Below, piece by piece: positions 1 through 27,214 of a stretch of 27,214 nt of DNA. The stretch spans positions 1 to 27,214 of IMG/VR virus record IMGVR_UViG_3300035430_000143; one strand, given 5' to 3'. Every line of letters starts with the position of its first letter. Positions within the stretch are counted from its first letter, which is position 1. Source of the DNA: a virus. The notes beneath the pieces were generated by a model, which was not told where the DNA came from, searched no databases, and saw only the letters and a list, made by a program, of their open reading frames with translations. The position numbers and the translations under genes are program-made.

Positions 1-643
1 GTTCTGTGTCACCAGTAGCAAAACCCATGTTATTAGCGCCACCAACTCTGCCTATCTCTACATTGCTAGTAAAGGAAGAAGTACCATTAATGGCAAAAGT
101 ACCGTTGGATAGTGTTAGCATTTGACTAGGCGAAGTTGTCCCAATGCCTACGTTGCCCGATGAGTCGATGACAACTTCATCATTTCCAGCACCATTGTAG
201 TTAAACCGTAGTGTGTTGTCGGTGTAGGTGTAAGCCAGCCATTTGTTTGTACTATTGGTAGCTTCAAATCCTACAATGCCTTTAACGTCTAACTTATTAC
301 TAGGCGAACTCGTTCCAACCCCAACATTACCAGAGCTGTCGATGCGCATGCGTTCAGTAGGGCTAGCACCATCTGATCCATCGTTAGTCTTAAAGATCAG
401 ATCGCCCTTTTGATCGTCTGATGTACCGTCATGCGCAGACTCGATCTGTGCGAGTGTGCTTTCCTCACCGCCAGACTGTTCGCCTTTAAAAGTAATCTTA
501 CCCTCGCGTCCACCTTCTGTATCTTCTTCAGAAGTATTCTTGAGAATAAGCTCTGGTGTGGTGTCAGTGCTTGTAATGTCACCTTGTACATCAGCCGCCG
601 TAGTTGTTAATCCAACCGCTGTTGCTCCAATGTATCCACCCAT
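1..643 (-). CDS. Tail fibre-like protein, N-terminal part (runs off left edge)
   Basis: Open for 214 codons from an ATG whose A is also the last base of the preceding gene's TAA (TAATG). The visible protein begins MGGYIGATAVGLTTTAADVQ and is rich in Gly, Ser, Thr and Asn. It carries two copies of a motif close to (R/V)IDSSGNVGIGTTSPS, separated by about 50 residues. Repeats of this type are common in phage tail fibres and other adhesive proteins, especially marine ones, where they form beta-rich shafts often followed by a chaperone or receptor-binding end. That end would lie outside the window. The position at the distal end of the virion operon, after the gp17-like adaptor, fits a receptor-binding fibre component. 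The fibre-type call is fairly safe; the exact role is inferred. Confidence 0.75.
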   Translation of the reverse strand, partial: MGGYIGATAVGLTTTAADVQGDITSTDTTPELILKNTSEEDTEGGREGKITFKGEQSGGEESTLAQIESAHDGTSDDQKGDLIFKTNDGSDGASPTERMRIDSSGNVGVGTSSPSNKLDVKGIVGFEATNSTNKWLAYTYTDNTLRFNYNGAGNDEVVIDSSGNVGIGTTSPSQMLTLSNGTFAINGTSSFTSNVEIGRVGGANNMGFATGDTE

Positions 644-996
644 TATGTTTGCTCCATATATGAAAGTATTACACTGACCTTATCTGCTACCGAACAGTCA
701 ACTTTTACTATATCGCCCACATTTAAATTAACCTTGCCATCTAAAACAGATAAGGTTGAACCAGCTGGGATAGCTGCATCTTTTATTAAATGCGCTGTAG
801 TGTTTGTTGTTTGCCCAGTATGTGCTGTTGTACTAACTAATGTTACAGATGCTGTAACTTGTGCATTATGCACATTAGCTAGTGTTAAGCCCAACACAAC
901 AATGGTGCTACCACTTTGTACTGTGTAAATAGTTTCTGGTGTGCCAGCACTAGCTGGCGCAACATCCCTTGTTAAAACCTTAAATGCATTTGCCAT
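643..996 (-). CDS. Small fibre-associated virion protein (unknown function)
   Basis: 117 residues starting MANAFKVLTRDV, with no Cys-rich or catalytic motif apart from a single Cys. The middle is an alternating hydrophobic and Thr/Ser/Val pattern (TIVVLGLTLANVHNAQVTAS, then VNLNVGDIVKVDCSVADK) that suggests a compact beta-sandwich. It lies between the gp17-like adaptor and the partial fibre gene, with TAATG coupling to the latter. Proteins of this look are frequent beside fibre genes in marine phages and are usually annotated as hypothetical structural proteins. A role as a virion or fibre-connecting component is inferred from position and predicted fold only. Confidence 0.7.
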   Translation of the reverse strand: MANAFKVLTRDVAPASAGTPETIYTVQSGSTIVVLGLTLANVHNAQVTASVTLVSTTAHTGQTTNTTAHLIKDAAIPAGSTLSVLDGKVNLNVGDIVKVDCSVADKVSVILSYMEQT

Positions 997-1005
997 ATTA
1001 TTCTC

Positions 1006-1905
1006 CTAGCCCAAAGCAATCGCAAGCGCAGTCGCTTCGTCTACTGTCGCCTTTTGCCCTATTGTTGCAATGTTACTTGCTACTGTTGTTACATCAGCTG
1101 AAATACCAGCTACTGTGGTTACGTTTGCAGCTACACCAGCCACTGTAGTTACATTAGCTGCTACACCAGCTACCGACGTTACGTTACTAGCAATACCAGC
1201 TACGGTTGTTACGTTAGAACTTACACCAGCTACTGTGTTTATGTTTGAAGTATTGCCAGCAACCGTAGTAATATTTGATGCTATACCAGCAGCAGTAGTT
1301 ACATTAGCTTTAATAGCAGCTAGTCCTGATATTGCATCAGTAGCTGTTGTGCCATCCTCGATGTCTGCCAATGCACCAATATCAGCTGTAATTGCTGCTA
1401 AACTTTGAACATCTGCAATAGTTGGCCCAGCTTCTGGAACACCAGTCGTTGCATTAAACCCAAGCACTGTACCTTTACGAGCAGCAAGCAATGGCATCTG
1501 GGTGTCAACCGCACTATCAAAGTCAATTAGCTTCAAAGATCTGTTAACATCATCTTGAATGTCGGCAGTAATAGCAATGAACCTATCAAGCTCTGTATTC
1601 AGAGAAGCAATATTAAACGGCCCTGATGAGGGAAAGTCTGTTGTGCGGTCTAAGTCTATGGACCGCGTTATCACGACTGTAGACCCACCTGACGCTCCTG
1701 TTACAGATATTGTAACAGTGCCAGTAGACCCATCACCACCAGATACAGTGTAATGTGTTGTTAATGTCTTTAATGTACCATCAACATAAAAGTTTAAATC
1801 ATCGTTATCAAAAAACTCAAATGGCACAGCAAAAGATGTCTGAGTAACACCCTGACCAACCGTATAAGATACACGTGGGTCGTTATCTGATAAGTTAATT
1901 GTCAT
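1006..1905 (-). CDS. T7 gp17-like tail fibre adaptor with decapeptide repeats
   Basis: 299 residues. Residues 1-130 (NDPRVSYTVGQG, FAVPFEFFDNDDLNFYVDG, ITRSIDLDRTTDFPSSGPFN, then LNTELDRFIAITADIQDDVN) match the N-terminal domain of T7-type tail fibres, which attaches the fibre to the tail. Residues 201-280 are eight near-perfect copies of a ten-residue unit of the form NVTTVAGVAA. No receptor-binding tip follows, so this looks like an attachment-plus-shaft subunit whose distal part is supplied by the genes downstream. It is far shorter than T7 gp17 (about 550 residues). The order after the gp16-like gene is the same as in T7. A purine-rich RBS (aaaagagg) precedes the ATG. Confidence 0.88.
   Translation of the reverse strand: MTINLSDNDPRVSYTVGQGVTQTSFAVPFEFFDNDDLNFYVDGTLKTLTTHYTVSGGDGSTGTVTISVTGASGGSTVVITRSIDLDRTTDFPSSGPFNIASLNTELDRFIAITADIQDDVNRSLKLIDFDSAVDTQMPLLAARKGTVLGFNATTGVPEAGPTIADVQSLAAITADIGALADIEDGTTATDAISGLAAIKANVTTAAGIASNITTVAGNTSNINTVAGVSSNVTTVAGIASNVTSVAGVAANVTTVAGVAANVTTVAGISADVTTVASNIATIGQKATVDEATALAIALG
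1066..1305 (-). repeat. Eight in-frame 30-bp repeats in the fibre gene
   Basis: Coding repeats of ten residues each (VTTVAG followed by VAAN, IASN, ISAD, VSSN or NTSN) fill residues 201-280 of the fibre adaptor. DNA identity is highest among the central copies. The unit keeps hydrophobic residues at fixed spacing, as expected for a trimeric fibre shaft. Copy number could change by slippage or recombination. Confidence 0.9.
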
Positions 1906-1949
1906 ACTTTACCTCTTTTTTATCGAAATAGCAGTGAGGATAAGAAGTG

Positions 1950-1960
1950 GCAACGCACAA
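1950..1960 (-). repeat. 11-bp motif GCAACGCACAA, copy A
   Basis: On the minus strand the motif reads TTGTGCGTTGC. This copy lies 4 bases past the stop of the gp16-like gene and about 45 bases before the start codon of the fibre adaptor. Identical copies occur at 12540-12550 and 16018-16028. The function is unknown; a promoter element or RNA-processing signal is possible. Confidence 0.55.
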
Positions 1961-1964
1961 AAAG

Positions 1965-4900
1965 TTAAAAACGACCAAAACCTCTTGCTCGATCATCTAT
2001 TGTTCCCTCAATAGCGTTTGCCATATCATTGACAAACCCTTTCCACCAATAAACTCTAGCAAAAGGCAGCGACTTAACAATTTCTTTTGTACCCTCACCA
2101 ACATTACCAGTTAATAAGTTGTGCATACCCTGCCCATAGTCAGCTGCAATTGATGGACCAGCACCAGCTAAACCTGTCACTGCATCAAGATAACTTTTTT
2201 CTTGTGGGAATCTTGGCTGAAGTAAACCACCAGTTAAATTTGAACCACCAAGAGCAAGTGTTGTTGCCATTGCTGTATAAACCATATCAGAATGTAAAGC
2301 CGCTATACCTGAGTAATCAAAAGATCTAGCAAACTGATCTTGAAAACTCATTTCAACAAAGTCAGGTGTCTTAGCTTGCAACACCATATAACCCAAGCCC
2401 ATAGCTATAGCTGTTCCAAAGAACTTATTTTTTAACTGACCATGTGCATAAGCAGCTGTTGTTTTGTTAAGAGCAGCAAAAGCATAACTGTAAAACTGAA
2501 ATGGTAATGCAAGTAGTGGGGTTTCTGCGCGAACATAACCTCTATACTTTGGGTCTTCTTTTGCATTTGGATTTAACTTTCGAGCTACCTTAATAGGTAA
2601 GTACGCAACGCCATCTGTAATTATTGGCTTATCAGCTGGCGTTCCCATCAAAATAGTATTTGATGCACCAGAAGACATAGCAACTCTAAACTTTCTTACT
2701 GTCTCTACATTGCCCCATTTTTCTGTATTAGCAATATATAAACCAGACTCACCTTGCTGATGAGGTGATGCTGTTATTTTTTTAGCTTCTTTTAGATCTA
2801 TGCCATATCTTAAAAGCCATTCTTGTTCTTGTTTGCTAGCTTGTCCTTTTGTCCATCTAACAGAGTAATCTATAATTGTATGGCTACGCATCATACCATC
2901 AAAGTCTTTGAATATACGAGTTATTGGTGCTAGACCATTTAACAAGTAAAAAACATTTTTACTTTTATCCATTATGTTTTGACGCAACGGATTGTTATTT
3001 AAATCATCGACAAGTCTTAGATGTGCAGAACCATGCAGTATTTCTAATGCCTCACCAGCAATTCTAAGTTCTTTTGCACCCATTCGAAGCTGATTGTCTT
3101 TCATAAAGGTAAACAATCCCTTCATTGTTTTACCTAAACCATGCTCCATAATTATTCTTGCTGGTTCTGTTAGCGTGGCAATACCAGCAGAGCCAAGATA
3201 ATTTAACTGAGCAAGCGTTCTTAAAACCTCAGCAAAGCCTTGATTTAATGTGTCAGGCTCACGCAATGGAGTGCCAGCCACACGATCATATAGATGCCTC
3301 ATGTCTTTAAGAATAGCATTGATTTCATCAACGCTCTTACCAGCCTTTAACAATCTAAGATATTCATCATCCAACACATCATCTATTGATTTGCCACCAA
3401 ACTGTGCAGAGAACTGATACCTTGGAGCAGTTCGCGCGGTGTATGCTTTCATTACAGATACAGTATTTGTGTGCATGTAATCTAAAACTAATTTGTTTGG
3501 TATATCTAATGTTCGGTGTCGTAGGTGTTTAGACATACCAGAACCAAATGTGGCAACATCAGGATCAAGTTCGTCACCTAAACCAAGAATATTATCTATG
3601 GCATCATCAACTCTTACTTTAATAGCTTCATCTGTACTATCAAACTCAAACTTTTTTAAGTTGCCTTTAGCATCTACCTTGTAACCTTCTGTGTTATACT
3701 TAAACCAAGAAGATAATATTTTAGCCAAACCTTCTCTATCTGCTTTAATAGCATCTTTGTCCCAATATCTAGGCCTAAACACTTCTTCAAATGGAGGGCT
3801 AACTGGCTGATCTTTTAACTCGGCTAAGATTGTTTCATATTCTTCAATAATAGATTTGTTTCTAGCTATAGTTTCTTTTAACCTAGCATACTCTGGTCTA
3901 GTTACTTTGCCTTTTATCTCTTCTTCAATACCTTTTATAACTCTTTTTCGTTTTGTAATATCTCGTTTGTAAAACTGTGCGCTACCAATCAAACCCTCAT
4001 CTCTTAGCCTTTTTTCCCATTTAGAATAAAAAGCATTGAGAGTATCCATAGCTTTGGCTTCAAAGTCATTTGCTGCTCTTTCACCCTTCATTGTTTTTCT
4101 ATCAACAACTTCCAACCATGTTTCAAAATCTTTTCTGCCAACCAAGTAATCCATTGGATTAGTAACACCCTTGCCAGTAGAATCGCCCCAGTTTACCAGC
4201 AAATCGTCATATGCTTTTACCCACTCACCCTCGTATAGTTTGGCATTCTGAAAAACAGAACTCTTAAGTGCCACTCCACTTTTGTGTGCATTGAGCAATA
4301 TGCCAGAGTCATTAGCTATTTCTAATAGTGTTAGTTTTGTTTGCGCTGGTATTGTTTTGTCTTGCAATACTCGTTTCATTGGCGTTGAAACTGCATTGAA
4401 TAATGGTGAGTCAGTAAACCAAGAGTCAGCAATCTTAGGATCGATCTCTACACCATCAATAGGTTCAATTGCTTTACGCAACTCATCTATTTCTTCTGCA
4501 CCTCTTTTGATAGCTTGATTGCGCCTTACTGTGGGAACACTAATAGCAGTACCAATCAAACCACCTAAAGCAGCTGCACTTGTAATATTTAAAGCAACCT
4601 CTTCTTTTGTTGCTAACGGATCAAAGGGCGCTCGAAGAGCTTCTTGTCCAGCAACAACAGTACCAGTTATTCCAGCAGCTTTAACAGCAGCTAATGGCAA
4701 CTTAGTTCCAGCAACAAAAGGTAATGCAATATAATTTATTGGGTCAAAAAACTCAGCAGCTACTTGAGAAAAAAATGATGTTTCATTTAAATATTCTCTT
4801 CTTGATTTGTTTTCTCTAAACTCCTTAACCAAAAAATCCATGTGATCTTTGTTTGTGGCTTGAAGAAAGTGAGTGCCATACTCCATTAAATCATCAGGTA

Positions 4901-5090
4901 TATGATCCCTTGCTCTATAACCCTCCTCTGCGGCAGATGGGAAAGCAAGAGAAGAATATACTTTATCAATTAATGGGTCATACTTATAAGCTAAAGTAGC
5001 ACCAACAGTTTTAAAAAATGACCTATCTTGCTCATTTAATATTGGCTGACCAACTCCAACCGTTTTTGTGTCTTTTAAAGCATTCTTCAT
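1965..5090 (-). CDS. Large internal virion (ejection) protein, gp16-like
   Basis: 1041 residues, last of three consecutive large or helical proteins between the tail nozzle and the fibre gene, which is the position of T7 gp16. Visible traits are hydrophobic Ala/Gly stretches near residues 118-147 and 165-185, a long charged coiled-coil zone near 380-445 (RKRVIKGIEEE through ETILAELKDQ), and further hydrophobic segments towards the C terminus (GTAIAMGLGYMVLQ). Such segments suit a protein ejected into the host envelope to help form the DNA channel. I do not see the lytic transglycosylase motif found at the N terminus of T7 gp16. The start codon overlaps the upstream stop (ATGA). Assignment rests on size, composition and gene order rather than clear motif identity. 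Confidence 0.75.
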   Translation of the reverse strand: MKNALKDTKTVGVGQPILNEQDRSFFKTVGATLAYKYDPLIDKVYSSLAFPSAAEEGYRARDHIPDDLMEYGTHFLQATNKDHMDFLVKEFRENKSRREYLNETSFFSQVAAEFFDPINYIALPFVAGTKLPLAAVKAAGITGTVVAGQEALRAPFDPLATKEEVALNITSAAALGGLIGTAISVPTVRRNQAIKRGAEEIDELRKAIEPIDGVEIDPKIADSWFTDSPLFNAVSTPMKRVLQDKTIPAQTKLTLLEIANDSGILLNAHKSGVALKSSVFQNAKLYEGEWVKAYDDLLVNWGDSTGKGVTNPMDYLVGRKDFETWLEVVDRKTMKGERAANDFEAKAMDTLNAFYSKWEKRLRDEGLIGSAQFYKRDITKRKRVIKGIEEEIKGKVTRPEYARLKETIARNKSIIEEYETILAELKDQPVSPPFEEVFRPRYWDKDAIKADREGLAKILSSWFKYNTEGYKVDAKGNLKKFEFDSTDEAIKVRVDDAIDNILGLGDELDPDVATFGSGMSKHLRHRTLDIPNKLVLDYMHTNTVSVMKAYTARTAPRYQFSAQFGGKSIDDVLDDEYLRLLKAGKSVDEINAILKDMRHLYDRVAGTPLREPDTLNQGFAEVLRTLAQLNYLGSAGIATLTEPARIIMEHGLGKTMKGLFTFMKDNQLRMGAKELRIAGEALEILHGSAHLRLVDDLNNNPLRQNIMDKSKNVFYLLNGLAPITRIFKDFDGMMRSHTIIDYSVRWTKGQASKQEQEWLLRYGIDLKEAKKITASPHQQGESGLYIANTEKWGNVETVRKFRVAMSSGASNTILMGTPADKPIITDGVAYLPIKVARKLNPNAKEDPKYRGYVRAETPLLALPFQFYSYAFAALNKTTAAYAHGQLKNKFFGTAIAMGLGYMVLQAKTPDFVEMSFQDQFARSFDYSGIAALHSDMVYTAMATTLALGGSNLTGGLLQPRFPQEKSYLDAVTGLAGAGPSIAADYGQGMHNLLTGNVGEGTKEIVKSLPFARVYWWKGFVNDMANAIEGTIDDRARGFGRF

Positions 5091-8005
5091 TTAATTAAAG
5101 CGTCCGAAATAATTCTTTCTCTATTTTGTATAAAACCTTCAAGAGTAAGATCTTGTAATTTTTGCTGTCTTTTTTCTTCTTTATCTAAAGCATTTTGTAA
5201 TTCTATTTGTTTTTGCTTACCTTTTTCTAAAGCAAAGTCTTTTACCGTATCAGTATCATAGTAAGGCCAAACAAGCTCACCATCTTCCTCAACAATTAAA
5301 GCATCCCACTGACCAGATTCATCAAGAACATATGTAAAGTATCCATATCCTTGAGCATCTTCATCAGGAACTAAATATACTTTTTTTATAGAATCATCAC
5401 CAATTGTTGGAACAAGAGCATAACCTTCTGGCAAACTAGTTTCTATATTTTTTATAAATTCATTTCTTACTTCTTCATCAGGAATAGTAAGTCTTATACT
5501 AAATCTATTTTTAGGTTGATTATCAGACGGGAATCTCATGTTAACAACATGATTGTCGCTAGTATGTGTAAGATTATATAACCTATCAATTTTTGTTCGG
5601 GCTTGGTCTAAACTATTTCCTCTCCTTAAATAGTATTCAAATACAGAATCATATTCTGAGGCTAGGTCTGGTCTTTTTGTAAAGTACCCTAAAAGATATT
5701 GTTTTGAAGTTTTATCTCCAAGCTCATTTTTTATTCTTACATTTAGCTGCTCATCATCTCTAAGGCTTACTAATTGTGTTGCAATTTCAGCAGCATTACC
5801 ACCAACATTAGATCTTATTTCAGCAACATCATCCAAAACACCCATGATCTCAGCGCTTAAATAACCCCTAAAAGCATTTACTTTACCTATATCAGTTGGA
5901 CTTTCACGGAGAGCAATAAAATGATCTAACAAAAGATCAGCTGTTTGAGGTGAACTAGTTCCATTATAAATAGTTGTTAAGCCATTAACTAAATCCCCAG
6001 ACATAGCCCCAGTTAAATACTTATATATCTCTTGGTTTTTGGAAGATGGGTTTAATAAGTTAACACCATTCTTTTTTAAAAGATTGTCACTAGCATTTAA
6101 AGTTTTTGTATTTCTAGGCGCACCTCCAGAAAACAAAGTTAGCTCTAGCCTTGCTTCTTCCATTGCCTCTTTTGCCTTGGCTTCTTTAGAAGAAATTTTT
6201 TCTCTTACACTATTTATGTGGCTTACAATTTCATTTCTTTTTGAGTCAGTGATTGTATTATTTATTGCCTCACCAACAGTTCTAATTGTGTCAGGTAAAT
6301 TTCTAGCTTCTTTGCCATTAGTTTGAACGAAGACTGCCAAAGCATTTAGTTCCGCTGAAGATGCTTGAGAAGAAACTATATTAGTTAAACCCTTTGCTCT
6401 TGCTGCACCTAGAGACTCTCCGTAATTATTAAACTGGGTATCGTTAATATCATTTTGTTTTAATGCTAACGCTAATTGCTCTTGTGTTTTTCGTATTTGC
6501 TCTGAGTCAATTATAGAATTATTAAGGTTGTCTATTAAGTTTGATACCCCAACATGAAGCTGTACGTTTCTTATGTTTGCATCTATTTTTTTACGAAAGT
6601 TATTCTTAACATCTTCAAGAAGACCTTGCACATGATCTCGATCTTCATCACTATTATATAAACTTGAACCTCTTAAAAATGAAAAGATAGTAGCTTGTCT
6701 TTCAGTTAATTGTCTTAAATCATTTGGATTGCCGCTTACTATATAGCTTTGAAGTGACTCAATGTTTTCATCTTGAGCAGCAGTAATAATCAAAGAATCT
6801 AACCTAGCTCTTCTAAGGTCTTGTATATTCTCATCTTTTTCAGATTCAGTTTTTGTTTTACCAGATACATACTTTTCATTTTCAATTTTTTCATCTGTTA
6901 AGAAATTGTTTTCTAATAAAGAATATTGAGTTATTGCTGATTGATAGTCTGGACTATTTTCAAAAGCATTGTAGGCGATAACAGCACTAGTTTGTTTTTT
7001 TGAATTAACATCATCAGGAAAGTTTACTTGGTTTCTTCTTTCTTGAGTTGCAATAGAGTCTGCTGTTTTTGCAGCATCTATTTCTCGAATAGCGTTGTAT
7101 CTTGAATTAACAGCTGTTGCTTTTGTTAAAAGTTTTGGAATTGTTTCTGTATTTAAATAAGGAACAAACCGATCAAGTCTTTCAATTGTTGCTTCACTTA
7201 GAAAGCCTCTATCTTTTCCTTGAGTAGATAGATATACAAGAATACCAGCTTGTTCTGTAGGGCTAGATATATTCTTTAACATATTTTCTAAAACACCACT
7301 TATGCCACTTATAGCAACTGAGTTTATAGCTGCGCTATCAGCGCCACGTTTTAATGGTAGATCAGCATCCAAACCTTCTTTTGCAGTTTTACCAGCCTCA
7401 TCAATAAGATTTAAAACAGCAATGTCATTGCCATCAATGCCACTAACATTAGCTTTTTCAGCAGCATCATCTACTTGCATTGCAATATTAAAAGCCTGAT
7501 CGTTTCTTGCTTCTGTTCTAGCTTTGCTAACTAAGTCTAACTTAGTATCTGCCATTTCATATTTAGCAACTTCAGAAACTACACCTTTAAATCTATCATT
7601 AGTTCCTTCACTTAAATCATTTAAGTATCTACCAAACTGTTGTTCATATGACACTGGATCAGGATAATCCATTGCAATTCGTTTAGATTCTAGTTGGATG
7701 TCATTACTAATTTGATTTACAAAACGTCTATCTAATGACTGATTAAAAGCTTCTTGCTCTATTGTTTGGACACCACGAATAACTTCTTTTCTTTTTGACA
7801 ATTCAGTAACTTGATCTGGTGTTAAAGATTGTGCTTTTTCTTTGCCTCTTTCTTCAGCTGCTCTAGAGCCTTCTTGAAATGCTATTCTGCCAACTGTATC
7901 AGAGAAATTAGAAACAGCCTGATAAACTTCATCTGCACCAGTATCAAATCGTGACACACCAATAGGCTTGTTAAATACTTGTGTTTGCTGACGAATAATT
8001 GGCAT
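5087..8005 (-). CDS. Large internal virion protein, gp15-like
   Basis: 972 residues, overwhelmingly alpha-helical and polar, rich in Glu, Lys, Asn, Asp and Gln, without Cys-based or enzymatic motifs that I recognise. The start MPIIRQQTQVFNKPIGVSRF is typical of podovirus proteins in this slot. Several stretches (for example KAKEAMEEARLELTLF, and the final ALEKGKQKQIELQNALDKEE) look like coiled coil. The place between a small Ala/Gln-rich gp14-like protein and the gp16-like protein parallels T7 gene 15, whose product forms the ejectosome tube. TAATG and ATGA overlaps at its two ends indicate coupled translation of the three ejection genes in roughly stoichiometric amounts. Function is inferred from synteny and composition. 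Confidence 0.75.
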   Translation of the reverse strand: MPIIRQQTQVFNKPIGVSRFDTGADEVYQAVSNFSDTVGRIAFQEGSRAAEERGKEKAQSLTPDQVTELSKRKEVIRGVQTIEQEAFNQSLDRRFVNQISNDIQLESKRIAMDYPDPVSYEQQFGRYLNDLSEGTNDRFKGVVSEVAKYEMADTKLDLVSKARTEARNDQAFNIAMQVDDAAEKANVSGIDGNDIAVLNLIDEAGKTAKEGLDADLPLKRGADSAAINSVAISGISGVLENMLKNISSPTEQAGILVYLSTQGKDRGFLSEATIERLDRFVPYLNTETIPKLLTKATAVNSRYNAIREIDAAKTADSIATQERRNQVNFPDDVNSKKQTSAVIAYNAFENSPDYQSAITQYSLLENNFLTDEKIENEKYVSGKTKTESEKDENIQDLRRARLDSLIITAAQDENIESLQSYIVSGNPNDLRQLTERQATIFSFLRGSSLYNSDEDRDHVQGLLEDVKNNFRKKIDANIRNVQLHVGVSNLIDNLNNSIIDSEQIRKTQEQLALALKQNDINDTQFNNYGESLGAARAKGLTNIVSSQASSAELNALAVFVQTNGKEARNLPDTIRTVGEAINNTITDSKRNEIVSHINSVREKISSKEAKAKEAMEEARLELTLFSGGAPRNTKTLNASDNLLKKNGVNLLNPSSKNQEIYKYLTGAMSGDLVNGLTTIYNGTSSPQTADLLLDHFIALRESPTDIGKVNAFRGYLSAEIMGVLDDVAEIRSNVGGNAAEIATQLVSLRDDEQLNVRIKNELGDKTSKQYLLGYFTKRPDLASEYDSVFEYYLRRGNSLDQARTKIDRLYNLTHTSDNHVVNMRFPSDNQPKNRFSIRLTIPDEEVRNEFIKNIETSLPEGYALVPTIGDDSIKKVYLVPDEDAQGYGYFTYVLDESGQWDALIVEEDGELVWPYYDTDTVKDFALEKGKQKQIELQNALDKEEKRQQKLQDLTLEGFIQNRERIISDALIK

Positions 8006-8442
8006 TAGCTCATCCTATATACATTATATGCTGTACTGGTAAGTGTACTCAAAGCATTTATACGAGCAGCCCTCATAGCATTTTGACCTCGCATAATTTC
8101 TAATCTAGCCTCAACAGTTTGTTTTCTTGATTCCATTCCTGATTGAAACTCTATTCTAGATGTATCTTTTGAGATAGTTCTTTGCTGTGCTTTTTGAAAC
8201 GCAGCTACAGATGTGCTAGAATCTTTTCCCATGTAAGCAAAGACAGCGTCATTAGATGCTCGAGCTTGTGCATATTGTTCTAGCCTAGCACTTCTTTGCT
8301 GCATTGCTCGAACTTTACCAAGCTCTCGATCAATCCTCATTTGTCTTGCTTGTTGTTTAGATTGTATTTCCCTAGCTCTGCCAGCTTGAATAGCTGCACC
8401 AGCTTGCATTACACCACTAATTGCTGCGATTGCCATCCACAT
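8005..8442 (-). CDS. Small internal virion protein, gp14-like
   Basis: 145 residues. An N-terminal Ala/Gly-rich hydrophobic helix (MAIAAISGVMQAGAAIQAG) is followed by a long Arg/Gln/Ala-rich helical part (REIQSKQQARQMRIDRELGK, then ARLEQYAQARASNDAVFAYM). This is the usual layout of small podoviral ejection proteins that occupy the T7 gp14 position. The first ATG gives MWMAIAAIS; a second ATG two codons later is equally possible. The stop overlaps the start of the gp15-like gene (TAATG), and its own start overlaps the nozzle stop in the same way. Confidence 0.75.
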   Translation of the reverse strand: MWMAIAAISGVMQAGAAIQAGRAREIQSKQQARQMRIDRELGKVRAMQQRSARLEQYAQARASNDAVFAYMGKDSSTSVAAFQKAQQRTISKDTSRIEFQSGMESRKQTVEARLEIMRGQNAMRAARINALSTLTSTAYNVYRMS

Positions 8443-10685
8443 TAGAATATTAACTCCGCTATAAGGCCATTAAGTTGAAGATCTAATGGCGCGTTTTGTG
8501 TTATTGTTATTTGTGGGTCACGATTATAACCCAATAGTCTAAACTCTTTTTTACCTGTGAATGCCTGTTGTTGTTGAGATAAGTCATCTGTTACATTTCT
8601 AACAACCATAGCTGTCCCATTTACGCTACAAGATAGTGTAGAGTTTAAATCTAAAAATACACTACCTATTCCTCTAGGAATACCTGTTGTTGGGCCAGAG
8701 CCTAAATTAGCATCTATTGGATTTGTTTTTAGCTCTACATCAAATTTAAAACCTATTTCAGCAGAAGTTAAAGAAGCGTCAACACCAGAAACATTTACAG
8801 TACCACCAGAAACAGTAAAGTTTCCAATAAAGTTATTTCCATCAATTACACTTACAACAGCACCATTGTGAAAATCAGCAGATACATTAAACACACCAGC
8901 AGTTCCAGTATATATAGAAGCCATGTCAGTATTAAATGTTGAGTCAAACTCACATAAAACAATCTTATTTGTGCCATCTCCTAGATTATATTCTATATTG
9001 GCAAACACTCTATCATCAATAGTGACACAGGAATGAAATGTGCCATTAGTAACAAACTCCACCCACCCTGCACGTTGCTCTGCTCTATTGGAATTAAATA
9101 CAGCAAAAGTACCATCACTGTTTAAAATAAATACATAGCTTTCAGATCTAGCCAAAGCTCCATAAAGAGTATTCATTTCTATAGGAGTTTTAATAAGATG
9201 CGAAGAAATAGTAGATATAGCATTAGAAACATAAGCAGCTTCAGAGTCGCTAAATAAATACTCTCTAACAATCTTGCCACCCTTTTGAACAAACAAGGTA
9301 GCACCATCAATAGCTTGTGGCCTTGAAAAGTCAGAACCAAATGGTGTCTGTCTTCTTACCTGTGCATTTGTTGGAGTAATAGGTTGGTTTTGAAATGCTG
9401 GTACATAAAACTCAGCAGAGGCTGAAAAAACCTGTAAGTCTCTATTAGAAACAACATGACGAATTTGTTGAATGTCACCAACAGCAGCAGTTAAATGTAT
9501 AGAATCATTATCTAAAGCATCACCAACATCAAAATTATAATAAGCAGCAGATTTACTTAGCCAAATAGAATCTGGTTGAGCGAGTGTTCCTGCAAAAACT
9601 AATCTGTTTTCGTGAAAAGTAACGGCAGCTGGGAACCCTCGAAGAGAAGAATACGATTGCTCATCCCATGTTGTTATAGGCGCATGAGTAGCAATGGTAG
9701 GTGTGCCACCTCCAATTTCAGAAGCATTTGCATTAGATCCAGCAGTTATTCTAAATTTATCATCACTAATGACAGAGTGAACTGTTCTTGTGCCATTAAT
9801 TTGATTAACTGAAATGCCACCTATTGTTCCAGCTTTTGAAATAGAAATTGAATCATTCTTAGCAAAGCCGTGATTAACAAGTGTAAATTCTAAAAGGTTA
9901 GACCCCTCATCGCTTTTTACTGAGTTTACTTTTAATGTAACACTTAATTCTTCAAGAACATTACCTGTTGCTACAGTTGAACTTGTAACTCCAGTAATTT
10001 CTATTTCATTTCCATTATATCTTACTGTTGTACCAATATGACTAGAGGGTGATGAGGTGTCCCAATAAGCACTGCTTGTTGTTAATGTAACCCCATTACC
10101 ACTTGTTGCTGAAGGATCTAGTGTCATACCAGCTGTTTGAAATGGATAATATGGTTGATAAATTTTTGAAGCATCTGTGTTTTGATCAAATCTAAAGCTC
10201 TCAACTTGGAATGATGTTAATCCAGTTCTTACAATTTGTTGAGGTATAAAGGTTTGATGAGCAATAAACATTACATCACCAGCTTGAGCAAAAGTATATT
10301 CATGTAAAAAATCATGATCAAACTTTAATGCACTTGAATTAACGTCTGATGTAATAGTTTGAATAAGTGAAACAGCACCAGTAGAAGGATTTATCTGAAA
10401 TATTCTTATTTTTTGATGCTCAAGAGAAACCACATATTTCTCATCATCAGAAAACACAAAGGGTAACAATCTAGACTGCTGCACTTTTGCTGTGTTTATT
10501 GTTGTATCAAACTCATATACTTTTGTAAGGCCAGATCTTTTTACTATACCACCTTCAGATCTAAGAAAAAAGTTTTTAACTCTTTGTGCTGATTGATTAT
10601 AAATAGGTGTATCAGTTCTTGAATATAAAGAAGGACTTACTTCACCAAATGCAAAGTTTGTTAACGGTATTCTTACTTTCTGCAT
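8442..10685 (-). CDS. Tail nozzle (tubular protein B, gp12-like)
   Basis: 747 residues. The N terminus (MQKVRIPLTNFAFGEVSPSL, RVKNFFLRSEGGIVKRSGL, then FVFSDDEKYVVSLEHQKIRI) is the hallmark start of podoviral nozzle or stabilisation proteins: a FxxGExSP-like segment, then GGxxxRxG. The rest is beta-rich with many Thr, Ser, Asn and Gly residues. Length is close to T7 gp12 (794). It follows the adaptor gene directly with a TAATG junction, the same order as T7 genes 11 and 12. Its product would form the distal tail tube through which DNA leaves. This is one of the clearer structural calls in the window. Confidence 0.85.
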   Translation of the reverse strand: MQKVRIPLTNFAFGEVSPSLYSRTDTPIYNQSAQRVKNFFLRSEGGIVKRSGLTKVYEFDTTINTAKVQQSRLLPFVFSDDEKYVVSLEHQKIRIFQINPSTGAVSLIQTITSDVNSSALKFDHDFLHEYTFAQAGDVMFIAHQTFIPQQIVRTGLTSFQVESFRFDQNTDASKIYQPYYPFQTAGMTLDPSATSGNGVTLTTSSAYWDTSSPSSHIGTTVRYNGNEIEITGVTSSTVATGNVLEELSVTLKVNSVKSDEGSNLLEFTLVNHGFAKNDSISISKAGTIGGISVNQINGTRTVHSVISDDKFRITAGSNANASEIGGGTPTIATHAPITTWDEQSYSSLRGFPAAVTFHENRLVFAGTLAQPDSIWLSKSAAYYNFDVGDALDNDSIHLTAAVGDIQQIRHVVSNRDLQVFSASAEFYVPAFQNQPITPTNAQVRRQTPFGSDFSRPQAIDGATLFVQKGGKIVREYLFSDSEAAYVSNAISTISSHLIKTPIEMNTLYGALARSESYVFILNSDGTFAVFNSNRAEQRAGWVEFVTNGTFHSCVTIDDRVFANIEYNLGDGTNKIVLCEFDSTFNTDMASIYTGTAGVFNVSADFHNGAVVSVIDGNNFIGNFTVSGGTVNVSGVDASLTSAEIGFKFDVELKTNPIDANLGSGPTTGIPRGIGSVFLDLNSTLSCSVNGTAMVVRNVTDDLSQQQQAFTGKKEFRLLGYNRDPQITITQNAPLDLQLNGLIAELIF

Positions 10686-11278
10686 TATGTTCGCCTATTA
10701 GTGATAAACCGACTTGTTGAAAGTTTCCTTGTTGTTTGTTGCTGTGCATCTAAGTTTCTTGCTTTCATCATAGATGTAGCCGCTTGTTGTGTCATTAGCT
10801 GAGCTAAACTTTGGTCTCTTGCTAAACTTACAGCAAATACAGAAGCAAGCTCATACTCAACAGCAACGGTAAAATATGAAGGCCAGCCTTGTTCATCTGC
10901 TCTAAATGTAAAATCTAAAACAAGTTCAGAACTTGATGCCTCATTGCAAAACAATTTATTTCCATAAGTTTGATATTCTATGGGCGTGTCATTTACAGTA
11001 ACAACATGTGTCATTAACCAATCGCTTGGAAGCTGATAAGCTGCATCGAATCTACCTGTTGGTTGTTCTGATAATCTATTTAATATTGATTGATTGGTTG
11101 CAAACCTCCAACGTGTGTTAAGCAAAGATGATCTAGCAATGTCCTCATACATATTTGAAGCAATTAGCGCTTCATTGTTTCCATCATCAAATGATGTGAT
11201 AGGTTCTGCGCCCACAAGAATAAGAGCGCGGCTACATACAGCCACAGGTGATTGCGCTGGTGTACTCGAAACTGCCAT
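10685..11278 (-). CDS. Tail adaptor (tubular protein A, gp11-like)
   Basis: 197 residues. The sequence VAVCSRALILVGAEPITSF, then MYEDIARSSLLNTRWRFATN, then AYQLPSDWLMTHVV, is the typical pattern of the gp11-type adaptor ring: helical N terminus, xxWxFAT, and a Leu-Pro-x-Asp-Trp motif. T7 gp11 has 196 residues, so the length is right. It connects portal to nozzle. The gene follows the capsid block after a strong hairpin (11297-11319) and is coupled to the nozzle gene by TAATG. Confidence 0.85.
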   Translation of the reverse strand: MAVSSTPAQSPVAVCSRALILVGAEPITSFDDGNNEALIASNMYEDIARSSLLNTRWRFATNQSILNRLSEQPTGRFDAAYQLPSDWLMTHVVTVNDTPIEYQTYGNKLFCNEASSSELVLDFTFRADEQGWPSYFTVAVEYELASVFAVSLARDQSLAQLMTQQAATSMMKARNLDAQQQTTRKLSTSRFITNRRT

Positions 11279-11296
11279 ACTAAATCCTCAATAAGA

Positions 11297-11319
11297 AGGT
11301 GGGGCCGAAGCCCCAACCT
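11297..11319 (-). terminator. UUCG hairpin after the small head gene (partial terminator?)
   Basis: On the minus strand AGGT plus GGGGC pairs with GCCCC plus ACCT around a TTCG loop closed by C-G, with one bulged T. The stem starts 1 base after the stop codon of the 11321-11584 gene. The following bases are TCTTATT, a poor U-run, so it may act as a leaky terminator or as a 3' stability element that raises capsid mRNA above downstream tail mRNA. Confidence 0.6.
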
Positions 11320-11320
11320 A

Positions 11321-11584
11321 TTAGTCAGTATCGGTTTCTGCTACTGCTGTACCATCAGATACGTCAACAACAGAACCAGTATTTGAAAGAACAGTACAAA
11401 AACTTGTTGTCGGAACATTACTATCGCGAACGATAATTAAGTCACGAACAGCAAGCATATTTGCTGCACTATTAAAATACCCAGCAGTGTTCACAGTTGC
11501 GATAGCATCAGCAGATGTATACATCCACAAGCTACCGTTTGAATCACCACCGACACGAGTTAGTCCACTTGAAGCAAAAGCCAT
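11321..11584 (-). CDS. Small head protein downstream of capsid (unknown function)
   Basis: 87 residues starting MAFASSGLTRVGGDSNGSLW and including MYTSADAIATVNTAGYFNSA. Rich in Ala, Ser, Thr, Val and Asp with an acidic end (AETDTD). Small proteins with this start and pattern sit directly after the major capsid gene in many marine podoviruses. A decoration or head-fibre role is a reasonable guess but unproven. It has a good RBS (gagggtta on the minus strand) and is followed at once by a strong hairpin, consistent with high expression alongside the capsid. Confidence 0.7.
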   Translation of the reverse strand: MAFASSGLTRVGGDSNGSLWMYTSADAIATVNTAGYFNSAANMLAVRDLIIVRDSNVPTTSFCTVLSNTGSVVDVSDGTAVAETDTD

Positions 11585-11596
11585 TTTCTAACCCTC

Positions 11597-12406
11597 CTAG
11601 TTATTATCTAGCAGTTCGTATACGCCGTTGTTATCAATAACAACTGAACCCATTGACATCATTGATGTCGCTAGGTGCGATACTTTTTCTGCTACATAGT
11701 TTACTTCAGTCTGAACATCAGAGTTCACACCAATACCTACTGCTCTCATGTGATAGCAAAAGTTTTTGCCACCAGCGACAGCAGACGTTGAAAAGATCTT
11801 GAAGCCCAAGAACTCTTTCATTGTCATACCACCAGCAAACGGTAGGTTCTGTGGTCCAACAAAGTCGCTAGAAGCAAACTCATTAATGTTGAACAGGTCT
11901 GCAAAACCAGCAGGGGACATAGCAATATAGCGTTGTCCGTCTTCTGGAATGTCAGCTGAACCAAATGTTTCAAACGTAGACAGTAAGTCTGCTTTTTCAA
12001 CGGCAGATGAAGTGTCATGCAACTGAGTTGAGTTAGCACCAGCGTCCATAGCTGTTGTGATAATCTCGTCAGTTTTACGACCCAACGCAGCAGCGGCACT
12101 TTCGGCAATAGCTTGACGTTCGTTGATGTTTGTTTTCAACTCGTCAAGTTTGTCGATATATTCCGCTGCATAAAAGTCAGCCATTGTTACTTCCACATTA
12201 GTATGTGCAAGTTCCATTGGTGTGACATTACCATTGCGTGATTTTGTTGAAGCTGATCCAGTTCCTATTTTCTGGAATCGAGCAACATTGCCTGTCACAT
12301 TCGTAGAACGAATGGTATTACGCAGTTTTGAACCCATACGCTGGTATGCAAGATGCACATCGGTCTCAAACTGTTTAATAAAGGCTTGGTCTATTGTATT
12401 AGCCAA
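11597..12406 (-). CDS. Major capsid protein
   Basis: 269 residues, short compared with T7 gp10A (345). Recognisable capsid features are the start MANTIDQAFIKQFETDVHLA, a Gln-Arg-Met-Gly-Ser-Lys-Leu-Arg segment, MADFYAAEYIDKLDELKTNI, and a C-terminal part with YIAMSPAGFADLF, GMTMKEFLGFKIF and VGIGVNSDVQTEVNYVAEKV, which correspond to the P-domain and A-domain strands of HK97-fold capsids of marine podoviruses. It lies after the scaffold and gp13-like genes and before the tail adaptor. RBS aggagaaag precedes the ATG closely. Confidence 0.9.
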   Translation of the reverse strand: MANTIDQAFIKQFETDVHLAYQRMGSKLRNTIRSTNVTGNVARFQKIGTGSASTKSRNGNVTPMELAHTNVEVTMADFYAAEYIDKLDELKTNINERQAIAESAAAALGRKTDEIITTAMDAGANSTQLHDTSSAVEKADLLSTFETFGSADIPEDGQRYIAMSPAGFADLFNINEFASSDFVGPQNLPFAGGMTMKEFLGFKIFSTSAVAGGKNFCYHMRAVGIGVNSDVQTEVNYVAEKVSHLATSMMSMGSVVIDNNGVYELLDNN

Positions 12407-12485
12407 TTTTCTTTCTCCTAAATTAAGTTACGGGCATCTTGGGTATCTGCTCTACATCCTCAATGAAGGTGTCCAAATGGGCTTC

Positions 12486-13025
12486 TCAGTGTATCACAGG
12501 CCTTGATAATTTATGTGAAACACAATTTTGCGACGGATTGCAACGCACAAAATCAACATATCTCACATTTTTCCAATCACTAAACCCAACAGGATGAAAG
12601 CCTAACCATACCGCCCAGTTTAACATTGATTCATATTCCTCTGCTATTTGCATAGATAAATCTTCATATGACTGATCCAAAAATGATATTAATAACTTAG
12701 ACCCTCGTGCCAATCCCTTAAAGTTTTTTGTGACATGATTTGTAAATAGTGCAAATAGTTGTGGTGGCTCCTCAGAAAAGAATACACCACTTGCCATCAT
12801 AATATTCCAGTTCTTATCTCTTACGATGTAAACTTCAGAATCTTTTTGCAAATCTTGTAAAGCTTCGAAAATAGTAGAATAGCCAAGGTTTGATAGTTCC
12901 CTTTCTGTTTCTGGGTGAAGTATAGAATATATCTCAGCTATATGATGTTCGTGAAAGGGGGTCATATAGTACGACCCACTTTGCAATATCTTTACTTCAT
13001 CCATAGAGTTTCTTAAAACCCTCAT
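12486..13025 (-). CDS. GNAT-like virion-region protein (T7 gp13 type)
   Basis: 179 residues. The pattern HHIAEIYSILHPETERELSN, VYIVRDKNWNIMMASGVFF, FTNHVTKNFKGLARGSKLLI and NWAVWLGFHPVGF resembles the GNAT acyltransferase fold as found in the phage gp13/DUF2833-type proteins, with the W..xLGF end of the domain visible. A catalytic activity is not evident. The N terminus overlaps the scaffold gene by 29 bases, and a second in-frame ATG at 13004 is an alternative start. In T7 gene 13 follows gene 12; here it sits between scaffold and capsid. After the TGA stop the same frame stays open for 20 codons to a TAA at 12423 (see findings). Confidence 0.65.
   Translation of the reverse strand: MRVLRNSMDEVKILQSGSYYMTPFHEHHIAEIYSILHPETERELSNLGYSTIFEALQDLQKDSEVYIVRDKNWNIMMASGVFFSEEPPQLFALFTNHVTKNFKGLARGSKLLISFLDQSYEDLSMQIAEEYESMLNWAVWLGFHPVGFSDWKNVRYVDFVRCNPSQNCVSHKLSRPVIH
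12540..12550 (-). repeat. 11-bp motif GCAACGCACAA, copy B
   Basis: The same 11 bases as at 1950-1960 and 16018-16028. Here it lies inside the last codons of the gp13-like gene (coding for part of FVRCN), about 135 bases before the major capsid start codon. Confidence 0.55.
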
Positions 13026-13713
13026 CTACCTGTTTAACATAATGCATATCACGTTTAGATGGAGACCAGTAACGCTCATCTTTCATCATTTCTTGCAGCT
13101 CTACTTCATTAAAGTTAGATGCAATGCTGCCTTGATCTGTAACAGCTGGGTCTTTTATTGCATTCATAACAGTCTCAATAGCAATAATGCCGTCAGCACT
13201 TTCGCACATTCTTTCTATTGCTGGTATAGCTTCTTCTGGAAAAAACTTATTAGCAAAGAGAGATGCAGCTTCTATTCTAGCATCAGAGTTATCTCCAAGC
13301 CTCGCTGCTTCGGCATCCATATCAGGTTCTTCACCCATGCCGTTCATATACATTTCAATACCCTTTTGAAATTCTTCATGGGTATATCCATTAGAATGGC
13401 AATGATCAGCCCATTCTTTTAACATATCACTTTCAAGAGCTTCAGTTTCATCAACAAAATCAGGTAGTTCATATTCTCCAGAAGATGCTGGAACCCCTTC
13501 AGATGCTTGTTGATTTAACTCATCTATTAAACGATCTCTAACATCGTTCTCTTTTTCTCCAAGCTTTGACTCTAAAGCTTTGTATGCTTTACCCAAATCT
13601 GCTGGATCATTAAATTTTTCTGGCAACCATTCTGGTCTGTCAGATACTTCTTCAGAAACTGGTGCTTCTACAGCTTCAGCTTCTGTTGCTTCACTTGTTT
13701 GATTTTCTTCCAT
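12997..13713 (-). CDS. Scaffolding (capsid assembly) protein, T7 gp9-like
   Basis: 238 residues, very acidic at the N terminus (MEENQTSEATEAEAVEAPVS) followed by DRPEWLPEKFNDPADLGKAY, the signature RPEWLPEKF segment of T7-type scaffold proteins. The middle is Glu/Asp-rich and helical. The C terminus is more basic (DERYWSPSKRDMHYVKQVDE), as needed for binding the capsid shell. Gene order (portal, then scaffold, then capsid) supports the call. The protein would guide procapsid assembly and leave before or during packaging. Confidence 0.87.
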   Translation of the reverse strand: MEENQTSEATEAEAVEAPVSEEVSDRPEWLPEKFNDPADLGKAYKALESKLGEKENDVRDRLIDELNQQASEGVPASSGEYELPDFVDETEALESDMLKEWADHCHSNGYTHEEFQKGIEMYMNGMGEEPDMDAEAARLGDNSDARIEAASLFANKFFPEEAIPAIERMCESADGIIAIETVMNAIKDPAVTDQGSIASNFNEVELQEMMKDERYWSPSKRDMHYVKQVDEGFKKLYG

Positions 13714-13969
13714 TGTTTTTTACCTTATGTGCATGTGTCATACGAGCTTCTATTAAACCAACTAAATATCGCTGGCCTTCAATATGACGCAGTTCCTCCG
13801 TAGTTACATTAGGGCCATTTACCATTTCAATAGTAATTGATCTTAGATATTGCAAAACTGCTTGTCCTGTCGCAGAACCAAATAGTAAGGCTATATTTTC
13901 GCTAATCTGTTGATCTTTTTCTTGTGGACGCTGTATCCCATCAACACCCACATTAATTTTTTTGGTCAA
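13691..13969 (-). CDS. Bbp19-like small structural protein
   Basis: 92 residues. The stretch IALLFGSATGQAVLQYLRSI, then NVTTEELRHIEGQRYLVGLI, has the layout of the phage Bbp19 family (small helical protein encoded between portal and scaffold, with an F-x-T/S-x-x-G-x-x-V-L-x-x-L start and a GxR motif). It lies exactly there and its last 23 bases overlap the scaffold gene. The molecular role is not established beyond probable virion association. Confidence 0.65.
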   Translation of the reverse strand: MTKKINVGVDGIQRPQEKDQQISENIALLFGSATGQAVLQYLRSITIEMVNGPNVTTEELRHIEGQRYLVGLIEARMTHAHKVKNNGRKSNK

Positions 13970-13972
13970 GCA

Positions 13973-15511
13973 TTACTCCATAGGTTGTGGTGCTTGCGCC
14001 TGACTTTGCCGCATTTGATTCATAAATTCAACTATTTCTTTTCTTTCCTCAGAATCTCGTACTAGAAAATCTGGAACCCCAAACTTTTTAGCTAAATATG
14101 CAGCTGTTTCTTCTGAGTTAATTAAAAGGTTCATAACCTCTGGGCCAAAGGCGCTTTGAGATAATTCTAAAAATCGTGACACCGCAGTTATATCTTGATT
14201 GGCTTGCGCTTGCGCTAATGGTGACACAGATTTAATCTTAACTTCTCGACCATTAATAGTTGGAACTTCAAGTCTTCCTTGTTTCTTTAAAATATGAACA
14301 ACTCGCTGAAGTACTGGCTGAACTAGCTCAATTTGCAATCTTCCAAAAGCAGAACCAATACGTCTTGATAAGTCTGCCATTCTTTCTGCAATCTCTGTTG
14401 CAGATGCTGGGGTTCGATTAGGATCGCCAAGCATATCATTGTATAAAGCACGTTTGATATTATTACGCATATCACCAAGAACAAGTTGTGCTACATCAAA
14501 GCTACCAGCAGCTTGTATTGGCTGCAATCCAGCAGACCCCATAGCCTTTGGAATAATTGTCCCTGGAACGAGATTAATTGTATCAGGATTTACCACCCCA
14601 TCATCTTCCATTTGATAGATACCAGAAATAGACATTTGTGCATTTTCAAGTATTAACTCAACTGTAAGGTTAGTAGTTTTGATTGCACTTAATGCGTTGA
14701 ATAGTGGTCCTCGACCATAAACTTCACCAGCGCATTTAGACCAGCGAAAACAAATAAATGGATTAGAGCCAACGCCAGACATTTCTCTTTTCATTAATAT
14801 TGATTTGGTTGTCATGCAAATTGCATAATGAAAATAAGCTTCTTGATTTATTTTAGAATAATCTCTGCAAACAACCTCTAATACTGTTGTTGTTTGATCA
14901 GATTGATTAGCCATTAAACCTAACAGCTGATCGTTAAATGTTCCATTAGGATATAGTAGTTTTAGCTGATCATACCTAATTTGTTTTCTTTCTCGAAATA
15001 CATGGTCAATTCTGTCGTCAGGCCCAGTATCTAGTATAACATGAGGTAAAGGAATAGCAGAGAAGCGTATAGGATTTATTGAATCTCCTTCCTCACATAC
15101 TAAGATACCAGTCCCAACAGCCAAGTCCATAAATGATTCATGAACCTCTTGAGCAAAGTTTGAGTTTTGCAAAACCTCAAAGACATATTCTGTAACATCA
15201 TCTAAATCATTATTAACAGATTCTCTTTGATCTTTTGGTACTTCAGACCCAGCCGCTAGATCTGCCCATCGAGCAAAGTTTGGTACAAGACCAGACTGTA
15301 ATCGAGAAGCAAACTCTTGAACACCTACAACGGCAGTCTCATCGAAGATCTTATCATCTCTTCTTTGACCAGAAACTTCATAGTAAAATGACTCACGTTG
15401 AGGTAACGCATATTCATAACACTCTTCAAAAACATCAACAAAGTTTGCTCTCTTTGCTTTTGCTCGTTCATATCGTTTAAGATACTCTTTTGCGATTGGA
15501 TCTGTAATCAT
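13973..15511 (-). CDS. Portal (head-to-tail connecting) protein
   Basis: 512 residues, within a few residues of T7 gp8 (536). Family features are the N-terminal helix IAKEYLKRYERAKAKRANFV, FVDVFEECYEYALPQRESFY, then FDETAVVGVQEFASRLQSGL, WADLAAG, a central GRGPLFNALSAIKTTN, and a C-terminal TPASATEIAERMADLSRRIG helix. These match the podovirus head-to-tail connecting family. Its dodecamer would form the DNA channel at one capsid vertex, bind the large terminase, and later the gp11-like adaptor. TAATG coupling to the upstream charged protein. Confidence 0.92.
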   Translation of the reverse strand: MITDPIAKEYLKRYERAKAKRANFVDVFEECYEYALPQRESFYYEVSGQRRDDKIFDETAVVGVQEFASRLQSGLVPNFARWADLAAGSEVPKDQRESVNNDLDDVTEYVFEVLQNSNFAQEVHESFMDLAVGTGILVCEEGDSINPIRFSAIPLPHVILDTGPDDRIDHVFRERKQIRYDQLKLLYPNGTFNDQLLGLMANQSDQTTTVLEVVCRDYSKINQEAYFHYAICMTTKSILMKREMSGVGSNPFICFRWSKCAGEVYGRGPLFNALSAIKTTNLTVELILENAQMSISGIYQMEDDGVVNPDTINLVPGTIIPKAMGSAGLQPIQAAGSFDVAQLVLGDMRNNIKRALYNDMLGDPNRTPASATEIAERMADLSRRIGSAFGRLQIELVQPVLQRVVHILKKQGRLEVPTINGREVKIKSVSPLAQAQANQDITAVSRFLELSQSAFGPEVMNLLINSEETAAYLAKKFGVPDFLVRDSEERKEIVEFMNQMRQSQAQAPQPME

Positions 15512-15969
15512 TATAAAAACCTACTATAATATCCCATTCCACCAGATGAAGAGGTAAGTAGACTTCTTCTACCCTTTCCGCTTCTTTTAGATCTTTTCTT
15601 GCCTCTACTAGCCGCTGCTTCTGATGTCGCTTTTGTTGCGCCTTCAGCTACATCAAGAGGTTTTGCTTTTTTTACTTCTTTTTTGGTTTCTTCTTTTACT
15701 TCTTTTTTTACTTCTTCTTTGGGAATGCCAGTAGATGTAACTTCAGAGCCAACAGCCTTATCAAGCTCATTTTGTCTTTCTTCCTGTTTTTCTTGCTTTT
15801 CTACTATATCTTTTACAGTAGCAGTTTCTTTCTTTTCTTTTTCAAGCTCTTCTTCTCTAACTTCTTCAGCTTCTTCAATCTCTTCTACTTTTTGAGCTTC
15901 TACTTCTTCTTCTTGCTTTTCTTGCTCTTCTTCAATTATTGGGTCAGGTTTTGATTTTTTAAAACACAT
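15511..15969 (-). CDS. Glu/Lys-rich charged protein between terminase and portal
   Basis: 152 residues starting MCFKKSKPDPIIEEEQEKQE. Residues 12-60 are almost purely Glu, Lys, Gln and Val with coiled-coil character; residues 80-100 are KKEV/KEE repeats; then a basic Arg/Lys/Ser/Gly segment and the end SSSGGMGYYSRFL. Proteins starting MCFK with a variable low-complexity middle and a Gly/Ser-rich end sit between terminase and portal in many marine podoviruses. The function is unknown. An excellent RBS (aaaggagaa) precedes the ATG, and motif copy C lies about 50 bases upstream. The DNA on the plus strand is nearly all pyrimidine here because of the Glu/Lys codons. Confidence 0.75.
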   Translation of the reverse strand: MCFKKSKPDPIIEEEQEKQEEEVEAQKVEEIEEAEEVREEELEKEKKETATVKDIVEKQEKQEERQNELDKAVGSEVTSTGIPKEEVKKEVKEETKKEVKKAKPLDVAEGATKATSEAAASRGKKRSKRSGKGRRSLLTSSSGGMGYYSRFL

Positions 15970-16017
15970 TGTATTTCTCCTTTGCTATTTTCTCCAAATC
16001 AGAGAAAAACATTTTTT

Positions 16018-16028
16018 GCAACGCACAA
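16018..16028 (-). repeat. 11-bp motif GCAACGCACAA, copy C
   Basis: This copy abuts the stop codon of the large terminase gene and lies 49 bases before the start of the charged protein. It is identical to copies at 1950-1960 and 12540-12550. Confidence 0.55.
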
Positions 16029-17567
16029 TTACATTCTTGCCCAAAGCCCTTGTCTTCTTTGTTTGTGCGGCTGTTTTTTAAAAACATCAAAGTTTCTTCC
16101 AGCTATAACAGGTCTAGCTGGTTTTTGACTATTAAGTAAAGCTCTACCTTCACCAGCACCTAACATCATATATTGTAAAGCATCGTGAATGTGAGAGTAC
16201 ATATTTTTGTCAGGCTTATCAGCATAGCGCTCACCAGACACTTCCATACGTTTGTATTGATAGCCCCCCTCAAAGCCTTTGATTAACTGTTGGCATCTTC
16301 TATCAATTATAAATGCTGACTTGCCCTCGACCATCTTAGTTAGCTGGGAAGAAACAGCTTCCAACCGAAGATCTACAGAGTTCGAAGGGGCTGGGAATGC
16401 CCTCAAGCCAGCACCGCGCAAGATATGGAAAGGGGTACTTTCGTCTGTCTGCGCTCTAAAATCCCCAGCGGGATCGCCATATATAAATACCTCAGATGCT
16501 TGAGAAAATCGGGAGGAAATTTCTTCACGCAATACTTCAGCAAACCTAACAATCCCCATATCAAAGGCCACTATCTCCGACTGGACGAGCCAGCGACCCC
16601 TGATCTTTTGTCCAAGAGTTGCAGCTGGAGTCAACCCAAAGTCCAAGCCAACGTATAGTGGTGCGCCAGCGGCTACCGCTATTTCTTCTTTGGCTGTGTG
16701 TACTTCTGCAGCGAACATTGGGTATATCGGCTTTCCGTCTTGGATAGCTCCTAATCTATTCATAACATAGACATCAATCCAGCTTTTTGTTTTACCCCTT
16801 ATTAAATTAGGATAATAGCCCTGCAACATATGCTGTTTGTTTTCTGCATCTTTGTTTTGATTATAATCTTGTATTTCACCCTCTTCATCTTTTACTTCCA
16901 GCATCGCTGAGGGTTGGGTGAAGAACTGCCAGTTGTCAGGCTTAACCAACATCTTTGCCTGTTCTCTTGGAATATGATCTGGAACTGGAACTTCACCAGA
17001 CATGATGGGCCACCAGTGATCTTCTTCTGGCGCGTTCGTATCTGCAATTACACCTGTCCAAGAAGGGCCGCCATCACGCATTGAAGGATAACGACCAACA
17101 CGCATAGTACAAGCATCAATAATAGACTTTGGTATTTCTCTTGCTTCATTAATCCATATCCCTGTTAGCTCTAAAGATAAAAGTTTCTTTACATCTTCGG
17201 GCCTATCTAATGCTAAGAAGATAACCTCAAGTTCTATCTCACCTTTTTTAATGTTGTGGGTGTATGGGACTGACCAAGTAAATCTTCCCCATTCGTTCTC
17301 TGGAAACCAATCAAGCCATGTTTTAATAGTTGTAGTTCGTAACTGTGGGTTTGTGTTTCGTATAATAGCCCATCGTGACTTTCGCTTTCCGTCTGGCCCT
17401 TTCTTTTGTTCCAAAGCCCTTCGAAATACTTCAACGCAACACCCCACTGATTTGCCAGATCCTACTGGACCTCGAATGCCACGAAAGAAAGTATTGTCTT
17501 TCATAAAAGCCTTTAGCACATCGCCATCAGGCTTATACTTAAACTCAGTCACTTCTAGATTGTCCAA
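16029..17567 (-). CDS. terL: Terminase large subunit
   Basis: 512 residues with the full set of landmarks. Walker A is GPVGSGKS at residues 33-40. The Walker B region is TGIWINEARE (135-144) with the catalytic acid pair, and a coupling-type segment TGVIADTNAP is at 171-180. RNase H-like nuclease acids lie in YVGLDFGLTP (D309), IYGDPAGDF (D365) and SHIHDALQY (D462). The protein pumps DNA into the procapsid and cuts the concatemer. It would act with the small subunit encoded at 19568-19948, unusually separated from it by eight small genes. The first 23 bases overlap the upstream gene. Confidence 0.96.
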   Translation of the reverse strand: MDNLEVTEFKYKPDGDVLKAFMKDNTFFRGIRGPVGSGKSVGCCVEVFRRALEQKKGPDGKRKSRWAIIRNTNPQLRTTTIKTWLDWFPENEWGRFTWSVPYTHNIKKGEIELEVIFLALDRPEDVKKLLSLELTGIWINEAREIPKSIIDACTMRVGRYPSMRDGGPSWTGVIADTNAPEEDHWWPIMSGEVPVPDHIPREQAKMLVKPDNWQFFTQPSAMLEVKDEEGEIQDYNQNKDAENKQHMLQGYYPNLIRGKTKSWIDVYVMNRLGAIQDGKPIYPMFAAEVHTAKEEIAVAAGAPLYVGLDFGLTPAATLGQKIRGRWLVQSEIVAFDMGIVRFAEVLREEISSRFSQASEVFIYGDPAGDFRAQTDESTPFHILRGAGLRAFPAPSNSVDLRLEAVSSQLTKMVEGKSAFIIDRRCQQLIKGFEGGYQYKRMEVSGERYADKPDKNMYSHIHDALQYMMLGAGEGRALLNSQKPARPVIAGRNFDVFKKQPHKQRRQGLWARM

Positions 17568-17865
17568 TCATTCGACTAATACGTTTAGACATAGCAGTTG
17601 CTTCAGAAGGTGAATTAAATATTAAGTAATCTTTTTTCTTTAATGCTTCTTTAAAAGCATCTTGGCTTTCAAGCCTAGTAAGTTTTCCATCAATCATTCG
17701 TATTGTAGGAACTAATATTTCTTTACCTTCGTATTCAAATGAAGTTGTTCGAACAGTTTCATTACCTTTAGTGTTTGGCGTAGAGGGATTTAATGCTCTT
17801 GTTAACCAAGACGGAACTTTACCATTAACTGCTTTAGGTAACTTATTTATTAAACTATCAGCCAC
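17545..17865 (-). CDS. Conserved small phage protein (unknown function)
   Basis: 106 residues. The central ETVRTTSFEYEGKEILVPTI, followed by a SQDAFKEALKKKDYLIFNSP segment and EATAMSKRISRMIG, matches a short module I know from many phage proteins near packaging and structural genes (pattern: T-x-R-T-x-S-F, LVPT, then F-x-S-x-x-x-A). It precedes terL with a 23-base overlap and follows the 66-residue gene with a TAATG junction. The function is unknown; position suggests virion or packaging related. Confidence 0.7.
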   Translation of the reverse strand: MADSLINKLPKAVNGKVPSWLTRALNPSTPNTKGNETVRTTSFEYEGKEILVPTIRMIDGKLTRLESQDAFKEALKKKDYLIFNSPSEATAMSKRISRMIGQSRSD

Positions 17866-18065
17866 TATCTTAATCCTTTATCTACTCCAGACTTAATCAT
17901 CTTCTCGACTGCCTCTGGCCCAATGTTTTCTATTACATTGTCTACCATTTTGTTTGTTACAAAAGACTTGCCATGCTTCTTATCAAAGTATTGAAAGTGT
18001 ACCTTCTTAACAATGCTTCGAAGCATAGTAAGCTCTTCTGACTTCAAAGTATTTACAAAGCTCAC
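17865..18065 (-). CDS. Hypothetical protein, 66 aa
   Basis: Not recognised. The sequence MSFVNTLKSEELTMLRSIVK continues with a charged helix and FVTNKMVDNVIENIGPEAVE, and ends in a basic helix. Predicted small soluble helical protein. It is real on the evidence of tight ATGA and TAATG overlaps at both ends within the small-gene cassette. Confidence 0.65.
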   Translation of the reverse strand: MSFVNTLKSEELTMLRSIVKKVHFQYFDKKHGKSFVTNKMVDNVIENIGPEAVEKMIKSGVDKGLR

Positions 18066-18295
18066 TGTTCGTAAGCCTCATTAACATCTGGCGTAGAAGG
18101 ATCGTCAGCTTTTAATCTACCCTTAGTATCTCTAGCACGTTTCTTTTTTGCTGGTGCTTTAGATTTAACAGTAAGCTCTACCCACTCTAATCTTCGAGAC
18201 TCAGAGGTTCTTGTCTTACCAGTGAATGTTCTCCCAGCAAGTTCATGGGTTTCCCCATCATAAACTTCATTAGTGTTTGCTATTATCCAGCCCAT
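18062..18295 (-). CDS. Hypothetical protein, 77 aa, basic middle and acidic end
   Basis: Starts MGWIIANTNEVYDGETHELA, then a Thr/Arg segment (RTFTGKTRTSESRRLEWVEL), a Lys/Arg-rich linker and the end DTKGRLKADDPSTPDVNEAY. The last motif (TKGRxKADDPxTPDVNEA) is a recurring C-terminal tail of small marine-phage proteins. No known activity. The stop overlaps the next start (ATGA). Confidence 0.7.
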   Translation of the reverse strand: MGWIIANTNEVYDGETHELAGRTFTGKTRTSESRRLEWVELTVKSKAPAKKKRARDTKGRLKADDPSTPDVNEAYEQ

Positions 18296-18297
18296 AA

Positions 18298-18534
18298 TTA
18301 ACTCCTATATTGTTTTACTTTCCTAGCAACCTTTTTCGGTTGAGCCACAAATTGCTTACCCGAAGCCTTACCCTTTCGTTTAGCTCTGGTTGTAGCTGCA
18401 TATTCAGCAGAACTAAGAGCAGAAATAGCCTTGCTAGGTAAGTACCGTTCACCAGTTTCACTAGACTTCTTTCCAGACTTAGTGCGCCACTTCTGCTTTC
18501 CCCAGTTTAATAATGACTTCTGAGAAGCCTTCAT
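18298..18534 (-). CDS. Basic protein, DUF5872-like
   Basis: 78 residues, strongly basic. The run KASQKSLLNWGKQKWRTKSG, then ETGERYLPSKAISAL and TTRAKRKGKASGKQF, is typical of DUF5872-like proteins found in marine phages and some large viruses. It has no catalytic motif. The basic charge fits nucleic-acid binding, which is inference. It is coupled by ATGA to the upstream 55-residue gene. Confidence 0.75.
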   Translation of the reverse strand: MKASQKSLLNWGKQKWRTKSGKKSSETGERYLPSKAISALSSAEYAATTRAKRKGKASGKQFVAQPKKVARKVKQYRS

Positions 18535-18698
18535 CTATAGCCACCACCCTTAGCTTTATATTCCTTGGCAAGTAACTGTGCCTTTCGAGCAGACCACTGA
18601 CCAGCAGCCGTACCTTGTACAGCCCTTGCCTTTATTCTTTTAAACAAAGTCTTTCGCATTGTAGGCTTTGTATAATTACCAGATGCATTAACCGCCAT
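18531..18698 (-). CDS. Small basic marine-phage protein, 55 aa
   Basis: Translated from the sequence by eye: starts MAVNASGNYTKPTMRKTLF, continues RIKARAVQGTAAGQWSARKA and ends YKAKGGGYR. The combination of NYTKPTMRK and GQWSARKAQLLAKxYK is a very characteristic small protein of marine phages, usually found near terminase genes. About a quarter of the residues are Lys or Arg and none is acidic except one Glu. The start overlaps the preceding stop (TAATG), and the stop overlaps the next start (ATGA). Function unknown. Confidence 0.8.
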   Translation of the reverse strand: MAVNASGNYTKPTMRKTLFKRIKARAVQGTAAGQWSARKAQLLAKEYKAKGGGYR

Positions 18699-18964
18699 TA
18701 GGGAAAACTCTTATCTGGATCAGGAAACTTCTCAAGCTTAGTATCAAGCTCCTCAATCTTCTTTAACAAAGTACGTCTAGCCTTTTGAAACTTACTACTC
18801 TGTTCTCTGGTGGCAGTAACACTTCTTCGCATCTTTGCCTTTGCCTTGCCAAGAAAAGTAGTAGGCTTGGGAGTAACACTAAGGTTGTCCAGCTGCTCTT
18901 GCAAATCTTCCCTCTTCTTCATAAGGGTTTTCATTGCATCCATTTTGGTCTTAGGCCTTTGCAT
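18698..18964 (-). CDS. Basic coiled-coil protein, 88 aa
   Basis: Two predicted coiled-coil helices, residues 8-28 (MDAMKTLMKKREDLQEQLDN) and 58-80 (SKFQKARRTLLKKIEELDTK), joined by a basic loop with KAKAKMRRS. No catalytic motif. The antiparallel hairpin layout suggests a dimerising structural or nucleic-acid-associated protein. It overlaps the 43-residue gene by 14 bases and the 55-residue gene by TAATG. Not recognised otherwise. Confidence 0.7.
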   Translation of the reverse strand: MQRPKTKMDAMKTLMKKREDLQEQLDNLSVTPKPTTFLGKAKAKMRRSVTATREQSSKFQKARRTLLKKIEELDTKLEKFPDPDKSFP

Positions 18965-19082
18965 TTTTGGCCTTCATAATCTTTCTCTTTAATGCTGGTG
19001 GCAATGACTTCTGCTTTCCTTTTAGCATTGTCTTCTTAGGCCTTCCAACCTTATCACCATAAGTTCCCTTACCCATTGGCAT
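18951..19082 (-). CDS. Tiny Lys-rich protein, 43 aa (MPMGKGTYG type)
   Basis: Reads MPMGKGTYGDKVGRPKK, then TMLKGKQKSLPPALKRKIMK and ends NAKA. About one third Lys plus Arg with a single acidic residue. Small proteins starting MPMGKGTYGxKxGRPKK recur in marine phages. The GRPKK stretch resembles an AT-hook core, so minor-groove DNA binding is possible but unproven. The start overlaps the preceding stop (TAATG). Confidence 0.78.
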   Translation of the reverse strand: MPMGKGTYGDKVGRPKKTMLKGKQKSLPPALKRKIMKAKNAKA

Positions 19083-19393
19083 TATGCTGTTCCTTTCTTA
19101 GCTTTGTTTCTTCGACTTATCGCTCTGGCCTTTGCCTTTGCGTCCGACTTGCTTGAGGCTCCCCACGCTTTTAGGCTGAGAAGAAGACGCGTTGGTTTTC
19201 CCTTGCTGTCCCTTTCTGGACCGCTTGCTCCCCCCATCCTTGCTAGAAAGCTTGCCCTTCGAGGATTGTCTCCGCTCTTTACTGGTGGCTTTAGGTTTGA
19301 CCCCTGCCTCTTTGCGCTTGCTCGACCCCTTGCGTTCAATCCCCCCTTCGGGTTCTGACCTTCTTTTCTCTGCCAAGCTGGAGTCTTTGCCAT
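19082..19393 (-). CDS. DUF6321-like basic protein
   Basis: 103 residues. The pattern AWQRKEGQNPKGGLNARGRA, then PVKSGDNPRRASFLARMGG, GPERDSKGKPTRLLLSLKAW and GASSKSDAKAKARAISRR is the DUF6321 signature seen in marine phages. About 26 percent Lys plus Arg and only five acidic residues. Function unknown; the charge and position next to the terminase genes suggest DNA contact. The region is more GC-rich than its surroundings and several other frames are open, including a 107-codon one from 19421 (see findings). The RBS for this start is weak (aaagaga). Confidence 0.8.
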   Translation of the reverse strand: MAKTPAWQRKEGQNPKGGLNARGRASAKRQGSNLKPPVKSGDNPRRASFLARMGGASGPERDSKGKPTRLLLSLKAWGASSKSDAKAKARAISRRNKAKKGTA

Positions 19394-19430
19394 GCCACAA
19401 TCTCTTTAACCAATTAAACATAAAATTACC

Positions 19431-19517
19431 CTTACACTAATAAGTTATTTTTACAAACACACAAATACTCTGTGGAAGAAAAATGCTGGTGATTGATCCG
19501 TAACAGTATAGTGTAAG
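19431..19517. repeat. 9-bp inverted repeat around the terS 3' gap
   Basis: CTTACACTA at 19431-19439 and TAGTGTAAG at 19509-19517 are perfect reverse complements, 69 bases apart, in the 174-base gap between the small terminase and the DUF6321-like gene. No U-run follows. It could be a protein-binding pair or a packaging-related site. I found no convincing promoter in this gap. Confidence 0.5.
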
Positions 19518-19567
19518 ACACTTTTAGACCCCTACCAGAGATTTATAGTACACCAGTAGAAGTTTAC

Positions 19568-19948
19568 CTAGCCGAGATCGATGGACACTCGTATGTCACC
19601 AGCCACCTGTACTTGCGATCTATCTATAGGCTTAAAGCCAGCACGATCGAGAATGTCCTTAGATGCCTCAAGCTGGACATACTCGCTCTTTGCACCTGTA
19701 GCTAACTTCATAACCCTCGCAGCTGCTAACGTAGCATTTAATCCCAACTGTTCTGTCACACATTTCATCATGTACTGTTGCACATGAGGTTGCTTAAGAG
19801 CCTTGCTAGCACTGACGCGACCGCTATCACCCTTAGCGTACCCAGCTTCAGCAGCTGCTTTAGTGACAGTGCAACCAGAAGCTACAAGTGTATCAACCAA
19901 AGCTATCTGTTTAGGTGTCAGTTTCTTTGTATTTAGAAGTTCAGTCAT
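19568..19948 (-). CDS. terS: Terminase small subunit
   Basis: 126 residues from the ATG at 19948, chosen because it has a good RBS (agagga, 5 bases upstream) and begins at the conserved domain; the frame is open further upstream but that part runs through the polypurine tract. Residues 8-57 (LTPKQIALVDTLVASGCTVT, KAAAEAGYAKG, then a Lys-Ala-Leu-Lys-Gln-Pro-His-Val-Gln-Gln-Tyr recognition part) form the N-terminal helix-turn-helix of small terminases. The remainder is oligomerisation helices (VQLEASKDILDRAGF) and a short beta tail. It would recognise the packaging site and load terL. It is the first gene of the leftward block. Confidence 0.87.
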   Translation of the reverse strand: MTELLNTKKLTPKQIALVDTLVASGCTVTKAAAEAGYAKGDSGRVSASKALKQPHVQQYMMKCVTEQLGLNATLAAARVMKLATGAKSEYVQLEASKDILDRAGFKPIDRSQVQVAGDIRVSIDLG

Positions 19949-19963
19949 TGTATCCTCTGTAAG

Positions 19964-19986
19964 CCCCCCTCTCCCTCTCTCCCCCC
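19964..19986. other. Polypyrimidine/polypurine tract
   Basis: 23 consecutive pyrimidines on the plus strand: six C, a mixed C/T core, six C. It is nearly mirror-symmetric. On the minus strand, which is the terS mRNA sense, it is a G-rich purine run with three G-tracts of 6, 3 and 6. It may form a triplex or G-rich structure, or be part of a packaging signal beside terS. Confidence 0.7.
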
Positions 19987-20011
19987 ATTTCGACACCAAA
20001 ACAGCTATCTC

Positions 20012-20017
20012 TGTCAA
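20012..20017 (-). promoter_or_regulatory. Possible -35 box for the leftward virion block
   Basis: A perfect TTGACA on the minus strand, 2 bases from the palindrome at 20019-20037 and 64 bases upstream of the terS ATG. No good -10 is visible 16-18 bases further on, so this is a weak call. Confidence 0.25.
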
Positions 20018-20018
20018 G

Positions 20019-20037
20019 TAGTGACGTAACGTCACTA
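20019..20037. promoter_or_regulatory. Candidate operator: 19-bp perfect palindrome plus half-site
   Basis: TAGTGACGTAACGTCACTA is a 9-1-9 perfect inverted repeat. The half-site ACGTCAC occurs again at 20051-20057, exactly 22 bp from the one inside the palindrome (about two helical turns). The pair lies between divergent TTGACA boxes, where a repressor or activator could control both directions. The XRE-type protein at 22221-22475 or the HTH proteins at 22891 and 26011 are candidate ligands. Confidence 0.65.
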
Positions 20038-20072
20038 GTGCAACAACCCCACGTCACATACAACATGTAGTA

Positions 20073-20099
20073 TTGACATGCCATTCACCACTATAAACT
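20073..20099 (+). promoter_or_regulatory. Possible sigma70-type promoter for the early operon
   Basis: TTGACA at 20073-20078 is followed by TATAAA after 13 bases or TAAACT after 15 bases. The -35 is perfect but the spacing is short. It points at the first early gene with a leader of about 240 bases. Confidence 0.35.
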
Positions 20100-20219
20100 A
20101 CTACAAGCCCAGCATCAGTTGCACTCGATCATTTGTAGCATTACTCATTGCTGGCGGTTCTCTTGTATCACAAACCCCTCCCACGCATTCCTTTATCCAT
20201 CGCTACAGGGTCGGAACGG

Positions 20220-20320
20220 TTGCAAGGGACGCTTCCGCTCTTCGCCCTTGCAAACGTCAAGCGCACAAGTGCGTCCTCGCCTGTGCGGTGGAGTCGTCAT
20301 CGCGAGGGAGGTCTTCGCGA
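20220..20320 (+). promoter_or_regulatory. GC-rich structured 5' leader of the early operon
   Basis: Perfect stems: TTGCAAGGG (20220-20228) with CCCTTGCAA (20245-20253); CGCAC with GTGCG within 20262-20273; CCTCGC (20275-20280) with GCGAGG (20302-20307). A competing stem TCGCGA (20300-20305) with TCGCGA (20315-20320) uses the same bases as the third. The RBS aaaaggag follows within 10 bases. This could be a translational switch, a binding site for a regulatory protein, or a small RNA. Confidence 0.6.
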
Positions 20321-20340
20321 CACAAAAGGAGAACCTAGAA

Positions 20341-20739
20341 ATGACTAAGACTACAAATGAACTCGTACAACTAAAGCTTCAAGTTATAAATTATCACAGT
20401 GGTGAAAACACTGACTATCTACAAAAGTCAATTGCACACGATGCTTGTTACACTAGCCACAACAGCCTCAAGTACAAACGCACACAGATAGCTGACCAAG
20501 TTGTCGAAATGGAGAGAGCTATGAAAGACGACAAAGAACTGCTAGCTGACTCCATCGCTCGAAAGATCGATCGAATGGAAGGTGAGCTTGCTCACCTCAT
20601 AGACCGTCACCAAGCTGACCGCGACGTTTACTGCATCATGCACGATGGCATCGAATGGTCACCGCAAGGTAACTCACGCAACGTAAGTGGTGACTTAGCC
20701 AAGAAGGTAGCTCACTACAAGAAGTTGGTGGCGGCGTAA
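20341..20739 (+). CDS. First early gene, hypothetical coiled-coil protein, 132 aa
   Basis: Not recognised. Start chosen at the ATG with RBS AAGGAGAAC 6 bases upstream; the frame is open 74 codons further back, but only through the structured leader. The protein starts MTKTTNELVQLKLQVINYHS and has a long charged helix (QIADQVVEMERAMKDDKELL, then ARKIDRMEGELAHLIDRHQA) likely to be coiled coil, and a C-terminal HYKKLVAA. No catalytic motif is evident. As the first gene after the control region it would be the earliest product, a place often used for host-takeover proteins (inference). Confidence 0.75.
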   Translation: MTKTTNELVQLKLQVINYHSGENTDYLQKSIAHDACYTSHNSLKYKRTQIADQVVEMERAMKDDKELLADSIARKIDRMEGELAHLIDRHQADRDVYCIMHDGIEWSPQGNSRNVSGDLAKKVAHYKKLVAA

Positions 20740-20756
20740 GCCCCACCTTCACCAAG

Positions 20757-20818
20757 TGAGGGCAGCAATGCCCTCATTCGCTCTCATCTCTCTGACGATC
20801 TCGGCTAGGGGAGAGAGA
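20757..20818 (+). promoter_or_regulatory. Hairpins in the 144-base gap after the first early gene
   Basis: TGAGGGC (20757-20763) pairs perfectly with GCCCTCA (20770-20776) around AGCAAT. TCTCTCT (20787-20793) pairs with AGAGAGA (20812-20818). A weaker GTGGC/GCCGC hairpin follows near 20840. No U-run follows, so these are more likely processing or stability elements than a terminator. Confidence 0.5.
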
Positions 20819-20869
20819 CTCAAACTAAATACAAAGAGTGGCACTCAATGCCGCCATGATTTTATAAAA

Positions 20870-20882
20870 AAGGAGAACGTAA
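20870..20882 (+). promoter_or_regulatory. Shared extended ribosome-binding sequence
   Basis: AAGGAGAACGTAA occurs identically at 20870-20882, 21185-21197 and 23501-23513. Shorter versions stand at 20326-20334 (AAGGAGAAC), 22880-22887 (GGAGAACG) and 24781-24790 (AAGGAGAACG). Each is within a few bases of a start codon. The conserved AACGTAA part goes beyond what pairs with 16S rRNA. Confidence 0.8.
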
Positions 20883-20883
20883 T

Positions 20884-21186
20884 ATGAGTGAAGTAAACAC
20901 AACTGATATTTTATCAGCAAGAGAATCAAGACTAGCAGTGGTGCTGTTCGAGATTATGAAACCACAAATCAAACAGTTTGTTGAGATGAAAGCATTAGAA
21001 TATGAAATCTTTTGGAAGGAACAAGTAGCAACAACTGTTGCTAAAGATGTTCGAGAGAATATTATGTCTGATCTTGACGAAAAGAAATCATCTGACTTTG
21101 ACATTCATGATCACACTGGTGACATCGAGGACATTGTATCTGATTGGATACAATACAACCTCACACTAACAACCACAGTAGATTAA
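20884..21186 (+). CDS. Hypothetical protein, 100 aa
   Basis: Not recognised. Starts MSEVNTTDILSARESRLAVV, with a helical first half (LFEIMKPQIKQFVEMKALEY) and an acidic second half (SDLDEKKSSDFDIHDHTGDI) that ends in VSDWIQYNLTLTTTVD. It has the conserved early RBS. Predicted small acidic soluble protein. Its stop lies 10 bases before the next start codon. Confidence 0.75.
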   Translation: MSEVNTTDILSARESRLAVVLFEIMKPQIKQFVEMKALEYEIFWKEQVATTVAKDVRENIMSDLDEKKSSDFDIHDHTGDIEDIVSDWIQYNLTLTTTVD

Positions 21187-21196
21187 GGAGAACGTA

Positions 21197-21550
21197 ATGA
21201 TAATAACATTTGATAAGAAACGATACGACATGACAACTGATGACATGATGGCTTGGGGTGGATACGTTCCACTCTGGGTTATGCAATGGAATCTACATTA
21301 CACAATGGGTAGTGAAGAAACTTTGTTAGATTATCTTGATAAATGCTATGCTCAACGAGCAGGCATGCCCATCAAAGACAGACCAATGGGTGGAAAGATA
21401 GATGCTGAAGGTGTCTATCGATACCCAGAAGATGAACCAATGTATCCATACATGACATGGGAAACTAGAGAAGGATCAGTTTACTTCTACCCATACTCAG
21501 TCATGGGTATACCAACTGGTTCAGAACATTACACAGTGAGGATGGATTAA
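21197..21550 (+). CDS. Hypothetical protein, 117 aa, aromatic-rich
   Basis: Not recognised. MIITFDKKRYDMTTDDMMAW, then GGYVPLWVMQWNLHYTMG, and a C-terminal part unusually rich in Tyr, Met and Pro (YRYPEDEPMYPYMTWETREG, then SVYFYPYSVMGIP). No signal peptide or clear membrane helix. It has the conserved RBS, and the stop and the next start form TAATG. The aromatic, Pro-rich surface might suit protein binding, but that is only a guess. Confidence 0.72.
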   Translation: MIITFDKKRYDMTTDDMMAWGGYVPLWVMQWNLHYTMGSEETLLDYLDKCYAQRAGMPIKDRPMGGKIDAEGVYRYPEDEPMYPYMTWETREGSVYFYPYSVMGIPTGSEHYTVRMD

Positions 21551-21840
21551 TGTTTGATTACAATAAAGAAGCAGCAACTGGTAAACAGTTGTGGAAAATA
21601 AACTTCTTAGCTGACAAAGCTTTCTCTCTACAGATAGAAGCTGAAGTTAAGGAGCATGGTGAAATGAAATCAAAAGCTAAAGATATAGCTTTTACTGTTA
21701 CTTTACCAATCAATAAACCACAGGCGCACAATTGGATTAAACTTCTTAATGAGCGTGTTGCTGGTTTGGAATCTTTGATTGAAAGTCTCGACACAGATAA
21801 AAAAGCAGATGTAATTATGAAAGGAAATACTGATGGCTAA
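21550..21840 (+). CDS. Hypothetical protein, 96 aa
   Basis: Not recognised. MFDYNKEAATGKQLWKINFL, then ADKAFSLQIEAEVKEHGEMK and IAFTVTLPINKPQAHNWIKL, followed by a helix (NERVAGLESLIESLDTDKKA). The pattern of beta strands followed by a helix resembles small phage accessory proteins of replication operons. It overlaps the next gene by 8 bases. Confidence 0.7.
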   Translation: MFDYNKEAATGKQLWKINFLADKAFSLQIEAEVKEHGEMKSKAKDIAFTVTLPINKPQAHNWIKLLNERVAGLESLIESLDTDKKADVIMKGNTDG

Positions 21841-22060
21841 CAGATCAACACCTAAATTTACACGCAGAGACTTCGAGTTTATTGCAGATTATATTATGCC
21901 ACACATGAGTTGGGCGACTGGCATCGAGCAAGTAGCTGATGAACTCAAACGCACCAATCCTAATTTTAATTGGGACAAATTTGTAGATCGTGCTACCAAG
22001 AATTGGGAGGATGAACATTTGAGAGGACAGGAGAATCTAAATGACGACATCCCATACTAA
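21833..22060 (+). CDS. Small helical protein ending in an SSB-like tip (DDIPY)
   Basis: 75 residues. FTRRDFEFIADYIMPHMSWA, then IEQVADELKRTNPNFNWDKF, is a pattern I know from small marine-phage proteins of unknown function (R-x-x-F-x-x-I-A, then NPNF and F-x-x-A). The last residues are NLNDDIPY. This is close to the DDIPF tip of bacterial SSB proteins that recruits repair and replication enzymes. RBS aaagga is 6 bases upstream. It overlaps the zinc-finger gene by 20 bases. Confidence 0.72.
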   Translation: MANRSTPKFTRRDFEFIADYIMPHMSWATGIEQVADELKRTNPNFNWDKFVDRATKNWEDEHLRGQENLNDDIPY

Positions 22061-22220
22061 ACTTTGTAAGGAATGTGGAGGTGATGGGTACATCGAGTAC
22101 GATGTGCCTACCTCACACGGATTTGACAGAGATGTTGGATACATAGATAGTGCCACCGAAGTATGCCCTGAGTGTCAGGGTCTTGGCATTGCGTATGAAG
22201 AAGAGGATATTAATTTCTAA
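22041..22220 (+). CDS. DnaJ-type zinc-finger microprotein, 59 aa
   Basis: Translated by eye. MTTSHTKLCKECGGDGYIEY is followed by a 25-residue spacer and EVCPECQGLGIAYEEEDINF. The two CxxCxGxG motifs (CKECGGDG and CPECQGLG) are the repeat unit of the DnaJ central domain, which in full-length DnaJ has four such motifs binding two zinc ions. Here only one zinc site is encoded, without a J-domain or substrate domain. Good RBS (aggagaa) 6 bases upstream. Role unknown; single DnaJ-type fingers occur in phage replication regions and may mediate protein contacts. Confidence 0.82.
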   Translation: MTTSHTKLCKECGGDGYIEYDVPTSHGFDRDVGYIDSATEVCPECQGLGIAYEEEDINF

Positions 22221-22475
22221 TTGCCCAACACAAGGCTGTCTCACAATTACAATGAGATGATTCAGATGCTCATTGATGCGAGACATAACAAAGGATTAAG
22301 CCAGCCGCAGCTGGCTAATATCATAGGCTGTACCGAATCATTGATTCATAAATGGGAACAGCACAAGAGAGTACCGTCTGGTTTCTTTCTTATGTGTTGG
22401 TTAGAGGCATTAGGATATGACATCGAAGTCACGAAAAAAGAAAGTAACAATAACGTGCATCAGTTGCGAGAGTAA
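22221..22475 (+). CDS. XRE-family HTH DNA-binding protein
   Basis: 84 residues from a TTG start directly after the preceding TAA; the ATG at 22257 is an alternative. Residues 13-57 (MIQMLIDARHNKGLSQPQLA, NIIGCTESLIHKWEQHKRVP) form a classical five-helix XRE/Cro fold: GLSQPQLANIIG gives helices 2 and 3 and the recognition helix, and the WE pair is typical. It probably binds an operator; the palindromes at 20019-20037 and 23437-23450 are candidates. Its last 59 bases overlap the next, four-cysteine gene in another frame. Confidence 0.85.
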   Translation: MPNTRLSHNYNEMIQMLIDARHNKGLSQPQLANIIGCTESLIHKWEQHKRVPSGFFLMCWLEALGYDIEVTKKESNNNVHQLRE

Positions 22476-22737
22476 CACGGAATGGTTTGTTGCTATACTT
22501 AAAAACAGAAACGGCAGATCAACACAAAAGCACTGGTATGTGTGTCTGAATTGCTATGAGGAGGACAGATGGCAAACCGTAACAAGAACAAAGGAACATA
22601 CCACGAAAAGTGGTTTGTCGATTGGCTCAACAAAATCAAAGCGAAGATCAAAGCGAAACGCCAGCCCCTCTCAGGCAGCTTGGGAGGAGAGTATTCTGGG
22701 GACATCAAGCTCGAAATCAAAGGACTTGAAATGGTAG
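22417..22737 (+). CDS. Putative four-Cys zinc-ribbon protein overlapping the resolvase gene
   Basis: 106 residues. MTSKSRKKKVTITCISCESN, then KHWYVCLNCYEEDRW. Two CxxC pairs (C14/C17 and C44/C47) at zinc-ribbon spacing with aromatic and basic residues between them argue that the first half is real. The second half (RTKEHTTKSGLSIGSTKSKR onwards) is Ser/Lys-rich and overlaps the nuclease gene in another frame for 169 bases, so it may be a disordered basic tail. GAGG stands 9 bases before the ATG. No known family recognised. Confidence 0.55.
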   Translation: MTSKSRKKKVTITCISCESNTEWFVAILKNRNGRSTQKHWYVCLNCYEEDRWQTVTRTKEHTTKSGLSIGSTKSKRRSKRNASPSQAAWEESILGTSSSKSKDLKW

Positions 22738-22928
22738 GTGAGGTAAAGTATCGTGATACAGCATCCTTCCCTAGCCCCTTTAAAGTATTAGAAGGCAGGG
22801 ACATTGCCTTTTATAAAAGACGGAGGGGAACTCCGCAAACGCTAGTCATAATGAGTGGCGAACAATTCAAACAACTAATGGAGAACGACCATGGAATCAC
22901 AGAACAAACAGATCAAGAGTTATCTTGA
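22569..22928 (+). CDS. PD-(D/E)XK nuclease, Holliday junction resolvase-like
   Basis: 119 residues. NKGTYHEKWFVDWLNKIKAK supplies the N-terminal Glu. LSGSLGGEYSGDIKLEIKGL supplies the catalytic Asp in GDI, and MVGEVKYRDTASFPSPFKVL supplies the ExK of the active site. This layout is that of small phage and archaeal-type resolvases (Hjc/VRR-like). It would cut branched DNA made during recombination-dependent replication, or trim concatemers for packaging. Strong RBS (gaggagg) 5 bases before the ATG. It overlaps the genes on both sides. Confidence 0.8.
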   Translation: MANRNKNKGTYHEKWFVDWLNKIKAKIKAKRQPLSGSLGGEYSGDIKLEIKGLEMVGEVKYRDTASFPSPFKVLEGRDIAFYKRRRGTPQTLVIMSGEQFKQLMENDHGITEQTDQELS

Positions 22929-23091
22929 GCAAGGCCATACTATTACTGCAATCACTGCACTCGAAAAGTTTAAATGCTTTCGATTGGCATCACGAATCAC
23001 TGACCTAAAGCAGTCAGGTGTACCAATCGACAGTCAATTTATTGAGGTCGAGAGTGGCAAGAAAGTAAAAGAGTATTGGGTTGCACAATGA
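22891..23091 (+). CDS. Small HTH protein (HTH_55-like)
   Basis: 66 residues. IKSYLEQGHTITAITALEKF, then KCFRLASRITDLKQSGVPID and a strand EVESGKKVKEYWVAQ, is the winged-helix pattern of phage HTH_55-type proteins (L-x-x-G-x-x-I-T, A-L, R-L-x-x-R-I-x-x-L-K-x-x-G-x-x-I). Probably DNA-binding; either a regulator or an accessory of recombination. RBS GGAGAACG. Its stop overlaps the next start (ATGA). Confidence 0.78.
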   Translation: MESQNKQIKSYLEQGHTITAITALEKFKCFRLASRITDLKQSGVPIDSQFIEVESGKKVKEYWVAQ

Positions 23092-23453
23092 AATCGATAG
23101 GTCGAGCAGTACAAGATGATGTCTGGGCAAAGAGTCTAAGCAGATCATCGCATGAAATTTATTCAGAAGACAGACAGAAGCAAAGGGAGGCCAGCAAAGG
23201 CTGGTCTCCTGATACCCTCAAAGTAATGGCAAAGCGTATCAAAGATCGAGACTACGTTGGTCACAATTATTTGTGGGGCAGAGAAGCTATTGAAATGATT
23301 AACAAAAACCTGTTGACTGAGGCAGATCTAGATCCACATCGAAGTGGATACGCAAGATTATTACGCCACACATACAGTGAATTGGTTGCAGAATCTATGC
23401 TGAAAAAACTAATTGATCAGCATGATAAAATTAAAAGTGACGCAACGTCATAA
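23088..23453 (+). CDS. Hypothetical protein, 121 aa
   Basis: Not recognised. Start taken at the ATG that overlaps the preceding stop (ATGA); a TTG four codons earlier is possible but unneeded. MKSIGRAVQDDVWAKSLSRS is followed by a charged, helical sequence (DTLKVMAKRIKDRDYVGHNY, then HTYSELVAESMLKKLIDQHD). The last codons, SDATS, coincide with the second copy of the palindromic element (23437-23450). Predicted soluble and helical. Context suggests a role in DNA replication or recombination. Confidence 0.7.
   Translation: MKSIGRAVQDDVWAKSLSRSSHEIYSEDRQKQREASKGWSPDTLKVMAKRIKDRDYVGHNYLWGREAIEMINKNLLTEADLDPHRSGYARLLRHTYSELVAESMLKKLIDQHDKIKSDATS
23437..23450. promoter_or_regulatory. Second copy of the candidate operator core
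   Basis: GTGACGCAACGTCA differs from GTGACGTAACGTCA at 20021-20034 at one position only. It lies at the 3' end of the preceding gene and 65 bases upstream of the exonuclease start, at the head of a 61-base gap. It may control the recombination module separately from the first part of the operon. Confidence 0.55.
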
Positions 23454-23514
23454 CTAAAATCTGCACCTGTCATGGTAAAGTGTTTCAATAAAAATAATAA
23501 AAGGAGAACGTAAC

Positions 23515-24285
23515 ATGGAACGTAAAGGTTTCATTGGTGGCAGTGACTGCACCAAAATCATGGAAGGCTATTGGCTCGAACTCTGGAATGTAAAGACAGG
23601 TCGTGAAGAACCAGAAAGCTTAGTGTTTAATTTACCAGTGCAGTTGGGTCGGCACACTGAAGACTTCAATTTAAAATGGTTTGCCGCAAACGAGGGCAAA
23701 CAAGTTGTTGCACAGCAGCGTGAGTTTACTGGGACTGTTGGTAATGTGCCAGTCAAAGGCACGATCGATGGTGCTATACAAGGTGAAAGAAATATTATTG
23801 AAGCCAAACATACAAACAACTTCTATAATATGGACAAGATGTTAGATCGATACATGCCACAGCTACAGTTCTACTGTCACATGGCAAAGGCAGAGGGTGT
23901 GTATCTGTCTGTGATATTTGGGAACAGCAACTGGGAGTGCATACATGTCAAGTACGATGAAGACTATTTCAATTCTATGTGGGCAGTGGTGTCAGACTTC
24001 TGGGGTTACGTTGTGCGCGATGAACAGCCTGTTGGAGTTGAGACAGAGAAACTATCAAGACTATCAATTGCGTTGGATGATATGGAAACACGTGACGCAT
24101 CATTCGACAACAGCTTCGTTGATGCAGCAGTCACCTACATTCATGGCTATGAACAAAACAAAGTCTTCAAGAATGCTGAGAAAGACCTCAAGCAAATGGT
24201 CAGTGATAACGAACGAGAAGTTTATTGCGACCAACTCACCGTCAAGCGTGACAAACGCGGACATCTTAGAATAACAAGACGATGA
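23515..24285 (+). CDS. YqaJ-type recombination exonuclease
   Basis: 256 residues. FIGGSDCTKIMEGYWLELWN gives the IGGSD motif with the first acidic residue. NLPVQLGRHTEDFNLKWFAA gives the G-x-x-x-E motif, GTIDGAIQGERNIIEAKHTN gives the catalytic Asp and the ExK, and a Gln/Tyr segment (MPQLQFYCHMA) corresponds to motif V. These are the landmarks of the lambda-exonuclease/YqaJ viral recombinase family. It degrades one strand of double-stranded ends so the ERF annealing protein encoded at 24793 can pair them. Conserved RBS; separated from upstream genes by a 61-base gap carrying the second palindrome. Confidence 0.9.
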   Translation: MERKGFIGGSDCTKIMEGYWLELWNVKTGREEPESLVFNLPVQLGRHTEDFNLKWFAANEGKQVVAQQREFTGTVGNVPVKGTIDGAIQGERNIIEAKHTNNFYNMDKMLDRYMPQLQFYCHMAKAEGVYLSVIFGNSNWECIHVKYDEDYFNSMWAVVSDFWGYVVRDEQPVGVETEKLSRLSIALDDMETRDASFDNSFVDAAVTYIHGYEQNKVFKNAEKDLKQMVSDNEREVYCDQLTVKRDKRGHLRITRR

Positions 24286-24809
24286 TCGTAAAACTATCTA
24301 AAAAAGAAATAGCTTTCTGTGAGCAAGCCGCAGCTTTAAGATGGCAATTAGCTCGTGCTTCTGGTGTGCAAAATCAAAGACGAGACAAAGGGAGGAGTGA
24401 TAATGATTTAGATTTACTTGGAATCAAAGCGGAAACAGCAGTAGCAAAAGTTTTAAATGTAGAGCATAATCCATTTCAGTTTGGAATTGATAATGGCGCA
24501 GACATATGGCTTGATGAAATAAGCATTGATGTCAAGTCAACTTTTTACAAAAGCGGAAAGCTACTATTTAAAAACAAAGAATCTTTTAGAGCATTTTGCT
24601 CTGTTCTTGTTTGTGAAATTGACATTTCAACAATGAAAGTTGCTGGGTTTATATCTCAGGAAAAATTCATGTCTTCGTGTTTTAGTATAGACCTTGGGCA
24701 TGGTGTAGGATTTGCAGTTAATCAAAGTGAGTTGGCTTGCATATCTAAATTGTGGTTACACCACACAAAACAAAAAGTAAAAGGAGAACGAAATGACTAC
24801 CAAAACTAA
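24282..24809 (+). CDS. Putative PD-(D/E)XK-fold nuclease, 175 aa
   Basis: LGIKAETAVAKVLNVEHNPF, then FGIDNGADIWLDEISIDVKS, fits the pattern of an N-terminal Glu helix followed by G-x-D and (I)DVK of restriction-endonuclease-like folds. The third acid is an Asp rather than the usual Glu in the xVK strand. The rest (CSVLVCEIDISTMKVAGFIS) has alternating strands. It starts within the exonuclease stop (ATGA) and its tail overlaps the ERF gene by 17 bases. Its DNA is visibly more AT-rich than the flanking exonuclease and ERF genes, suggesting a separate origin. The family is uncertain. Confidence 0.62.
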   Translation: MIVKLSKKEIAFCEQAAALRWQLARASGVQNQRRDKGRSDNDLDLLGIKAETAVAKVLNVEHNPFQFGIDNGADIWLDEISIDVKSTFYKSGKLLFKNKESFRAFCSVLVCEIDISTMKVAGFISQEKFMSSCFSIDLGHGVGFAVNQSELACISKLWLHHTKQKVKGERNDYQN

Positions 24810-25254
24810 ACCAAATATTATTAAGCTGCTTATGAATGCAAGAGCAGACATACAGCCAGTCAAGAAGAGTGGCACTAACCCACACTTCAAAAGCAAATAC
24901 GCTACACTCGAAGGTGTGATCGAGGCAGTGACTGAGCCATTGTCAAAGCATGGCTTCTTACTAATACATCGATCAACACAGAATGAGCATGGCATGACCA
25001 TCACAACAGAGTTGCTGCATGAAAGTGGCGAGGGTTTTGCAACAGCCATACCCCTTGTGCTAGGCAAGAATGATATGCAAGGACTAGGCAGTGCGATCAC
25101 ATATGCCAGACGCTATGGTATTATGTCGTTGCTTAATCTTCCAGCTGAAGATGACGATGGTAATCAAGCATCGAGGGGGGCGGCACCGAAGGTCATCAGT
25201 TCGGGTGACGCACCCCAACCAAAGACAGTACACGCTAGTAACACTAGATGGTAA
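24793..25254 (+). CDS. ERF-family single-strand annealing protein
   Basis: 153 residues. IIKLLMNARADIQPVKKSGT, NPHFKSKYATLEGVIEAVTE, LSKHGFLLIHRSTQN and QGLGSAITYARRYGIMSLLN are the diagnostic blocks of the ERF superfamily, in particular the NPHFKSKYATL and the (S/A)ITYARRYG(I/L) motifs. The end (EDDDGNQASRGAAPKVISSG onwards) is a short disordered tail. It anneals complementary single strands produced by the neighbouring YqaJ exonuclease. RBS AAGGAGAACG. Confidence 0.93.
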   Translation: MTTKTKPNIIKLLMNARADIQPVKKSGTNPHFKSKYATLEGVIEAVTEPLSKHGFLLIHRSTQNEHGMTITTELLHESGEGFATAIPLVLGKNDMQGLGSAITYARRYGIMSLLNLPAEDDDGNQASRGAAPKVISSGDAPQPKTVHASNTRW

Positions 25255-25324
25255 TTCTTGGGGAGGATTGTTCCTTTTCAATCCGCAAAGCCTTATCGAG
25301 GGGGAGGTTTCCCAAGAACCCCTC
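25255..25324 (+). promoter_or_regulatory. Structured leader with mutually exclusive hairpins before the SSB-like gene
   Basis: Structure 1: TTCTTGGG (25255-25262) pairs with CCCAAGAA (25311-25318), extended by a few wobble or A-T pairs, enclosing GGATTG (25265-25270) paired with CAATCC (25279-25284). Structure 2: GAGGGG (25298-25303) pairs with CCCCTC (25319-25324), which puts CCCAAGAA in its loop. The RBS aaaaggag lies 13 bases further on. Autoregulation by the SSB-like protein is an attractive guess. Confidence 0.55.
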
Positions 25325-25353
25325 ACAAACACTAAGCAAAAGGAGTCAGAAGC

Positions 25354-25758
25354 TTGGCAGAATATGATAATGTAAATGATGGTGTGGCATTCCCACCCTT
25401 CGAAGATATGAAAATGATCTTGCAAGGTAAGATGAATGTGGAGGGTCGTGACGGTAAGTACAATGTAGTACGGAGAGTTACGCAGTCTGGCATGGAAGTC
25501 ATGGAAGTATACGAAAAGGTTGGTGTCATGTTTAAGAATGACAATGCCAAGGACAGCGCACCAGATTATACTGGTAAGTTGTACGATACAGCAGACAAGC
25601 AAGTGCCTTGGACTGCACCACATACAGACAAACGACTGGCAGCATGGAGAAGAATGAAAGATGGCAAGCCTTACATGTCATTTGCAATCTCTGATCCGCA
25701 AAATAAAAATGACGCACAGCCAAATAATGACTTGAAAGAGGACGATATACCGTTTTAA
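25354..25758 (+). CDS. Single-stranded DNA-binding-like protein (DUF736-like core, DDIPF tail)
   Basis: 134 residues from a TTG start supported by AAAAGGAG 8 bases upstream and the absence of an ATG at a sensible place. Residues 57-114 (VGVMFKNDNAKDSAPDYTGK, then DKRLAAWRRMKDGKPYMSFA) resemble the DUF736 pattern: xFKN(D), PDYxG, xxWxxxxKDGKxYxSxx. The last nine residues are DLKEDDIPF, matching the acidic tip of bacterial SSB proteins. Together with the ERF and exonuclease neighbours this suggests an SSB-type protein protecting ssDNA and recruiting enzymes. It is followed by a structured region and a strong terminator. Confidence 0.78.
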   Translation: MAEYDNVNDGVAFPPFEDMKMILQGKMNVEGRDGKYNVVRRVTQSGMEVMEVYEKVGVMFKNDNAKDSAPDYTGKLYDTADKQVPWTAPHTDKRLAAWRRMKDGKPYMSFAISDPQNKNDAQPNNDLKEDDIPF

Positions 25759-25760
25759 TT

Positions 25761-25828
25761 GGAGACACGTTCTCCAAGAGAGTACGCTTACACTGCCTAA
25801 CACGCCTGTTAGCCTCGCGACTCTCTTG
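25761..25828 (+). ncRNA. Candidate structured RNA between the SSB-like gene and terminator
   Basis: GGAGA (25761-25765) pairs with TCTCC (25771-25775). CAAGAGAGT (25775-25783) plus CGC (25785-25787) pairs with GCG plus ACTCTCTTG (25817-25828) with only one bulged A. An inner hairpin CTAAC/GTTAG lies at 25797-25812. It is too small and lacks the T-loop for a tRNA. Either a 3' UTR structure or a small RNA ending at the terminator. Confidence 0.5.
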
Positions 25829-25835
25829 TAACTTG

Positions 25836-25862
25836 CCAGCCCTTCGGGGCTGGTCTTTTTTT
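25836..25862 (+). terminator. Rho-independent terminator of the recombination operon
   Basis: CCAGCCC (25836-25842) pairs perfectly with GGGCTGG (25847-25853) around TTCG, followed by TCTTTTTTT. This is a textbook intrinsic terminator with a C(UUCG)G tetraloop. Two small genes follow on the same strand, so they are probably read at lower level or from their own promoter. Confidence 0.92.
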
Positions 25863-25873
25863 AAGAGGATAAA

Positions 25874-26014
25874 ATGACACAACTTGAAAAACAAATAAAA
25901 CTAATAAGGAACTGCTTAAAAATAGCAGAGCTTCATTTAGATGAAATAGAATCTGGAGCTTTTGAAGAAAGAGTTATGAAAAAATATGAAGAAATAAAAA
26001 AGGATAAATCATGA
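25874..26014 (+). CDS. Small hypothetical helical protein, 46 aa
   Basis: Translated by eye: MTQLEKQIKLIRNCLKIAEL, HLDEIESGAFEERVMKKYEE, ending IKKDKS. Nearly all Lys, Glu, Leu and Ile, so probably a helical hairpin or coiled coil. RBS agagg 7 bases before the ATG. Its stop overlaps the next start (ATGA). Very AT-rich compared with the genes before the terminator. Confidence 0.6.
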   Translation: MTQLEKQIKLIRNCLKIAELHLDEIESGAFEERVMKKYEEIKKDKS

Positions 26015-26304
26015 CAGTACTAGAACAGATGATAGAAGATGCTAAAGTATGCAATCATAGGTTGTATAAAGTGGAGGGAAAGATGAACGTACATAAAAGA
26101 CGCGGCAAGCTATCGAGCGGTAGCAAACCAAAGCAGACACCAAGATCTGTTACGTTCGGAGAGGGGTGGAGAAACAATCCCCTCTCTGATCAAGAGGTTG
26201 AAGACATAAAATATTTTCTAAGCAAAGACTGGTGCATAGGATCAACAGCCAAGATAGTTGGTGTGAGTATGAGTACTGTTAGAAAGTATGTAACTATAAA
26301 CTAA
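26011..26304 (+). CDS. Small HTH protein at the end of the early strand
   Basis: 97 residues. A basic middle (KRRGKLSSGSKPKQTPRSVT) precedes a homeodomain-like HTH at residues 58-95 (PLSDQEVEDIKYFLSKDWCI, then STAKIVGVSMSTVRKYV), of the kind found at the C terminus of resolvases and in small phage regulators. RBS aaaaagga. It contains a perfect 8-bp inverted repeat (26159-26186). It converges on the endolysin gene with an 11-base overlap. Probably a transcription regulator; its target is unknown. Confidence 0.72.
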   Translation: MTVLEQMIEDAKVCNHRLYKVEGKMNVHKRRGKLSSGSKPKQTPRSVTFGEGWRNNPLSDQEVEDIKYFLSKDWCIGSTAKIVGVSMSTVRKYVTIN

Positions 26305-26755
26305 GTTCAAAGTGAGGGGCGTCTATAAACGGACGCCTACCTTGCGACCTTCGAAGATCGATGTACTCATTCATTGCATCTTCCATTGACCCTTCGTACT
26401 CACCGATCGAATTGATGTGCCACGCTGCACCCCAACGCACATGAATGCCAATGTCATTAGCCGCTTGCTTCATGGCATCCGCAATATCATCATAGAGATT
26501 GAGTTCCCAAGATACCCTTGATCCCACGTAAGCTACTGTATCTATTGCTATTCCTTCGAGATGCTTTGACTTCATGGTTTGAGATGCACCCTTGTCTACA
26601 AGCTGACGCTGTTGTTCCATTGTTCGAAGACCACCTAGACTTGGAATGCCAAAGTCAACTTTAGTAATACCTATTGCATACTTAGCAAGAGCTACCATGT
26701 TTTCATCAACACCTTCGAGCCTACCAAGACTACGTTCGCTTAACTTAAATGTCAT
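26294..26755 (-). CDS. Endolysin, M15-type D-Ala/L-Ala-D-Glu peptidase
   Basis: 153 residues. The zinc ligands are visible: H65 and D72 in SKHLEGIAIDTVAY and H148 in DAPHFELSL. GGLRTMEQQRQLVDKGASQT is the usual upstream region of phage M15 peptidases (R-x-x-x-x-Q-x-x-L-x-x-x-G-x-S). RWGAAWH precedes the catalytic part. It would cut peptide cross-bridges of the host cell wall. No signal peptide, so export needs the holin encoded next to it. Overlaps the holin stop (ATGA). A GGCGTC/GACGCC hairpin (26318-26337) lies in its last codons. Confidence 0.9.
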   Translation of the reverse strand: MTFKLSERSLGRLEGVDENMVALAKYAIGITKVDFGIPSLGGLRTMEQQRQLVDKGASQTMKSKHLEGIAIDTVAYVGSRVSWELNLYDDIADAMKQAANDIGIHVRWGAAWHINSIGEYEGSMEDAMNEYIDLRRSQGRRPFIDAPHFELSL

Positions 26756-27093
26756 TTCTTAAATCCTTTCATTGTTCTTATTCCAAACGAAGCAGCTATC
26801 GAAGCATACATTGCCCAACTAAACCATTGAGGTGCAGCCTCTAAGTTCTTAAATCCTTGCTCCATATATGGTTGCATCGGAGGAACAAAGCTTGCCAAAA
26901 CAATAGCTATAAAACAAATTGTCCAAGCCTCATCTTTCCAGCTGTCTGCGCTGGCTTCGATAGCCGCCTGTTCCCAGCTAATCTCACCAGTAGCAATCTT
27001 CATCTTAGTCTCAGCTTCAGCAGCTTTAACCTTTGCTTTACTATCAATAAATGTTGTGGCTAAGTTTGCTACGCTTGAAAGTATTCCAATCAT
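26752..27093 (-). CDS. Holin of the 3TM (GTA-holin-like) type
   Basis: 113 residues. An N-terminal hydrophobic helix (MIGILSSVANLATTFI) is followed by an Ala/Glu/Lys-rich amphipathic stretch, then EISWEQAAIEASADSWKDEA, a sequence typical of the 3TM holin family (GE-x-x-WE..., SWKDE). Two further membrane segments are at about residues 57-73 and 89-106 (ending SFGIRTMKGFKK). It would permeabilise the inner membrane to let the endolysin reach the wall. Overlaps the genes on both sides by ATGA. Confidence 0.85.
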   Translation of the reverse strand: MIGILSSVANLATTFIDSKAKVKAAEAETKMKIATGEISWEQAAIEASADSWKDEAWTICFIAIVLASFVPPMQPYMEQGFKNLEAAPQWFSWAMYASIAASFGIRTMKGFKK

Positions 27094-27212
27094 TCTGCAA
27101 TCCTATCTGTCTTAGCTTCCTTGCCTAACCACAATGCAAAAGATGCACTGAGCATTGCAGTAACCAGCGAAACGAAGGCGCTCTGTTGAGTTGTTGGATC
27201 GGGCAAGGTCAT
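27090..27212 (-). CDS. Small membrane protein of the lysis cassette, 40 aa
   Basis: Translated by eye: MTLPDPTTQQSAFVSLVTAM, then LSASFALWLGKEAKTDRIAE. One membrane segment (about residues 12-30). Its stop overlaps the holin start (ATGA). The frame could extend upstream beyond the window edge, so the start is provisional. It could be a holin regulator or a small accessory membrane protein; not recognised. Confidence 0.6.
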   Translation of the reverse strand: MTLPDPTTQQSAFVSLVTAMLSASFALWLGKEAKTDRIAE

Positions 27213-27214
27213 AA

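Follow-up and report, generated by a model that had tools for sequence, protein, structure and literature searches.

Why does the same 11-base word occur three times among the virion genes of this uncultured marine podovirus? The window analysed is 27,214 bp long, the whole of an IMG/VR contig, and GCAACGCACAA occurs in it exactly at positions 1950-1960, 12540-12550, and 16018-16028, always in the plus-strand letters, as the initial annotation had reported. There is no further exact copy. It had suggested that the word could belong to a late promoter or, alternatively, to a site of RNA cleavage. We consider it probable that several late promoters have this repeat as their upstream half, and that they are used by the host RNA polymerase with a phage-specific box and a phage-made factor.

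The repeat in the window and its relatives

The copy number had been described as far above chance, which holds for a word chosen beforehand: dinucleotide shuffles of the window contained a mean of 0.03 copies, and none of the 100 had at least three. It says little about a word picked afterwards, as the window has twenty-one 11-mers with at least three copies (compared with a mean of 4.8 across 30 second-order Markov simulations). The copy count alone is thus weak evidence, and at the sequence level it is the relatives, not the window count, that settle whether the repeat is real.

All three copies had also been placed at gene ends, which is correct for two of them. Read on the minus strand, each contains the 10-base box TTGTGCGTTG. 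Site 1 (box at 1951-1960) is intergenic: it stands upstream of the fibre gene (1006-1905), beside the stop codon that ends the gene for an internal virion protein of 1041 aa. Site 3 (16019-16028) is also intergenic, directly after the TerL stop and upstream of the genes for a charged 152-aa protein and the portal. Site 2 (12541-12550), upstream of the capsid gene (11597-12406), instead lies within a 179-aa ORF (12486-13025), about 54 nt ahead of the ORF end, and codes for FVRC followed by N.

Across 80 IMG/VR relatives (740,720 nt), the box has 126 late-sense copies and no antisense copies. Of the 68 loci testable at the TerL stop, 61 have the box after it, and of the 56 testable ahead of the capsid gene, 53 have it there; another twelve TerL and twenty-four capsid loci were dropped because the contig lacked the relevant gene boundary or ended too close to it. 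Two fibre loci were dropped for the same reasons, and the box stands ahead of the fibre gene in 50 of the remaining 78, with the exact word absent from the other 28. The layout is alike in seven long relatives, and some relatives also have a box before or after TerS. Random scatter of copies had been named beforehand as a sign against a function; looking for it in the relatives, we found the box on the virion-gene strand only and at fixed places (after TerL, before the capsid gene, and before the fibre gene).

The box does not extend to the sister group around pelagiphage Hodr, which has no copies in 80 loci. Hodr itself, the nearest isolate in the phage collection searched (62% portal identity), lacks it; neither Hodr nor MEP301 has systematic copies. 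Nor did the Hodr group yield a shared late word of its own: no 8-mer common to the ends of TerL and the regions ahead of the capsid gene is present in more than 9 of 46 loci. In this group the TerL stop falls at, or a few bases from, the next start codon.

At the capsid site the box lies in coding sequence, and its codons were compared. From 63 genes, 59 had 90 open upstream codons; these gave 52 distinct and 28 non-redundant sequences. The site 2 codons are frozen across these 28 relatives: the arginine of the box is CGT in all 28, while in the gene's other arginine columns the commonest codon reaches 33% and 52%. A weak -10-like stretch follows at 12515-12522 on the minus strand (TGTTTCAC), and the valine codon GTT that it contains is invariant in 27 of 27 relatives. 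Against a promoter, codon conservation at this site runs on downstream of both the box and the -10. On the promoter reading, the protein sequence encoded at site 2 would be constrained by a promoter lying within the gene.

A second element and a promoter-like geometry

Downstream of the box there is a second element, TG-N-TA. Among 43 non-redundant noncoding sites (42 chosen automatically, plus site 1 of the window added by hand), TG occupies positions +18/19 in 26 and TA is at +21 or +22 in 31, compared with maxima of 11 and 23 in shuffles that preserve base composition only. At the non-redundant site 1 loci, T21 is found in 16 of 18 and A22 in 17 of 18; at the site 3 loci, G19 is found in 18 of 19 and T22 in 17 of 19. 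The TA lies 17-18 nt from the hexamer that begins with the last TTG of the box, within the 16-18 nt spacing of sigma-70-type -35 and -10 elements. As far as sequence can define it, box plus TG-N-TA has the layout of an extended -10 and a -35, the latter supplied by the 3' TTG, with seven further invariant bases ahead of it.

In the window, all on the minus strand, the proposed -35 TTG of site 1 is at 1953-1951 and its proposed extended -10, TG C TATTTC, at 1925-1933 (TG 1933-1932, hexamer 1930-1925). The corresponding region of site 3, TGATTTGGAG, is at 15992-16001 with TG at 16001-16000. The hexamers of sites 2 and 3 are poor -10 sequences, which argues against promoters. The sites lack the full consensus hexamers TTGACA and TATAAT: of the -35 only TTG is constant, and the hexamers after TA differ from site to site. 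Promoter and terminator scans of the window were no richer than shuffles, and the consensus promoter scan missed the sites. Also counting against promoters, the proposed hexamer of some fibre sites lies 6 nt before the ATG, and a Shine-Dalgarno sequence (TAGGATGCGGCCATG) is an equally good reading of it; a transcript starting there would be almost leaderless. When the collection was scanned with box-N17-TGNTA, 38 of the 121 matches listed preceded this fibre gene, compared with 0 of the 120 listed for a reversed-word control. As 81 of the 121 matches listed were in contigs without a window homologue, the pattern is not specific by itself.

In the window, the promoter region of TerS (20012-20034, minus strand) holds a palindrome, TGACGTTACGTCA, at 20034-20022 and TTGACA at 20017-20012. 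In two relatives TTGTGCG abuts this TTGACA, replacing the bases before it, and the last TTG of the box is then the TTG of TTGACA.

We therefore propose that the last TTG of the box would serve as the TTG of a -35 hexamer and TG-N-TA as an extended -10, with the host RNA polymerase and its main sigma starting transcription about 7 nt further on. The TTGTGCG abutting the -35 would be read by a phage-made factor, so the promoters would fire only after early-gene expression.

The candidate reader and alternative explanations

A candidate for this factor is HTH84, an 84-aa Xre-type DNA-binding protein encoded in the early operon (22221-22475, plus strand). It matches PF13560 just above the cut-off, and its predicted model (pLDDT 80.6, pTM 0.65) aligns with C.Esp1396I (3ufd) at Z 10.1 and rmsd 1.8 over 64 residues; profile match and model together place it in the Xre-type helix-turn-helix fold of about 75-85 aa. 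HTH84 is present in 13 of 36 records, among them all 12 that hold its neighbour gene. Its conservation is highest at and after the recognition helix, as judged from 14 copies in portal-selected records; loci fetched by conserved-block peptide patterns, whose invariance is biased, were left out. A profile search gave phrog_4836, 'CII-like regulator', as a weak lead only. Lambda CII was absent among the best 50 structure matches to the model, which excludes nothing. The contigs with single-base box variants (TTGTGCATTG, TTGTACGTTG, TTGTGCGTGG) gave no HTH84 match in those searched (L049, L065, L080, L081, L083).

From this evidence HTH84 is the favoured candidate for reading the box, but the identification, in which it would work beside region 4 of sigma as a small activator, is more tentative than the promoter reading. 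Taken as a whole, the joint reading is somewhat doubtful: early HTH84 would switch on the entire virion programme by reading seven bases, a half-site joined to the -35, at three to five scattered promoters, of which one would lie inside coding sequence and fix FVRCN and its exact codons. The Hodr group would have lost the box or never had it, and its HTH84 homologues would have changed recognition helices.

Xre dimers usually read palindromes, and one is present at TerS, so HTH84 may read that instead. It is quite possible, if rather doubtful, that another protein reads the same promoters: an alternative sigma of the host, or a phage sigma or activator that escaped recognition. HTH84 would then read the palindrome, at TerS and ahead of YqaJ. 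The palindrome TGACGTnACGTCA, which the window has at 20022 and 23438, takes the form of a classic operator for a dimer, and the box, asymmetric and 10 bp long, looks like a -35 recognised by a single factor. However, Sigma70_r4 and Sigma70_r2 were found in none of seven records, while the controls were found in 14 of 14 and 10 of 14, respectively. In addition, the palindrome is missing, by the pattern used, from G001 and G004, which carry both HTH84 and the box, a thin contrast drawn from two of seven box records.

An RNA processing or stability element is unlikely. The word in the transcript would then be a cleavage or protein-binding site setting the ratio of virion mRNAs, which suits its places between genes of one long operon and its single sense. 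The sites have no consistent fold (mean MFE z of -0.39 across 42 sites), though unstructured cleavage sites would give no such signal, and the window has no Rfam match. Such an element predicts neither the fixed-distance TG-N-TA nor the fact that the last TTG coincides with that of TTGACA at TerS; in the collection scan, box and TG-N-TA together mark where the fibre gene starts. Of the two functions first suggested, RNA cleavage is thus disfavoured, and the promoter gains from conservation in the late sense only, the element at -10 spacing, and the TerS coincidence. A tRNA scan of the window was empty.

We regard promoters of a single-subunit phage RNA polymerase (T7-like or N4-like) as very unlikely. 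Here the box would be the specificity region with the start close by, and both the invariant word before late genes and the virion genes themselves are T7-like. A T7-type promoter spans about 23 bp, and the second conserved element, 18-24 nt beyond the box, is too far away. PF00940 was found in none of seven records, several of which may be incomplete, although the T7 control was found. Finally, a chance repeat or a by-product of protein coding, which the many repeated 11-mers and the conserved FVRCN might suggest, is rejected by the box at the same noncoding places in dozens of relatives, on one strand only, and by the CGT arginine at site 2.

Comparison with known systems

The proposed late promoters share features with several known switches. 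Lambda CII is a small phage activator that acts over the -35 through TTG-containing repeats (TTGC-N6-TTGC) with a poor promoter beneath. The sites here likewise have a TTG-containing element over the proposed -35, a poor promoter, and an activator candidate in HTH84, but the starts of their two TTGs are separated by 7 nt, and the intervening bases are invariant. At T4 middle promoters (MotA/AsiA), the host polymerase uses a -10 downstream of a phage box that overlies the -35 or takes its place. The arrangement proposed here is similar, with a different box and spacing.

Phage 7-11 (phiEco32-like) transcribes late genes with the host polymerase core and a phage sigma, SaPh711_gp47, at GTAAtg-16-aCTA (PMC8948821). 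Like the arrangement proposed here, it has bipartite promoters before late genes, several dispersed copies, a late cluster opposite the early genes, and host polymerase core; it differs in box and spacing, and here the -10 side looks sigma-70-like (TG-N-TA) and no phage sigma was found in seven records. C.Esp1396I, a restriction-modification C protein, is a small activator of Xre fold that sits beside the promoter and recruits sigma (PMC4041747). The HTH84 model matches its structure, 3ufd. Unlike the C proteins, which bind inverted repeats as dimers, the candidate binder HTH84 would face an asymmetric 10-bp box overlapping the -35. Among articles in PMC, with subscription papers and preprints outside that scope, we found no recognisable description of the box string or of pelagiphage late promoters; PMC also yielded no paper on Hodr.

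This phage group recurs in marine metagenomes. With the late box defined and a candidate reader named, the early-to-late switch can be tested using synthetic promoters and a single small protein, and the box could serve as a marker for late genes in uncultured contigs. A host search by prophage or MAG returned only four contigs, in unrelated MAGs; one of these, L182, carries the box at both the TerL and the capsid site.

Box copies in the window and in relatives

The window spans an entire IMG/VR contig. Its virion genes are on the - strand and comprise TerL, portal (PF12236), T7-type scaffold (PF05396), capsid (PF19821), tail and internal virion proteins, and fibre. The initial annotation described three copies of an 11-mer (TTGTGCGTTGC in transcript sense), and all three are exact and in a single orientation. 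The copies at 1950 and 16018 lie directly after gene ends, as was claimed, but the copy at 12540 falls inside a 179-aa ORF before the capsid gene. The claim that the count is above chance is weak on number alone, as 21 window 11-mers have at least three copies versus 4.8 expected (second-order model).

Searching IMG/VR by portal, we obtained 80 relative loci (740,720 nt), which hold ninety-five late-sense copies of the exact 11-mer and 0 copies each of its reverse complement, reversed, and complemented forms. Because the eleventh base varies among relatives, we defined the box as TTGTGCGTTG. Counting it in relatives, a check that the initial annotation had suggested, placed copies at set gene positions and in one sense (126 versus 0 antisense). 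The end of TerL (site 3) carries a box in 61/68 loci, usually 1-2 nt past the stop, and five of the seven loci without an exact copy read TTGTGCATTG. The capsid start (site 2) is preceded by a box in 53/56 loci at a distance of 139-152 nt; all three exceptions read TTGTACGTTG. The remaining twelve copies include three upstream of TerS (seventeen loci testable), one after TerS, one within the portal gene (L065:3818), and seven near contig ends that resemble the TerL-end or capsid sites by sequence. A fibre search added 80 further loci, 78 of which were counted, and in fifty of these a box lies within 120 nt upstream of the fibre ATG (site 1). Among the other twenty-eight, one-base variants are found in twelve and two-base variants in two (judged by eye). 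Gene maps of seven relatives have the same layout.

A sister group was represented by 80 portal loci grouped around that of Pelagibacter phage EXVC031P Hodr, whose portal has 62% identity to the window portal; no copies of the box were found in these loci. The TerL end in this group reaches the next start codon, leaving no space for a box, whereas the gap in the window is 59 nt.

We also scanned IMG/VR as a whole for box-N17-TGNTA; in the control scan, the word before N17-TGNTA was reversed. Among the 121 matches listed, thirty-eight directly precede a homologue of the window fibre gene (near-duplicates included), two occupy other places in loci that have some window homologue, and eighty-one are in loci with none. 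Among the 120 control matches listed, none precede this fibre gene and four are in loci with any window homologue.

The downstream element and codon constraint

Sequences 3' of the box were compared across forty-three sites (window site 1 plus forty-two noncoding sites with <70% identity over 35 downstream bases), using shuffles that preserve base composition only. TG occurs at +18/19 in 26/43 sites, versus a maximum of 11 when all offsets of 2,000 shuffles are considered, and TA begins at +21 or +22 in 31/43 (shuffle mean 9.7, maximum 23). Site 1 sequences favour T21 (16/18), A22 (17/18), and G19 (13/18); those of site 3 have G19 in 18/19 and T22 in 17/19, so the element is offset by one base there. 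This second element is a predicted extended -10. A spacer of 17-18 nt would separate it from a -35 hexamer opening with the terminal TTG of the box. Two of the seven mapped relatives have an extra late-sense box downstream of the fibre gene (G004:28407, G006:16712), preceded by ATTGA and followed by a weak downstream element. At several fibre starts (in L266-L345) only 6 nt separate the predicted -10 hexamer from the ATG (TAGGAT-GCGGCC-ATG). The transcript may therefore be almost leaderless, or the hexamer may be a Shine-Dalgarno sequence.

Within the 179-aa gene the box encodes F-V-R-C, followed by N. Across twenty-eight non-redundant relatives, the codons are TTT (28/28), GTG (25/28), CGT (28/28), TGC (26/28), and AAT (28/28); where the gene reads through the predicted -10, Val is encoded by GTT in 27/27. 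The commonest codon is shared in 33% and 52% at other Arg columns, and the other Asn column favours AAC. Other Phe columns are also TTT in 60-90%, and codon conservation extends downstream (TCA 23/24, CCC 26/28), so the two elements do not account for all of the codon constraint.

A candidate reader and its possible targets

The box sites have set positions, one strand, a bipartite geometry, and nucleotide-level constraint. In the mechanism we propose, host polymerase would transcribe from them, starting about 7 nt past the -10 hexamer, and activation by an early phage protein would set their late timing. Searches of seven records, several incomplete, found neither a PF00940 polymerase (T7 itself was detected as a control) nor any match to sigma region 2 or 4. 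Phage 7-11 late promoters, as presented in PMC8948821, are likewise bipartite and ahead of late genes, and their use of host core polymerase would also be shared; the phage-encoded sigma that defines that system was looked for in the seven records here and not detected. A literature search on the box string and pelagiphage late promoters returned no paper that we recognised as describing the box.

Among ten window proteins (nine early-strand plus TerS), only HTH84, an 84-aa Xre-type protein of the early operon (22221-22475, +), has a clear transcription-regulator match. It is present in 13/36 portal-selected records, including 12/12 of those with the adjoining resolvase gene. Ten distinct sequences from these records are invariant at 12/18 of positions 38-55 versus 4/25 at the N-terminus, and this region differs in the homologues of seven Hodr-type loci. 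The HTH84 model has an Xre fold (pLDDT 80.6, pTM 0.65), and its closest structural matches are Xre regulators and the C proteins of restriction-modification systems (Z about 10). A C protein recruits sigma from an adjacent site, according to PMC4041747. The box sites would resemble C-protein or CII promoters, provided HTH84 reads the box.

A rival candidate target of HTH84 is a palindrome near TGACGTnACGTCA, found three bases 5' of TTGACA upstream of TerS in the window (20022-20034) and most relatives, and again in the window at 23438-23450, near the end of a 125-aa ORF before YqaJ. Its pattern has forty-four matches in 80 relative loci versus three in 80 Hodr-type loci. By pattern, it is missing from two longer records (G001, G004) that nonetheless carry HTH84. 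Of fifty-one distinct TerS upstream sequences, two have the box, thirty-two the palindrome (by pattern), and seventeen neither, with many near-palindromes. In L009 and L063, TTGTGCG replaces the bases abutting TTGACA, so the last TTG of the box falls in the predicted -35. The palindrome is likely a second operator.

About 25 nt separate the TerS upstream TTGACA from a G-rich tract (GGGGGGAGAGAGGGAGAGGGGGGC, about 19964-19987, - strand), which lies between the TerS promoter and the ATG of that gene; the distance in L009 and L063 is equal within about one base. G-tracts are conserved in relatives, and this one may represent an initially transcribed region or serve as a packaging site.

Other features

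Early-strand genes (20324, 20868, 23499, 24779, +) have in common a long ribosome-binding word, AAAAGGAGAAC, often followed by GTAA. The fibre gene contains seven tandem repeats spaced 30 nt (1049-1322). A phage-group contig with boxes at the TerL and capsid sites (L182, CAKZOI010000050.1) is included in a MAG named 'uncultured Opitutae bacterium' and is probably mis-binned. Another relative record (G003, IMGVR_UViG_3300030118_001729; 43,851 bp) has early modules and lysis cassettes, two of each, and therefore looks like a concatemer or chimera.

Follow-up and report, generated by a model that had tools for sequence, protein, structure and literature searches.

A predicted operator, conserved beside terS, and its probable XRE-type reader in uncultured marine podophages

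What is the role of a perfect 19-bp palindrome lying in the gap between the leftward and rightward genes of a marine phage? The question is raised by a record of 27,214 bp, analysed here in its entirety and called the window, which belongs to an uncultured marine podophage lineage. Podovirus-like structural genes run leftward from terS. The early block runs rightward and encodes an XRE protein, a RusA-like resolvase, a YqaJ exonuclease, an ERF annealing protein and a possible SSB. By terL, Pelagibacter phage EXVC031P Hodr (OQ414635) comes closest among cultured relatives, with 66% identity; at the DNA level, a comparison of the region with cultured phages gave no similarity match. The features of the gap are as follows.

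19568–19948, minus strand: terS, small terminase subunit (PF03592), the first leftward gene
20341–20739, plus strand: first rightward (early-side) gene, function unassigned, from the gene scan
20019–20037, no strand assigned: putative proximal operator, the perfect 9-1-9 palindrome TAGTGACGTAACGTCACTA, from sequence and conservation in relatives
20041–20059, no strand assigned: putative distal operator, decayed, with the half ACGTCAC (20051–20057) retained in a 22-bp register with the palindrome; from sequence, with a scoring copy at the same register in 17 of 58 relatives

The palindrome reads TAGTGACGT-A-ACGTCACTA. Its ACGTCAC (20029–20035) occurs a second time at 20051–20057, offset by exactly 22 bp, so that both elements of the original prediction, a 9-1-9 palindrome and a half-site 22 bp on, are found in place. 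That prediction also held such a palindrome to be very improbable by chance in a gap of this size. With dinucleotide shuffles, a perfect 9-1-9 palindrome arises in the 392-bp gap with P = 0.00075, or 0.005 if any loop of 0–5 nt is allowed. A chance origin can draw on the whole-window expectation, about 0.17 perfect 9-1-9 palindromes per shuffled window, and the gap statistic alone leaves it merely unlikely. The question is settled by position and sequence conservation in dozens of divergent relatives, which refutes chance and leaves it next to no credence.

This conservation was assessed in 80 terS loci fetched from viral_contigs, out of more than 590 contig stretches that encode a terS relative. 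Of the 67 loci in which 120 bp or more lie upstream of terS, a search of the 250 bp on that side with up to 5 mismatches gave a candidate site in 57; a few of these stand at 4–5 mismatches, and by its score one (L035) is spurious. In the orientation of terS, the family consensus is WAGTGACGYNRCGTCACWT. The check proposed originally, a search for the motif at the same place in related phages, thus returned it from dozens of genomes, at a fixed position beside terS. Other searches were negative: the exact 19-mer TAGTGACGTNACGTCACTA has no match in a scan of the viral contigs, and a literature search for the motif found none. A looser scan gave nine stretches, several of them from unrelated or GC-rich phages, probably by chance. 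Within the window, the 19-mer at up to 3 mismatches has a single other match, at 1171, inside coding sequence.

The position of the site is as constrained as its sequence. When 58 distinct loci are aligned on the TTGACA box between the palindrome and terS, a strong copy ends 1 nt before the box in 35 and directly at it (0 nt) in 3, making 38 of 58; a copy lies 22–23 nt away in 17. Elsewhere in the 0–49 nt range there is one case, at 11 nt. The distal copy is the strong one in the L004 and L016 groups, where a weakened copy, read by eye, retains the 1-nt docking. Because copies in relatives sit, with that one exception at 11 nt, at the fixed positions of 0–1 and 22–23 nt, the phased half-site of the window is best described as the decayed second, distal operator of a pair, as far as comparison of sequences can tell. 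The palindrome is absent in 9 of the 58 relatives carrying XRE. A search of the motif-minus phages for another shared palindrome found none; in six of them (L033, L035, L054, L080, L203 and L204), TGTGCG or TGCG stands immediately before TTGACA, possibly as a replacement element.

Two hexamers frame the operator pair.

20012–20017, minus strand: TTGACA box of the late side, separated from the palindrome by 1 nt and nearly invariant in relatives; candidate −35 of a terS promoter
20073–20078, plus strand: TTGACA box of the early side, with 55 bp between the two boxes and no −10 behind it (sequence, relatives and promoter scan)

The palindrome had been placed between divergent TTGACA boxes. Outward-facing boxes do flank it, but their reading as divergent promoters is just half supported because neither has a conserved −10. 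A sigma-70 promoter scan of 19900–20400 returned no promoters, and TTGACA followed by a −10 at 16–18 nt is not found on both strands. Late-side −10 matches in relatives are no better than in shuffles (3.03 vs 2.88), and behind the early-side box no −10 is visible in either the window or the relatives. The separation between TGTCAA and TTGACA is mostly 45, 53–56 or 74–75 bp in relatives, that is, in steps of whole helical turns: the operator is locked to the late-side box, and the early-side box shifts by 10 and 20 bp. Since it both lacks a −10 and shifts in this manner, the early-side box is unsupported as a promoter. The palindrome-less Hodr, for its part, carries TTGACA-N17-TATACT before terS.

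The leader of the rightward operon (20205–20345, plus strand) is structured, at −59.9 kcal/mol and a z-score of −2.8; its main hairpin is kept in six sequences with a few compensatory changes, and Rfam gave no match on the window, leader included.

Scanned with a weight matrix of the family, the window yields one more strong copy beyond those discussed above.

23435–23453, plus strand: putative second copy of the operator, AAGTGACGCAACGTCATAA, lying 61 bp ahead of YqaJ, found with the family weight matrix and kept before YqaJ in relatives
23473–23481, plus strand: candidate extended −10 (TGG-TAAAGT), 22 nt past the 23435 operator; in relatives, read by eye, TGG-TAGGGT occupies this position
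23515–24285, plus strand: YqaJ/RecE-like exonuclease, the first gene past the second operator, from the protein scan

This copy scores 24.5, vs 28.4 for the palindrome. In 80 loci fetched by their XRE, the matrix finds 133 sites vs 0.8 expected. A census of 155 distinct sites, from full contigs and XRE loci, places 65 upstream of terS and 15 upstream of YqaJ. Another 8 precede the early genes R2, R3, R4 and the winged-helix gene, 6 lie before or inside the scaffold gene and 1 inside a virion gene; for the remaining 60, the nearest 330 bp contain no recognised start. In some relatives, two to three tandem copies 22–23 bp apart stand before an early gene, a helical register shared with the 17 loci beside terS. 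Since sites recur before terS, YqaJ and early genes, their distribution looks like a regulon rather than a packaging signal.

Four genomes (G003, G008, G009 and G017; for example L095:13386–13437) also have strong copies of the 19-mer where the scaffold gene starts. In G009 and G017 this gene holds two copies 33 bp apart, which encode ESDATS/ESDVTS repeats.

Between the late-side box and terS lies another conserved element.

19964–19986, minus strand: paired G-runs of equal length, GGGGGG AGAGAGGGAGA GGGGGG, equal in every relative with an intact element

The two runs always have the same length, covarying as n = 5, 6, 7 or 8 across about 70 relatives. They follow TTGACA at a fixed 24–26 nt and enclose a variable middle of 6–11 nt, with 17 types of length and middle among 71 loci. 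The pair is present even where the palindrome has been lost, and is absent in Hodr. Judged from its sequence, the pair could serve as a terminase site or belong to the transcript start. Thirteen of the fetched stretches (within L001–L080) begin at most 100 bp upstream of terS, several of them inside the G-run element, and these starts may be genome termini or assembly breaks.

The same observations bear on a role of the palindrome outside transcription control, as a component of a nucleoprotein complex for packaging (cos/pac) or replication. The site adjoins terS, the equal G-runs and the helically stepped TGTCAA/TTGACA pair stand next to it, and thirteen loci begin close by. Such a role is very doubtful nonetheless, for copies of the 19-mer also stand before YqaJ, before early genes and in other places, and the G-runs and TTGACA remain where the palindrome is absent. 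That the palindrome is an operator, set between leftward late (terS and structural) genes and rightward early genes, is strongly supported by sequence comparison. The original assignment of an operator to this divergent control region is upheld, since the site is conserved, docks at a fixed place and has copies at other genes; very probably, the palindrome is the landing site of a switch protein.

Which protein would read it? The original prediction named three phage HTH proteins, and one of them fits.

22221–22475, plus strand: small XRE-type HTH protein, 84 aa, the best candidate reader, from co-occurrence, structure model and trees

Among 37 distinct contigs that span terS to YqaJ, XRE is encoded in 36, the winged-helix family of 22891 in 20 and the HTH family of 26011 in 22; the latter two are too sporadic to be the reader. 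Co-occurrence by itself cannot single out XRE, because the R5 and RusA-like early genes are roughly as widespread, but XRE is the sole near-universal early protein in these contigs with a recognised regulator fold. Its predicted structure is a four-helix XRE domain with high core confidence (pLDDT 82.8). Foldseek matches it to HipB, C.AhdI, C.BclI, P22 c2 and SinR, all of them DNA-binding XRE proteins, with TM of about 0.6–0.7 and E of 0.004 or worse. Helix 2 begins with GLSQE in many relatives and GLSQP in the window; SQ in helix 2 is frequent across XRE proteins generally. In C proteins, the GLSQE motif contacts sigma-70 (PMC4824078).

Adjoining the XRE gene, a zinc-finger-like small protein (22041–22220, plus strand) weakly resembles Q-like antiterminators (E of about 0.004).

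The presence of sites can also be followed on trees. It needs 3 changes on the XRE tree vs 5 (3 of them forced) on the terS tree, and six site-less XRE proteins make up one starred side of the former, a tree of only 75 columns and long branches to which L203 and L204 are exceptions. These two encode an XRE with nearly the same recognition helix and have no site; they also break a tentative rule by which motif-minus proteins would carry A or S for T before that helix. Conversely, L043/G010 and L072 have the site and no XRE homologue. Their XRE slot (L043:1506–1784 and L072:1402–1728, both minus strand) is filled by an unrelated small protein, possibly HTH, for which no XRE homology was found, and the operator is kept. 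With exceptions running both ways, XRE as the binder is something we infer, and we consider XRE 22221–22475 the probable reader.

These exceptions are what one would expect if host identity decided, that is, if a host transcription factor read the site and the phage exploited it. Against this idea, GTGACGYNRCGTCAC occurs in just 7 of 289 alphaproteobacterial genomes, which may not be the host's group, at 1–2 copies each; no chromosomal regulon appears among the 289, and the matches inspected lie in GC-rich chromosome without similarity to the phage. Four MAGs containing contigs of relatives have no site, and site presence tracks the XRE clade, if on a tree of few columns and long branches. We regard a host reader, the chief alternative to XRE, as quite unlikely.

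Taking XRE as the reader, the palindrome would be the proximal member of a two-operator array that aids late transcription and the recombination genes, a reading from sequence to which we assign an even chance. One XRE dimer would occupy each 19-bp site, dimer binding being presumed. The proximal site would stand upstream of the late unit's −35-like TTGACA with a single base between them, and the other site two helical turns farther out. The docked dimer would most likely touch RNA polymerase and help late transcription start from a promoter without a good −10, in a working mode like that of lambda CI at PRM or of C proteins at the OL site. Through 23435 the same protein could also control the recombination genes, and in relatives its targets would include early genes.

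Given XRE as the reader, the effect on late genes is somewhat better explained by activation. Three observations favour it: docking is invariant at one base upstream of a −35-like box, as sigma-touching activators need; the late side has no −10 above shuffles, whereas the palindrome-less Hodr has both hexamers; and TGG-TAAAGT or TGG-TAGGGT stands 22 nt beyond the YqaJ site. The same operator and reader might serve repression only, silencing the late genes, and the early or recombination genes as well, for as long as XRE is neither diluted nor removed. The tandem arrays before early genes do resemble repressor arrays, and by eye several lie about 10 nt from TANTAA, where a dimer would cover the −35 position; those arrays could equally be repressor sites as well. 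The terS site, however, ends 0–1 nt upstream of TTGACA with invariant spacing and no overlap, and as the late side has no conserved −10 there is little unaided promoter to repress. Pure repression is unlikely in our view.

How far would late-gene activation by XRE carry? The original notion of a master switch between early and late transcription exceeds the evidence: the site keeps its place at the late-side box, the early-side box shifts, and a conserved −10 is missing from both. A wider scheme, in which the operator pair, the phased TGTCAA/TTGACA and the G-run pair form one compact element and binding of XRE governs late transcription together with terminase loading, thereby tying the onset of late genes to packaging, is a long shot. 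What emerges is a testable candidate regulator–operator pair for a large lineage of uncultured marine podophages, whose fixed docking predicts late-gene activation. If XRE is the reader, the regulon is legible straight from metagenomic contigs.

The array would be an operator undescribed before, of lambdoid or C-protein-like design as judged from its layout. Operators of lambda are odd-length palindromes in two to three tandem copies, about two turns apart, with a site next to the promoter −35. The phage sites share with lambda and P22 OR and OL their odd length, their two to three tandem copies and the −35-adjacent site, and CI and c2, like the protein here, have the XRE fold, P22 c2 being among the structural matches. 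Unlike them, the window XRE has just 84 aa and lacks a C-terminal domain for dimerisation or cleavage; the consensus is unrelated, lysogeny is not indicated in the 27-kb window, and the regulator gene lies within the early operon, away from the operator.

C proteins of type II restriction–modification systems (C.AhdI, C.Csp231I) are small single-domain XRE proteins like that of the window and are among its top structural matches. They use two tandem palindromic operators at the −35, where OL activates and filling of both represses (PMC4824078). Their boxes differ, being GACT-AGTC or CTAAG-N5-CTTAG; here the proximal copy is usually the strong one and sites serve several operons, and among the window proteins scanned there was no match to restriction–modification genes linked to the regulator.

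Terminase recognition elements lie next to or within terS, as in lambda cos and SPP1 and P22 pac (PMC9611059). This placement is relevant to the G-run pair; the palindrome, unlike such sites, is also found far from terS. The terS promoter of Hodr resembles the window in its TTGACA upstream of terS, its divergent genes and an XRE homologue in the early region, just 35% identical, and differs in having no palindrome, no G-run pair and a good −10 (TATACT).
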